From: Rhodospirillales bacterium CG15_BIG_FIL_POST_REV_8_21_14_020_66_15
GTDB lineage: Bacteria > Pseudomonadota > Alphaproteobacteria > Rhodospirillales > Casp-alpha2
Direction: 5' to 3'
Assembly: GCA_002781745.1 (NCBI GenBank)
Contig: PFFW01000102.1
Span: forward strand, 1-64,000
Length of the DNA stretch: 64,000 nt
Position 1 is the first letter of the stretch, and each line of letters begins with the position of its first letter. The notes beneath the pieces were generated by a model. That model was not told where the DNA came from. It worked only from the letters and a program-made list of their open reading frames with translations, and ran no database searches. This document shows, piece after piece, positions 1-64,000 of the stretch. Position numbers and translations under genes: made by a program.

Positions 1-3
1 CGC

Positions 4-186
4 CTACTTCTTGAAGAAACTGTCCGCGCTCTGCCGCGCGGCTTCCTTGGCCTTGATGACCTCGCGCACGCGGGCGATCTCGGCTTCCAGCTCGCCGATG
101 TACTCGTTCAGCGCCTCGATCGACATCACGTCCAGGTTCTTCGGTTCCGGCTTTTTCTTGCGCGGTTCCAGGTCGTCCGCATCCAT
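4..186 (-). CDS. DUF1192-like small protein
   Basis: 60 aa; short acidic coiled-coil 'MSIEALNEYIGELEAEIARVREVIKAKEAARQSADSFFKK' typical of alphaproteobacterial DUF1192. Confidence 0.75.
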   Translation of the reverse strand: MDADDLEPRKKKPEPKNLDVMSIEALNEYIGELEAEIARVREVIKAKEAARQSADSFFKK

Positions 187-296
187 GGCGCCCGTTCCTC
201 CCTTGGAATGCCCGGCAATTTCCTTGCCAAGGTGCGCGCTAATTTACTAGGTGAAGGGGCCTTTGAAAAACCCCTGAACGAACGAGCGCCCCCGCC

Positions 297-1298
297 ATGA
301 CGATCCCCCAGACCATGACCTGCGTCGAAATCGCCGAGCCCGGCGGTCCCGAGCAGCTGCGCGCCACCATCCGGCCCGTCCCCTCCCCCGCCGAGGGCGA
401 GGTCCTGATCAAGGTCGCCGCCGCCGGCGTCAACCGCCCCGACGTCGTGCAGCGTCTGGGCCATTACGCCCCGCCCGAAGGGGTCACGGACATCCCGGGG
501 CTGGAGGTTTCGGGCACCGTGGCGGCGCTGGGCGACGGCGTCGACGGCTGGTCCGTGGGGGATGCGCTGTGCGCGCTCGTCGCGGGCGGCGGCTACGCCG
601 AATACGTCACGGCGCCGGTGGAACAGTGCCTGCCGGTCCCCAAGGGCCTGTCGATGGTCGAAGCGGCGGCCCTGCCGGAAACCTTCTTTACCGTGTGGAC
701 CAACCTGTACGAGCGCGGCGGCCTGAAGCCGGGCGAGGCGTTGATGGTCCACGGCGGCACGTCCGGCATCGGCACCACGGCGATCCAGGTGGCGAGCCGC
801 CTGGGCGCCCGCGTCATCGCCACGGCGGGCAGCGCCGAGAAATGCCGGGCCTGCCTGGATTTGGGCGCGGAGCGCGCCGTCAACTACCGGGAAGAGGACT
901 TCGTCGAGGCCGCCAAGGACTTCACCGGCGGCAAGGGGGTAGACGTGATCCTGGACATGGTGGGCGGCGATTACATCGAGAAGAACCTGAAGTCCCTCAA
1001 CCGCGACGGACGCCTGGTCAACATCGCCTTCATGAAGGGCGCCAAGGCCGAAATCAACTTCATGCCGCTGATGCTGAAGCGCTTGACCATCACCGGCTCG
1101 ACGCTGCGCGCCCAGTCTGTCGCCCGCAAGGGCGTCATCGCCCGGGCGGTCCGCGAGCACGTCTGGCCGCTGATCGAAGCGGGCAAGGTCAAACCCGTGA
1201 TCTTCAAGACCTTTTCCCTCGACCAGGCGAAAGACGCCCACGAACTGATGGAATCCAACAGGCATATCGGCAAGATCGTCTTTCAGGTCGCGGAATAG
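297..1298 (+). CDS. NAD(P)H-quinone oxidoreductase, zinc-independent MDR family (PIG3-like)
   Basis: GroES-like N-terminus, 'VHGGTSGIGTTAIQVASRLGARVIATAGSAEKC' nucleotide-binding motif. Confidence 0.88.
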   Translation: MTIPQTMTCVEIAEPGGPEQLRATIRPVPSPAEGEVLIKVAAAGVNRPDVVQRLGHYAPPEGVTDIPGLEVSGTVAALGDGVDGWSVGDALCALVAGGGYAEYVTAPVEQCLPVPKGLSMVEAAALPETFFTVWTNLYERGGLKPGEALMVHGGTSGIGTTAIQVASRLGARVIATAGSAEKCRACLDLGAERAVNYREEDFVEAAKDFTGGKGVDVILDMVGGDYIEKNLKSLNRDGRLVNIAFMKGAKAEINFMPLMLKRLTITGSTLRAQSVARKGVIARAVREHVWPLIEAGKVKPVIFKTFSLDQAKDAHELMESNRHIGKIVFQVAE

Positions 1299-1439
1299 TC
1301 CCCGGAAACCAATCTGATCCTTTGACCCGCCCCCCCTTGTGACTATATAACGTCGCTGTTCCGGTGCGTCCCCGTGCGCGCGGGGGCGTGCTGGTCGAAA
1401 AGACAATCCCGACATCCGACACCGAATGGGAAGGTAACT

Positions 1440-2078
1440 ATGGCGCGTCCTTTGATGCCGAAGGCCACAGCCGTCTGGCTTGTGGAAAATACGGCCCTCA
1501 CGTTCAGGCAGATCGCCGACTTCTGCGGCCTGCACGAACTGGAAGTTCAGGCCATCGCCGACGACGAGGTCGCCGTCGGAATGCAGGGGCTCGACCCCGT
1601 GCAGGCCGGCGAACTGACCCAGGAGGAACTGGAGCGCTGCGAAGCCGACCCCACGGCCGCGCTGAAGGCCGCCAAACCCAGCCTGCCCCAGCCGAAGGCC
1701 AAGACCAAGGGTGCGCGCTACACCCCCGTGGCCAAGCGCCAGGACCGGCCCGACGCCATCGCCTGGCTTTTGAAGAACTACCCGGAAATGTCGGACGGCC
1801 AGATTTCCAAGCTGATCGGCACGACCAAACCGACCATCACGTCGGTGCGCGACCGTTCGCACTGGAACACGACCAACATCAAGCCGCAGAACCCGGTGGG
1901 CCTGGGCCTATGCTCCTCGAACGAACTGGAAAAGGCGATCGCCGTCGCGCGCGCGCGTGCCGGCACGGTGCACGGCCCCGTGGCCCAGCCCGGCCCGGCG
2001 GCGGAAGGCCCGGCCGGCATGGAGCCGGCTGCGCCACCGGCCCCCGCGTGGCCGCCCGCCGAAACCGGCCAGGATTGA
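1440..2078 (+). CDS. DUF1013 family cell-cycle transcriptional regulator (TrcR-like)
   Basis: 'MARPLMPKATAVWLVENTALTFRQIADFCGLHELEVQAIADDEVAVGMQGLDPV...' typical of DUF1013/TrcR; ATG at 1440 chosen as start. Confidence 0.88.
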   Translation: MARPLMPKATAVWLVENTALTFRQIADFCGLHELEVQAIADDEVAVGMQGLDPVQAGELTQEELERCEADPTAALKAAKPSLPQPKAKTKGARYTPVAKRQDRPDAIAWLLKNYPEMSDGQISKLIGTTKPTITSVRDRSHWNTTNIKPQNPVGLGLCSSNELEKAIAVARARAGTVHGPVAQPGPAAEGPAGMEPAAPPAPAWPPAETGQD

Positions 2079-2093
2079 GGCCGGCGCCCGTCC

Positions 2094-3029
2094 CTACCGC
2101 TTGAACTGACAGAGCGCCACGCCGGCCAGGATCAATGCCGCCGAGGCGAGCAGCGGCAGGGTCATGACCTCGCCCAGGAAGATCGCGGCCAGGATCAACG
2201 TGACCACCGGCTGCACGAACTGGAACGCCGCGATGCGGGCGATCCCGCCTTTCTCCATGGCCCAGTACCACAGCACGAAATTGATCACCTGGGCGAAGGC
2301 CGCCAGGTAGACAATGCCGCCCCAGGTTTGCCAGCCGACGGCCGCCAGATCGATGCGCGCCAGCCACCACAAGGCCCAGGGCAGCACCAGCAGCGAGGCG
2401 ATCAGGTTGGCCCAGTAGGTGACGGTCCCTGGCCCCAGGGTTTTGGCAAGCTGTGCTCCCGAGACATAACCGACCGCGACGGACAATACGCCCGCCAGAA
2501 CGATCAGGTCGCCCGCAAGGGACGGCCGGGCGTCCGCGGCCATGTCCCCAGCCCGGATCAAGACCAGTGCCGCAACCCCGACAAACCCAAGCAGGGCACC
2601 GACGATCCAGGCCGTCTCCGGGCGCCTGCGATGCCACAGGGCCGCGACGATGCCGGTCAGGATGGGGGCGGACGCCAGGATCAGGCCGCCGTGGCTGGCC
2701 GTGGTCATGCCCTGGCCCAGGCTGAACAGCACGGGAAATCCGACGAAGGACGACAGCCCCACCAGGGATAGGGATTGCCAGACACCCGCCCCCTTCGGCG
2801 CCCGACGGCGGCGGCCGGCCAAAATCACCGCCACGACGGGAAAACAAAAAACGACACGCAGGATACCGACCAGTAGGCCGTCCATTTCCACCGCGGCGAC
2901 CTTGGTCACCAGCGGCACCGCTCCCCAGACCGTGATGCAGAAGGTCGCCGCCGCAGCCGCCCCCCAGTGCCTACCGCCCCCGCCCAAATCCGGCGAGGCG
3001 GCTGCAGTCCGGGGGCCGGCATCGCTCAC
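2094..3029 (-). CDS. DMT superfamily transporter (EamA)
   Basis: ~10 hydrophobic segments, two EamA-like halves. Confidence 0.85.
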   Translation of the reverse strand: MSDAGPRTAAASPDLGGGGRHWGAAAAATFCITVWGAVPLVTKVAAVEMDGLLVGILRVVFCFPVVAVILAGRRRRAPKGAGVWQSLSLVGLSSFVGFPVLFSLGQGMTTASHGGLILASAPILTGIVAALWHRRRPETAWIVGALLGFVGVAALVLIRAGDMAADARPSLAGDLIVLAGVLSVAVGYVSGAQLAKTLGPGTVTYWANLIASLLVLPWALWWLARIDLAAVGWQTWGGIVYLAAFAQVINFVLWYWAMEKGGIARIAAFQFVQPVVTLILAAIFLGEVMTLPLLASAALILAGVALCQFKR

Positions 3030-4309
3030 CCGGCGTCGGCCGCCAACTTGTCGAGGCAGGCCAGTTCAACACAGGCGCAGACCACTTCCATGGCTTGGAC
3101 GACCTCGTCCAGGGGCGGCAGGGTGGGTGCGAGGCGGATGTTGCGGTCGAACGGATCCTTGCCGTAGGGAAAGCAGGAGCCGGCGGGCGTCAGCTTGACC
3201 CCCGCTTCGTTCGCCAGGCGGATGACCTCCTTGGCGCAGCCGTCGAGCACGTCCAGGCTCACGAAATAGCCGCCGCGCGGCTTGGTCCAGGTCGCGATGC
3301 CCTTGCCCGCCAGATGCTTCGTCAAGGCGTCGTCCACGGCCTTGAACTTCGGAGCCACCAGTTCGGCATGGGCGTCCATGTGGGCCAGGACGCCGTCCAT
3401 GTCGCCGAAGAATTTCACCTGGCGAAGCTGGGTGATCTTGTCAGGACCGATAGTCTCGAAGAACAGATGGTCAAGGGCGTCCTTCACGTTGGCCTTGGAG
3501 CCCGCGAACATGGCGATGCCCGCCCCGGCATAGGTGATCTTGGAGGTCGAGCCGAAGATGAACGGCCGGTCCGGGCAGCCCGCAGCCTCGCAGGCGGCCA
3601 GGATGTCGGCGACCGTATCCAGGCCCCGCCCCAGGTGATGCACGGCATAGGCGTTGTCCCACAGGATTCGGAAATCGGGGGCCGCCGCTTTCATCTTGGC
3701 CAGGCGGTCGACGACGGCGTCCGAATAGGTTGCCCCCGTCGGGTTGGAATACTTGGGCACGCACCAGATGGCCTTGACCTTGGGGTCATTGGCGACCAAT
3801 TCCTCGACCGCGTCCATGTCCGGGCCGTCGTCCTTCATGTCGACGTTGACCATAGTCAGGCCCAGTTCCTCGCAGATGGCGAAGTGGCGGTCGTAGCCGG
3901 GTACGGGGCAGATCACCACCGGCGCCTCGTCGCGCCAAGGTCCCTTGCCGCCAACAACGCCGAAGGTCATGGCGCGGGCCAGCGCCCCGTACATCATCTG
4001 CAGGGACGAGTTGCCGCCGATCACCACCTGCTCCGCCGGCACGCCCAGATAGTCGCCGAACAGCTTGCGGCAGGACGGAATGCCGGCCAGCCCGCCGTAG
4101 TTGCGGAGGTCCGTACCATCAGTGTCGATCACGTCGCCGGGACCGATGTTGGTCAGCAGGCCGTCGGACAGGTCCAACTGCGCCGCCGAGGGCTTGCCGC
4201 GGGTCATGTCGAGCGCCAGGTTGCGGCCGCGGATGTCGCCGTAGCGCGCCTTGGCCCGGGTCAGGGACTGGGCGATCTCGGCCGCTCCGGCTTTCGTCAG
4301 GTCGATCAT
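3026..4309 (-). CDS. PLP-dependent aminotransferase class I/II
   Basis: 'IWCVPKYSNPTGATYSD', 'FGSTSKITYAGAGIAMFAGS' PLP-lysine region; 4-bp overlap with the downstream transporter. Confidence 0.85.
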   Translation of the reverse strand: MIDLTKAGAAEIAQSLTRAKARYGDIRGRNLALDMTRGKPSAAQLDLSDGLLTNIGPGDVIDTDGTDLRNYGGLAGIPSCRKLFGDYLGVPAEQVVIGGNSSLQMMYGALARAMTFGVVGGKGPWRDEAPVVICPVPGYDRHFAICEELGLTMVNVDMKDDGPDMDAVEELVANDPKVKAIWCVPKYSNPTGATYSDAVVDRLAKMKAAAPDFRILWDNAYAVHHLGRGLDTVADILAACEAAGCPDRPFIFGSTSKITYAGAGIAMFAGSKANVKDALDHLFFETIGPDKITQLRQVKFFGDMDGVLAHMDAHAELVAPKFKAVDDALTKHLAGKGIATWTKPRGGYFVSLDVLDGCAKEVIRLANEAGVKLTPAGSCFPYGKDPFDRNIRLAPTLPPLDEVVQAMEVVCACVELACLDKLAADAG

Positions 4310-4318
4310 GACGCTCCC

Positions 4319-4516
4319 TCAGATGCTCGCCTGGGTCACGAACTTGGGGTTCGGACAGGCCCCGACCGCTTCCATGCCGCACGCGCGAGGCATCGCGCCC
4401 TTCCGCGCGGCATCACGGGTGACCCCGTCCGTGGCCGGGTTCTCCACCGGCAGGGTGCGGCCGCCGGCGGCCTTGGTCCATTCGCCGTCGATGAACAGCA
4501 AAACGTCTCGATACAT
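4319..4516 (-). pseudogene. internally deleted aldehyde dehydrogenase remnant
   Basis: N-terminus 'MYRDVLLFIDGEWTKAAGGRTLPVENPATDGV' is ALDH/SSADH-like; C-terminus '...GMEAVGACPNPKFVTQASI' resembles the ALDH C-terminal '..LEAYLNTKFVTQ'; the catalytic body is absent. Confidence 0.6.
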
Positions 4517-4644
4517 CGGTCGTTTCCTTGAAATTCCGGTTTGCGAAGCGGGCGCGGGACACCCTCAAGCGGCCGGGTGCCGCCCGTTGCCCGCACCATG
4601 CCCGATCCGGGACGACGCCTCAATGGGCCAGACGGGAAAAACAG

Positions 4645-6558
4645 CTAGTCCTTGCGGGCGGCGGCGTAGCCGATGTCTTCCAGGGCGTCCCTGATCTCGT
4701 CCAGGATCGCCGGATCGTCGATGGTCGCCGGCATGTTCCACTGCTCGTTGTCGGCGATCTTCTGCATGGTGCCGCGCAGGATCTTGCCCGACCGCGTTTT
4801 CGGCAGGCGCGGCACCACCGTCGCCTGCTTGAAGGCGGCGACGGGGCCGATCTTCTGGCGGACCAGTTGCACCACCTCGTCGACGATCTGGTCCTTGTCC
4901 TTGGTCACGCCGGCCTTGAGCACCATGAAGCCGACGGGTAATTGCCCCTTCATCTGGTCTGCGACGCCGATCACGGCGCATTCGGCGACATCCGGGTGGG
5001 ACGCCAGGACCTCCTCCATCCCGCCGGTCGACAGGCGATGCCCCGCCACGTTGATGATGTCGTCCGTGCGCGCCATGATCGAGATGTAGCCATCCTCGTC
5101 GAACACGCCGGCGTCGGCGGTCTTATAATAGCCGGGGTATTCGTCAAGGTAGGCCTCGCGGAAACGCTGGTCGGCGTTCCACAGGGTCGGCAGCGACGAC
5201 GGCGGCATCGGCAGCTTGACGCAGATGGCGCCGATCTCGCCGGGCTTCACCGGCTCATGGGTTTCCTCGTGGAGGACCTGAACGTTCCAGCCGGGGCACG
5301 GCTTGGTCGGCGAGCCCGCCTTGACCGGAAAGCGGTGCAGGCCCATGCAGTTGGACGCGATGGCCCAGCCGGTCTCCGTCTGCCACCAGTGGTCGATCAC
5401 CGGCACGCCGAGGATGCGCCCGGCCCAGTGTAGGGTGTCCGGGTCCGTGCGCTCGCCGGCCAGGAACAGCATTTTGAAGCTCGACATGTCGTACTTCTTC
5501 AAAAGCTCGCCGTTGGGGTCCTCCTTCTTGATGGCGCGGAAGGCGGTGGGCGCGGTGAACAGCATCTTCACCTTGTGCTCGGAGATGACCCGCCAGAAGG
5601 CCCCGGCGTCGGGCGTGCCCACGGGCTTGCCCTCGTAGAGGATCGACGTGCAGCCGTGCAGCAGCGGCGCGTAGACGATGTAGGAATGGCCGACCACCCA
5701 GCCGACGTCGGAGGCCGCCCAGTAGACGTCGCCCGGATCGGCGTCATAGACGTTCTTCATGGACCATTTAAGGGCCACTGCATGGCCGCCGTTGTCGCGC
5801 ACCACGCCCTTGGGCTGGCCCGTGGTGCCCGAGGTGTAGAGGATGTAGAGCGGGTCCGTCGCCGCGACGGGCACGCAGTCGTGGGGCACCGCCTTGGCCG
5901 CTTCCGCGGCCCAGTCCAGGTAGCCCTCGGCGGCGAGGTCGACCTCGCACTCGGGGCGCGACAGGACGATCACCGTGTCCGGCTTGTGCCGGGCGATGCC
6001 GATGGCGCCTTTCAGGAGCGGCAGGTACTCGATGACGCGGTTGACCTCGATCCCGCAGGTCGCGCTGACCACGGCCTTGGGCTTGGCGTCGTCGACGCGC
6101 ACGGCCAGTTCGTTGGCGGCGAAGCCGCCGAACACCACGGAATGAATGGCCCCCAGGCGCGCGCAGGCCAGCATGGCGATGGCCGCTTCCGGCACCATGG
6201 GCATGTAGATGATGACCCGGTCGCCCTTGCCCACGCCCTGGGCCGCCAAGACACCCGCGAACCGGGCGACGTCGTCGCGCAGCTGCAGGTACGAATACTT
6301 GCGCTGCGTGCCGCCGGTGACCGGGCTGTCATAGATCAGCGCCGTGCGGGCGCCGTTGCCCTCGTCCACATGGCGGTCCAGGCAGTTGTAGCAGGTGTTC
6401 AGTTCTCCGCCCGTGAACCAGCGGTAGATGGGGGCGGCACTGTCGTCCAGCACCTTGTCCCACTTCTTCGTCCAGACGATGGCTTCGGCGGCCTCGCCCC
6501 AGAAACCGTCGGGGTCGTCGATGGAGCGCCGATAGGCGACGTCATAAGCATTGGTCAT
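4645..6558 (-). CDS. prpE: propionyl-CoA synthetase
   Basis: 'MTNAYDVAYRRSIDDPDGFWGEAAEAIVWTKKWDKVLDDS...'; AMP-binding motif 'LYILYTSGTTGQPKGVVRDNGGH'; C-terminal 'PKTRSGKILR'. Confidence 0.88.
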   Translation of the reverse strand: MTNAYDVAYRRSIDDPDGFWGEAAEAIVWTKKWDKVLDDSAAPIYRWFTGGELNTCYNCLDRHVDEGNGARTALIYDSPVTGGTQRKYSYLQLRDDVARFAGVLAAQGVGKGDRVIIYMPMVPEAAIAMLACARLGAIHSVVFGGFAANELAVRVDDAKPKAVVSATCGIEVNRVIEYLPLLKGAIGIARHKPDTVIVLSRPECEVDLAAEGYLDWAAEAAKAVPHDCVPVAATDPLYILYTSGTTGQPKGVVRDNGGHAVALKWSMKNVYDADPGDVYWAASDVGWVVGHSYIVYAPLLHGCTSILYEGKPVGTPDAGAFWRVISEHKVKMLFTAPTAFRAIKKEDPNGELLKKYDMSSFKMLFLAGERTDPDTLHWAGRILGVPVIDHWWQTETGWAIASNCMGLHRFPVKAGSPTKPCPGWNVQVLHEETHEPVKPGEIGAICVKLPMPPSSLPTLWNADQRFREAYLDEYPGYYKTADAGVFDEDGYISIMARTDDIINVAGHRLSTGGMEEVLASHPDVAECAVIGVADQMKGQLPVGFMVLKAGVTKDKDQIVDEVVQLVRQKIGPVAAFKQATVVPRLPKTRSGKILRGTMQKIADNEQWNMPATIDDPAILDEIRDALEDIGYAAARKD

Positions 6559-6784
6559 CAGTGGAACCTCCCAATCGTTCGGCCCTTGGGCCATTATGCC
6601 GCCCTTGCCCTGCTCCCCGGGAACGCTGGAAATCGGCGGCGTTTATCAGGTCAGTTTGGGCCAAAACAGCGTTTTTTGCCAAGGCGCTTTGTGGCATTCT
6701 CCCGGCAACGGACGCGACCCGAAACCAGCGTCACGAATCGCGCCATGACCCGCGCAAAAATAACCGTTCGCCAAGGAGGCCGAC

Positions 6785-8419
6785 TTGAGCCAGATCAACA
6801 TGTACGAACAGGCGCTGGACGCGGTCCGCGCCAACTACACGCCGCTGTCGCCCAACACGTTCCTGAAGCGCGCCGCCCACGTCTATCCCGATCATGTCGC
6901 GGTAATCCACGGCGCCAAACGCTTCACCTGGAAGGAAACCTACGGGCGGGCGAAACGCCTCGCCTCGGCGCTCTCGAAACGCGGGATCAAACGGCTTGAG
7001 ACCGTGGCGATCATGGGCTCCAACACGCCCGAGATGTACGAGGCCACCTTCGCCGTGCCCATGCTGGGGGCCGTCATCAACACGCTCAACGTGCGGCTCG
7101 ACGCCGAGGCCATCGCCTTCTGCCTCAACCACGGCGAGGCCAAGCTGCTGCTGACCGACACGGAGTTCGCGCCGACGGTGAAGGCGGCGCTCGCCCTCGT
7201 CGGCCGCGACATTCCGGTGATCGACATCGTCGACAGCGAGGCCGCGCACGAGCACGTGCGGCTCGGCGAAACGGACTACGAAAGCCTGCTCAAGGAAGGC
7301 GACGAGAATTTCGAATGGGAGCTTCCCAAGGACGAATGGCAGGCGATCTCCCTCAACTACACCTCGGGCACCACGGGCGACCCCAAGGGCGTCGTCTATC
7401 ATCACCGGGGCGCCTATCTGAACGCCGTGTCGAACGCGGTGGGCTGGAACATGGACCACCACCCCGTCTACCTGTGGACCCTGCCGATGTTCCATTGCAA
7501 CGGCTGGTGCTTTCCCTGGACCATCGCGGCGCTGGCGGGCACCAACATCTGCCTGCGCCGGGTCAGCGCCGAAACCATCTACGCCGCCATCGCCACGCAC
7601 AAGGTCACCCATATGTGCGGCGCCCCCATCGTCATGAGCTTCCTGATCAACGCCACCGAAGACGAGAAGAAACCCTTCGACCACAAGGTCAAGTTCATGG
7701 CCGCCGCCGCCCCGCCGCCGGCGGCGACCCTGGAGGCCATGCAGCGCGAGGGCATCGAGGTCACCCATGCCTACGGCCTGACGGAAACCTACGGGCCCGC
7801 CGTGATGTGCGCCTGGCATCCGGAATGGGACGCCCTGCCGATCGAAGAACAGGCCCAGAAAAAATCCCGCCAGGGCGTGCCCTATCACGCGCTCAACGAC
7901 CTGCAGATCATCGATCCGGAGACCATGCGGCCCGTGCCCGCCGACGGCGAGACCATGGGCGAGGCCATGTTCCAGGGCAACATCGTCATGAAGGGCTACC
8001 TGAAGAACGCGGCGACGACGGAAAAATCGCTGGCGGGCGGCTGGTTCCATTCGGGCGACCTGGGCGTCATGCACCCCGACGGCTACATCCAGCTCAAGGA
8101 CCGCTCCAAGGACATCATCATCTCGGGCGGCGAGAACATTTCGTCCATCGAGGTCGAGAGCGTGCTCTACAAGCACCCGGCGGTGCTGACCGCCGCCGTG
8201 GTCGCCAAGCCCGACGACAAGTGGGGCGAGACGCCCTGCGCCTTCATCGAGCTGAAATCCGGCGTGCCGGCCCCCAGCGCCGAAGACATCATCAAGTTCT
8301 GCCGCGACAACCTGGCCCACTACAAATGCCCGCGCCACGTGGTGTTCGGCGAACTGCCGAAGACGTCGACGGGCAAGATCCAGAAGTTCAAGCTGCGGGA
8401 GGCCGCCGCGGAGGTTTGA
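6785..8419 (+). CDS. acyl-CoA synthetase (medium-chain fatty acid AMP-ligase type)
   Basis: 'LNYTSGTTGDPKGVVYHHRGAYL', 'GELPKTSTGKIQKFKLRE'; TTG start. Confidence 0.88.
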   Translation: MSQINMYEQALDAVRANYTPLSPNTFLKRAAHVYPDHVAVIHGAKRFTWKETYGRAKRLASALSKRGIKRLETVAIMGSNTPEMYEATFAVPMLGAVINTLNVRLDAEAIAFCLNHGEAKLLLTDTEFAPTVKAALALVGRDIPVIDIVDSEAAHEHVRLGETDYESLLKEGDENFEWELPKDEWQAISLNYTSGTTGDPKGVVYHHRGAYLNAVSNAVGWNMDHHPVYLWTLPMFHCNGWCFPWTIAALAGTNICLRRVSAETIYAAIATHKVTHMCGAPIVMSFLINATEDEKKPFDHKVKFMAAAAPPPAATLEAMQREGIEVTHAYGLTETYGPAVMCAWHPEWDALPIEEQAQKKSRQGVPYHALNDLQIIDPETMRPVPADGETMGEAMFQGNIVMKGYLKNAATTEKSLAGGWFHSGDLGVMHPDGYIQLKDRSKDIIISGGENISSIEVESVLYKHPAVLTAAVVAKPDDKWGETPCAFIELKSGVPAPSAEDIIKFCRDNLAHYKCPRHVVFGELPKTSTGKIQKFKLREAAAEV

Positions 8420-8572
8420 CGCCCTCACGGGCGGCTTGGGGACGGCGGGGGTCGGCCAAGCCGCCCCTGCGCCATCAGGGGATGGCATGGTTGGCTTGCG
8501 GGCGTATACTCTCCCTATAGATGTACTAAAAACATGAATTGCATGCCGGTGATTCATTTTTGGGAGGATGGC

Positions 8573-9442
8573 ATGGTCAGCTACACCAAGTTCGAACCTG
8601 TAAGTTTGAAAGACCATCCCGTTCTTACTGAAAAGTGGGTCCAGGAGAGAATTGCTGAGGATCCATCAATTTTGGGCCTTGGTGACCTCGAACTAAAGGA
8701 CAAGGAGCGCCCTCAGCCGAAGGCAGGACGGTTGGACCTGCTTCTGCAAGATCCTGACACGCTACGTAGGTATGAAGTTGAAGTTCAGTTAGGCAAAACT
8801 GACGAAAGCCACATCATTCGCACGCTCGAATACTGGGATATCGAAAAAAAGCGCTATCCAAACTATGACCACTGCGCAGTCATTGTCGCAGAGGACATAA
8901 ACTCTAGATTTTTGAACGTTATTAGCTTGTTCAATGGCACGATTCCTCTGATCGCGGTCCAGATGAATGCGTTTAAGTCGGGTGACGGAATTGGACTTCT
9001 CTTCACGACCATTCTCGACGAAATCCAGCGTGGGTTGGTGGATGACGACGAAGAGATTCAGGAACCAGCAGACCGTGACTACTGGTTAAAAAAGGCTACG
9101 CCAAAAATGATCGCGTTTGTTGACAGCATTCTGGGTGATGTTCAACAGGGCGCACCTGGTTACGAACTCAACTACAACAAGCATTACATCGGCCTTAGAA
9201 AAGATGGCCGATCAAACAACTTTGTTTGGTTCCGCCCGAAGAAAAAGTGGGTTCACCTGAATATCAAAGTGAAACGGAACACTGCCACTGATGAGTTTTT
9301 GAGCCAAGCCGGTTTCGACAGCGTGGAATACGACAATCGAAATTCCGGATATCGCGTTACGATCACTGAAGAAGATTACAAGAGCAATCCAGAAGCCTTA
9401 ATTAAGCTAATGAATGAAGCCCATGACGCGCGTGAGCAATAA
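8573..9442 (+). CDS. uncharacterised protein with PD-(D/E)XK nuclease-like N-terminal region
   Basis: Open frame with upstream 'GGGAGG' RBS; 'GRLDLLLQDPDTLRRYEVEVQLGKTDESHIIRTLEYW' resembles the D-Xn-(E)x(Q/K) core; composition visibly AT-richer than flanks. Confidence 0.6.
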   Translation: MVSYTKFEPVSLKDHPVLTEKWVQERIAEDPSILGLGDLELKDKERPQPKAGRLDLLLQDPDTLRRYEVEVQLGKTDESHIIRTLEYWDIEKKRYPNYDHCAVIVAEDINSRFLNVISLFNGTIPLIAVQMNAFKSGDGIGLLFTTILDEIQRGLVDDDEEIQEPADRDYWLKKATPKMIAFVDSILGDVQQGAPGYELNYNKHYIGLRKDGRSNNFVWFRPKKKWVHLNIKVKRNTATDEFLSQAGFDSVEYDNRNSGYRVTITEEDYKSNPEALIKLMNEAHDAREQ

Positions 9443-9570
9443 GTGATTCGCCCGCCGCAATAATCTCCTCCGTGTCGATTGGGCTCTGCGCCGCCGGCCA
9501 TACCAGGCGCGGCGCGAGGCCAACCCAGCCATCCCCTCGCGCCTTGAGATCGGATCGACCACAAAAATTT

Positions 9571-9600
9571 CGCGGCGGCCACCGTTCAGTGACCGCCGCG
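9571..9600. terminator. GC-rich hairpin, candidate intrinsic terminator in a convergent intergenic region
   Basis: CGCGGCGGcCAC-cgttca-GTGaCCGCCGCG; on the minus strand followed by AAATTTTTG. Confidence 0.45.
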
Positions 9601-9639
9601 GTCTTCACCCCGGATATTTGAAACCGCTTCGCGGCGGGA

Positions 9640-9672
9640 GACGGCCCGGCTCCCTAACCCCAGCGGGCCGTC
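9640..9672. repeat. 9-bp perfect inverted repeat (hairpin)
   Basis: GACGGCCCG ... CGGGCCGTC with 15-nt loop. Confidence 0.5.
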
Positions 9673-9693
9673 CGCGCGGAAGCGCCGCCGCCC

Positions 9694-9864
9694 CTAATGC
9701 CGGGTGGCGATACCTGCCATTTCGTCTTTGATCCTGAGTTTTTCCTTCTTGAGGGCGTGTATTTCAATTTCGTCGGGGAGAGGTCTTGAGAGTTCCTGTT
9801 GGATCATGTCTTCAAGTGTCGAGTGACGAACCTTCAAAGCTTCCAACCGTTCTTCAAGACTCAT
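9694..9864 (-). CDS. DUF465 / YdcH family protein
   Basis: 'MSLEERLEALKVRHSTLEDMIQQELSRPLPDEIEIHALKKEKLRIKDEMAGI'. Confidence 0.85.
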   Translation of the reverse strand: MSLEERLEALKVRHSTLEDMIQQELSRPLPDEIEIHALKKEKLRIKDEMAGIATRH

Positions 9865-10094
9865 GGCGACGAACTCCTTCCTCAATGGCGGGGCCGCCGG
9901 ACCGTCGACGGCCCTTTCAAGCACGATTGTCACAACACCGTCATGATAATCGAATCTGGAACAAAAAGAAACCTGCGGGCCTGAAAACGACAGATTGTTA
10001 CGCGGGATCACCCCCCGATTTCCGCGACTTTCGCCATATTCGGCGGATATTCCTAGAGGGCCGGCGCCCCGCCGGCGCGGCCGCGAACGCGGCC

Positions 10095-11174
10095 TCAGCG
10101 GTCGCCCAGGCTGATGCCGAGCCCCCGCGCCGTGCGCGCCTGCGAGCCCTCAAGGTCGACGCAACGCGGCCCCGGACCAAGATCCTCGAACGCCGTGTCG
10201 AAAGTGTCGCCGCCGCGCCAGCCGACCATGCGCCCGGTCCGCTTCGCCGCCGCCAGGTCCACTGCATGGACGCCGAAGGCCGAGGCCAGCAGCCGGTCGA
10301 TGCTGGTCGGCATGCCGCCCCGCTGCACGTGGCCGAGGACCGTCACGCGCACGTCGGCGCCCGTGGCCTCGGCGATCTCGGCGCCCACCACCTGGCCCGC
10401 GCCGCCGTAATGGACCGTACCGCCGGGATCGGGTCGGGTCGTGACCGCACCGCCCCGGGGGCGCGCGGCCTCGGCGCAGACCACCAGCGCGTGGTTGCGG
10501 CCTTCCCCGGCGACGGAGGCCAGCTTGGCCGCGACCGCGCCCGTGTCATAGGGAACTTCGGGGATCAGGATCACGTCGGCGCCGCCGGCGATCCCGGCGG
10601 CGAGCGCGATGTGCCCCGCGTCGCGCCCCATCACCTCCAGCACCATGACGCGCTGGTGGCTGGCCGCCGTCGGCTGCAGGCGGTCGAGCGCCTCCACCGC
10701 CGTCGCCACGGCCGTATGGTAGCCGATGCACATCTCCGTGCCGGGCACGTCGTTGTCGATCGTCTTGGGGATGCCGACGAAGGGGATGCCGCCCTGGTCG
10801 GCGAGGCGCCGGAGGATGCGCATGGAGCCGTCGCCGCCGATGCCGATCAGGGCGTCGATGTCGAGGCCGCGGATACCCTCAAGGACCTCCGCCGAGCGGT
10901 CGGTGACGCCGCCCCGGCCGTCGGGAAAGGCGAAGGGGTCGCCCGTGTTGACGGTGCCCAGCATGGTGCCGCCCTGGCGCAGGATGTCGCCGGTGAAGAT
11001 GGAGAGGTCGAGCGGCCGTGTCCGCACGGGCCGTTCCATCAGGCCCTTGGTGCCCTGGAGAATGCCCACGACCTCGGCCCCGTGGCCGGTCACGGCGCGC
11101 TTGACGACGGCGCGGATGGCGGCGTTGAGTCCGGCGCAGTCACCGCCGCTGGTTAGCACGCCCAGGCGTTTCAT
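10095..11174 (-). CDS. pfkA: 6-phosphofructokinase
   Basis: 'MKRLGVLTSGGDCAGLNAAIRAVVKRAV', 'LIGIGGDGSMRI', 'IPKTIDNDVPGTE'. Confidence 0.92.
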   Translation of the reverse strand: MKRLGVLTSGGDCAGLNAAIRAVVKRAVTGHGAEVVGILQGTKGLMERPVRTRPLDLSIFTGDILRQGGTMLGTVNTGDPFAFPDGRGGVTDRSAEVLEGIRGLDIDALIGIGGDGSMRILRRLADQGGIPFVGIPKTIDNDVPGTEMCIGYHTAVATAVEALDRLQPTAASHQRVMVLEVMGRDAGHIALAAGIAGGADVILIPEVPYDTGAVAAKLASVAGEGRNHALVVCAEAARPRGGAVTTRPDPGGTVHYGGAGQVVGAEIAEATGADVRVTVLGHVQRGGMPTSIDRLLASAFGVHAVDLAAAKRTGRMVGWRGGDTFDTAFEDLGPGPRCVDLEGSQARTARGLGISLGDR

Positions 11175-11327
11175 GGCGTCGGCCCCCCTTGGACCCTATC
11201 ACCCCCCTTGGAATCTTCGGGAGTCGCGTCTATAGGAACGATCGCCATTCTGGTATCATGAAACACGGGTAACGGAAACGGGCGTCGCGGCAGGGGCAGC
11301 CCCCGGCCGTCCGCCACACGGAGCGCC

Positions 11328-11528
11328 ATGGACGAGCAGGACGCGTTACGCCGCAAGCTTGAGGAATTGAAGGTCGAACATCGCGACCTGGACGACGCCA
11401 TCGGCCGCCTCGCCGAGTCCCTTCCGTTCGACCAGATCAAGCTGCAGCGCATGAAGAAGCGCAAGCTGATCCTGAAGGACGAGATCGCGGTTCTCGAGGA
11501 TCAATTGCTGCCGGATATCATCGCCTGA
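11328..11528 (+). CDS. DUF465 / YdcH family protein
   Basis: 'LRRKLEELKVEHRDLDDAIGRLAESLPFDQIKLQRMKKRKLILKDEIAVLED'. Confidence 0.85.
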   Translation: MDEQDALRRKLEELKVEHRDLDDAIGRLAESLPFDQIKLQRMKKRKLILKDEIAVLEDQLLPDIIA

Positions 11529-11542
11529 ACGGGTCCCAGCTT

Positions 11543-12103
11543 TTATTTGGGAAGCGCCGCTTCCACCGCCTTCAGGACGCGCGGCGCGGTGGGCGAGGTC
11601 GGTGTCGAGAACCAATCGGCCAACCGCCCGTCGGGGCCTATCAGGTACTTGTGGAAATTCCAGCGCGGCTTGGCCAGCGCGCCCAATTCCCTGCCCGCCC
11701 ATTCATAGAATGGATGGGCGCCGTCGCCCGCGACCTTGACCTTCATGGTCAGCGGGAAATCCACGTTGAAGGTGACCTCGCAGAATTCCTTGATTTCCGC
11801 CTCCGTGCCCGGCTCCTGCCCGCCGAAATCGTTGGACGGCACGCCGACAAGCACGAAACCCCGGTCGCGATAGCGGGTCCACAGGTCCTGTAGCGCCGCG
11901 TACTGGGGCGTGAACCCGCATTGCGAGGCCGTGTTGACGACCAACACCGCCTTGCCGGCGAAGGACTTCATCGGCAACGGCGTGCCGTCGATGGCGGTGA
12001 AGGTGAAATCATGGGCGGTGGTCCCGTCGGCCATGACCTTGCCGTTCCAGAGCAACAGGGCGCAGAACGCCACGAAAAGTGCCAAGGGTTTCAATGGGCG
12101 CAT
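11543..12103 (-). CDS. glutathione peroxidase (Cys-type, N-terminal signal/anchor)
   Basis: 'VLVVNTASQCGFTPQYAALQDLW', 'WNFHKYLIGPDG'. Confidence 0.9.
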   Translation of the reverse strand: MRPLKPLALFVAFCALLLWNGKVMADGTTAHDFTFTAIDGTPLPMKSFAGKAVLVVNTASQCGFTPQYAALQDLWTRYRDRGFVLVGVPSNDFGGQEPGTEAEIKEFCEVTFNVDFPLTMKVKVAGDGAHPFYEWAGRELGALAKPRWNFHKYLIGPDGRLADWFSTPTSPTAPRVLKAVEAALPK

Positions 12104-12174
12104 GTCCTCGGTCCTATCACGGCCGGCTGGCGCCCGGCAACGGTTGAGAGGAGGGAAGGAACGTCGCCGCCGCC

Positions 12175-14103
12175 TCAGTCCGCGTGCTTTTTCGACTTCT
12201 TGCGCTTTTTGACGGCCGGGTCCGCGGCCTTCGGACGGACGGCCCCTTGGCCGCGATGGGCGAACGTCCCTTTGTGGGGCTTCTTGCCCGTGGGCCTGTC
12301 GCTCTTGGACTTTTCACCGGAATGCCCGCCGGGCGGTGGCCGGTCGTCGTTGAAGGCATCGTCCCGCGTTTCCTGCCGACGCGTGAACTTGCGCTTGGGC
12401 GCACTTTGACCGCGCGCGGCCGCCTGCGGGTCCCAGCCCGGCTTCTTGCCTCGATGAACGCTGCCACGGGCCTCGCGTGGACCGTCGTCGGGCATCTCGG
12501 GCAGGCCGTCGACCCGCGCCACGCGGATCGTCTTTTCCATCGTCAGGTCGGGCCCCAGGACCTCAAGAAAACGCTCGGCGCAATCGGCGTTCAGTTCGAC
12601 GAAGGTTTGCGTGTTGAAGATGCGGATGGCGCCGATCTCGTTCTTGGTGACATGGCCGGCGCGGCACAGCATCGGCAGCAGCCAGCGCGGCTCGGCGTTG
12701 TGCTTGTGGCCGACGGACAACGAGAACCACACGCCGCCCTTGAATGCATCGCGGCGGGCTTCCTTGCGGTCGGCCGGGCGGCCCGCCGGGCCCGTATCCA
12801 GCAGTTCCTCCGGCGCCGACATCCCGGCCATCCGCTGACGCAGGAAGGCGCCAGCTATCTGCTCGGCGCTGTAGCGGTCGAGAAGCTCGGCGGCGAAGGC
12901 CCGTTCCTCGGCGTTGAGGGGCCCGCTCAGGGACGGGTCCGCCAGGATACGCTCGCGGTCGCGGGTCAGAATCTCATCGGCCGAGGGCGCCTTGGCCCAG
13001 GTTGCCTCGACATTGGCGCTGTCCAACAGCCGCTCCGTGCGATAGCGCAGGTTGTGCGGCACGATCAGGGCGCTCACGCCCTTGCGTCCGGCGCGGCCGG
13101 TCCTGCCGCTTCGATGCAACAGGGTCTCCCGGGTTTTCGGGATGTCGGCGTGGATCACCAGTTCCAGGTCCGGCAGGTCGATGCCGCGCGCCGCCACGTC
13201 GGTGGCGATGCAGACCCGGGCCCGCCCGTCGCGCATGGCCTGCAGGGCGTGGGTGCGTTCGTTCTGGCTCAGCTCGCCCGACAGGGCGACAACGGCGAAG
13301 CCCCGGTTGGCGAAGCGGCTGGTCATGTGGTTGACGGTCGCGCGGGTGGCACAGAAGACCAGCGCGCTTTTGGCGTCGTAATAACGCAGCACGTTGATGA
13401 TGGCGTTTTCCCGGTCATTCGGCGCGACCGCCAAGGCCCGGTACTCGATGTCGAGGTGCTGTTTCTGCTCCTCGGCGGTGCTGACCCGCACCGCGTTGCG
13501 CTGATAACGCTTGGCCAGGGTGGCGATGGTGCGCGGCACGGTGGCCGAGAACATCAGTGTGCGTCGGTCGGTCGGCGCCGCGTCGAGAATGAACTCGAGG
13601 TCCTCGCGAAAACCCAGGTCGAGCATCTCGTCGGCCTCGTCCAGGACCACGGCCCGCAGCCCGGCGACGTTCAGGGAGCCGCGCTCTATGTGATCGCGCA
13701 ACCGGCCCGGCGTGCCGACGACGATGTGCGCACCCCGGCCGAGCGCCCGGCGCTCGTTCCCCATGTCCATGCCGCCGATACAGGACGCCGTGACGGCGCC
13801 GGTCATCTCGTACAGCCAATCCAGTTCGCGTTTGACCTGCAGCGCCAGTTCCCGCGTCGGCGCCACGGCCAGGGCCAGCGGCTCCGCCGCGCGGCCGAAG
13901 CGTTCTTCGCCCGCCAACAGGGTCGGCGCCAGCGCCAGGCCGAAGGCAACGGTCTTGCCGGAGCCCGTCTGGGCGGAGACCAGAACGTCGCCATCCGCAA
14001 GCTCGGGCGCGAGGATTGCCGTCTGCACGGGGGTCAGGACGGAATACCCGCGTTTGCCCAAGGCGCGGCCAAGCGCCGGCGCGACGCCTTTGAAATCTGT
14101 CAT
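12175..14103 (-). CDS. DEAD/DEAH box RNA helicase with C-terminal DbpA-like RNA-binding region and basic tail
   Basis: 'SAQTGSGKT', 'VLDEADEML', 'SATVP', 'HRSGRTGRAG'. Confidence 0.92.
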   Translation of the reverse strand: MTDFKGVAPALGRALGKRGYSVLTPVQTAILAPELADGDVLVSAQTGSGKTVAFGLALAPTLLAGEERFGRAAEPLALAVAPTRELALQVKRELDWLYEMTGAVTASCIGGMDMGNERRALGRGAHIVVGTPGRLRDHIERGSLNVAGLRAVVLDEADEMLDLGFREDLEFILDAAPTDRRTLMFSATVPRTIATLAKRYQRNAVRVSTAEEQKQHLDIEYRALAVAPNDRENAIINVLRYYDAKSALVFCATRATVNHMTSRFANRGFAVVALSGELSQNERTHALQAMRDGRARVCIATDVAARGIDLPDLELVIHADIPKTRETLLHRSGRTGRAGRKGVSALIVPHNLRYRTERLLDSANVEATWAKAPSADEILTRDRERILADPSLSGPLNAEERAFAAELLDRYSAEQIAGAFLRQRMAGMSAPEELLDTGPAGRPADRKEARRDAFKGGVWFSLSVGHKHNAEPRWLLPMLCRAGHVTKNEIGAIRIFNTQTFVELNADCAERFLEVLGPDLTMEKTIRVARVDGLPEMPDDGPREARGSVHRGKKPGWDPQAAARGQSAPKRKFTRRQETRDDAFNDDRPPPGGHSGEKSKSDRPTGKKPHKGTFAHRGQGAVRPKAADPAVKKRKKSKKHAD

Positions 14104-14253
14104 GTCACATCTTTCGGAATGCGGGTTTCGTGCGCCCGCCGCAAGTCACTGCACTGTCGGCGCACACGCGCCGCCGCCCAATGCGCGACGATACCTGCGT
14201 GATGACGGGAGTTGTAGATCGTGCGGAGGGGACTGTAAAGCCCGCACCTGCCC

Positions 14254-14967
14254 CTATCGCAGGTCGCGGTCGGCGGCGCTGATCGCCGCCTCGGCGGTCA
14301 TGCCCGGCTCCAGCAAGGCGACGCCCGTGCGCGCCTCTAGAAACAGGCCCTGCACCGTGTGCGTGGCGCGCAGCGCCGCCTCCAGTTCGCCGGCCTTGCG
14401 GCGGGCGCCCTCGATCCCGTCCTCCAGCACGACCAGGGCGAAATCGCAGCCGCCCAGGCAGCCCATGACCATGGCCTGGTGGCTGTCCGCCCCCAGGACG
14501 TCGTTGGTCAGGCGCAAGGCGGCGTCGAGCGCGCCCAGGCCGTGGGCACGGCGGATGTCGTCACCGTTGGCCAGGTGGACCAGGATCAGCGCCGGCCGCG
14601 CCTCGATATGGCCCAGACGATGGATCAGCTTCTCCAGCTCGGCCAGAAAGCCGCGGCGGTTCAGGGCCGGCACCACAGGGTCGCGGTAGGCATCCTCACG
14701 CGCCTGGGCCAATTCCTCCTGTGCATGGATAAGCTGGCGGCGCAGGGGCTCCACCTCGGCCGCCATGCGTTCGAGGGCATGCTGGGCCTCCGGCGACAGG
14801 CCTTCCATGGACAGAAGCCCCGACACGTTGATGGCCGGTTCCGGATGGCCGTTCTTGGCCTGCTCTTCCTGGTGTTCCTGTTTCTTGCCGCCGCCCGGGC
14901 CGGCGCCACCGCCGTGCCCACCGCCAGGTCCTATTGGCTGGACGGGCGCAGCCTGGTTCACATCCAT
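14254..14967 (-). CDS. GGDEF-like domain protein with degenerate signature (GGCDF)
   Basis: 'AYRDPVVPALNRRGFLAELEKLI...CLGGCDFALVVLEDG'; His/Gly-rich N-terminus. Confidence 0.75.
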   Translation of the reverse strand: MDVNQAAPVQPIGPGGGHGGGAGPGGGKKQEHQEEQAKNGHPEPAINVSGLLSMEGLSPEAQHALERMAAEVEPLRRQLIHAQEELAQAREDAYRDPVVPALNRRGFLAELEKLIHRLGHIEARPALILVHLANGDDIRRAHGLGALDAALRLTNDVLGADSHQAMVMGCLGGCDFALVVLEDGIEGARRKAGELEAALRATHTVQGLFLEARTGVALLEPGMTAEAAISAADRDLR

Positions 14968-15168
14968 GACCGGGTCTCCCTTCCAGGTCGCCTTTGTTAG
15001 CTGTCAAACGGACCGATATCACATTAGATTAGTTTCATGTGGTTAATAAAGCCTTACGTTTCAACGATATTTTGAACGCTTGCGGTGACAGCGGCGGGCC
15101 ATATAATGGCGCGCTTCCCGTCACGCGAAGGCCCGTCTGGGGGCCTTTACAGGAAGCGAGGTCTCACC

Positions 15169-15684
15169 ATGCCGGAACCGGCCGCCGACAGTCCCCTGAT
15201 CGGCATCATCATGGGCAGTCAGTCGGACTGGGACACCATGCGCCACGCGGCGGATGTGCTGGCCGAACTCGGCGTGCCGTTCGAGACCCGCGTCGTCTCC
15301 GCCCACCGGACCCCGGACCGTCTTTACGAATACGCCAAGTCGGCGCGCGGCCGCGGCCTCAAGGCGATCGTCGCCGGCGCCGGCGGCGCGGCCCACCTGC
15401 CCGGCATGGCGGCGGCGCTGACGCCGCTGCCGGTGTTCGGCGTGCCGGTGGAAAGCAACGCCATGAAGGGCATGGACTCGCTGCTGTCCATCGTGCAGAT
15501 GCCGGGCGGCGTGCCCGTCGGCACCCTCGCCGTCGGCAAGGCGGGCGCCAAGAACGCCGGCCTCCTGGCCGCCGCGGTCGTCGCGCTGATGGACGAAGGC
15601 GTCGCCAAGGCGCTCGACGACTTCCGCGCACGGCAAACCGCCGCCGTCGCCGAAGTGCCGACGGACGATCCCAAGGGCAACTGA
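15169..15684 (+). CDS. purE: 5-(carboxyamino)imidazole ribonucleotide mutase
   Basis: '[40 protein letters not shown]'. Confidence 0.95.
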
Positions 15685-15686
15685 CC

Positions 15687-16787
15687 ATGGCCTCCGGTTC
15701 GGTGCATCCGCTGCCCCCCGGCAGCACCATCGGCATCATGGGCGGCGGCCAGCTCGGTCGCATGACGTCCCTGGCGGCGGCGCGGCTGGGCTACAAGTGC
15801 CACATCTTCACGCCGGAAGCCGATGCGCCGGCGAGCCAGGTCGCGGCGGCGACGACCATCGCCGACTACGAAGACCGTGAGGCGCTCAGGCGCTTCGCCG
15901 AGGCCGTCGCCGTTGTCACCTTCGAGTTCGAGAACGTGCCCGCGGAAAGCGCCGAATACCTTGCCGAGCACGCCCTGGTGCGGCCCGGGCCCAACTGCCT
16001 GGCGATCGCCCAGGACAGGCTGAAGGAAAAGGAATTCATCAACACGGTCGCCCCGACCACGCCCTACCGTCGCGTGACCTCGGCCGACGATCTGGCCAAG
16101 GCGGCGGACGAGATCGGCCGCCCGGCGGTGCTGAAGACATCGCGCATGGGCTATGACGGCAAGGGCCAGGTGCTGATCGCGCCCGATTGCGACTACGCCG
16201 CCGCCTGGGCCGAGATGGGCGGCGAGGTCGGCATCCTGGAGGCTTTCGTCGACCTGGACCGCGAGATTTCGGTGATCACCGCGCGCTCGCCCCATGGCGG
16301 CTGGGCTACCTATCCGGCGGTCGAGAACCGGCACGTGAACCACATCCTGGACACCACGATCGCCCCCGCGCGCCTGTCCAGGGAACTCTCGGACAAGGCC
16401 GTCGCCATCGCCCACGACCTGGCCGACGCGCTCGATCTCGTGGGCCTGTTGGCGGTCGAGATGTTCGTGACCCGCGGCGGGCGTATCCTGGTCAACGAGA
16501 TGGCGCCGCGCCCCCACAATTCGGGCCATTGGACGATGGACGCCTGCGCCACCAGCCAGTTCGAACAGCTGGTGCGTGCCGTCTGCGGCCTGCCCCTGGG
16601 CTCCGTCGACTGCCACCACGACGCGGTGATGACGAACCTGATCGGCGACGACGTCAACGGCTGGCCCGACCTGCTGGCCGACCCGGGCGCGCGCCTGCAC
16701 CTCTACGGCAAGGCCGAGGCCCGCCCCGGCCGCAAGATGGGCCACGTCAACCGCCTGTATCCCAAGGGGCAATTGCCCGGCAGTTGA
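15687..16787 (+). CDS. purK: 5-(carboxyamino)imidazole ribonucleotide synthase
   Basis: 'TIGIMGGGQLGRMTSLAAARLGYK', ATP-grasp; directly downstream of purE. Confidence 0.95.
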   Translation: MASGSVHPLPPGSTIGIMGGGQLGRMTSLAAARLGYKCHIFTPEADAPASQVAAATTIADYEDREALRRFAEAVAVVTFEFENVPAESAEYLAEHALVRPGPNCLAIAQDRLKEKEFINTVAPTTPYRRVTSADDLAKAADEIGRPAVLKTSRMGYDGKGQVLIAPDCDYAAAWAEMGGEVGILEAFVDLDREISVITARSPHGGWATYPAVENRHVNHILDTTIAPARLSRELSDKAVAIAHDLADALDLVGLLAVEMFVTRGGRILVNEMAPRPHNSGHWTMDACATSQFEQLVRAVCGLPLGSVDCHHDAVMTNLIGDDVNGWPDLLADPGARLHLYGKAEARPGRKMGHVNRLYPKGQLPGS

Positions 16788-16848
16788 CGGCCGCGCCGCC
16801 GCCGTGGCCTCCTTGCACAAGCGACTGCTGCCCTGAAGGAGGCCGGCC

Positions 16849-17328
16849 ATGCTGCTTGAAGGATCCTGCGCCTGCGGCGCCGTGACGTTCACCGTCGAAA
16901 CCCCCGCCCCCTACCCCTACTGCCGCTGCTACTGCCCCGACTGCCGCAAGACGACCGGATCGGGCGGTTTCGCGTCCTGGATGGTGGCGAATGCCGACAG
17001 CTTGCAGGTGACGGGCGACGACCAACTGGCCAAATACCACGGCGAATGCCCGGATGGTCACGAAACCCCGGGAGCCCGCCACTTCTGCCGGAAATGCGGC
17101 TCGCACCTTTGGTTTTTCGACCCGCGCTGGCCTGATGACCTACACCCCTTCGCGTCGGCCATCGACACGCCGCTGCCCCTGCCGCCCAAATACGTGGAGT
17201 ACAATCTGGCCCATATCGCGCCCTGGGTGCCCAGGCCGGAAGCGGGCCCCGCCCATGAACTGTGCGACGGCTCCTATACGGTCGGCATGAAGGAATGGCA
17301 CCGGCGCAACGGCCTGGCCGAGGATTGA
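16849..17328 (+). CDS. GFA family protein (Mss4-like)
   Basis: 'GSCACGAVTF...CRCYCPDCRKTTGSGGFASWMV...FCRKCGSHLW'. Confidence 0.88.
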   Translation: MLLEGSCACGAVTFTVETPAPYPYCRCYCPDCRKTTGSGGFASWMVANADSLQVTGDDQLAKYHGECPDGHETPGARHFCRKCGSHLWFFDPRWPDDLHPFASAIDTPLPLPPKYVEYNLAHIAPWVPRPEAGPAHELCDGSYTVGMKEWHRRNGLAED

Positions 17329-17365
17329 GCGCATACGGACCGCGATAAGATGGCTTGGCGGCGGA

Positions 17366-18229
17366 TCAGGCGGCGCCGGCTAGGTCGTCCAGGGTGATGC
17401 GGCGCAGCTTGTAGGCTTCCAGAAGCTCGACCTCCACGGCAACGGAGCGGCCGAGTTCGGCCAGCACCGTGTTGCGCACGAAGCGCTTCAGGTCCTCGGT
17501 CTGGCCGGGAAACACCAGGATGTTGGTCAGAAGCTCGCGGCGCACCAGGGGCGGAAAGGCCAGCAGTTCGCCGACCAGAAGCTGCTTCACCGCCGTCGGG
17601 ATGCGCAGACTGCCGAACAGGCGGTCGAGGCAGAAGCTGTAGATGCCGAAATCCAGGCGCCCGGCCACGTCGGCGGTGAACGCCTTGAACTCCTCGACGA
17701 AGGCGGGCGGGGTCATGGCGCCGTCCATCATGCGGCGGACGACCTCCAGGAACTGGCGATAGCGCGCCCGCGCGGGGCTCAGCTGGTCGTTCAGTTCCGC
17801 CTCGAGGGATCTGATCTCGGCCTCGCGAAAGCCGCGCTCCAGCAGCGCACGGGCGTTGTCGCGCACGCGGTCGTCCAGAGCCTGTTCCTCGATCAACTGG
17901 AACAGACGCTCGTAGGCGTCACGGTCGCGCCGCGCCCTCAGCTTCTTGGCATGCTGGCCCAGAGGCAGGATCGCCGCCTGGGCGACCAGCTTGTCGCGCG
18001 AATAGATCGCCGCCATGGCGGCCGCGTCGGCGGGGATGGCGGCGTTGCGCTCGAAATCCTCGGTGATCACGAAGCGGTGGCCGTCGGCCACCGTGAGATA
18101 GCGGTTGAGCTTGCAGCATTCCAGGAAATGATCGGCCAGATTGACCGGAGCGACGGCGGTTCTTGGCGGAAAGGCCCGACCGTTGACCGGCTTGGCGGCG
18201 GCGGATGTGCCGGATTGCGCAGGGCTCAC
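17366..18229 (-). CDS. hypothetical helical protein
   Basis: 287-aa ORF with coherent, charged helical composition; no family recognised. Confidence 0.6.
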   Translation of the reverse strand: MSPAQSGTSAAAKPVNGRAFPPRTAVAPVNLADHFLECCKLNRYLTVADGHRFVITEDFERNAAIPADAAAMAAIYSRDKLVAQAAILPLGQHAKKLRARRDRDAYERLFQLIEEQALDDRVRDNARALLERGFREAEIRSLEAELNDQLSPARARYRQFLEVVRRMMDGAMTPPAFVEEFKAFTADVAGRLDFGIYSFCLDRLFGSLRIPTAVKQLLVGELLAFPPLVRRELLTNILVFPGQTEDLKRFVRNTVLAELGRSVAVEVELLEAYKLRRITLDDLAGAA

Positions 18230-18335
18230 GGGCCGCGTCTCCTTCGTCTCAATATCTCAACCTTCCCGGGGAAAAGCATAGCCGACCCGGCCGCCCTCCG
18301 AAAGGTTTCCATAATCCGGGAACACCGGGGCGGGA

Positions 18336-19040
18336 TCAGGCCGCGCGGCCCGTACCGGGCCGCGACGCCGCCCTCAGGCGTTTCAGCAGGCCGAACGGCG
18401 ACGGCAGACGGTCCAGCGCCTGCTGCGCCTTGGCCGTATACATGGGAATCTTCAGAACGCCGGCGATGCGGCGGTCCAGGAATCCCCAGGTATCTTCGAA
18501 TCCATCGGACGAATCGGCGAGCCAGTAGAGGATGGTGGAGGTATAGACCGGCGCCAGCAAGGCGCGCTTCGTATAGTGGTTGAAGTCGGCCGCCCGGTCG
18601 CCCGCCGCGTACCAGACGTGGTCGCAGGTACGCCAGGTCATGCGCGCGGCAAGCGGCCCGTTCTGCGGCAGGGCCAGGAACGACAGCAGGCGGCGGATGG
18701 CCTCGCGGTAGGGCGCGTTCAGCTCCAGCCGCACCCGCACGCAGGCGGCCACGCGCGCGCGCACCTTCATGGCGTCCAGGTCCATCTTGTCCAGCTCGGC
18801 CAGCATCCGCCGGTCGGACCAGTCGGCGAAATGGTCGGCCGCGTCGGCGGGCCCGCCAGGGAAGGCGCGCCGCACGTCAGCCGCGCCAAGACCCAGGTCC
18901 CCTGCCCCCGTTTCCAGGGATTTCCGTGACCAGCCGTCGAACGGCACGTGTTCGAGCATCGCCGCGATCAGGCGGTCGCGCAGGTCCCGATGGCGGGCCC
19001 GGGCCTCGTCGGCGGTCATGCGTTTGCGGGTCGCGGTCAT
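18336..19040 (-). CDS. COQ9 family protein
   Basis: 'RDRLIAAMLEHVPFDGWS...LSFLALPQN...DHVWYAAGDRAADFNHYTKRALLAPVYTSTILYWLAD'. Confidence 0.9.
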   Translation of the reverse strand: MTATRKRMTADEARARHRDLRDRLIAAMLEHVPFDGWSRKSLETGAGDLGLGAADVRRAFPGGPADAADHFADWSDRRMLAELDKMDLDAMKVRARVAACVRVRLELNAPYREAIRRLLSFLALPQNGPLAARMTWRTCDHVWYAAGDRAADFNHYTKRALLAPVYTSTILYWLADSSDGFEDTWGFLDRRIAGVLKIPMYTAKAQQALDRLPSPFGLLKRLRAASRPGTGRAA

Positions 19041-19606
19041 GCGGCTTCTCCGTCCTCGTTTGCGTCGTCGGCCGCCGGGTCCATGGCCGTGCGGGAGGCC
19101 CGCGCCATCTCCTCGACGAAGCCGAAAGTGGAAAGTTCCGTCATCCGCATGGGATAGAGGATGCCGTCCAGATGGTCGCATTCGTGCTGTACCACGCGGG
19201 CGTGATAGCCCTTGGCCTCACGCTCGAAGGACTTGCCGTTCAGGCCATGGGCGCGATAGCGGATATGCGTGTGGCGCGGCACGCGGCCGGTCATCTCCGG
19301 CAGCGACAGGCAGCCCTCCCAGCCTTCCTCGGTCGCGTCGCCGACAAGCTCGATCACCGGATTGACCAACACGGTCAGCGGCACTTCCTTCTTGTCCTCG
19401 GTGCGTTCGCCCGGCACGCGGAACACGACGACGCGCAGCGGCACATGGACCTGGGGCGCGGCCAGCCCGATGCCCGGCGCGTCAGCCATGGTTTCGACCA
19501 TGTCGGCGACCAGGCCGTGGATCCGCCGGTCGGTAGGGTCCTGGACCGGCTGGGCCGTGCCCATCAGCACCGGATGCCCCATGCGCGCGATCTTCAGTAT
19601 GGCCAT
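19037..19606 (-). CDS. def: peptide deformylase
   Basis: 'GIGLAAPQV', 'EGCLSLPEM', 'QHECDHLDGIL'. Confidence 0.93.
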   Translation of the reverse strand: MAILKIARMGHPVLMGTAQPVQDPTDRRIHGLVADMVETMADAPGIGLAAPQVHVPLRVVVFRVPGERTEDKKEVPLTVLVNPVIELVGDATEEGWEGCLSLPEMTGRVPRHTHIRYRAHGLNGKSFEREAKGYHARVVQHECDHLDGILYPMRMTELSTFGFVEEMARASRTAMDPAADDANEDGEAA

Positions 19607-19789
19607 GGCCGATGTCCTCTTGGTCCGGGCCTCTCCGCGTCGATCCGACGCCGAAGATACCCGCGGAAAATAACACGTTTGCTCCTTCACAACGCGGTTT
19701 CGATGTGATAGAAGCCCGTCTTCCCGAACCGGTGATAACACAGGTTCGGCTGGTTTTGTTGACTTTAAGATTAGGAGCGTGACCTTACC

Positions 19790-19993
19790 GTGCAAGTCAT
19801 TGTCCGAGACAACAACGTCGATCAGGCCCTTAAGGCCCTGAAAAAGAAGATGCAGCGCGAAGGCATCTTCCGCGAGATGAAACTGCGCCGCTCCTACGAA
19901 AAGCCCTCCGAACGCCGGGCCCGTGAAAAGGCCGAGGCCGTGCGCCGCGCCCGCAAGCTCGAGCGCAAGCGCCTGGAGCGCGAGGGCTTCTAG
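19790..19993 (+). CDS. rpsU: 30S ribosomal protein S21
   Basis: '[53 protein letters not shown]'; GTG start. Confidence 0.95.
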
Positions 19994-20148
19994 GCAAGCC
20001 GGCCAGGCGGGGTGTCCCGCCCATCCGATTTTCCGTAATTGCCAGCGCCCGCTTCCCTGGTGAGGCGGGTGTTTGCATTGCCCGGCCTTGACAGGCGGCC
20101 CGACAGGACCTACGCGGAAACAGCGTGGCGTCCTTGAAACGGGTACCG

Positions 20149-22143
20149 ATGGCTAACTCCGAGCTGCGACAGTACAACCTTGATTTCCTGAAGCAAGCGG
20201 CGCCGACCTTGCACGGCGTTCTTGCGGCGGCCGAAGGGCCCGCCGCCGGTCAATCCCCGGCCGCCCTCCAGAACCCCACCTTCGTCGCCCGCGTTTCCAT
20301 CGACCCGCCGCGCCCGGACGGCCGCGATCCGTACCTGGGCAGGTTCATCGGCGGCCTGATCGAGCGCGCATGCGAGGAAGACACCCCGTTCTTCGACGAA
20401 CCCGCCTTCACCCTGTCCACCGCCCTGGCGGTCGTCGGCGACCCGGCCCCCGACGCCCTGGCGGACATGGTCGGCCGCACGCGCTGCATCTACCTGTTCG
20501 TCGTCGTCGATGACACCGGCCGGTTCGCAGCACAACTGGACCGCCAGGACTGGCCGGCGGTCGCCGACCGGGTGCGGCGCCGCGGCGGCCAGATATTCTT
20601 CATTCTCGGCGGCGACGCCGTCCAGATCAGCGGGGAAATCTGCTCGACGCTGGCCTCGACCGCACCCGCCGCCATCGACGGATTGGCACTGACGGCGTTC
20701 GGCCAGGGCACCCTGGCGAAGGAACTTGCCGATACCCTGGGCCGGCTGGGATTTCGCGCGCTCGCGACCCTGGGCACCTTCTATGACGAATGCCTGATGC
20801 TGCGGAATTCGGAGCAGAACCTGCGCCGTCCCAATATCCTGCTCTACCGCAACCGAACGCGGCTGCGACCCGGCATCGCGGCGCTGATCGTCGGCAGCGG
20901 GCCCTCGCTCGACGCCGACCTCCCCTTCCTCGCCGGACACCAGGACAAGGCGGTCATCATCAGTTGCGGTTCGGCCCTGGCGGCTTTGCTGGCGGCGGGG
21001 ATACGGCCGGATTTTCACGTCGAACTGGAAAACATTGACGTCATGCCGACCCTGCGGCCGGCGGCGGAGCGCCATGACCTTTCCGGCATTCCCCTGATCG
21101 CGCCGGCCTCGGTCGATCCAGAGGCAGCGCGCCATTTCGACCGCATCGTCTTCGGTTTCCGGCCCAACCTGTGCAACCAGCCGCTCTACGGCCTGGACGA
21201 CGGCAGCCAGCCCATCCTCTGCGAACCGACGGTGGTCAACCTGGCGCTGGCTTTCGCCCGCGAACGAAATTTCCCGGAGATCTGCTTCTTCGGCGTCGAC
21301 ATGGGCACCAGGGCGCAGCAGGCCGACCACGACCACGCCAAGGGAACCTGGCACCGGGACACCGCCAGCGGCTACCGGGCCGTCGCCTACGACATCGCCG
21401 TTCCGGCCAATTTCGGCGGCACCAGCTATACCTCGACCGGGCTGTACCAGGCGCTCCACGCCCTGTCCCTCGCGGTCTCGCGGGACGCCAGCGGCCGCCA
21501 CTACTTCAACTACAGCGACGGGGCGGAGATCGCAGGCGCCCGGCCGCTCCGCGCCGCCGACATGCGGCCGACGCCGCCCGGGCGGCCGAAGGCGAAGATC
21601 GTGCAGGACATCCTCGCCGACTTCCCGCCCTGGGACCCGACGCGCCTGCCCGACCCCTGGCCGGGAGCCGAGATGTGCCGGGTGATCGAAGACAGACTGG
21701 CGGCCACGCGCGGCCTGCTGAAAGGCATCCGCGATTTCTCCGACAAGGCCTATCTGCCCGCCATCGGCCAGTTGTTCCGCTATGGCGCGGGGCACCTGGC
21801 GCCGGCGCCGCCGGGCCCGGAAAGCTCCGCCAACATCCTGATCCGCGGCGCGGTCGGGGCGATGATGCTGTTCATGGAATACTACCTGAACCGCGTGACC
21901 ACCCCGGCCGACCAGGCCAAGGTGGGACAGGCATGCGTCGCACTGATCGACGCGGCGCTGGACGACCTGATGGCCGACGTGCGCGACCGTATCGGAGGCG
22001 ACGGTGTGCGAAACGTGCCGGAGTTCAACGATATCAGGCTACCGGCGGACGCGCGCTTTCCGGCGCATCCGACCGTGCCGCGCAACGCGCCCTGCCCCTG
22101 CGGATCGGGAAAACGTTACAAGGCCTGCCACGGGGTGGTTTAG
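20149..22143 (+). CDS. DUF115 / motility accessory factor (Maf)-like glycosyltransferase with C-terminal SEC-C motif
   Basis: 'AALIVGSGPSLDADLPFLAGHQDKAVIISCGSALAALLAAGIRPDFHVELEN'; C-terminal 'RNAPCPCGSGKRYKACHG'. Confidence 0.85.
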   Translation: MANSELRQYNLDFLKQAAPTLHGVLAAAEGPAAGQSPAALQNPTFVARVSIDPPRPDGRDPYLGRFIGGLIERACEEDTPFFDEPAFTLSTALAVVGDPAPDALADMVGRTRCIYLFVVVDDTGRFAAQLDRQDWPAVADRVRRRGGQIFFILGGDAVQISGEICSTLASTAPAAIDGLALTAFGQGTLAKELADTLGRLGFRALATLGTFYDECLMLRNSEQNLRRPNILLYRNRTRLRPGIAALIVGSGPSLDADLPFLAGHQDKAVIISCGSALAALLAAGIRPDFHVELENIDVMPTLRPAAERHDLSGIPLIAPASVDPEAARHFDRIVFGFRPNLCNQPLYGLDDGSQPILCEPTVVNLALAFARERNFPEICFFGVDMGTRAQQADHDHAKGTWHRDTASGYRAVAYDIAVPANFGGTSYTSTGLYQALHALSLAVSRDASGRHYFNYSDGAEIAGARPLRAADMRPTPPGRPKAKIVQDILADFPPWDPTRLPDPWPGAEMCRVIEDRLAATRGLLKGIRDFSDKAYLPAIGQLFRYGAGHLAPAPPGPESSANILIRGAVGAMMLFMEYYLNRVTTPADQAKVGQACVALIDAALDDLMADVRDRIGGDGVRNVPEFNDIRLPADARFPAHPTVPRNAPCPCGSGKRYKACHGVV

Positions 22144-22529
22144 CTCAACGCCCCGTCGCCCATGAAGAACCGGACAACATCGACATAGTCGATTGCAAGA
22201 GATGTCAAGTCCGTCGCCATGACGGCCCACAACCATTTGCCGTAGACGGTCGACGTGTCGAAACCGCGCCGCCGCCGCCACAGATAAATGACGACAGGCG
22301 TCCAGAAAACGACATGGGCGAGGCCGAGAATCCGGGTATAGCCGTAGGTCTGGAACAAATACTCAATCATGATCCAGGCACCAGCCATGCTGGCCAGCAC
22401 CCATCTTGCCTCGACATGCCGGATAAACGCGAGGCACAACAAATTGATCAGCCCCATCCACATGACCCAGACCGTGACCCACGGCGGGCCGGCCATGATG
22501 TGACCCATCATTTCCAAAGCAGCCTCCAA
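22140..22529 (-). CDS. small integral membrane protein, unknown
   Basis: 129 aa, ~4 hydrophobic segments; 4-bp tail-to-tail overlap with the preceding gene. Confidence 0.6.
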   Translation of the reverse strand: MEAALEMMGHIMAGPPWVTVWVMWMGLINLLCLAFIRHVEARWVLASMAGAWIMIEYLFQTYGYTRILGLAHVVFWTPVVIYLWRRRRGFDTSTVYGKWLWAVMATDLTSLAIDYVDVVRFFMGDGALS

Positions 22530-22563
22530 AATGAACGGCGGTGCGCCGGAGGCGTTCCCCGTC

Positions 22564-23958
<1,395 letters not shown>

Positions 23959-23972
23959 CGGTCAGGCCTCCC

Positions 23973-24392
23973 CTATTTCTTCTCTTTTTTCTTGAACATG
24001 GACAGCATGCGCTGCGTCACGATGAAGCCGCCGAAGATGTTCACCGATGCCAGCGTGATGGCCAGGAAACCCATCCACGACGAGAAGTCCATGCCCTTTG
24101 GCCCGGCCGCCAGGATGCCGCCGACGATGATCACCGACGAGATGGCGTTGGTCACGCCCATGAGCGGCGAATGCAGCGCCGGGGTGACCGACCACACCAC
24201 ATAGTAGCCGACGAAGCAGGCCAGCACGAACACGGTGAACAGGCCGAGGAAGCTGTCGTGCCCTCCCATGGCGGGGGCCTGTTGGGCGACGACGGCGGCG
24301 GCGTCCGCCGCCAACTTCTGCGTCTGCTCCAGAAGCTGCGCGGCGCCGGCCGCAAGGGCTTCCGCCTGCTTGGCGATCGTTGCGGTATCCAT
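23973..24392 (-). CDS. pntAB: NAD(P) transhydrogenase subunit alpha-2
   Basis: '[39 protein letters not shown]'. Confidence 0.93.
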
Positions 24393-24394
24393 CG

Positions 24395-25660
24395 TCAGTT
24401 CCCCTTGTCCTGGGCCGCGTCATCGGAGGTCCCAGCCGGCTTGTCGTCGGCCTTCTTGGCGGCTGCTTTCTTGGCCGGCGCCTTCTTCTCGGCCGGCGCC
24501 TTGGCGCCCATGGCCTCCTTGACCCGCGCGTTCACGACCTCTCCGTCGCGGGTGACGCAGCAGCCCTTGACGATCTCGTCATCCCAGTCGATGGCCAGCG
24601 TGCCCTTCTTCTCCTTGTCCGTAAGCGGCGTCAGGAAGTTCAGAAGGTTTTTGGCGTACAGGTCCGACGCGGTCTGAGCCAGGCGTCCGGGCAGGTTGAA
24701 CCGGCCGACGATCTTCACGCCGTTCGCCGTGGTGACGATCTCGCCCGGCTTCGACATTTCGCAGTTGCCGCCCGCCTCGACCGCCAGGTCGACGATCACC
24801 GCGCCCGCCTGCATGCTGGAGACCATCTCCTTGGTGATCACCTTGGGCGCCGGGCGCCCGGGAATCAGCGCCGTGGTGACGACGATGTCCTGCTTCTTGA
24901 TGTGCTCGGCCACCACCTGCTTCTGCTTGTCGTAGTATTCCTTGGGCATCTCCTTGGCGTAGCCGCCTTCGGTCTGGGCGTCCTTCTCCATCTCGGGATC
25001 GACGACCAGGAACTTGCCGCCCAGGCTTTCCACCTGTTCCTTGGTGGCGGGTCGCACGTCCGTGGCGGTGACCACGGCGCCCAGCCGCTTGGCCGTGGCG
25101 ATGGCCTGCAGGCCGGCGACGCCGACCCCCATGATGAAGGCCTTGGCCGGCGGCACGGTGCCCGCCGCCGTCATCATCATGGGAATCCCGCGGCCGAATT
25201 CGGCGGCGGCTTCCAGAATCGCGCGATAGCCCGCAAGGTTGGCCTGCGAGGAAAGCACATCCATGCTCTGGGCCCGGGAAATCCGGGGCACCAGTTCCAT
25301 GGCGAAGGTGGTGATCCCGGCCTTGGCGTAGGCGGCGACGTCGTCGGGCGAGGTCAGGGCCGCAAGCTGCGAGATCAGCACGGCGCCCTTTTTCATCTGG
25401 CCAGGCAGCGCGCCCGAGCCCGAGGTCGCCGGCGGGTTGACCATCAGGACGATGTCGGCGGTCTTCACCGCCGTGGCGGCGCCGGCGGCGATATGGGCGC
25501 CCGCGTCCTTGAAGGTGTCGTCGGAAAGGCTGGCGGCCTCGCCCGCGCCCTTCTCGACCGTGACCTCGTAGCCCAGGCCGATCAGTTTCTGCACCACCTG
25601 GGGAGAAACGGCGACGCGGGTTTCACCGGCGCGGGTTTCCTTCGGAATTGCAATCTTCAT
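24395..25660 (-). CDS. pntAA: NAD(P) transhydrogenase subunit alpha-1 with Lys/Ala-rich C-terminal tail
   Basis: '[36 protein letters not shown]'; tail '[35 protein letters not shown]'. Confidence 0.93.
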
Positions 25661-25861
25661 GGTTCTGATCCCCTGGCGCTTGGGCCTTTTATTCAGCTAG
25701 CCCCGCTATATGACCTGTCTGCCGCGCTTGCACAAGTGCCGCACAGCCTTTAAATCCTGCGTCGGAATGCTTTTCCATGAAATGAAAATATAGTGGAAAT
25801 ATTTCCGTATCATGGAAACTTCATCCTCCCGATCGCTCCGCCCACTTAGGAAACCGTCGTA

Positions 25862-27463
25862 ATGCTGCATACCCCGACAGCCCGCCGCGGCATGGTCACC
25901 GCCCCCCACCACCTGGCATCCCAGGCCGGCCTGCGCGTGCTTCGCGACGGCGGCAACGCCATCGAGGCCATGGTCGCCACTGCCGCCACCATCGCCGTCG
26001 TCTATCCGCACATGAACGGCCTGGGCGGCGACAACTTCTGGCTGATCGCCCGGCCCGGCCAGGCGCCCGTGGGCATCGACGCCTGCGGCGCCGCCGCGGA
26101 ACGGGCAGACGCCGGGTTCTACGCCAAGGCGGGACACGCAAAGGCGATTCCGCATCGCGGCCCGCTGGCGGCGCTCACCGTAGCCGGCGCCGTGTCCGGC
26201 TGGGCCGAGGCGCTGCGCATCTCCGAGACCTGGGGCGGGGCGATGCCGCTCGACCGCCTGCTGGAGGACGCCCGCCATTACGCCACCGAGGGCGCGCCGG
26301 TGACGCCGTCGCTGCACCACAACACCCTGGCCAAGAAGGGCGAGATGACGGGCGTGCCCGGCTTCGCCCAGACCTTCCTTCCCGGCGGCGCGGGCCATAC
26401 CGCGCCCAATGTCGGCGATACCCTGAAACTTCCGGCCCTGGCCGAGACCTTGAAGCGCCTGGGCGAGGACGGGCTCGACAGCTTCTACCGCGGCCCGCTT
26501 GCCAAGGTGATCGCGGCCGATCTGGAACGCGCGGGCAGCCCGGTTTCCCAGGCCGACCTGGAACGTCACAAGGCTTTGGAGCTGGCGCCGCTCTCCGTCG
26601 GCGTCGGCCCGCACACCATCTACAACATGCCGCCGCCGACCCAGGGCCTGGCCTCGCTCATCATCCTGGCGCTGTACGGACGCCTGGGCGTCGAACAGGC
26701 GGAAGGCTTCGACTTCGTGCATGGCCTCGTGGAGGCGACCAAGCAGGCATTTCGCGTGCGCGACCGCCATGTGACCGATCCGGCCTACATGACCGTCGAC
26801 CCGCATGACTTCCTGCGCAAGGACAGCCTGGACGAGATGGCGAACAACATCGACCGCCGCCGCGCCGCCCCCTGGCCTGACGCCGACCCCAACGGCGATA
26901 CGGTCTGGTTCGGCTGCATCGACGGCGAAGGCCGGGCGGTGTCGATGATCCAGAGCCTTTACTGGGAGTTCGGCTCCGGCACGGTGCTGGAGGAAACGGG
27001 AATCACCTGGCAGAACCGGGGCACCTCGTTCGCCCTCGATCCGGCCGCCCTCAACACGCTCAAGCCCCACCGCCGCCCGTTCCACACCATCCAGCCGGCC
27101 ATGGGCCGGCTGGCCGACGGACGCACCATGGTCTACGGCACCATGGGCGGCGAGGGCCAGCCGCAGACCCAGGCCATGGTGTTCGCGCGCCACGTGCTGC
27201 ACGGCATGGACCTGCAGGCCGCCGTGACGGCCCCGCGCTGGCTGCTGGGCCGCACCTGGGGAGCGGAGACGACCAATCTGCGCATCGAGAACCGGTTCGA
27301 CCCGGCGGTGCTGGAGGCTCTGAAGACCGCCGGCCACGACGTCGAGGTCGTCGGCCCGTTCGAGGAGTTCATGGGCCACGCGGGGGCCATCGTCCATCAC
27401 CCGGGCGGGTTGTTGGAAGGGGCGGCCGATCCGCGCTCGGACGGCTGCGTGGCGGCGTTTTAA
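25862..27463 (+). CDS. gamma-glutamyltransferase family protein
   Basis: 'MVTAPHHLASQAGLRVLRDGGNAIEAMVATAATIAVVYPHMNGLGGDNFWL', 'MGGEGQPQTQA'. Confidence 0.9.
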   Translation: MLHTPTARRGMVTAPHHLASQAGLRVLRDGGNAIEAMVATAATIAVVYPHMNGLGGDNFWLIARPGQAPVGIDACGAAAERADAGFYAKAGHAKAIPHRGPLAALTVAGAVSGWAEALRISETWGGAMPLDRLLEDARHYATEGAPVTPSLHHNTLAKKGEMTGVPGFAQTFLPGGAGHTAPNVGDTLKLPALAETLKRLGEDGLDSFYRGPLAKVIAADLERAGSPVSQADLERHKALELAPLSVGVGPHTIYNMPPPTQGLASLIILALYGRLGVEQAEGFDFVHGLVEATKQAFRVRDRHVTDPAYMTVDPHDFLRKDSLDEMANNIDRRRAAPWPDADPNGDTVWFGCIDGEGRAVSMIQSLYWEFGSGTVLEETGITWQNRGTSFALDPAALNTLKPHRRPFHTIQPAMGRLADGRTMVYGTMGGEGQPQTQAMVFARHVLHGMDLQAAVTAPRWLLGRTWGAETTNLRIENRFDPAVLEALKTAGHDVEVVGPFEEFMGHAGAIVHHPGGLLEGAADPRSDGCVAAF

Positions 27464-27858
27464 CCGGGCCGCTTCGCCACCATGTCGATCTCGACCAGCG
27501 CACCCCGCGCCAGGCCGGTGACGCCGACGGTCGTGCGAGCCGGCAGGCGGTCGGCCGGGAAATAGGACTTGTAGGTCGCGTTCATCAGCTCGTAGTCCTG
27601 CTCGAACCGGGTCAGGTAGATGCGGCAGGACAGCACGTGGGAGAGGTCGAGCCCCAGTTCGTCCAGCACGATGATGAGGTTGTCCATGACGCGCCGCGTC
27701 TGGGCCTCGATCCCGTCGGGCAGCGGCGCCGTGTCGTCATCGGGATCGGTCGGCATCTGGCCCGTCAGCTGCACCCAGCCGTCACATTCCACGGCATGGC
27801 TGAACGGCGCCACCGGCACGGCGGCGCGGTCGAAGAAATGGAACACTGGCCCCGCCAT
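27460..27858 (-). CDS. RidA/YjgF family protein
   Basis: 'PFSHAVECDGWVQLTGQMPTD...RRVMDNLIIVLDELGLDLSHVLSCRIYLTR...PARTTVGVTGLARGALVEIDMVA'. Confidence 0.9.
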   Translation of the reverse strand: MAGPVFHFFDRAAVPVAPFSHAVECDGWVQLTGQMPTDPDDDTAPLPDGIEAQTRRVMDNLIIVLDELGLDLSHVLSCRIYLTRFEQDYELMNATYKSYFPADRLPARTTVGVTGLARGALVEIDMVAKRPG

Positions 27859-29069
27859 CAGACGTACTCCTCGGACTCGTAGACGAAACCGTTCAGGTCA
27901 TTGGACTGGAAGCCCAGGTAGATGGGACTGCCGCCCGATCGGTAGATGTTGACCTTGGCGTTGTAGACCTTGCGGCGCAGGCCGTGCTTGTCGCGCAGGA
28001 TGTAGCGCTTGATCCCGAACTTTCCGGAATCCAGGCGGTCGCCGGTCAGGTAGCACTGGATCGATTCGACGTTCTCGCCGGACAGCACCATGCCTTCCAG
28101 ATTCGACAATGACTGCCGCGTGCGTTCGATGAATTCAGGGGTCCCGATGGGCTTGATCTCGCCGGTGTCGGCCTCGCGCATGTCGACGTGGAAATCGCCG
28201 ACCAGAATTTGCCCGGGCAATGCCTGGTCGATCATGCGCGCAAGCTCGATCGTCACGTCGCCGACGATGTAGCTGTAGACGGTGGGGCTGAGGCCCTCGG
28301 ACTGAAAGAACTCGTAATGCGGGCCGACATGAAAACAGGAGCGCAGGCGCGGGGTCGTGTTGGCCTTTCCCTTTGACCGCGCGATGGCGTTGTCGGCCAG
28401 CACCAGGTGCATCAGATGGTACAGGTTGACGTTCGACTCGATGCTGCGGTCGCGGTTCCAGATGTAGAAGCCGTCGCCCGTGGTCGAGCGCGCGAACTGG
28501 ATGTCCAGGTCCTTGGCCAGCATCTTGGAAAAGGACGCATTGACGGAATAGGCAAGGCTGTTCAACTGCGTCACCTGCTCCAGCGGCGAATACAGAGAGA
28601 ACCCGACGATGTCGAACAGCGCCACGGCGCCGTTGCGGATATAGGAAATGCTGTAGCGGCGGACGACCGCCTCCACCAGGTCGGCGCGCAGGTCGATGCA
28701 TGGGGTGAAGCCGAGTTCGATCAGCCGCGGCTCATAGCCGAAATACTTGGCGATGGTATCGAAGCCTTCCTCGTCGGTCAGCGTATGACCGGCGATGACT
28801 TCGTCGACGAACTGCAGGCTGTCCGGGCTCTCGCCCTTCGTGCGGGCCGCCATCTCGCCCAGGATGTAATGGGGAATGACCAGGACCCGCACGCCCTTCC
28901 CGGCCGGCGTCCAGGCCAGGATGATATTGCGCCCCAGACCCCACAGGCGGTGGAGTTCGGCATCCAGTTCGCCCACGTGCTCCCGGTTGGCCTCGGACAG
29001 CTGTTCAAGCCGGGTTTGATCCAGGACCGGTGGACTGACGAAGTCAGTGTCTGAATACGTATCGTCCAT
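27858..29069 (-). CDS. divergent class III nucleotidyl cyclase-like domain protein
   Basis: 'ALFDIVGFSLYS' (DxxGF), 'STTGDGFYIWN', 'SYIVGDVTIELARMIDQALPGQILVGD'; probable start MDDTYSD. Confidence 0.6.
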   Translation of the reverse strand: MDDTYSDTDFVSPPVLDQTRLEQLSEANREHVGELDAELHRLWGLGRNIILAWTPAGKGVRVLVIPHYILGEMAARTKGESPDSLQFVDEVIAGHTLTDEEGFDTIAKYFGYEPRLIELGFTPCIDLRADLVEAVVRRYSISYIRNGAVALFDIVGFSLYSPLEQVTQLNSLAYSVNASFSKMLAKDLDIQFARSTTGDGFYIWNRDRSIESNVNLYHLMHLVLADNAIARSKGKANTTPRLRSCFHVGPHYEFFQSEGLSPTVYSYIVGDVTIELARMIDQALPGQILVGDFHVDMREADTGEIKPIGTPEFIERTRQSLSNLEGMVLSGENVESIQCYLTGDRLDSGKFGIKRYILRDKHGLRRKVYNAKVNIYRSGGSPIYLGFQSNDLNGFVYESEEYV

Positions 29070-29251
29070 CGATCGAATCCCCCCCGGCCGAAAGCACCGG
29101 CCGGGTGCCGCGCGAATACCGCCGGCGCCCCCCGGCGCCCGTTCGCCGGGCGCCGCCGCCCGGCCAGTCCGGGCACGGTAGTGTAACGAGCGCGCCCCCG
29201 GGCACACAAGTCGTTGAATTTACTTAGGTGAGCATGATCGAATTTACGCAA

Positions 29252-29575
29252 TCACGCCAGTTTTACAGCCGTGCCGTTGGCGCTGACCATCAGCATGCAG
29301 GTCTTGTCGGAGGCGATGGATTCGTAATCCAGGTCCACGGCGATGATCGCGTCGGCGCCCAGTTCGGCGGCCTGCGCCTGCATGTCCTCGATGGCGAAAG
29401 CCTTTGCCTTCTGCAGTTCCTTCTCGTAGGCGCCGGAGCGCCCGCCGACGATGTCGCGGATGCCGGCGAAGAAATCCTTGAAGATGTTGGTGCCCATGAC
29501 CGCGTCGCCGGACACGATGCCCAGATAGGCGGTTATCTGGCGGCCTTCGACGGACTCCGTGGTGGTGATGATCAT
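29252..29575 (-). CDS. YbjQ / DUF74 family heavy-metal-binding-domain protein
   Basis: '[63 protein letters not shown]'. Confidence 0.92.
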
Positions 29576-29618
29576 CGCGCGTATCTCCTTCGCTGCTCTG
29601 CACCGGACGTCAGGTGCC

Positions 29619-29694
29619 CTAGTGTCGTGATTCCGAAGTTCGCATCATATCTGGAGCAGGCGATTGGCGACCTTCGGAATCAGGCCGACACTAG
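29619..29694. repeat. CTAG-bounded imperfect palindrome 1 (REP/MITE-like)
   Basis: CTAGTGTCG-TGATTCCGAAGTTCGC ... reverse complement of right arm CTAGTGTCGGCCTGATTCCGAAGGTCGCC; 3-nt bulge. Confidence 0.75.
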
Positions 29695-29708
29695 CCAATA
29701 TAATGATT

Positions 29709-29786
29709 CTAGCGTGGCACTGGTTTTGAAGTTCGTTTCGGAGAGCGCTCCGGATAATGCGACGAGCTTCAAAACCGCCACACTAG
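29709..29786. repeat. CTAG-bounded imperfect palindrome 2 (REP/MITE-like)
   Basis: CTAGCGTGGCactGGTTTTGAAGTTCG ... reverse complement of right arm CTAGTGTGGCGGTTTTGAAGCTCG; 3-nt bulge; apical GAGAGCGCTC. Confidence 0.75.
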
Positions 29787-31168
29787 TAAGCCAGCGGCAC
29801 GTCGGCCTGCGCAAGGGCTTCCGCCTGCCGGGCCTTGAGGCTCGACAGATCGAACCGGTCGATCAGGTCATGGAACTGGCGGTGCCAGTTGATCTCGGCA
29901 TTCAGGTGGGTGAACACGCTGCCCAGGCCGATGGCCGCCCGGTCCATGAGCACGAATTCCCGGGGCGGCATGACGCCGCCCAGTTCGCGCAGCTTCTTGT
30001 GCACCCGCGCCGCGACCCCGGCGCCGTAGGCGGTGCCGCCCGTGTCCTGGATGGTCTGCACCTTGTCCGACAGCAGGGGCCCGTAAAGGAAGCGCGCCCA
30101 TTCGCTCAGCACGGCGATCATCTCCTTCGACGGGTTGTGGAACCCCCAGGTCTCGTAGGCGTGCACCGCAAGCGCCTCGTCGTCATCGCGCAGCGCCCGG
30201 TAAAGGTCGATGACGGCGCCGACGAATTCGGGGCGGAACACGCGGATGCAGCCGAAGTCGAGCAGATTCACCGTAGCGTCGGGACAGACGGAGTAGTTGC
30301 CCAGGTGGGGGTCGCCGTGGATCACGCCATGGAAATAGAACGGCACGTACCACGCCCGGAACATGTTGAGCGCGATGGCGTTGCGGCGTTCCAGATCGGC
30401 ACCGATCTGGTCCATCAGGGGTGCGCCCGACAGCCAGGTCATGGTCAGGAGCCGGTCCGTCGACAGCTCCGCCAGCACCTCGGGCACATGCACGCCGGTC
30501 TGATCCGCCAGCATGGCGCGATACAGCGCCATGTTGCGGGCCTCGCGGTCGTAGTCCAGTTCCTCGCGCAGGCGTTCCGAGAGTTCCAGGTGGATTTGCG
30601 TCGGGTCGATCGCGCGGTCGTAGCGCCGGTAGATCGCGAACACGGCCTTCAGCTGCTTGAGGTCGGCCTCCACCGCGGACGCCATGTCCGGGTACTGGAT
30701 CTTGCACGCGAGGTCGCGCCCGTCGAGCGACACCGCCCGATGCACCTGGCCGAGCGAGGCCGCCGCCGCGGCCTCGCGCTCGAAGGATTTGAAGTGGGAC
30801 TGCCAGCCCGGGCCCAGTTCCGACGTCATGCGCCGGCGCACGAAGGCCCAGCCCATGGGCGGCGCCGAGGTCTGCAGCTTGCGCAGTTCCGTGACGTATT
30901 CGTTGGGCAGCAGGTCCGGCACCGTGGCGAGGATCTGCGCCACCTTCATCAGCGGCCCCTTGAGCCCGCCCAGCGCGGCCTGCAGGTCGGCGGCATGGAC
31001 GCCCTTGTCCAGTTGCAGCCCGAACAGGCGGTTGCCCGCCAGCCGAGCCGCCAGGCCGCCGACGGTGCCGCCGACCCGGGCGTAGCGCCGCATGCGGCCG
31101 CCGACCGTGTTCTTGTCCGAGGACATGCGCTCGGCAGGTGGGCGCTCGGAAGGGGGGCGTTCAGACAT
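29783..31168 (-). CDS. ABC1/AarF/UbiB-like kinase family protein
   Basis: 'PLMKVAQILATVPDLLPNEYVTELRKLQ', 'ASLGQVHRAVSLDGRDLACKIQYPDM', 'GDPHLGNYSV...LLDFGCIR'. Confidence 0.9.
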   Translation of the reverse strand: MSERPPSERPPAERMSSDKNTVGGRMRRYARVGGTVGGLAARLAGNRLFGLQLDKGVHAADLQAALGGLKGPLMKVAQILATVPDLLPNEYVTELRKLQTSAPPMGWAFVRRRMTSELGPGWQSHFKSFEREAAAAASLGQVHRAVSLDGRDLACKIQYPDMASAVEADLKQLKAVFAIYRRYDRAIDPTQIHLELSERLREELDYDREARNMALYRAMLADQTGVHVPEVLAELSTDRLLTMTWLSGAPLMDQIGADLERRNAIALNMFRAWYVPFYFHGVIHGDPHLGNYSVCPDATVNLLDFGCIRVFRPEFVGAVIDLYRALRDDDEALAVHAYETWGFHNPSKEMIAVLSEWARFLYGPLLSDKVQTIQDTGGTAYGAGVAARVHKKLRELGGVMPPREFVLMDRAAIGLGSVFTHLNAEINWHRQFHDLIDRFDLSSLKARQAEALAQADVPLAY

Positions 31169-31973
31169 CGATTTCCCTCAACCAGTCGACGATGGCGTCG
31201 GCGACCTCGACCCAATCGGCCTCGAGCATCACCGCATGGCCCATGTCCTCGAAGATATGCGCCTGGGTGCCGAGGAACGCCGCCGTGCCGTAGACGAAGG
31301 CGGGCGGAATCAGATTGTCGCGTCCGGCCCCCAGCACCAGGACGGGCTTGCCGCGCAGTCCCGCCAGGGGTGGGACGACGACGGCGTGCAGCTCAATCAC
31401 CGCGCGGCGGCTTTCCATCTGGAACCTGGGCATCAGGCGGGCCGAGACGTCGCGCGGCATGTGGTCGTTGAAGATCGCCTGGTGCAGGGTATCCAGACCG
31501 TTCAAGGGGGCGCCGAAGGATTCGATGCGCGCGATCTCCCAGACCAGCATGGGCCGGGAAAGCGCAAGGGCGACAGACGGTCCCGCCAATCCCGTGGGCG
31601 GGACCGAAGACATCAACACGGCCGCCGCCACCTCTCGTTCCAAGGCCACACGCTGGGCGACGAAGCCCCCCATGGAATGGCCGATCAGGACCGGCGGGCG
31701 CGTCAGGGAATCGACGACCTGGACCACCGCGTCGACGAAATCCTGGATGCCGACTTCGTGAAGCCGCGCATGGTCGGGCATGCCCTTGCGCCCGGGCAGG
31801 TTCACCGCCTGGCAGGAAAAGCCCTGATCGGCGAAGTAGTCCAGGAAATGCTCGGCCCAGGTCCAGGCTCCCGCGAAGGCGCCGTGGATGAAGACGAGCG
31901 GAGCATGTTCGGATTCCTCGGGGACCGGCCCCACCCGCAGAACGCGTTGGCCGGCACCGGGCGCATGTGCCAT
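31161..31973 (-). CDS. alpha/beta hydrolase
   Basis: 'PLVFIHGAFAGAWTW', nucleophile 'LIGHSMGGFVAQ'; small overlap with the ABC1 kinase gene. Confidence 0.88.
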   Translation of the reverse strand: MAHAPGAGQRVLRVGPVPEESEHAPLVFIHGAFAGAWTWAEHFLDYFADQGFSCQAVNLPGRKGMPDHARLHEVGIQDFVDAVVQVVDSLTRPPVLIGHSMGGFVAQRVALEREVAAAVLMSSVPPTGLAGPSVALALSRPMLVWEIARIESFGAPLNGLDTLHQAIFNDHMPRDVSARLMPRFQMESRRAVIELHAVVVPPLAGLRGKPVLVLGAGRDNLIPPAFVYGTAAFLGTQAHIFEDMGHAVMLEADWVEVADAIVDWLREIDV

Positions 31974-31976
31974 TGC

Positions 31977-33812
31977 CTAGAGTTCCCGCTCCAGTTCGTC
32001 GACGAAGCCAGACAGCATGGACAGCCCGCGATGCCAAAAGTCCGGGTCAGACGCGTCGAGCCCGAAGGGTGCCAGCAGTTCCTTGTGCCGCAGCGTGCCG
32101 CCGGCCCGCAGCATATCCAGGTACTTGGCCTGGAACCCCGGATGGCCGCCCTGGAACACGTCATAGAGCGAGTTCACCAGGCAGTCACCAAAGGCATAGG
32201 CATAGACGTAGAACGGCACGTGGACGAAGTGGGAGATGTAGGCCCAATAATGCTGGTACTCCGCGTCGAAATGGAAGGCCGGGCCCAGGCTTTCCGATTG
32301 CACCTCCAGCCATATCTCGCCCAGCCGTTCGGGCGACAGTTCGCCCCGGGCGCGCTCGGCGTGGACCTTGGTCTCGAACATGTGGAAGGCGACCTGGCGG
32401 ACCACCGTGTTGACCATGTCCTCGACCTTGCCGGCCAGCATCACGCGGCGCCGCGCCGGGTCCGTTTCCGCCGCCAGCATGGCGCGGAAGGTGAGCATCT
32501 CGCCGAACACCGACGCGGTCTCGGCCAGGGTCAAGGGCGTGTCGGCCAGCAGGTTGCCCTGGGGCGCGGCCAGCACCTGGTGTACGCCGTGCCCCAATTC
32601 GTGCGCCAGCGTCATGACGTCGCGCGCGCGGCCATGGAAGTTCATCAGGATGTACGGATGCGCCGACGGCACCGTGGGATGGGCGAAGGCGCCCGAGTCC
32701 TTGCCCGCTGTCGGCGGCGCGTCGATCCAGCGCCTGTCGAAGAACCGTCTTGCGATGTCGGCCATGTCGGGGGCGAAGCCGCCATAGGCCGTGAGCACGG
32801 TATCCCGCGCCTCGTCCCAGGTGTACTTGCGGTCGGCGGCTTCGGGCAGCGGCGCGTTGCGGTCCCAGTATTCCAGCCTGTCGACCCCGAACCACCTGGC
32901 CTTCAGCGCGTAATAGCGGTGCGACAGCTTGGGAAAGCTTTCGCGCACGGCGGTTACGAGCGCGTCGACGACCTCGTCCTCCACCTGATTGGCCAGATTG
33001 CGGTAGGACACGGGGCGCTTGTAGCCGCGCGACTTGTCGTCGATGGCCTTGTCCTTGACCAGGGTGTTGTAGGTCAGGGAGAACAGCTTGATGTTGTCGC
33101 CAAGGCCCTTGCCGACGGCCTTGGCGGCACGCATGCGCAGTTCGCGATCCGGCTCGTTCAGCTTGTTGAGCGCGCCCGACAGCGTCAGGTCCTCGCCGTC
33201 CACGGGGAACCGCATGCCCGCCAGCGTCTCCTCGAACAGGCGGTTCCAGGCGGCGGCCCCGGTGACGTGGCGTTCGTGAAGCGCCTGTTCCAGTTCGTCG
33301 GAAAGCTGATAGGGCCGGAAGGCGCGCAGGTCGCGCAGCCAGGGTGCATATCGGGAAAGCGCGGCGCTTTCCGTCTTCTGAGCCTCCAGGCGCGCGTCGT
33401 CGATGCGGTTGAGTTCCAGCGTGAAGAACAGGGTCAGGGTCGAGATGTCGGTGACCCGTTCCTGCATGGACTGCTGGAAGCGCGCACTGGCGCCGTCCTC
33501 CATGTTCTCGGCGAATTTCAGGCCGGCGAAGCTCATGATCCGGCCCAGGCGTTCGCCGATCTCCTCGTATTCCTGGATCGCCTTGCCCAGATCCTCGCCC
33601 GGCAGTTCCGCCAGGCGGCCCTTGTAGGCCGCGGAAAAGGCCACCGCCCGTTCCTGGGCCCAGGCCAGGTCCGCCTCGACGGCGGGATCGCCGGTCCCCT
33701 TGTAGAGGTCGGCCAGGTTCCAGCGCGGCAAGTCGCCCGCCTGGACCGCCCCGGCGGCCCCGGTGTCGGGGGCGCGGGGGACGGCGGGCTCGGCGGGGCG
33801 GGTATCGGTCAT
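31977..33812 (-). CDS. pepF: oligoendopeptidase F, M3 family
   Basis: 'VMTLAHELGHGVHQVLA' (HExxH), M3 architecture. Confidence 0.92.
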   Translation of the reverse strand: MTDTRPAEPAVPRAPDTGAAGAVQAGDLPRWNLADLYKGTGDPAVEADLAWAQERAVAFSAAYKGRLAELPGEDLGKAIQEYEEIGERLGRIMSFAGLKFAENMEDGASARFQQSMQERVTDISTLTLFFTLELNRIDDARLEAQKTESAALSRYAPWLRDLRAFRPYQLSDELEQALHERHVTGAAAWNRLFEETLAGMRFPVDGEDLTLSGALNKLNEPDRELRMRAAKAVGKGLGDNIKLFSLTYNTLVKDKAIDDKSRGYKRPVSYRNLANQVEDEVVDALVTAVRESFPKLSHRYYALKARWFGVDRLEYWDRNAPLPEAADRKYTWDEARDTVLTAYGGFAPDMADIARRFFDRRWIDAPPTAGKDSGAFAHPTVPSAHPYILMNFHGRARDVMTLAHELGHGVHQVLAAPQGNLLADTPLTLAETASVFGEMLTFRAMLAAETDPARRRVMLAGKVEDMVNTVVRQVAFHMFETKVHAERARGELSPERLGEIWLEVQSESLGPAFHFDAEYQHYWAYISHFVHVPFYVYAYAFGDCLVNSLYDVFQGGHPGFQAKYLDMLRAGGTLRHKELLAPFGLDASDPDFWHRGLSMLSGFVDELEREL

Positions 33813-33899
33813 GGCTTGCATCCCTTCGGGGCATCCGTAATGTTCTCCCAGGATATAGAGTGGTTGCGGGTCAACGACAACCTGGGGGAACGATCAGCG

Positions 33900-35687
33900 A
33901 TGACCAGTTATGCTTGGCCGAACTTGGCCGCCATGTTCTACGCCCAGGCCGGTGAACTGGGCGACCGGCCATTCCTGTGGGAGAAGTCGGGCGGCGCCTA
34001 CTGGCCGCTGACCTGGGGCGAGACGGCGACGCGGGTCTCGCGCCTTGCGCGCGGGCTGCAGGGGCTGGGGGTCAAGCCCGGCGATCGGGTCGTCCTGGTT
34101 TCGGAAAACCGCGCCAACTGGCTGATCGCCGACGTCGCCATCATGACCGCGGGCGCCATCACCACGCCGGCCTATGTCACGAATACCGAGGCCGACCACC
34201 TGCACATCCTGGAGGATTCGGACGCCGTCGGAGTCATCGTCTCGACCAAGCGCCTGGCCGACCGCCTGTTCCCAGCCGCGCATCGGGCGGATTCCTGCAA
34301 GTTCGTAATCACCATGGAGCCGGTGACGATCTCCCAGGCGCTCAGCTTCGACCTGCATAATTGGGATGACGTGCTGGTCAACGGCCGGGACGGCCATGAC
34401 AATCTGGTGGAAACGGCGAATCGCTGGAGCCCCGACGACACCGCCTGCATCATCTATACCTCCGGCACGGGCGGAAAACCCAAGGGCGTGATGCTGTCGC
34501 ACAAGGCGATCCTGCACAATGTCGAAGGGGCGACGGACGCGCTCCGCGAATTGGGGCTGGGGGCCGAGGTGTTCCTGTCGTTCCTGCCGCTCAGCCATTC
34601 CTATGAGCACACGGCCGGCCAGTTCTTCCCCATGTCCATAGGCGCCGAGATTTATTACGCCGAGGGAGTCGAGCACCTGGTCACCAACATGGCCGAGGTC
34701 CGGCCCACCATCATGACCGCAGTACCGCGGCTTTACGAAAGCATGCGCGCGCGGATCGAGCGCGGCGTCGAGACCGCCGGCGGCACCAAGGCGAAACTGT
34801 TCCGCAAGGCTCTGGAGCTGGGCACCAAGCGCTATCGCGCGCCGGCGAGCCTGTCCCTTTTCGAGCGCATCGCGGACGCCGTTCTGGACCGCCTGGTGCG
34901 TTCCAAGGTCAAGGCCCGGTTCGGCGGGCGGCTGAAGGCGCTGGTGTCCGGCGGCGCGCCCCTGAACCCGGACGTCGGCATCTATTTCACGGCGCTGGGG
35001 CTGCGCATCCTGCAGGGCTACGGCCAGACGGAATCGGCCCCGGTGATCAGCGTCAACAGGCCGCGCAAGGTGAAGATGCACACAGTGGGCCCGCCCGTGA
35101 AGAACACGAAGGTCAGGATCGCCGGCGACGGCGAGATCCTGGTGCAGGGCGACCTGGTCATGCAGGGCTACTGGCGCAACGAGGACGCGACCAACGATGC
35201 GATCAAGGGCGGCTGGCTGCACACGGGCGACGTCGGCCACCTGGACGAGGACGGCTGTCTGGTCATCACCGACCGCAAGAAGGACATCATCGTCAATTCG
35301 GGCGGCGACAACATCGCGCCGCAGCGGGTCGAGGGCGTCATCATCCTGGAACCCGAGTTCGCCCAGGCCATGGTCCACGGCGACAAGCGCCCGCACCTGG
35401 TGGCCTTGGTGGTGCCCGACCTGGACTGGCTGAAGGACTGGGCGGCCGACAACGGCAAGGCGGCCTCCCTTAAGGAACTTGCCGGCGATGCGGACCTCCA
35501 CAAGGCTCTGGCGGCAGCCATCGAACGCATCAACGGCAGGCTGAACACCATCGAGAAGGTGCGCCGGTTCATCGTCGCCGACGAGCCGTTCACGGTCGAC
35601 AACGAGCAGATGACGCCGACGCTCAAGGTAAGGCGGCACGTCATCCGGCGGGTCTACGGCGAGCGTCTGGAACGGCTGTACGGCTAG
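33900..35687 (+). CDS. long-chain fatty acid--CoA ligase (FadD15-like)
   Basis: 'IIYTSGTGGKPKGVMLSHKAIL', 'GYGQTESAPVISVN', 'DRKKDIIVNSGGDNIAP'; start chosen downstream of the artefactually long ORF. Confidence 0.9.
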   Translation: MTSYAWPNLAAMFYAQAGELGDRPFLWEKSGGAYWPLTWGETATRVSRLARGLQGLGVKPGDRVVLVSENRANWLIADVAIMTAGAITTPAYVTNTEADHLHILEDSDAVGVIVSTKRLADRLFPAAHRADSCKFVITMEPVTISQALSFDLHNWDDVLVNGRDGHDNLVETANRWSPDDTACIIYTSGTGGKPKGVMLSHKAILHNVEGATDALRELGLGAEVFLSFLPLSHSYEHTAGQFFPMSIGAEIYYAEGVEHLVTNMAEVRPTIMTAVPRLYESMRARIERGVETAGGTKAKLFRKALELGTKRYRAPASLSLFERIADAVLDRLVRSKVKARFGGRLKALVSGGAPLNPDVGIYFTALGLRILQGYGQTESAPVISVNRPRKVKMHTVGPPVKNTKVRIAGDGEILVQGDLVMQGYWRNEDATNDAIKGGWLHTGDVGHLDEDGCLVITDRKKDIIVNSGGDNIAPQRVEGVIILEPEFAQAMVHGDKRPHLVALVVPDLDWLKDWAADNGKAASLKELAGDADLHKALAAAIERINGRLNTIEKVRRFIVADEPFTVDNEQMTPTLKVRRHVIRRVYGERLERLYG

Positions 35688-36313
35688 GCGGACAGTCCGC
35701 CCGACTGCGGCCACAGCGACGCCGGGTCGAAGATCGCCGGGAACCAGGCCTTGCCGTCCTCCACCGCCTCTTCCAGGAGCGAGAAATAGCTCGGCCAGGT
35801 CGGCAGGATGCGGGCCTCGACCTCGCCCGCCTCGAAGCTCATCTGGGCTTCGAACTTGGCCGCGACCTTCTGCATCTTCCGGTTTTCCGCCAGGCACAGC
35901 ATGTACACCCGGTCGATGCAGCGGTTGCGCGCGATGGTGAGGACGCGGCGCAGCAGTTCCGTGCCGACGCCCGCGTTCTGCCACGGCCCTTCGACGGAGA
36001 ACGCGACCTCGGCCATGATGCGGGGCACCATGCGCACACGGACCAGCTCGCCGACACCCCGCAGTTCGCCGTCGATGAAGGCGCCGACGACCACGGCGGC
36101 CGACCAGTCCAGCCGCCCGCAGTAATCGTCGATCGCCGCCTCCGTCACGCCGCCCCAGAACCGCAGGTGGCGGTCATGGGGCTCCAGCCGTTTGAGGTGC
36201 CCGGCCAGAAGTTCCGTGTCGGCCGCCGTCAGCTTGCGATAGACGGGCGGCGCGGCGAACGGCGCAGGCGCCGTCATGCCGGCGGGCTTGGCGTCTTCTA
36301 TGTTGGTGGTCAT
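35684..36313 (-). CDS. GNAT family N-acetyltransferase
   Basis: 'AEVAFSVEGPWQNAGVGTELLRRVLTIARNRCIDRVYMLCLAENRKMQKVAAKF'. Confidence 0.88.
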   Translation of the reverse strand: MTTNIEDAKPAGMTAPAPFAAPPVYRKLTAADTELLAGHLKRLEPHDRHLRFWGGVTEAAIDDYCGRLDWSAAVVVGAFIDGELRGVGELVRVRMVPRIMAEVAFSVEGPWQNAGVGTELLRRVLTIARNRCIDRVYMLCLAENRKMQKVAAKFEAQMSFEAGEVEARILPTWPSYFSLLEEAVEDGKAWFPAIFDPASLWPQSGGLSA

Positions 36314-36510
36314 GGAAGACCTTCCTTTCAGCCGGGCCACCCATGTGGCCCGCGCAAAAGCGTCTTCCCCCTGAAACTCAAACAAGTGAGCACAGGGAAA
36401 CATATGGGCGCACGATGCTGCACTGCAATATCGATTGCGTTAAATTCTTCAAACGGTTGGAACAGGCCCTTTGCGTCGCGGTATAAAATCCGCCGAACCC
36501 GGCCGCATTC

Positions 36511-37344
36511 CTATTCCAGGTCGAACCCGTGGGCGCGGATGAAATCCCCGAAATCCGCCCGTTCCCGCTTGGCGAGGCGGCGCGCCGTGTTCTCGGTCCA
36601 GCCGTAGTCGTCGGAGATGCCGAAATCGTCCTTGTGCATCTGCCTTTCCGGTGGGATGGGCTGGAGCCGGTTGCGCCGGGCGTCATAGGCGCGCAGGTCC
36701 TCCTCCAGGTTCGCATCGTCGTAGGTCCCATGATGAACCACCACCGAGGGCGGCAGGCGCAGCGTGAAGCGGCCGTCGTCCGTGGGATAGCCCAGCGTCA
36801 GCCCGGACACGGGAAACACGCCCTTGGGCAGGCCGAGAAGGCTGCAGACCTCGGCCGTGTGGGCCCGCACGGCCGAGATGGGACAGCTGCCCAGCCCCTT
36901 GAAGTCGGCCGCCGTGATAAAGGCCATCATGGCGAGGGCCGCGTCCACCGCGGCGTTCATGAAGGTGTCGAGGGTGTTGTTGACGTGCTCCTTGCCGCGC
37001 AGCTCGGCGATGCGCTGGCCCCGGTGCATGTCGGCGCAGAACACCAGAAAGCGAGACGCATCGGCGATCCAGGGCATGGAGCCAATCATGTCCGAGAGGG
37101 CGCGCTGCTGGTCCTTGTCCGTGACGACGATGGAATACTGCTGCAGGTCCGACTTGGCCGGCGCCGACTGGGCCGCCGCCAGCAGGGTCTCCAGCAGGCC
37201 GTCGGAAACCTCTTCCCGTCCGTAGCGGCGGCACACCCGGCGTCCGATCATGCGCGCCACGGGTTCGTCCAGCAGAAGGTCCGTATCCTCGAACCGGGGG
37301 TTGAGGCCGAACCGGCCGAGGAACAGGTCGTTTCTGAACGGCAT
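36511..37344 (-). CDS. nitroreductase family protein
   Basis: 'RRVCRRYGREEVSDGLLETLLAAAQSAPAKSDLQQYSIVVT', 'GLGSCPISAVR...LLGLPKGVFPVSGLTLGYP'. Confidence 0.88.
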   Translation of the reverse strand: MPFRNDLFLGRFGLNPRFEDTDLLLDEPVARMIGRRVCRRYGREEVSDGLLETLLAAAQSAPAKSDLQQYSIVVTDKDQQRALSDMIGSMPWIADASRFLVFCADMHRGQRIAELRGKEHVNNTLDTFMNAAVDAALAMMAFITAADFKGLGSCPISAVRAHTAEVCSLLGLPKGVFPVSGLTLGYPTDDGRFTLRLPPSVVVHHGTYDDANLEEDLRAYDARRNRLQPIPPERQMHKDDFGISDDYGWTENTARRLAKRERADFGDFIRAHGFDLE

Positions 37345-37366
37345 GATGCGTCTCCTTCTTAAATCC

Positions 37367-38272
37367 TCAGGCGTCCACGCCCAGGAACGGCGCCAGTCCG
37401 GCCCAGACGGCGTCGGGCGCCTCCTCGGCCAGGAAATGGCCGCAGTTGAGCGGCCCGCCCCGCACGTCGTCGGCCCATTCGCGCCAGATATCGAGGGCCG
37501 AAGTCGCCCCGTCGGTAGTCGGCCCACCCGATTTCCGGGCGCTGCCCCAAAGGGCGAGCACCGGGCATTGCAGCTTGCGGCCCGCCGTCAGGTCGGCGCG
37601 GTCCAGGTCGTCGTCGACGGTGGCGCCGGCGCGGTAGTCCTCGCAGTTGGCGCGGATCACCTCGGGCCTGCGGTGGGCGCGCTTGTAGTCCTCGAGCGCC
37701 CCGTCGGCGAAAGCCGACATGTCCGCCGACCAGCTTTCCAGCAGCCAGGTCAGCCAGAAATCGGGATCGTGGCCGATCAGGGATTCCGGCCGGGGCGCCG
37801 GCTGCGCCAGGAACAGCCAGTGGAACGAGCCCATGGCCCAGGTCCTGTTGGCGCGCTGCCACACGCTGCCCGTGGGCACCACATCGAGAGAGCACAGCCG
37901 TTCGACCTTGTCCGGGAAGTCCATGGCCATGCGGTGGCCGACGCGCGCACCCCGGTCGTGGCCGACCACGGCGAAGCCGTCGTACCCCAGGTCCGCCATG
38001 ACCTTGACCAGGTCGCGGGCCATGGCGCGCTTGGAATAGGGGGCGTGGCTGTCGTCCGACGGCGGGCAGGAACTGTCGCCGTAACCGCGCAGGTCCGGGC
38101 AGATGACGCGGTGCGTCCTGGCCAGCCGCGGCGCCAGGTGGCGCCAGATGATGTGGGTCTGGGGATAGCCGTGGACCATCAGCACGGCAGGCGCGCCGTC
38201 GGGGCCTCCAGCCCGCAGGTTGATCTCGGCCCCGTCGCCCGCCATGCGTGTCTGCGTGAAGCCCTCGAACAC
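37367..38272 (-). CDS. alpha/beta hydrolase, haloacetate/fluoroacetate dehalogenase-like
   Basis: 'VVGHDRGARVGHRMAMDFPDKVERLCSLDVVPT', 'HWLFLAQPAPRPESLIGHDPDFW', 'CGHFLAEEAPD'; GTG start inferred. Confidence 0.75.
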   Translation of the reverse strand: MFEGFTQTRMAGDGAEINLRAGGPDGAPAVLMVHGYPQTHIIWRHLAPRLARTHRVICPDLRGYGDSSCPPSDDSHAPYSKRAMARDLVKVMADLGYDGFAVVGHDRGARVGHRMAMDFPDKVERLCSLDVVPTGSVWQRANRTWAMGSFHWLFLAQPAPRPESLIGHDPDFWLTWLLESWSADMSAFADGALEDYKRAHRRPEVIRANCEDYRAGATVDDDLDRADLTAGRKLQCPVLALWGSARKSGGPTTDGATSALDIWREWADDVRGGPLNCGHFLAEEAPDAVWAGLAPFLGVDA

Positions 38273-38288
38273 GGCCCGGCCTCCTAGC

Positions 38289-39266
38289 TCAAACCCCGTG
38301 ATAGTCCTTGTACCAGTCGACGAAGCGGGGAATGCCCTGGTCGATGGGGGTGACGGGATTGAACCCGAAGTCGCGGATCGAGGCGTCGATGTCCGCATAG
38401 GTTTCCGGCACGTCGCCCGTCTGCAGGGGCTGGAAGTCGATCGTCGCCCTGCGCTGCAGGGCCTCCTCCAGCACCTGGATGAAGCGCATGAGTTGTTCCG
38501 AGCGGTTGTTGCCCAGGTTGTAAAGCCGGTGCGGCGTGCCGTCGGGACCGCTCGGCGCGGTGCCCAGCACGCCCAGGACGCCGCCGACGATGTCGTCGAT
38601 GAAGGTGAAGTCGCGGCGCATCTCGCCGTTGTTGAACACGGGGATCGGCTCGCCGGCGATGATCTTCTTGGTGAAGATGTAGGCCGCCATGTCGGGCCGG
38701 CCCCAGGGCCCGTAGACCGTGAAGAAGCGCAGCCCCGTCAGCGGCAGGCCGTACATGCGGGCATAGCTCTCCGACAACAGCTCCATGGACCGCTTGGTCG
38801 CGGCATAGAGCGATACCGGATGGTCTACCGGGTCCTCGACCGAGAACGGCAGCTTGGTATTGGCGCCGTAGACCGAGGACGAGGACGCATAGACGAAATG
38901 CTTCAGGTTCTTGAGCCTGCGCGCGGCCTCCATCAGCACCAGGTGGCCGTCCACGTTGGACCGCGTATAGGCATAGGGATTGATCAGCGAGTAGCGCACG
39001 CCCGCCTGCGCCGCCAGATGGATGACCCGGTCGATGTCGCCGTGGCGGGCGAAGGTCTGCTCCACGGCATCGCGGTCGGCGATGTCGGCACGCACCATGG
39101 AGAACCCTTCGTGGGCCAGAAGGCGCGCGGCCCGGTTCTCCTTCAGGGTCACGTCGTAATAGTCGTTGAAGTTGTCGACGCCGATCACCCGCTCGCCCCG
39201 CGCCAGCAGCGCCTGCGCGGTATGGAAGCCGATGAAGCCGGCCGCGCCGGTAACCAGAATGCTCAT
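38289..39266 (-). CDS. NAD-dependent epimerase (UDP-glucuronate 4-epimerase type)
   Basis: 'MSILVTGAAGFIGFHTAQALLARGERVIGVDNFNDYYDVTLKENR', 'ASSSSVYG', 'YAATKRSMELL'. Confidence 0.9.
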   Translation of the reverse strand: MSILVTGAAGFIGFHTAQALLARGERVIGVDNFNDYYDVTLKENRAARLLAHEGFSMVRADIADRDAVEQTFARHGDIDRVIHLAAQAGVRYSLINPYAYTRSNVDGHLVLMEAARRLKNLKHFVYASSSSVYGANTKLPFSVEDPVDHPVSLYAATKRSMELLSESYARMYGLPLTGLRFFTVYGPWGRPDMAAYIFTKKIIAGEPIPVFNNGEMRRDFTFIDDIVGGVLGVLGTAPSGPDGTPHRLYNLGNNRSEQLMRFIQVLEEALQRRATIDFQPLQTGDVPETYADIDASIRDFGFNPVTPIDQGIPRFVDWYKDYHGV

Positions 39267-39551
39267 GAACGGACCGTTCCCTGACCTTGACCGCAGCCGG
39301 TATAGCCGCTTGGGAATCAAAAATCACGGGCCAATCGCCGCCCGGCGGCAGAAACCGGTTCCGCGGCAAAGAATATTTCCGCGCCCTCGTCCGGGCGCGC
39401 CAGGGCATGACGCGCAAGCGCCGTTTCGCGCCACAAAATTACGATTTTCGCCCGCCGGATTGCAGGCGCACCCGCCATCCCGTAACGTTGTTCGAGAATG
39501 CCGCCCGGTCCGGCCCGGACCGAAAACCGGTGGCGCAATGGGAAGAAACCG

Positions 39552-42500
39552 GTGAAGCTTCGCAGCGTCAGCCTGGATGACAAGTACGGCCTTTCCGAGG
39601 GCCGCGTGTTCCTGACCGGGACGCAGGCCCTGGTGCGCCTCAACCTGATGCAGCGCCAACGCGACCTGGCGGCCGGCCTGAACACGGCGGGCTACGTCAC
39701 CGGCTATCGCGGCTCGCCGCTCGGCGGCATCGACCGCGAGTTCGGCCGCGCCAAGCGCTTCCTCGACGGCCACCACGTGAAGTTCCATCCCGCCGTCAAC
39801 GAGGACCTGGCCGCCACGGCGATCTGGGGCACGCAGCAGGTGGGCCTGTTCGAGCGCGCGAAATACGACGGCGTGTTCGGCATGTGGTACGGCAAAGGGC
39901 CCGGCGTCGACCGCTCGGGCGACGTGTTCCGCCACGCCAACATGGCCGGCACCGCGCCGAACGGCGGCGTGCTGGTGATGGCCGGGGACGACCCGGCCTG
40001 CAAGTCCTCGACCGTGCCGAGCCAGTCCGAGCACGCCCTGATGGACGCCAACATCCCGATCCTCAACCCCATCGACGTGCAGGACCTGCTCGACCTCGGG
40101 CTCTACGGCTGGGCCATGTCGCGCTTTGCCGGCGTCTGGGTCGGCGTCAAGTGCATCACCGACAACGTCGACACCTCGGCCAGCATCGACGTCTCGCCCG
40201 ACCGGGTGAGGATCGTCCTGCCGGAATTCGAGATGCCGCCGGGCGGCCTGCACATCCGCTGGCCCGATCCGCCCCTGGAGCAGGAAGAGCGCCTGCACCG
40301 CCACAAGCTCTACGCCGCCCTCGCCTTCGCGCGGGCCAACAGGCTGGACCGCGTGATGCTGGATTCGAGCAAGCCGCGCTTCGGCATCGTCTCCACCGGC
40401 AAGGCCTATCTCGACACCCTGCAGGCGCTGGAGGACCTGGGCATCGGCACGGCCGAGGCCGAAGCGATCGGCCTGCGTCTCTACCGCGTCGCCATGCCCT
40501 GGCCGCTGGAACGCGAGGGGGCGCGCCATTTCGCCGAGGGGTTGGAAGAGATTTTGGTCGTCGAGGAGAAGCGCGCGGTCATCGAGAACCAGCTGAAGGA
40601 ACAGCTCTACAACTGGCGGGCCGACGTGCGGCCCCGGGTGGTCGGCAAGTTCGACGAAAAGGGCGAGTGGATCCTGCCCTCGGCGGGTGAACTGACGCCC
40701 GCGCGCATCGCCCGCGTGATCGCGGCGCGCATCCGCAATTTCCACATTTCGGAAGCGGTGGAAAAGCGCCTTCGCTTCCTCGAGGAGAAGGAACGGATCC
40801 TCGAGCGCGCGGTGCCCTCGATCAAGCGCATCCCCTATTTCTGCGCCGGCTGCCCGCACAACACGTCGACCACCGTGCCGGAGGGCATGGAGGCCGCCGC
40901 CGGCATCGGCTGCCACTACATGGCGATCTGGATGCCCGGGCGGCGCACGGCGACCTTCACCCACATGGGGGCCGAGGGCGCCAACTGGATCGGCCAGGCG
41001 CCGTTCACCGAGCGCGAGCACATCTTCGTCAACATCGGCGACGGCACCTATTTCCATTCCGGCATCCTGGCGATCCGCGCCGCCGTGGCGGCCAAGGTCA
41101 ACGTGACCTACAAGGTCCTCTACAACGACGCCGTCGCCATGACCGGCGGCCAGCCCATGGACGGGCCGCTCGACCCCGCGCGCATCTCGCGCCAGGTGCG
41201 GGCCGAGGGGGTGGAGCGCGTGGCCGTGGTGACGGACGAGCCCGGCAAATACCCGCCGGGCACGGAATTCGCCCCCGGCACCACCATCCGCCACCGCGAC
41301 GACCTGGACCGGGTGCAGCGCGACCTGGCCGCGTGGCCGGGGGTGTCGGTGCTGATCTATGACCAGACCTGCGCCGCCGAGAAACGCCGCCGCAGGAAGC
41401 GCCACACCTTCCCCGACCCGCCCCGCCGCGTCTTCATCAACGAGGCCGTGTGCGAGGGCTGCGGCGACTGCGGCGTCGTCTCCAACTGCGTCGCCATCGT
41501 GCCGAAGGAGACCGAACTGGGCCGCAAGCGCGCCATCGACCAGAACGTCTGCAACAAGGACTACACCTGCCTCAAGGGCTTCTGCCCGTCCTTCGTCACC
41601 GTGCACGGCGGCGGCCTCGCCAAGGGCGCCGACCCGCGAAGTCCCGACGCCGACAATATCGGTTCGGGCGCTCCCTTCTCCGTGCTGCCCGACCCGGCCC
41701 TGCCCGATACCGCCCGGGCCTACAACGTCTGCGTCACCGGCATCGGCGGCACCGGCGTGGTGACCATTTCGGCGCTGCTCGGCATGGCGGCGCATGTGGA
41801 CGGCAAGGCGGTGACGGTACTCGACGTCGCCGGCCTGGCGCAGAAGAACGGCGCCGTCTACGCCCATGTGCGGGTGGCCGACGACGCGGACGCGCTGAAC
41901 GCCGTGCGCATCGCCGCCGGGGGTGCCGACCTTCTGCTCGGCGCCGACATGGTGACCTCGGGCGGGTTCGAGACCCTGGCCAAGCTGGACCCGGCGCGGG
42001 CGCGCGCCGTGGTCAACGCCCGGCGCACCATGACCGCCGACTTCACCAACCTGCCGGACCTGGAATTCCCCGACGCCGAGCTGCACCGCGCCATCGCCGA
42101 CGCGACGGCCGAGGCCGCCTTCGTCGACGTGACGCATCTGGCGCGCCGGCTCATGGGCGACACCATCGCCGCCAACATCATGCTGCTGGGCTTCGCCTAT
42201 CAGAAGGGCTGGCTGCCGGTTTCGGCCGCCGCCGTCGAACGCGCCATCGAACTGAACGGCGTGGCGGTGGACTTCAACAAACAGGCCTTCGCCTGGGGCC
42301 GCCGCGCCGCCCACGACCCGGCGCTGGCGCACAAGCTCGCGGGCGGGCACGCCGACGACGAGGCCTCGCAGGCCTTCGACCTGGATGCCTTCATCGAACG
42401 CCGCATGGCGGACCTGACCGCCTATCAGGACGCGGCCTATGCGGCCAGGTACGTGAAAGCGGTGGACAGGGTGCGCGCCAGGGAGGCGGCCCTCGGCGCG

Positions 42501-43037
42501 GGCGGGACCGAGCTGACCGAGGCCGTGGCCCGGTCCTTGTTCAAGCTCATGGCCTACAAGGACGAGTACGAGGTCGCGCGGCTCTATTCCGCGCCCGCGT
42601 TCCGCCGGTCCCTGCGCGAGACCTTCCGGGGCGTGGAGAAGCTGACCCTGCATCTCGCCCCGCCGCTGCTGGCGCAGAAGGACCCGCGCACGGGGCACCT
42701 GATCAAGCGCGAATTCGGGCCCTGGGTCTTCTGGGCCTTCCGCCTGCTCGCCCCCCTGAAGGGCCTGCGCGGCACCGCCCTCGACCCCTTCGGCCATACG
42801 GCCGAACGCCGGATGGAGCGCAAACTGATCGGCGACTACGAGGCGACGCTGGAAACGCTTCTGTCGAAGCTGACCGCCGACAACCTGCCCCTCGCGGCCG
42901 AGATCGCCTCCCTGCCCCTCACGATGCGCGGCTTCGGGCACGTGAAGACGGCGAACGTGGAAAAGGCCAAGGCCCGCGAGGCGGACCTGCTCGCCGCCTT
43001 CACCGACCCGGCGGGGACGGCCAGGGCGGCGGAGTGA
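39552..43037 (+). CDS. indolepyruvate ferredoxin oxidoreductase family protein (fused)
   Basis: 'GYRGSPLGGIDREF', 'YFCAGCPHNTST', 'VCEGCGDCGVVSNCVAIVPKETELGRKRAIDQ...CLKGFCPSF', 'GIGGTGVVTISALLGMAA'; GTG start likely, ATG at 39498 possible. Confidence 0.93.
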   Translation: MKLRSVSLDDKYGLSEGRVFLTGTQALVRLNLMQRQRDLAAGLNTAGYVTGYRGSPLGGIDREFGRAKRFLDGHHVKFHPAVNEDLAATAIWGTQQVGLFERAKYDGVFGMWYGKGPGVDRSGDVFRHANMAGTAPNGGVLVMAGDDPACKSSTVPSQSEHALMDANIPILNPIDVQDLLDLGLYGWAMSRFAGVWVGVKCITDNVDTSASIDVSPDRVRIVLPEFEMPPGGLHIRWPDPPLEQEERLHRHKLYAALAFARANRLDRVMLDSSKPRFGIVSTGKAYLDTLQALEDLGIGTAEAEAIGLRLYRVAMPWPLEREGARHFAEGLEEILVVEEKRAVIENQLKEQLYNWRADVRPRVVGKFDEKGEWILPSAGELTPARIARVIAARIRNFHISEAVEKRLRFLEEKERILERAVPSIKRIPYFCAGCPHNTSTTVPEGMEAAAGIGCHYMAIWMPGRRTATFTHMGAEGANWIGQAPFTEREHIFVNIGDGTYFHSGILAIRAAVAAKVNVTYKVLYNDAVAMTGGQPMDGPLDPARISRQVRAEGVERVAVVTDEPGKYPPGTEFAPGTTIRHRDDLDRVQRDLAAWPGVSVLIYDQTCAAEKRRRRKRHTFPDPPRRVFINEAVCEGCGDCGVVSNCVAIVPKETELGRKRAIDQNVCNKDYTCLKGFCPSFVTVHGGGLAKGADPRSPDADNIGSGAPFSVLPDPALPDTARAYNVCVTGIGGTGVVTISALLGMAAHVDGKAVTVLDVAGLAQKNGAVYAHVRVADDADALNAVRIAAGGADLLLGADMVTSGGFETLAKLDPARARAVVNARRTMTADFTNLPDLEFPDAELHRAIADATAEAAFVDVTHLARRLMGDTIAANIMLLGFAYQKGWLPVSAAAVERAIELNGVAVDFNKQAFAWGRRAAHDPALAHKLAGGHADDEASQAFDLDAFIERRMADLTAYQDAAYAARYVKAVDRVRAREAALGAGGTELTEAVARSLFKLMAYKDEYEVARLYSAPAFRRSLRETFRGVEKLTLHLAPPLLAQKDPRTGHLIKREFGPWVFWAFRLLAPLKGLRGTALDPFGHTAERRMERKLIGDYEATLETLLSKLTADNLPLAAEIASLPLTMRGFGHVKTANVEKAKAREADLLAAFTDPAGTARAAE

Positions 43038-43120
43038 CTATTGTCAGGGGCAACCGAAAAAATTGCAGGGGACGCATTTTGCCCGGCAACAAAGTATTCT
43101 TGAGTTGTTGTCCGCGTGTC

Positions 43121-43148
43121 GGGGGTTCGAGTCCCTATACCGCTACCA
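43121..43148 (+). other. tRNA 3'-end-like fragment (T-arm, acceptor 3' strand, CCA) without a 5' half
   Basis: GGGGG-TTCGAGT-CCCTA-TACCGCT-A-CCA; no AGCGGTA 5' acceptor or D-arm in the preceding ~80 nt. Confidence 0.45.
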
Positions 43149-43240
43149 TCGTTACCACCAACTCGGACGTCCATTTCCTATCCTCGCAAACGCCTACATG
43201 AACGGCAGGGTCATGAAGCTGAGCGTTGGAGAGATGGGGG

Positions 43241-43283
43241 CCTCATGCTTCGAGACGGCGCTGCGCGCCTCCTCAGCATGAGG
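43241..43283. repeat. palindrome resembling alphaproteobacterial REP-type intergenic repeat
   Basis: CCTCATGC-TTCGAGACGGCGCTGCGCGCCTCCTCA-GCATGAGG. Confidence 0.65.
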
Positions 43284-43309
43284 TCATATTTATAAACTCC
43301 TCGCCTCCC

Positions 43310-43342
43310 CCTGAGGAGGCGCCCCGGGGCGCCGTCTCGAAG
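43310..43342. repeat. second, inverted copy of the CTGAGGAGGCGC/CGTCTCGAAG repeat core
   Basis: CCTGAGGAGGCGCCCCGGGGCGCCGTCTCGAAG; reverse-complement related to 43249-43279. Confidence 0.65.
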
Positions 43343-43367
43343 GGCGAGGCGGAGGCGCAACAAACAA

Positions 43368-43430
43368 GGGGAAAAATTACCCCGGTTTTTCTTGACGCAA
43401 GGGCAATTTTTCCCCTATGTTTTTGCGTCA
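43368..43430 (+). promoter_or_regulatory. candidate sigma70-type promoter overlapped by two interleaved perfect inverted repeats
   Basis: -35 TTGACG (43392-43397), 18-nt spacer, -10 TATGTT (43416-43421); IRs GGGGAAAAATT/AATTTTTCCCC and TGACGCAA/TTGCGTCA. Confidence 0.6.
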
Positions 43431-43446
43431 CCGGCGGGACCGATGA

Positions 43447-43671
43447 ATGCCGACCCTCGCGACGTTTTCGACCTTCGTCATCCGCATGTATTTCGAGGAC
43501 CACAACCCGCCGCACGTCCACGTCGTCGGCCCGGAGTTCGCGGCGAAGGTGGTGATCGCGGACGGCCGCGTCATCCGGGGCGCCCTGCCGGCCCGCGCCG
43601 AACGCGAGGCGGCGGACTGGATCGCCGCCAACCGCGCCCTGCTGATGGCGAAGTGGGCGGAATTCCAATGA
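43447..43671 (+). CDS. DUF4160 family protein
   Basis: 'MPTLATFSTFVIRMYFEDHNPPHVHVVGPEFAAKVVIADGRVIRGALPARAEREAADWIAANRALLMAKWAEFQ'. Confidence 0.85.
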   Translation: MPTLATFSTFVIRMYFEDHNPPHVHVVGPEFAAKVVIADGRVIRGALPARAEREAADWIAANRALLMAKWAEFQ

Positions 43672-43708
43672 CCCGCCCGGCACCTCTCGTCGCCGAAAGG
43701 CCAGAACC

Positions 43709-44239
43709 ATGAACCAGATCGACACGCCGCTTCGCATCAAGTCCGTTTCCGCCGGCAAGGTGCCGCTGACCCTCGCCGTCGTGTGGACCGACGGCAGCCG
43801 CGACGTGGTCGATCTTTCCGGTCTGGTCGCGCGCTCCCGCCACTTCACGGTGTTCGCCGACGACCCCGAGGCCTTCGCCGACGTCGGCGTGGCCGACTGG
43901 GGCTACAGCGTCGAATGGGGCAACGGCCTCGACTGGCCGGCGCCCAACCTGAAGCGGCTGGCCGACGAGCAGCGCAGCGTGACCGGCGCCGACCTGGCGG
44001 CCTGGCAGGAGGGCGCCGGCCTGTCCAACCGGGAGGCCGCCGACGTCCTGGGTGTCGACCTCAAGACCGTGAAGAACTGGCGGGCCGCCGCATTCCGCGA
44101 CAAGCCCCTGCCCACGGCGGCGCAGTGGTCGATCCGCCATCTGACGCAGGAGCCCCTGGCCCTTATCGCCCACTACCGCCCGCGCCGCGCCGGCCGCCCG
44201 CGCAAGGCGGAGCGGGACAAGGGCAAGCGCACCGCCTGA
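43709..44239 (+). CDS. DUF2442 domain protein with C-terminal HTH-like region
   Basis: DUF2442-like N-terminus; 'GLSNREAADVLGVDLKTVKNWRAAAFRDKPLP' helix-turn-helix-like; basic tail. Confidence 0.8.
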   Translation: MNQIDTPLRIKSVSAGKVPLTLAVVWTDGSRDVVDLSGLVARSRHFTVFADDPEAFADVGVADWGYSVEWGNGLDWPAPNLKRLADEQRSVTGADLAAWQEGAGLSNREAADVLGVDLKTVKNWRAAAFRDKPLPTAAQWSIRHLTQEPLALIAHYRPRRAGRPRKAERDKGKRTA

Positions 44240-45115
44240 TCACATCACAAACGCCAGCAACGCCGGCAGGGTGAGGAACGACAGCGCCGTCGAGATCACC
44301 ACCGTGCCCGCCACTTCCTCCGGCTGGTTGCCGTAGCGTTCGGCGAACAGATAGTTGAACACGGCGACGGGCATGGCGCACTGGATGATCAGGACGCCGC
44401 GCTCGGCCCCCGTAAACCCGAAGTAGTGGGCCGTGGCGACGCCGACGGCGAAGCCGACGCCGATGCGCATCACCGAAAGCAGCACCGCGCGCGGCAGGCT
44501 TTTCACGCCGAGCCCCGCGAGCGACACGCCCAGGGTGATCAGCATCAGCGGCACCGTGAGGCCGCCCAGGATGCGCGTCGTGTTGACGATCCAGGCCGGC
44601 GCGGTGACGCCGGTGAACATCAGGGCCATGGCGGCGAGTGTCGCGTAGAGCATGGGCAGGCGCAGCAACGCGCCGAGGGACGTCGCCCCCGCCGGCACGG
44701 CGACCCCGACAGTGAACAAGAGGAGCACGTTCACGGTGAAATAGGCGATGGCGAGGGCCAGGCCGTTGTCGCCGAAGGCGAGCAGGCAGAGCGGCAGGCC
44801 CATATTGCCGACGTTGCCGTAGGAGAGTGCGGAGAGGAAGGCCTTCTGGCTCAGCTTCATCAGCTTCAGAAACACGAAATAGACGGCGTAGAAGGCGACC
44901 ATGGTGACCAGCGTCGCCGCGCCCATGGTCAGGAAGGCGTCGGGCTGGATCCTGGTGTCGATGAGGGTGAAGAACACCAGGCAGGGCGTGCCGATGTTGG
45001 TGACCAGCGAGGTCACCAGGGCCGTGTCGTAGGGCCGGCCCTGCTTGCGCCAGGTGTAGCCGATGACGGCGCAGACGAGGACCGGTGCGATGACGGAGAA
45101 CAACTGGTAGGCCAT
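44240..45115 (-). CDS. AEC family transporter
   Basis: Auxin efflux carrier-like membrane protein, ~10 hydrophobic segments. Confidence 0.88.
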   Translation of the reverse strand: MAYQLFSVIAPVLVCAVIGYTWRKQGRPYDTALVTSLVTNIGTPCLVFFTLIDTRIQPDAFLTMGAATLVTMVAFYAVYFVFLKLMKLSQKAFLSALSYGNVGNMGLPLCLLAFGDNGLALAIAYFTVNVLLLFTVGVAVPAGATSLGALLRLPMLYATLAAMALMFTGVTAPAWIVNTTRILGGLTVPLMLITLGVSLAGLGVKSLPRAVLLSVMRIGVGFAVGVATAHYFGFTGAERGVLIIQCAMPVAVFNYLFAERYGNQPEEVAGTVVISTALSFLTLPALLAFVM

Positions 45116-45182
45116 GGGCGGGGGCGCTTTCGGTAGGTGGGCCCCAAGGCTTACGCCCGAACGCCCCCGCGTTCAACCTGCC

Positions 45183-46601
45183 TCATTCAACCCAGGCGAT
45201 GCGCAGGATGTTGGTCGCCCCCGGGGTGCCGAAGGGCACACCCGCGGTCACCACGATGGGGTCGCCCTTTTTGGCGAAGCCGTCCTTCTGCGCCTCGGCC
45301 ACGGCCTTGGACACCATTTCGCGGAACGAGTGGATGTCCTCGGACAGCACCGAATGCACGCCCCAGCACAGCGCCAGCCGCCGCGCCGTCTCGCGCTTGG
45401 GTGTCAGGCCCAGGATCGGCACCTGCGGGCGCAGGCGGGCGCAACGCAGGGTGGTCGAGCCCGTGGTGGTGAAGGTGACGATGACGGCGGCCGAAATGGT
45501 GTCCGCCACCTGGGTCGCCGCCACGGTGATGGCGTCGGCGGCCGTCGCCTCGTGGCCGCCGCGGCGGCGGTCGCGCATGGACTTGTAATGCTCGTCCTGC
45601 TCCACCCGCTTGATGATGCGGTCCATGGTCGCCACGGTCTCCACCGGGTACTTGCCGACCGCCGATTCCGCCGACAGCATGACCGCGTCGGCCCCCTCGT
45701 AGATGGCGGTCGCCACGTCCGACGCCTCGGCCCGCGTCGGCGTCGGCGCGCTGACCATGCTGTCGAGCATCTGGGTCGCGATGATCACCGGCTTGCCCAG
45801 CTGCTTGCACAGCCGCACGATGCGGCGCTGCTGCACGGGCACCTCTTCGGTCGGGCATTCCACGCCCAGGTCGCCGCGCGCCACCATGATCGCGTCGGAC
45901 AGGTGGACGATCTCCTCCAGGTGCTGGAGCGCCGCCGGCTTCTCAAGCTTGGACATGATGGCGGCGCGGCCGGCCACCAGCTTGCGCGCCTCGGCCAGGT
46001 CCTCGGGCCGCTGCACGAACGACAGCGCCACCCATTCCACGCCCAGGTCGAGCCCGAAGCGCATGTCGTCGCGGTCCTTCTTGGTCAGCGGCGAGACGTC
46101 GAGGATGACGCTCGGCACGTTGACGCCCTTGTGGTTGGACAGCGTGCCGCCGATCACGATCTCGCATTCCGCGTGCTCCCTGGAGCATTCCAGGACCTTC
46201 AGGCGGATGCGCCCATCGTCGATCAGCAGGTCCGACCCCGGCTCCAGCGCCGCGAAGATCTCGGGATGCGGCAGGGGGGCGCGTCGGTGATTGCCCGGAT
46301 CCTCGGTGTCCAGGTCCAGGCGGAACTTGTGTCCGGCGACCAGTTGGGCCGAGCCGGTGTCGACCTCACCGACTCGCAGCTTGGGCCCCTGCAGGTCCAG
46401 AAGGATGCCCACGGGGCGGTGGTACTTGCGTTCCAGCGAGCGGACGATGCCGTGGATCTTTTCGTGGTCGGCGTGGCTGCCGTGGGAGAAATTCATGCGG
46501 AAGACATCGACCCCGGCTTCGAAAAGCCTTTCGATGGCGTCCTGGCTGGACGTTGCGGGACCCAGGGTCGCGACGATCTTGGCGCGGCGTTCACGTTTCA
46601 T
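45183..46601 (-). CDS. pyk: pyruvate kinase
   Basis: 'MKRERRAKIVATLGPATSSQDAIERLFEAGVDVFRMNFSHG', 'IMVARGDLGVECPTEEVPVQQRRI'. Confidence 0.95.
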   Translation of the reverse strand: MKRERRAKIVATLGPATSSQDAIERLFEAGVDVFRMNFSHGSHADHEKIHGIVRSLERKYHRPVGILLDLQGPKLRVGEVDTGSAQLVAGHKFRLDLDTEDPGNHRRAPLPHPEIFAALEPGSDLLIDDGRIRLKVLECSREHAECEIVIGGTLSNHKGVNVPSVILDVSPLTKKDRDDMRFGLDLGVEWVALSFVQRPEDLAEARKLVAGRAAIMSKLEKPAALQHLEEIVHLSDAIMVARGDLGVECPTEEVPVQQRRIVRLCKQLGKPVIIATQMLDSMVSAPTPTRAEASDVATAIYEGADAVMLSAESAVGKYPVETVATMDRIIKRVEQDEHYKSMRDRRRGGHEATAADAITVAATQVADTISAAVIVTFTTTGSTTLRCARLRPQVPILGLTPKRETARRLALCWGVHSVLSEDIHSFREMVSKAVAEAQKDGFAKKGDPIVVTAGVPFGTPGATNILRIAWVE

Positions 46602-46907
46602 GGCGGGGGTTATCCCTCTCCTTCCCTTGTCAACGGTCCCTGCAGGCATAGGCTTAAGCTGAAACGGAATCAAACTCACGTAAATATTCGTTGAAACCTT
46701 GCGACGGCGGGACGGCGGCGCCGTAATCGGTGTAATATCCCGGCCGCGGGGGCGGCCGGCCGTCTTGCGCAGATGCCCACGGATTAGGTAGGTATTAACC
46801 AATTTCGTGGCACCTAATAAGGGACGGCCAATAATCGGCCGCGTGTTTTTTTGGGAAGCGGGACGCCGGCGGCGCAATGGGGAGCGCCGGCATCCCAGGG
46901 GTAGAAC

Positions 46908-48233
46908 TTGAGCACGCAGAGCATCATCAATGCGCTGGCCGGGCTGTCGCCGAACACGGACAAGGCGACGCTGATGGCGGCCGTCGACAAGGCGGTGGAC
47001 GGCATCGTCCAGGAACTGGACGCGCAGGCCGGCGGCAAGGTGCGCCCGGACCTCCTGCAGGCGACCCAGACGACGCTGACGTTCCTCGAAGCCTGCGGCC
47101 AGATGAAGGACCCGGAATTCACGCAGCGCGCGCGCATCCGCGCGTCGGAGCTGCTGGAAGCCTTCGGCAAGGTGTCGGCCGGCACGGCGGCCGAGGGCGA
47201 CGACGCCCCGCGCAGGAAGAAGCGCAGGAAACGCCCCGCCGGCGCCGACGCGAAACCCGGCAAGGCGGCCGCGGGCAAGGACGCCAAGGGCAAGGCGGCC
47301 AAGGGCAAGCCCGCCGCCGCAAAGCCGCAGAAGCCTTCGAAGCCGTCAAAGCCGTGGGAGGACAGCCCCTTCACCGAAGCCTTCACCGAGAACATCTGCA
47401 AGTACCTGCGCAAGCGCGCCATGCTGTGGTACGTGCCGCAACACACCCTGACGCCCACGCCCTTCCCGCTATCGACCCGCTTCGGCGACAACCTCGTCAC
47501 GGCGATCAAGGAGCATTTCCTGCACCGCTTCTTCACCAACCGCCGGATCATGGTGCTGGAGGACGAACTGAAGCCGAAGAACTTCGAGGAAAGCGCATTC
47601 CGCGCGGTGTTCGACAAGCCCAAGAAGCAGAACCCCGTGCGCACCATCTGGGAGGACGGCCTCAACGACATCGAGCGCTTCCTGACCGACGACAAGCCGC
47701 AGCAGCAGAAGGCCGTGAAGACCAAGGTCAAGACCAAGAAGACCGGCGGGTTCCTGGGCTTCTTCCAGAAGGAGGAAAAGGTCGTCGAACGCGAGGTCGA
47801 GGACGACACCACCGAACTGGACCACGCCAAGGCGTTCTGGAACACCATCGCCGGGCCCGAGGTGAGCTACAGCCCGCCGAAGATGGAGGACTTCATCTTC
47901 CTCAAGTCCCTGTTCGAGTACTACCCCGAGCAGGTCGACGAGGAGCAGCAGGCGGTGAAGCAGATGCTGCAGCAGGAATACGGCTCCAACCAGGCCCGCG
48001 AGGGCGCGGCGCGTGACCACCTGAACGCGCTCATCAAGGACACGGCGCCGTGCTCGGGCGAGTTGACGGCGCTCTGGGCCTATCTCAGCGCCAAGGACGC
48101 CTTCGGCTACAACGTGTTCAAGTCGTTCACCTCCAGCCACGGCACATCCGCCGAGCAGCGCAAGCGTGCGCTGCCCTATTTCCTGCGCTGGATTCCCGAC
48201 TTCACGGAACAGGAAGCGCCGAGCCGGCTGTAG
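46908..48233 (+). CDS. uncharacterised protein with Lys/Ala/Pro-rich linker
   Basis: 441 aa; two ordered-looking regions separated by 'RRKKRRKRPAGADAKPGKAAAGKDAKGKAAKGKPAAAKPQKPSKPSKP'; TTG start. Confidence 0.6.
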   Translation: MSTQSIINALAGLSPNTDKATLMAAVDKAVDGIVQELDAQAGGKVRPDLLQATQTTLTFLEACGQMKDPEFTQRARIRASELLEAFGKVSAGTAAEGDDAPRRKKRRKRPAGADAKPGKAAAGKDAKGKAAKGKPAAAKPQKPSKPSKPWEDSPFTEAFTENICKYLRKRAMLWYVPQHTLTPTPFPLSTRFGDNLVTAIKEHFLHRFFTNRRIMVLEDELKPKNFEESAFRAVFDKPKKQNPVRTIWEDGLNDIERFLTDDKPQQQKAVKTKVKTKKTGGFLGFFQKEEKVVEREVEDDTTELDHAKAFWNTIAGPEVSYSPPKMEDFIFLKSLFEYYPEQVDEEQQAVKQMLQQEYGSNQAREGAARDHLNALIKDTAPCSGELTALWAYLSAKDAFGYNVFKSFTSSHGTSAEQRKRALPYFLRWIPDFTEQEAPSRL

Positions 48234-48322
48234 GTCGTGTTAACCCTTTGCTAGCCCACCGCCGCGTAAGATATCCTGCATCCAATCCGACCGGCCCGGC
48301 GGGCTCAAGACAAGGTTCCGGC

Positions 48323-48682
48323 ATGCTGAAGAAGGTGTTCTCCAAAGCTCTATTGTCCGTGGTCATGGACAAGAAGGCCCGCTCGACCCTGGACGCCGCC
48401 AGGACGCGCGCCGAACAGGCCCCGGCGGCGACCCCCGAGGCCCAGCCCGCCAGCGCCGAGGAACTGCGTGTCGCCGCGCGCCAGGCCCTGGAGCAGGCGG
48501 AAAAGGAACTGGCCGCGAAACCCCGGCTGACCGCCGACCGCAAGGCCCTGATCCAGCAGGCGCTTGCCGTGCGCAAGCAGAAGACCAGGATCCTCGACGA
48601 TCTGGGCCCCGACCAGAAGATCAAGCTGCAGGCCATGGCGCTGGAGGCCTTCGGCCTGGATCCCACCAAGGGCGGGCGTTGA
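48323..48682 (+). CDS. hypothetical protein
   Basis: 119 aa 'MLKKVFSKALLSVVMDKKARSTLDAARTRAEQ...'; overlaps the downstream meaB start. Confidence 0.6.
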   Translation: MLKKVFSKALLSVVMDKKARSTLDAARTRAEQAPAATPEAQPASAEELRVAARQALEQAEKELAAKPRLTADRKALIQQALAVRKQKTRILDDLGPDQKIKLQAMALEAFGLDPTKGGR

Positions 48683-49722
48683 CGCCCGCAGCCCCATCGA
48701 CCGACGCCGACGCCAAAGCCGAGGCGACCGCGCGCGACCTTGCCGCCAAGGTCACGGCGGGCGATCTGCGCGCCCTGGCCCGCGCCATCACCTTGCTGGA
48801 ATCGGGCCGCGCCGACCACCGGGCCCAGGCCGAGGCCCTGGTGCGGGCCCTGCTGCCCGCGTCGGGCACCTCAATCCGCATCGGCATCACCGGCATCCCC
48901 GGCGTCGGCAAGTCGACCTTCATCGAGGCCTTCGGCCTGGCCCTGGTCGAACGCGGCCACCGGGTCGCCGTGCTGGCCGTTGACCCGACCAGCCCGCGCT
49001 CGGGCGGCTCGATCCTGGGCGACAAGACGCGCATGGAAAAACTGGCGCGATCCAGGAACGCCTTCATCCGGCCGTCGCCTTCGGGCGGCACGCTGGGCGG
49101 CGTCGCCCGGCGCACGCGCGAGGCGGTGATCGCGGTGGAGGCCGGCGGCTACGACGTCGTGCTGATCGAAACCGTGGGCGTCGGTCAATCGGAGACGGCG
49201 GTCAAGGATCTGGTCGACATGTTCCTCCTGCTGCTGGCCCCCGGCGGCGGTGACGACCTGCAGGGCATCAAGAAGGGCATCGTCGAGATGGCCGACCTGA
49301 TCGTCGTCAACAAAGCCGACGGCGACCTCGCCCCGGCGGCGGAACGGGCACGGCGGGATTATGCATCGGCCTTGCACCTTCTCCGACCGGAGACCGCCGA
49401 CTGGACGCCCCGCGTGGTGAAATGCTCGGCCGTGACCGGCGACGGCCTGGACGACATCTGGAAGGCGGCCGAAGCGTTCCGCAAGGCAACGGGCGCGTCG
49501 GGGCGTTTCGCGCGCCGCCGCGCTGAACAGGCGCGGGCCTGGATGTGGAACGAGGTCAACGAGACCCTGTTGGGCGAACTGCGCGCGGCACCGGCCGTCA
49601 GGCGCGCGCTCGCCGATCTGGAACCGGCGGTGGCGCAGGGAACGGTCGGGCCCGGCGAGGCCGCCAGGCGCATCCTCGCCACCTTCGCGGGGACCGGCGG
49701 CGGATCGAACGAAGGTACCTAA
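48679..49722 (+). CDS. meaB: methylmalonyl-CoA mutase-associated GTPase
   Basis: 'GITGIPGVGKSTFIEAFG', 'VLAVDPTSPRSGGSILGDKTRM', 'VVNKADGD'; TTG start. Confidence 0.92.
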   Translation: MTPAAPSTDADAKAEATARDLAAKVTAGDLRALARAITLLESGRADHRAQAEALVRALLPASGTSIRIGITGIPGVGKSTFIEAFGLALVERGHRVAVLAVDPTSPRSGGSILGDKTRMEKLARSRNAFIRPSPSGGTLGGVARRTREAVIAVEAGGYDVVLIETVGVGQSETAVKDLVDMFLLLLAPGGGDDLQGIKKGIVEMADLIVVNKADGDLAPAAERARRDYASALHLLRPETADWTPRVVKCSAVTGDGLDDIWKAAEAFRKATGASGRFARRRAEQARAWMWNEVNETLLGELRAAPAVRRALADLEPAVAQGTVGPGEAARRILATFAGTGGGSNEGT

Positions 49723-49803
49723 ACTTATGGATTTTCCCGCTTCAACCGCTACCATGCGGCAAACGGGACCGGTTGAACGATCCAAGATGGGGTGGTTGGA
49801 AGA

Positions 49804-50334
49804 ATGGAAACCAGAGAAGAACTGGAACTGCTGCAGGCGGAAATCCTGAACCTGTTCAACTATATCCAGAGGGTCCGCAAGGAAGTGGCCGCCATCACCC
49901 GCACCGACGAGGGCGACGGCCGATTCAACAACATGTCGGACCAGCTCGACGCCATCGTCCGGGCGACGGAGGACGCCACGAATTCGATCATGGAGGTGGT
50001 GGAGCAGAACTCGGAAACCATCCAGGCGATCCGCGAAAAGACCGACAACCCGGAGATTGCCGCCCTGTTGGACGAGTTGGAGAACAATTCCTCGAACATT
50101 TTCGAGGCCTGCACCTTCCAGGATATCACCGGCCAACGCGTCACCAAGATCGCCCGCTCGGTCACCTACGTGGAATCCCGCGTCAACTCGCTGATCCAGA
50201 TCTTCGGCAAGGAGCACATCGAGAATGTCGAACTGGACGAGGAAGTGAAGAACGAGGACGAGAAACTGCTCCAGGGCCCGCAACTGGAGGGCCAGGGCGT
50301 CACCCAGGACGAGATCGACAAGCTGTTCGATTAA
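49804..50334 (+). CDS. cheZ: chemotaxis phosphatase CheZ-like protein
   Basis: 'ENNSSNIFEACTFQDITGQRVTKI'; C-terminal 'VTQDEIDKLFD' motif. Confidence 0.8.
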   Translation: METREELELLQAEILNLFNYIQRVRKEVAAITRTDEGDGRFNNMSDQLDAIVRATEDATNSIMEVVEQNSETIQAIREKTDNPEIAALLDELENNSSNIFEACTFQDITGQRVTKIARSVTYVESRVNSLIQIFGKEHIENVELDEEVKNEDEKLLQGPQLEGQGVTQDEIDKLFD

Positions 50335-50442
50335 TCCGCAGCGTAGCCATACCAACAACAAAGGGGGTGCCCGGGCCCGCAGCCCGGACAACGACATGAA
50401 CGATTTGACCCGCAACAAAGGAACCCAAGGGAGCCATATCCC

Positions 50443-50988
50443 ATGCCACGACTGCTGTCCCTTTTCGCCGCCGTCCTGCTGGTCCTGGGGGTCGGCACGA
50501 TGAACGACGCCGAAGCCATGGACCTGGAAAACACCCTCTACATGGACACCAGCCACGGGCGCGTGGTGATCCAGATGCGCCCCGACCTGGCGCCCAAGCA
50601 CGTGGCGCGCATCAAGGAACTGACCCGCCAGGGGTTCTACGACGGGCTGACCTTTCACCGCGTCATCGGCGGCTTCATGGCCCAGGGCGGCGACCCCAAC
50701 GGCACCGGCACGGGCGGCAGCGGCCAGAACCTGCCGGCGGAATTCTCCAGCGAGCCGTTCAAGCGGGGCACGGTCGGTATGGCCCGGTCCATGAACCCGA
50801 ACAGCGCCGACAGCCAGTTCTTCATCTGCTATGCGCGGACCTCACATCTGGACGGCCAGTACACGGTCTGGGGCCAGGTGGTCGAGGGCATGAAGTACGT
50901 CGGCATGCTGGAACGGGGCGAGCCGCCCGCCAATCCGGACAAGATCGTCAAGATGCAGGTCGCCGCGGACGCGGAGAAGGGCAAGTAA
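50443..50988 (+). CDS. peptidyl-prolyl cis-trans isomerase, cyclophilin type, exported
   Basis: N-terminal signal; 'GLTFHRVIGGFMAQGGDPNGTGTGG', 'NSADSQFFICYA'. Confidence 0.93.
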   Translation: MPRLLSLFAAVLLVLGVGTMNDAEAMDLENTLYMDTSHGRVVIQMRPDLAPKHVARIKELTRQGFYDGLTFHRVIGGFMAQGGDPNGTGTGGSGQNLPAEFSSEPFKRGTVGMARSMNPNSADSQFFICYARTSHLDGQYTVWGQVVEGMKYVGMLERGEPPANPDKIVKMQVAADAEKGK

Positions 50989-51006
50989 CCCTATCCCGCC
51001 CGTTAC

Positions 51007-52182
51007 CTACCGCACCAGATCGCGGGTCGCCCGGTCCAGGCCGTCGAGGGTGAGCGGAAACATGCGCCCGCCCATCAGCCTGCGGATCATGTCGACCGAC
51101 TGGGTGTGGCCCCACCATTCCTCGCGCACGGGGTTGAGCCACACGGCCTTCGAATAGATGCCCAGGATGCGCTGCATCCATAGGCTGCCCGCCTCCTCGT
51201 TCCAGTGCTCGACGCTGCCGCCCGCGTAGGCGATTTCGTAGGGGCTCATGGAGGCGTCGCCGACGAAGATGATCTTGTAGTCCGCGGGATAGGTGTGCAG
51301 GACCTCCCAGGTCGGCACCGTTTCCGCGCGCCGACGGATGTTGTCCTTCCACACGCGCTCGTAGATGCAGTTGTGGAAGTAGAAGTATTCCAGGTGCTTG
51401 AACTCCGACCGCGCGGCCGAGAACAGCTCTTCCACCGTGCGCACGTGCGGGTTCATGGATCCGCCGACGTCGAGGAACAGCAGCACCTTAACCGCATTGT
51501 GGCGTTCGGGCACCATGCGAATATCCAGGTATCCCCGTTTGGCCGTGTTGCGGATCGTGCCGTCCAGATCGAGTTCCGTCGGCGCCCCCTCGCGGGCGAA
51601 ACGGCGCAGGCGCCTGAGCGCGACCTTGATGTTGCGGGTTCCCAGTTCCAGGGTGTCATCCAGGTTCTTGAACTCGCGTTTGTCCCACACCTTGACGGCG
51701 CGGAAGTTGCGGTTGTCGTCCTGGCCGATGCGCACCCCCTCGGGGTTGTAGCCGTAGGCGCCGAACGGCGAGGTTCCGGCGGTGCCGATCCACTTGGAGC
51801 CGCCCTGGTGGCGCTTCTTCTGCTCCTCAAGGCGCTTCCTCAATGTCTCCATCAGCTTGTCCCAGCCGCCCAGGGCCTCGATCTGCGCCTTCTCCTCCTC
51901 GGTCAGGGTGCGCTCCGCCAGCTTGCGCAGCCATTCGTCGGGGATGTCCTGGACGTCGACCTCCTCGGTCCGTTCCAGGCCCTTGAAGACAAGGCCGAAC
52001 ACCCGGTCGAACTTGTCCAGGTTCTTCTCGTCCTTCACCAGGGTGGCGCGGGAGAGGTAATAGAAATGCTCGACGCTGTAGCCGGCCAGGCCCGCGTCCA
52101 TGCCCTCCAGCAGTGTCAGGTATTCGCGCAAGGAGACGGGCACCTTGGCCGCGCGCAGTTCCAGGAAGAAGTCGATGAACAT
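51007..52182 (-). CDS. VWA domain protein (CoxE-like)
   Basis: 'KVLLFLDVGGSMNPHVRTVEELFSAARSEFKHLEYFYFHNCIYERVWKDN'. Confidence 0.88.
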   Translation of the reverse strand: MFIDFFLELRAAKVPVSLREYLTLLEGMDAGLAGYSVEHFYYLSRATLVKDEKNLDKFDRVFGLVFKGLERTEEVDVQDIPDEWLRKLAERTLTEEEKAQIEALGGWDKLMETLRKRLEEQKKRHQGGSKWIGTAGTSPFGAYGYNPEGVRIGQDDNRNFRAVKVWDKREFKNLDDTLELGTRNIKVALRRLRRFAREGAPTELDLDGTIRNTAKRGYLDIRMVPERHNAVKVLLFLDVGGSMNPHVRTVEELFSAARSEFKHLEYFYFHNCIYERVWKDNIRRRAETVPTWEVLHTYPADYKIIFVGDASMSPYEIAYAGGSVEHWNEEAGSLWMQRILGIYSKAVWLNPVREEWWGHTQSVDMIRRLMGGRMFPLTLDGLDRATRDLVR

Positions 52183-52288
52183 GGCCCGAGATTAGCCTCC
52201 ATGCCTATCCCTGCCAATCCCGCTTCAAGGCAAGGCGCGGAGCGGATAAGCTGGCGTCAAATGCCAACCACCGAACGGGAGCCCATCC

Positions 52289-52597
52289 ATGATCACCGTC
52301 GTCGTCAACTTCGACCTGCCGCCCGGCACGACGCTCGCCGACGCCACCGCGCGCTATCTCGACAGTTCGAAAAAGTACCTGGGCGCTCCGGGCCTGGTGC
52401 GCAAGCACTACCTCTACAACGCGGAACAGATGAAGGGCGGTGGCGCCTACGTGTTCGAAACGCGGGAACAGGCAAAGGCCCTGTTCAACGCCGACTGGAT
52501 TGCCTCGATCACGGAGCGCTACGGCGCTGCGCCGATCCTGACCTATTTCGAGACGCCCGTCGTCGTCGACAACGTGACCGGGGAGATCGTTTCCTAG
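52289..52597 (+). CDS. YdhR family monooxygenase-like protein
   Basis: 'GAPGLVRKHYLYNAEQMKGGGAYVFETREQAKALFNADWIASITERYGAAPILTYFETPVVVDN'. Confidence 0.85.
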   Translation: MITVVVNFDLPPGTTLADATARYLDSSKKYLGAPGLVRKHYLYNAEQMKGGGAYVFETREQAKALFNADWIASITERYGAAPILTYFETPVVVDNVTGEIVS

Positions 52598-53937
52598 TCC
52601 TTGCCCCCACCCTTGCCGGGCGGCTCCACGACCTCGACCTTCAGCGGCACCGACGAGCGCAGGTGCAGGTCGCGCTGCGGGAACGGGAACACGACGCCGT
52701 GCTCGTGATACAGGTCCCAGATGCGCAGCTGTACGGCGCTGCGCACGTTGGCCACGCCGTTCTGCGGGTCGTTGATCCAGAATCGCAGTTCCAGGTTTAC
52801 CGAATTGTCGCCGAATGCCATCAGGTGGCAGACGGGCACGGGCTCCTTGAGCACGCGGTCGACTCCCTCCGCGGCCTTGAGCGCCAGTTCGCGGGCCAGA
52901 TGCACGTCGGCGCCGTAGTCGATGCCGATGGGCACCTTCTGGCGCACCAGCTGGTTGGAGAACGACCAGTTCTCGACCCGCTGGGAGATCAGTTCCTCGT
53001 TGGGAATGAGGTGCTCGGTCCCGTCCCTGGTGATGACCGAGACATAGCGCGCGCCCAGCGTGTTGATCCAGCCGAAGGTATCGCCGATGGCGATGACGTC
53101 GCCGGGCTTGACGGAGCGGTCCATCAGCAGGATCACGCCGCTCATCAGGTTGGACACGACCTTCTGCAGGCCGAAACCGATACCAAGGCCCACGGCGCCG
53201 CCGAACACGGCGAAGGCCGTCAGGTCGATGCCGACGCTTTCCAGCGCCAGCACGATGGCTAGGGCGAACAGCGAGACCCGCGCGAACTTGCCGAACAGGA
53301 CTCGCATGGAGGGCGTCAGGTTGGCCGACGCGTTGATCCGCGCTTCCGCCAGACGCGACGCCACCGAGGCGAGATAGAGGAACAGCGCCGACACCAGCGC
53401 CGCCTTGACCACGCCCAGGACGGAGATGCGGAAATCACCAAGATGCAGCGCCATGCGGTCCAGGGTGTCCGCGACGGGGACCAGCAGGCCCAGAAGGTTG
53501 AGCGCCGCGATGGACCACGCCGTGACGGCAACGGCGCGCGCCCAGAAGGGATTGCGGATGAAGCTGGAGGCCAAGCGGATCACCGCCCAGGCGGTCAGCA
53601 GGGAAACCGCCCCCTCCATGACCTGATGGGGCCACCCCGCCCCCTTGGCGGCGAACACGGCGAACCACAGGGCCGCCAGCCACACGACGGGCCGGGCGAT
53701 GGGCTTCAAGGCGGCCGCCACGGGTACGCCGAAACGGGCGTACCAGCGCACGTCGGGCCGGAGATCGAGCACGGCCTCAAGCCTGGGCGAAAGGAGGCGT
53801 GCAGCGACGAAGGTCGCCAGGATCACGCCCAATTGCACAAGGTTGCCGACGGCCAAAAGGTTGGCGTCTATCCAGGCGAGCGCGGCCGCGAGCCACTGCC
53901 GCAGGTGTTCCGGATCGGTATAGGTGTTCAGGTCCAT
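52594..53937 (-). CDS. mechanosensitive ion channel family protein (MscS type)
   Basis: 'VFGGAVGLGIGFGLQKVVSNLMSGVILLMDRSVKPGDVIAIGDTFGWI'. Confidence 0.92.
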   Translation of the reverse strand: MDLNTYTDPEHLRQWLAAALAWIDANLLAVGNLVQLGVILATFVAARLLSPRLEAVLDLRPDVRWYARFGVPVAAALKPIARPVVWLAALWFAVFAAKGAGWPHQVMEGAVSLLTAWAVIRLASSFIRNPFWARAVAVTAWSIAALNLLGLLVPVADTLDRMALHLGDFRISVLGVVKAALVSALFLYLASVASRLAEARINASANLTPSMRVLFGKFARVSLFALAIVLALESVGIDLTAFAVFGGAVGLGIGFGLQKVVSNLMSGVILLMDRSVKPGDVIAIGDTFGWINTLGARYVSVITRDGTEHLIPNEELISQRVENWSFSNQLVRQKVPIGIDYGADVHLARELALKAAEGVDRVLKEPVPVCHLMAFGDNSVNLELRFWINDPQNGVANVRSAVQLRIWDLYHEHGVVFPFPQRDLHLRSSVPLKVEVVEPPGKGGGKD

Positions 53938-53997
53938 GTCGCCACCCCTGCCCGCCAGCTTATCCGACAGGACGGGTGTGGGCCAGCGGTCGGCGGA

Positions 53998-54315
53998 TCA
54001 GGCCTCGGGCTCACTTTTGGAGGCCGGCGCCAGCGCCGGCCCCGACACGGGCACGAGCCGGATGGTCGCCTCGTCGACGGACATGGAGAGCAGGATCAGG
54101 CCGAACAGCAGGATCACCGTGCCGGCGACGGTCAGGGCGAACATGCCGATCATCTGGTGAAACACGAACAGCATGGCAACGGCGATCAGGAGCGGCTTCC
54201 ACCGCCCGGCGCGCTTGCTGGCCGTGCCGCAATCGGCGCAGACGACGGGCCGGCCGACGGCCAGCGGCCAGCTGGACAGGCGTTTGAAGCGGGTGCCGCA
54301 GGCAGGACAACGCAT
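53998..54315 (-). CDS. zinc-ribbon membrane protein, unknown
   Basis: CxxC...CxxC at N-terminus ('MRCPACGTRF...VVCADCGTA') then two hydrophobic segments. Confidence 0.6.
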   Translation of the reverse strand: MRCPACGTRFKRLSSWPLAVGRPVVCADCGTASKRAGRWKPLLIAVAMLFVFHQMIGMFALTVAGTVILLFGLILLSMSVDEATIRLVPVSGPALAPASKSEPEA

Positions 54316-54322
54316 GGCCGCC

Positions 54323-55198
<876 letters not shown>

Positions 55199-55206
55199 GG
55201 GCGCGC

Positions 55207-57873
<2,667 letters not shown>

Positions 57874-58117
57874 AGTCGATATTTAAGCCCGAGGTTCAGG
57901 GGTTTAAATGGATGTTATCAGGCGGCCACCGCCGGAAGCGACGGTTTTACCGGCAAGCCGGGAACCTGTCCAGCATTCGCCGGAACGGGCCGGTACGGAC
58001 GATTTTATTTAAAATTGAACATAAATTAGAAATTAATTGATTCATTATTATATATAATAAATATTTTTGATCTACTTACTTACTATATTTAATATAGGTC
58101 AAAATTCGGACCTGATC

Positions 58118-59488
58118 ATGATAAAGAAACGCAACCTGCCATTCGAATTGACCAAGGCCGACGAACGGGGCGGTGTCGCCGTCTATACCGCGGTCGCCAT
58201 CATGATCACCCTGGGGGCGGGCGCCCTGTCCCTGGATTACGGCCGCATGACCCTTGTTCACACCCAGATGCAGAACCGCGCCGACGCGGCGGCCCTTGCC
58301 GGCGCGGTCGAACTGGACGGCCGTCCCGGCGCGCAGGCCCGGGCGGAGGACGTGGCCCGCAACGCCACCCGCCAGGCGACCGGGGTGCGGACCGACGGTT
58401 CGGTCCTGGACATCCAGACCGTGCGGTTCTACGAGCAGGTCAGCCCTGCCAAGGTGCTCGCGACCGGCGACGAGGACAGCCGCTTCATCGAGATCGTCAT
58501 GGCGCCGCGCCAGATCGACCTGATGCTGCGCACCGTGCTGAACCGGGACGCCGTCTCGAAGGGCCGGGTCAGCGCCCGCGCCACGGCGGGCATCACGCCG
58601 TTCATCTGCAACGCGCCGCCCCTGATGGTCTGCGATCCGGGGGAGTCCGACCCGACGGAAGCCATCGACGACGTCGCCAACATCGGCCGGCAGATCGTGC
58701 TCAAGCCGCCGCCCCAGTCGGGGTTCTGGGGCCCCGGCAACTATGGGCTCCTCGCCCTGCCCGACGGGTCCAACGGCGCCGACGCCATCTCGACCGCGCT
58801 GGCCGCCGTGGAGCCGCAGCAATGCTACACCCTGGACGTGGAAACCGCGCCCGGCGTGAAGACCAACAAGATTCGCGACGGCATCAACGCACGCTTCGAC
58901 CATCCGGGCGGCCTGCCGTATCCCGCGCCGAACGTGATCCATTTCCCCAAGGACGACGACATCGCCGACGGTACCGTCCCGGGCACCCTGGGGTCCGGCG
59001 CCTGGGGCATCGACGCCTATTGGACCACGAAGCATGGCGGCCCGCTGCCGGGCGACCTGGCCGGCGCGACCCGCTATCAGACATACCTTTACGAACTGGG
59101 CGAGACCTTTGCCCGCAACGGCAAGGAAACCGTGTTTCCCGTTCCGTCCGACGGAGCGCCGGGCGGCTTCGTCACCGTCACGCCGCCGGGCGTGAACATC
59201 CCGGAAGACCCGTCCGACCCCGACAACCCCGCCGTGGACGGCATGCCCGACGAAACGGTGGCGTCGAACGGCCCGGCCCGGCGCCTCGCCCGCGTCGCGA
59301 TCCTCAACTGTGCCGCCGAAAGCGTCCAGGGCAATCACGCCTATCCCACGGACGGCCGCTACGTGGAAATGTTCATCACCGAGTCCGTTCCGGACTCGCC
59401 CGCCGGCGCCATCTACGGCGAGATCGTGCGCACGATCACCACGACCAACGACCCGGATTACCACGCCAATGCCGCGCTTGTTGAATGA
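58118..59488 (+). CDS. TadG-like pilus assembly protein
   Basis: 'DERGGVAVYTAVAIMITLGAGALSLDYGRMTLVHTQMQNRADAAALAGAVEL'. Confidence 0.8.
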   Translation: MIKKRNLPFELTKADERGGVAVYTAVAIMITLGAGALSLDYGRMTLVHTQMQNRADAAALAGAVELDGRPGAQARAEDVARNATRQATGVRTDGSVLDIQTVRFYEQVSPAKVLATGDEDSRFIEIVMAPRQIDLMLRTVLNRDAVSKGRVSARATAGITPFICNAPPLMVCDPGESDPTEAIDDVANIGRQIVLKPPPQSGFWGPGNYGLLALPDGSNGADAISTALAAVEPQQCYTLDVETAPGVKTNKIRDGINARFDHPGGLPYPAPNVIHFPKDDDIADGTVPGTLGSGAWGIDAYWTTKHGGPLPGDLAGATRYQTYLYELGETFARNGKETVFPVPSDGAPGGFVTVTPPGVNIPEDPSDPDNPAVDGMPDETVASNGPARRLARVAILNCAAESVQGNHAYPTDGRYVEMFITESVPDSPAGAIYGEIVRTITTTNDPDYHANAALVE

Positions 59489-59918
59489 CCGCCGGGGCAA
59501 CGCCCTGATCGAATTCGCCCTGCTGCTGCCGGTGATGCTCGCCGTTTTCGGAGGGCTGACGGAATTCGGCCGCGCCTTCTTCCAAAGCCACGCCGTGTCA
59601 AAGAGCCTGCGGGCCGCCGCCCTGATGGCCGCGACGAGCGGCCTGCCGCTCGGCGCCGACGCCATTGCCGCGGCCACCAACCTGGCGAAGACCGGCACCC
59701 TCGACGGCTCGGGCGACCCGATCGTCCCCGGATGGACGAAACCGTCGGCTGACCTGAAGTTCACGCCGCTGATCTACAAGGTCGGCGGCCGGGATGTCCC
59801 CGTCATCCGCCTGACGGCTGCGGTGCCCTACGTGCCGATCTTCCCCGTCGTGACCAAGTACCTGGGATTCGAGGCGTACACGATCCGCCTGCAACAGGAA
59901 CAGGCCCATGTGGAGTAG
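59469..59918 (+). CDS. TadE-like pseudopilin
   Basis: 'RRGNALIEFALLLPVMLAVFGGLTEFGRAFFQSHAVSKSLRAAA'; overlaps the TadG-like gene. Confidence 0.8.
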   Translation: MPRLLNDRRGNALIEFALLLPVMLAVFGGLTEFGRAFFQSHAVSKSLRAAALMAATSGLPLGADAIAAATNLAKTGTLDGSGDPIVPGWTKPSADLKFTPLIYKVGGRDVPVIRLTAAVPYVPIFPVVTKYLGFEAYTIRLQQEQAHVE

Positions 59919-60450
59919 GCGGGCCCCCTCGGCGCGGGACGAGCACGGCGGCGCGGCCATCGGCTTCGGCCTGGTCCTGCCCATGCTGCTGGCGCTGACC
60001 GTGGGCGTGCTCGAACTCGCCCTGGTCATCACCGATTATCACCGCGCGGGCACGGCAGCCAGCCGGGTCGCCCGCCTTGCCGCCATCGCCGATGCGGTCA
60101 CGGACGTCCGCGGCCTTGCCGACGGCGCCACGGTCAGTTGCGTCTTTTCCGCGGGCGCGACGAGTTGCACCTCGGGGACCGCGGACTCTTCCGCCTTCGC
60201 GGCCCTTCTGGCCGAGGCCCGGACGGTGATGCCGGACCTTGCGGCGGGCAACCTGCGCGTCGACTACACGAACATCGGCCTCGGCGACCCGGCGACGCCG
60301 GGCGGCATCAAGCCCCTGGTCACCGCCCGTCTCGTCAATCTGCGCCACGATTTCCGCTTTCTCAGGGTCATCAAGCCCCTGACGGACGGCATCGACTACC
60401 CCGACTTCGCCTCGCGCCAGGTCGCCAAGGGCCAGGGCGCGGCCCCGTAA
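59908..60450 (+). CDS. TadE/TadF-like pseudopilin
   Basis: 'DEHGGAAIGFGLVLPMLLALTVGVLELALVITDYHRAGTAASRVARLAA'. Confidence 0.75.
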   Translation: MWSRRAPSARDEHGGAAIGFGLVLPMLLALTVGVLELALVITDYHRAGTAASRVARLAAIADAVTDVRGLADGATVSCVFSAGATSCTSGTADSSAFAALLAEARTVMPDLAAGNLRVDYTNIGLGDPATPGGIKPLVTARLVNLRHDFRFLRVIKPLTDGIDYPDFASRQVAKGQGAAP

Positions 60451-60658
60451 ACCGCGCGCCCGGCCGTCGACCGGCACCGCAAAAGAAACGCAGCCGGCGC
60501 GGGGGCGCCGGCTGCGGTTGGGGGCGGTGCCGGGGGGAGGCACCACCGTTTGGCGCCGGAGGCACCTGGGGTCCGGCCCGCGGGGGACGGGCCGGGGATC
60601 GGCCCGGAGGGTGACGGGCCTGGGAATGCGGAAGCGCGGGAGCGGTCGGAACGGCGGT

Positions 60659-61765
60659 TTAAAACTCGTCCGCCGCCGTGTCGGGCGCGTCGTCGGCATC
60701 GCCGCCGCCGTCCATGTCCCCGGATCCGACCATCATTTCATCGGAGATCAGGCCCGCGTTGTGGCGGATCTGGTCCTCGATGGCCTTGGCCGTTTCCGGG
60801 TTGGCGCGCAGGAACTGCTTGGCGTTCTCGCGGCCCTGGCCGATGCGCTCGGAATTGAAGGAGAACCAGGAGCCCGATTTCTCGACGATGCCCGCCTTGA
60901 CGCCCAGGTCGAGAATCTCGCCCATCTTGGAGATGCCCTCGCCGTACATGATGTCGAATTCGATCATCTTGAAGGGCGGCGCCATCTTGTTTTTCACGAC
61001 CTTGACGCGGGTCTGGTTGCCGACCACCTCGTCGCGGTCCTTGATGGCGCCGATGCGGCGGATTTCCATGCGCACCGAGGAATAGAACTTGAGCGCGTTG
61101 CCGCCGGTCGTCGTCTCCGGATTGCCGAACATGACGCCGATCTTCATGCGGATCTGGTTGATGAAGATGACCATGGTGTTGGACTTGGACACCGATGCCG
61201 TCAGCTTCCTGAGCGCCTGGCTCATGAGCCGGGCCTGCAGGCCGACGTGGGTGTCGCCCATCTCGCCCTCAAGCTCGGCCCGCGGCACCAGGGCCGCCAC
61301 CGAGTCGACCACCAGCACGTCGATGGCGCCCGAGCGCACCAGGGTGTCGGAGATTTCCAGCGCCTGTTCGCCGGCGTCGGGCTGCGAGATCAGCAGTTCC
61401 TCGACGTCGACGCCGAGCTTCTTGGCATAGGCCGGGTCGAGGGCGTGTTCGGCGTCGACGAAGGCGCAGGTGCCGCCGGCCTTCTGCGCCTCGGCGATCA
61501 CGTGCAGGGCCAGGGTCGTCTTGCCGGAGCTTTCGGGCCCGTAGATTTCCACGATGCGGCCGCGCGGCAGGCCGCCGATGCCGAGGCCGATGTCGAGGCC
61601 GATGGAGCCCGTGGAGATGGTCGGCGTATCGACCACTTCGCGCTGGCCGAGGCGCATGATCGAGCCCTTGCCGAAGGCGCGTTCGATCTGCCCCAATGCC
61701 GCGTCGAGGGCCTTGTTCTTGTCCACGTCCTGCTTCTCCACCAAACGCAATGCCGTATCGGCCAT
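60659..61765 (-). CDS. recA: recombinase A
   Basis: '[26 protein letters not shown]', '[23 protein letters not shown]'. Confidence 0.97.
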
Positions 61766-61817
61766 CTTGCCTCTCCCTTATTCCATAGGCCCGCGAGCCG
61801 TTGCAATCGGGATCAAT

Positions 61818-61842
61818 GTACGTGTTTTGTTCTCATTGACAA
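61818..61842 (-). promoter_or_regulatory. recA promoter with near-consensus alphaproteobacterial LexA (SOS) box
   Basis: Minus strand TTGTCA-N16-TACATT; GTAC-N7-GTTC (61818-61832) differs by one base from GTTC-N7-GTTC. Confidence 0.55.
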
Positions 61843-61886
61843 GCGTAATTTGTACTACGTTGATATGATTATATTTTATTATGTTT

Positions 61887-61901
61887 GTTCACAGAGTGTT
61901 C
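61887..61901. promoter_or_regulatory. exact GTTC-N7-GTTC motif (candidate LexA site), distal
   Basis: GTTCACAGAGTGTTC, ~120 bp upstream of the recA start codon. Confidence 0.45.
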
Positions 61902-61924
61902 CGGCCGGAATCGGACTCCGGACG

Positions 61925-61967
61925 GCATGCTTAACGGATATGGTTAACGGCCCGGACGGGGACTCGG
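61925..61967. repeat. direct repeat copy 1 (24 bp exact, N10, 9 bp exact)
   Basis: GCATGCTTAACGGATATGGTTAAC-N10-GGGACTCGG. Confidence 0.85.
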
Positions 61968-62038
61968 GTCGGTCGTACCGGCGGTCCGGGCCAAGGGGGA
62001 CAAAAGATGAACCTGTCTCTTTCTTGCGCCTTTTTCGC

Positions 62039-62380
62039 TCACCCGGTCAGCGTCGCCAGGCGGGCGAGGATATCCGCCATCAGGTCGTTGCCCAGGGCCT
62101 CGCCGGCGGGCGCCACATGGCGGGCCGCCGCGTCGATCGACTTGATCTGATCGACCAGGACCGCCCCCGTCACGGTCCCGCCTTCCGGAATCGGAACCTT
62201 CCATGGCCAGGGATCGAGGTTGGAGGTGATGGGGCAGACCAGGACGCAATTGGAAATGCCGTTGTAGGCGGCCGGCGAGATCACCAACGCGGGGCGCCTG
62301 CCGGCCTGTTCATGGCCCTTTTGCGGATTGAAATCGACCCAGACCAGGTCGCCGCGATCCGGTGGCTCGGGCGCCGCCAT
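62039..62380 (-). CDS. mazF: type II toxin, MazF/PemK family endoribonuclease
   Basis: 'RGDLVWVDFNPQKGHEQAGRRPALVISPAAYN...VCPITSN...VLVDQIKSID'. Confidence 0.9.
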   Translation of the reverse strand: MAAPEPPDRGDLVWVDFNPQKGHEQAGRRPALVISPAAYNGISNCVLVCPITSNLDPWPWKVPIPEGGTVTGAVLVDQIKSIDAAARHVAPAGEALGNDLMADILARLATLTG

Positions 62381-62616
62381 TACAAGGTCTCGCGGCCGAT
62401 GGCCCCGTCATCAAGCGATTCCGGGGGCTTGAGGCCCGCAGCCTGATCAATCAAGTCCTTGAGGGCGTAGCGCGGCGCGCCCCGGCGGACGACCAGGGCC
62501 CCGTTCTCGATCCGCAGATCGACGGCTTCACCTTCGTGCAGACCCAAGGATTCCACCGCCATCTTGGGAAGCCTGATGGCACAGGAACCGCCCCACATTC
62601 CAACGCGTGACCGCAT
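62380..62616 (-). CDS. mazE: AbrB/MazE family antitoxin
   Basis: 'MWGGSCAIRLPKMAVESLGLHEGEAVDLRIENGALVVRR'; 1-bp overlap with mazF. Confidence 0.9.
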   Translation of the reverse strand: MRSRVGMWGGSCAIRLPKMAVESLGLHEGEAVDLRIENGALVVRRGAPRYALKDLIDQAAGLKPPESLDDGAIGRETL

Positions 62617-62644
62617 GCGCGCCTCCCGGAAACATTTCGGACAA

Positions 62645-62677
62645 AATCTATTTTATATATCATATTTAAAATAGATT
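62645..62677 (-). promoter_or_regulatory. 11-bp perfect inverted repeat upstream of mazE, candidate operator
   Basis: AATCTATTTTA-tatatcatatt-TAAAATAGATT; AT-rich, ~30-60 bp upstream of the mazE ATG. Confidence 0.65.
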
Positions 62678-62767
62678 ATCCAAGCGGTCGTCGGTGAATC
62701 CGCGCGGCGCGGAATTCGGGTTGACGGCGGAATTGCCGGACCAATCGTTCTTCGCTAGATTCACGCG

Positions 62768-62986
62768 ATGACACGGCTTCTCGACAAGGCCATCGAACAG
62801 GCCCGCCGCCTGTCGGATGCGCGTCAGGACGAAGCGGCGGAGATCCTGTTGTCTCTCGCGGCTCAAGAAGCCGAAGATGCGCTTCGCCTGAGCACGGGGC
62901 AGATCGAGGAAGTGAAACGCCGCCAAGCGGCACCGGCCTATGCCACGGACGCGGAAATGAGCGCCTTCTTCACCCGGTTCGCATAG
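62768..62986 (+). CDS. small antitoxin-like protein (ParE/RelE-partner type), no adjacent toxin
   Basis: 72 aa 'MTRLLDKAIEQARRLSDARQDEAAEILLSLAAQEAEDALRLSTGQIEEVKRRQAAPAYATDAEMSAFFTRFA'. Confidence 0.6.
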   Translation: MTRLLDKAIEQARRLSDARQDEAAEILLSLAAQEAEDALRLSTGQIEEVKRRQAAPAYATDAEMSAFFTRFA

Positions 62987-63060
62987 GGAATCAAACTCCG
63001 ATTCCGGCGGACGGGGGAATGGTCCATCCCAAAATCCCCGTGCACGCGGGAATCCATCCT

Positions 63061-63100
63061 TTCTCCGTATGCTCTGTGGATTCTCCGTGTCCTCTGTGTC
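63061..63100. repeat. two 20-bp imperfect tandem units in noncoding mosaic region
   Basis: TTCTCCGTATGCTCTGTGGA / TTCTCCGTGTCCTCTGTGTC (16/20 identical by eye); inverted relative CACAAAGAGCACAGAGGAA nearby. Confidence 0.55.
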
Positions 63101-63208
63101 CCATTACCCAGGCAATCCAGGCACGAGCCTTTCCGGGAACGACTGACTTATTCGCCACAAAGAGCACAGAGGAAAGAGGACCGGAGATAGGTAACTGTCC
63201 CCGAATTT

Positions 63209-63251
63209 GCATGCTTAACGGATATGGTTAACAGACAACATAGGGACTCGG
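63209..63251. repeat. direct repeat copy 2 (24 bp exact, N10, 9 bp exact)
   Basis: GCATGCTTAACGGATATGGTTAAC-N10-GGGACTCGG, same spacing as copy 1. Confidence 0.85.
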
Positions 63252-63322
63252 AGGTCTATTAGGACAGGCAAAAAGCATGATAACTTCCTGCGCAAATTGC
63301 ACCCCAAAGGAAGGCCACCTGA

Positions 63323-64000
63323 ATGCGTCTGTTATTCCCTTTGTTGGTTGCGCCGCTGCTGTCCGGTTGTTTACTTATCGCGGCAGGAATGGTGGACGCC
63401 ATTGGCGTAAATGATCCAGCTGACGAGGCGACCGTGAAAAAATTCAGAGCCCTCTGCGAAGCAGGATCAGGGCTACAAGTGTATAAGAGTGTGGAAAATG
63501 TGGAGGGTGTATTTGATAGAACCTCGAAGTCGGGCTGCAGCATATGCGAGGACGCACTAGTAAACGCAAAATACGAGTATGTTGAATTTGAAGTTTCTCC
63601 AGATGCCCCCTCTGGCTTTGTACATCCATTCTTATTCGACCGGAGATATACGTTTGTGCCGGGCCTCTATAGGGCGACTTTGAAGCCCGCCCATCACCCT
63701 GATTGCGGGATGTTTTACGAGGTTCACGAAAGTTATTACCCAAACAAGGAATATGCCGCCAAACACCTTGAATATATACACAGAAAATTAGGTGGACGTT
63801 GCATCTCGGTCAACGAGATCGATAAGGTCACGACAGATTACGCGTTCAAAGAATACAGAAGAGAAACAATAACAAAGGAAAGACTTTTCCTATATCGATC
63901 CGAATGGTCAAATTATTACACTGGGGAGCTACATGCAAAATACGCCAAGGTCGTATTGAATAAGAACATCACGAGGCACGAAGCGTTTTATCCCGATAAA
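63323..64000 (+). CDS. predicted lipoprotein of unknown function, truncated by window end
   Basis: Open reading frame of 226 codons to the window edge, absent from the supplied ORF track because it has no stop; signal peptide with lipobox 'MRLLFPLLVAPLLSGC'; AT-rich. Confidence 0.65.
   Translation, partial: MRLLFPLLVAPLLSGCLLIAAGMVDAIGVNDPADEATVKKFRALCEAGSGLQVYKSVENVEGVFDRTSKSGCSICEDALVNAKYEYVEFEVSPDAPSGFVHPFLFDRRYTFVPGLYRATLKPAHHPDCGMFYEVHESYYPNKEYAAKHLEYIHRKLGGRCISVNEIDKVTTDYAFKEYRRETITKERLFLYRSEWSNYYTGELHAKYAKVVLNKNITRHEAFYPDK

Follow-up and report, generated by a model that had tools for sequence, protein, structure and literature searches.

The gene pair and its putative toxin

Two short genes lie at positions 43,368 to 44,239 of a 64,000-nucleotide stretch of DNA from a Rhodospirillales bacterium (contig PFFW01000102.1), hereafter called the window, behind a promoter threaded by inverted repeats, and the question is what kind of module they form and which protein binds in front of them. 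The first-pass annotation had described a DUF4160-like open reading frame followed by a DUF2442-like one with a helix-turn-helix (HTH) region and a basic tail, which was confirmed, coordinates included (Table 1). The comparisons presented here suggest that the locus is in all likelihood a type II toxin-antitoxin module, DhiTA-like but of an HTH subtype, in which a DUF2442-HTH antitoxin would repress its own promoter.

Table 1 Features of the DUF4160/DUF2442-HTH locus, with positions in the window
Feature	Position	Strand	Basis or remark
Overall dyad of O1 and O2, 33-nt arms, 26 paired	43350..43433		
Candidate operator O1, GGGGAAAAATTACCC	43368..43382		before the -35 hexamer; 33 bp from O2, centre to centre
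-35 hexamer, TTGACG	43392..43397	+	
Candidate operator O2, GGGCAATTTTTCCCC	43401..43415		fills the -35/-10 spacer; PWM score, same place in relatives
-10 hexamer, TATGTT	43416..43421	+	
DUF4160 (DhiT-like) putative toxin, 74 aa	43447..43671	+	PF13711, NF048015, conserved residues, AlphaFold model
DUF2442-HTH putative antitoxin/repressor, 176 aa	43709..44239	+	Pfam; profile match to NE0471/2AUW
DUF2442 domain, residues 19-83	43763..43957	+	PF10387, below cut-off; presumed toxin-neutralising
HTH domain, residues ~92-150, recognition helix around GVDLKTVKNW	43982..44158	+	weak HTH matches, profile
Basic tail HYRPRRAGRPRKAERDKGKRTA, AT-hook-like GRP core	44171..44236	+	conserved in window subgroup (alignment)

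The predicted product of the first gene belongs to the DUF4160 family, with 68.9 bits against Pfam PF13711 (cut-off 23). Against the NCBIfam model for DhiT, NF048015, it scores 61 bits, the curated cut-off being 100, and it is therefore not classed as DhiT itself. Among the closest relatives of the putative toxin are those of loci L151 and L152, with 58 and 57 % identity. The putative toxin has a conserved DHxPPHxH motif, the obvious starting point in a search for its target; residues H23, H25, W58 and W70 are invariant in an alignment of 16 relatives.

An AlphaFold model of the putative toxin, made from eight sequences, has a pLDDT of 93 and consists of five strands and one long helix, and a Foldseek search of the PDB with this model returned nothing at E ≤ 0.001. 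Neither this model nor an earlier, poor single-sequence model gave a significant Foldseek match in the PDB or in a viral library, and comparison with PDB chains by sequence and by profile gave nothing beyond chance. The modelled fold matches none among the solved structures. Resemblance to the fold of RNase toxins such as RelE, BrnT or HicA did not emerge from the same PDB search. In the PHROGs search the putative toxin matched one unnamed family only, and the defence-system library contained no match to either protein.

The genes are on the same strand, toxin first, with a gap of 37 nt and the DUF2442 partner downstream. In 387 genomes from the class Alphaproteobacteria there are 48 DUF4160 loci, and at 45 of these a DUF2442-like gene, or one like the window antitoxin, is located directly downstream on the same strand, so that the adjacency, which the first-pass annotation had proposed to check, is indeed conserved. 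In one genome contig (G262 C67, 150-4046), five DUF4160/DUF2442 pairs occur in tandem within 4 kb.

The earlier suspicion that such pairs are toxin-antitoxin-like was right in kind. The label of an uncharacterised module did not hold, as pairs of this composition have already been tested experimentally in Dickeya (dhiTA; PMC8198452) and Thermus (PMC12724237), and the module is consequently of a known kind. In Thermus, plasmids with the toxin gene but lacking the DUF2442 gene cannot be introduced, the second ORF being required to tolerate the first, and the plasmid-borne pair raises persistence and stabilises plasmids (PMC12724237). That the window pair is instead a non-toxic regulatory or housekeeping module, or a decayed toxin-antitoxin pair, is unlikely: in E. 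coli the pair from Thermus was without effect (PMC12724237) and an HTH-DUF2442 gene of Polymorphobacter has no annotated toxin beside it, but both ORFs of the window are intact, its toxin retains all of the invariant DUF4160 residues, and DhiT of Dickeya inhibits both E. coli and Dickeya (PMC8198452).

The putative antitoxin

The product of the second gene scores 19.9 bits against PF10387 (DUF2442), under the curated cut-off of 23.9, and gives several weak HTH matches in Pfam at residues ~100-130. Of the 13 partner proteins that were aligned, 12 match PF10387, and a profile of 13 DUF2442-HTH partners matches NE0471 (PDB 2AUW) across both domains with an E value of 1.2e-33. An XRE-like HTH follows DUF2442 in a subset of partner proteins, and the window antitoxin, in which the two are fused, is of this NE0471-like type. 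It is not of the short DhiA type (~80-90 aa, without HTH), having 176 aa, an HTH and a basic tail. In Thermus a 92-aa protein consisting of DUF2442 alone is able to neutralise (PMC12724237), and by analogy the HTH is most plausibly an extra part for DNA binding. The tail motif YRP..GRP is common to the antitoxins of the window subgroup in the alignment, and by inspection only it appears AT-hook-like. A scan of the genome contigs with the antitoxin as query gave no matches.

Several variants of the antitoxin were observed. The Polymorphobacter gene mentioned above (plasmid p29362-2, 1150-1635; L143) lacks both an annotated DUF4160 neighbour and an operator-like site, and is possibly an orphan antitoxin. 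In G443 (contig C286, 538-974) the DUF2442 and HTH parts are two separate, overlapping matches, possibly representing a split antitoxin. A DUF2442 protein of Deinococcus proteolyticus (pDEIPR04, 1473-1979; L150) carries a different HTH-like C-terminus, apparently acquired independently, and has no operator of the motif described below.

Promoter and candidate operators

The promoter TTGACG-N18-TATGTT (43392-43421) is present upstream of the pair, as first annotated, and is the sole match in 1.5 kb, 0.2 being expected. The two interleaved perfect inverted repeats reported across it are both in the sequence, but their interpretation stands only in part. A larger dyad, 43350-43382/43401-43433, is built around the 11-nt repeat and pairs at 26 of 33 positions, a value reached by none of 1000 dinucleotide shuffles. 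The 8-nt repeat, TGACGCAA/TTGCGTCA, has a comparable counterpart in 12 % of shuffles, and nothing resembling it stood out in the upstream regions of relatives; it is therefore probably incidental, and as a second operator it was ruled out on its chance-level frequency.

The long repeat contains two copies of a near-palindrome of ~15 bp, GGGSAA-NNN-TTSCCC, here called O1 and O2, neither of which is perfect. On a PWM whose training sites excluded the window, O2 scores 14.4 bits (p 0.002 against shuffles) and O1 only 3.7 bits. As the paired-site layout recurs in relatives, two palindromic operators are the best interpretation of the long inverted repeat. Exact matches to the motif in the window's own genome are confined to these two sites, which fits a local autoregulator. 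When up to two mismatches were allowed there were 10 matches, compared with 10 for a reversed-pattern control, and no regulon is therefore claimed. Rfam gave only sub-threshold chance matches in the upstream region.

The candidate operator in relatives

In the 100 nt upstream of the toxin gene in relatives from the class, the palindrome GTGCAA-N3-TTGCAC is found at HTH-type loci, where it is the common operator form and occupies the same -35/-10 spacer as O2 in the window. The PWM was built from ten class-locus sites, excluding the window, and the test set consisted of loci from a search of the phylum Pseudomonadota and named plasmids, none of them used in training, plus the window. At a threshold of 10 bits, chosen after the scores were known, a site was present in 13 of the 21 test loci (window included), in 0 of 17 HTH-less loci and in 29 of 4200 shuffled sequences (0.7 %); the other eight test loci had no recognisable site of this motif. 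What is conserved upstream, a check proposed in the first-pass annotation, is a spacer palindrome of the same format. Perfect 6+N3+6 palindromes, counted without reference to the motif, were found at 13 of 31 HTH-type and none of 17 HTH-less loci, the loci being partly non-independent (L133-135, L136/137, L112/113 and G350/G272 are close relatives). Three further Sphingobium plasmids scored 26-27 bits, with identical arms (TAGTGCAA/TTGCACTA) and different centres.

At 26 loci the proximal site directly follows a -35-like hexamer, and its end is overlapped by a -10-like hexamer; the hexamers are spaced 17 bp apart in most of these loci and 18 in the window. The hexamers match the -35/-10 consensus at a mean of 8.1 of 12 positions, compared with 5.7 for randomly placed controls (sd 0.26; highest value in 300 draws, 6.6). 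The two-site layout is found in G002 (32 bp), L109, L112, L113 (30), L119 (32) and L133-L135 (31). It is probable in L151 and L152, in which paired sites of other letters lie 31 and 32 bp apart, several of these sites being weakly symmetric. L154, a near relative, has one clear site only, and many relatives have a single site, in the promoter spacer. In Azospirillum (L136/L137) the format is the same with other letters, CACCCAA-N3-TTGGGG, and a second palindrome is 22 bp away.

Alternatively, as in the first-pass annotation, the dyad could be a single operator whose half-sites lie far apart, with the 8-nt repeat forming another operator interleaved with it. Both repeats are perfect in sequence, but the 15-nt arms are near-palindromes in their own right, in a format found singly in relatives, many of which have only the one spacer site, and the 8-nt repeat is at chance level; this arrangement is accordingly given little credence.

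The probable operator-binding protein

The proposal that the DUF2442-HTH protein is the operator-binding partner is supported by the comparative evidence, which singles out this antitoxin as the probable binder of O1 and O2: the palindromes accompany only HTH-type pairs, and their letters track the recognition helix. Across 20 loci, the distances between operator half-sites and those between recognition helices correlate with r 0.70. The correlation persists when the DUF2442 domain is accounted for (partial Mantel r 0.69, p 0.0001), whereas that of operator with DUF2442 domain given the helix is -0.05; for these values the operator sites were chosen partly by palindromicity and some of the loci are closely related.

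Binding of O1 and O2 by some other repressor of the host, rather than by the pair's own HTH protein, is improbable, since the sites are absent at all 17 HTH-less pairs, the operator letters follow the antitoxin helix, and the palindrome pattern recurs on plasmids of several genera.

Upstream surroundings

A tRNA-Met-like 3' end lacking its 5' half lies some 300 nt ahead of the pair (43111-43148); over the last 38 nt it agrees at 35 positions with an intact tRNA-Met(CAT) on contig C188. It looks like an integration scar, and no second copy of it was found. Between this fragment and the pair, at 43240-43350, is an interspersed palindromic repeat with 44-nt arms (CTTCGAGACGGCGC...), REP/BIME-like, with 15 BLAST matches in its own genome (both orientations, itself included). 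The reading of the dyad as a terminator or RNA hairpin of the upstream gene, or as part of this adjoining repeat, is very improbable: a T-rich stretch does follow the dyad, but the dyad was not picked by the terminator scan, the interspersed repeat stops at 43350, ahead of O1 and O2, and spacer sites of the same format occur in relatives whose upstream sequence is unrelated.

Proposed mechanism and significance

Sequence comparison makes it very probable that the pair shuts off its own expression. The DUF4160 protein would act as the toxin and the DUF2442 domain would neutralise it, and the added XRE-like HTH would let the antitoxin dimer, or the toxin-antitoxin complex, bind the two palindromic operators. 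Occupation of O2 in the -35/-10 spacer would block RNA polymerase and repress the operon, and O1 and O2, about three helical turns apart, may be bound cooperatively. What sequence comparison establishes is the pairing of the genes and an operator that lies within the promoter, is confined to HTH-type loci and covaries with the recognition helix; toxicity, neutralisation, repression and cooperative two-site binding are predicted by analogy with relatives.

A broader proposal, for which the case is evenly balanced, is that HTH-bearing DUF2442 antitoxins form a natural repressor family in which recognition helix and spacer operator, the latter often doubled, co-evolve as the format is kept, namely N6-N3-N6 in a 17-bp spacer with a second copy about three turns upstream. 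In the window subgroup the AT-hook-like tail would add minor-groove contacts to A/T tracts of the operator, and the toxin would have a fold unrepresented among solved structures.

The DUF4160/DUF2442 family is widespread yet thinly studied, and an HTH subtype of it is now defined. The toxin-antitoxin kind was known; the conserved operator of the HTH variant is apparently undescribed within the literature searched. The exact operators predicted here are open to a single EMSA or reporter experiment, and the covariation of helix and operator provides a set of related repressors for following specificity drift under a fixed promoter architecture.

Comparison with known systems

The dhiTA operon of Dickeya dadantii 3937 has the same gene order and the same two domains as the window pair. 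It is a toxin-first, autoregulated toxin-antitoxin operon in which the antitoxin represses the promoter by about 50 %, and the complex to a greater extent (PMC8198452). The window pair differs in that its toxin is under the NCBIfam DhiT cut-off and its antitoxin has an HTH. DhiA proper probably lacks one, because the L159 toxin, which passes the DhiT cut-off, is paired with an 80-aa DUF2442 protein without HTH.

The Thermus module likewise has DUF4160 followed by DUF2442, but its antitoxin is of 92 aa and DUF2442 only, compared with 176 aa and an HTH in the window, and the region upstream of a Thermus plasmid pair contains no palindrome of the window type. Partners encoded on plasmids of Thermus, Francisella, Legionella, Thiobacillus and Thiomicrorhabdus are 84-105 aa long and without HTH.

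The XRE-like HTH of the window antitoxin resembles that of the anti-CRISPR repressors Aca1, Aca2 and Aca10, of which Aca10 binds as dimers to palindromes inside promoters (PMC9410881). The Aca proteins differ in having no DUF2442 fusion, and in their operon partner and operator sequence.

NE0471 of Nitrosomonas europaea combines DUF2442 and HTH over the same length as the window antitoxin, with a recognition helix of the SRRMVSYY type where the window has DLKTVKNW. Its structure, 2AUW, is listed as unpublished, with no function or operator given (PMC9410881), and the present comparison assigns it a likely role.
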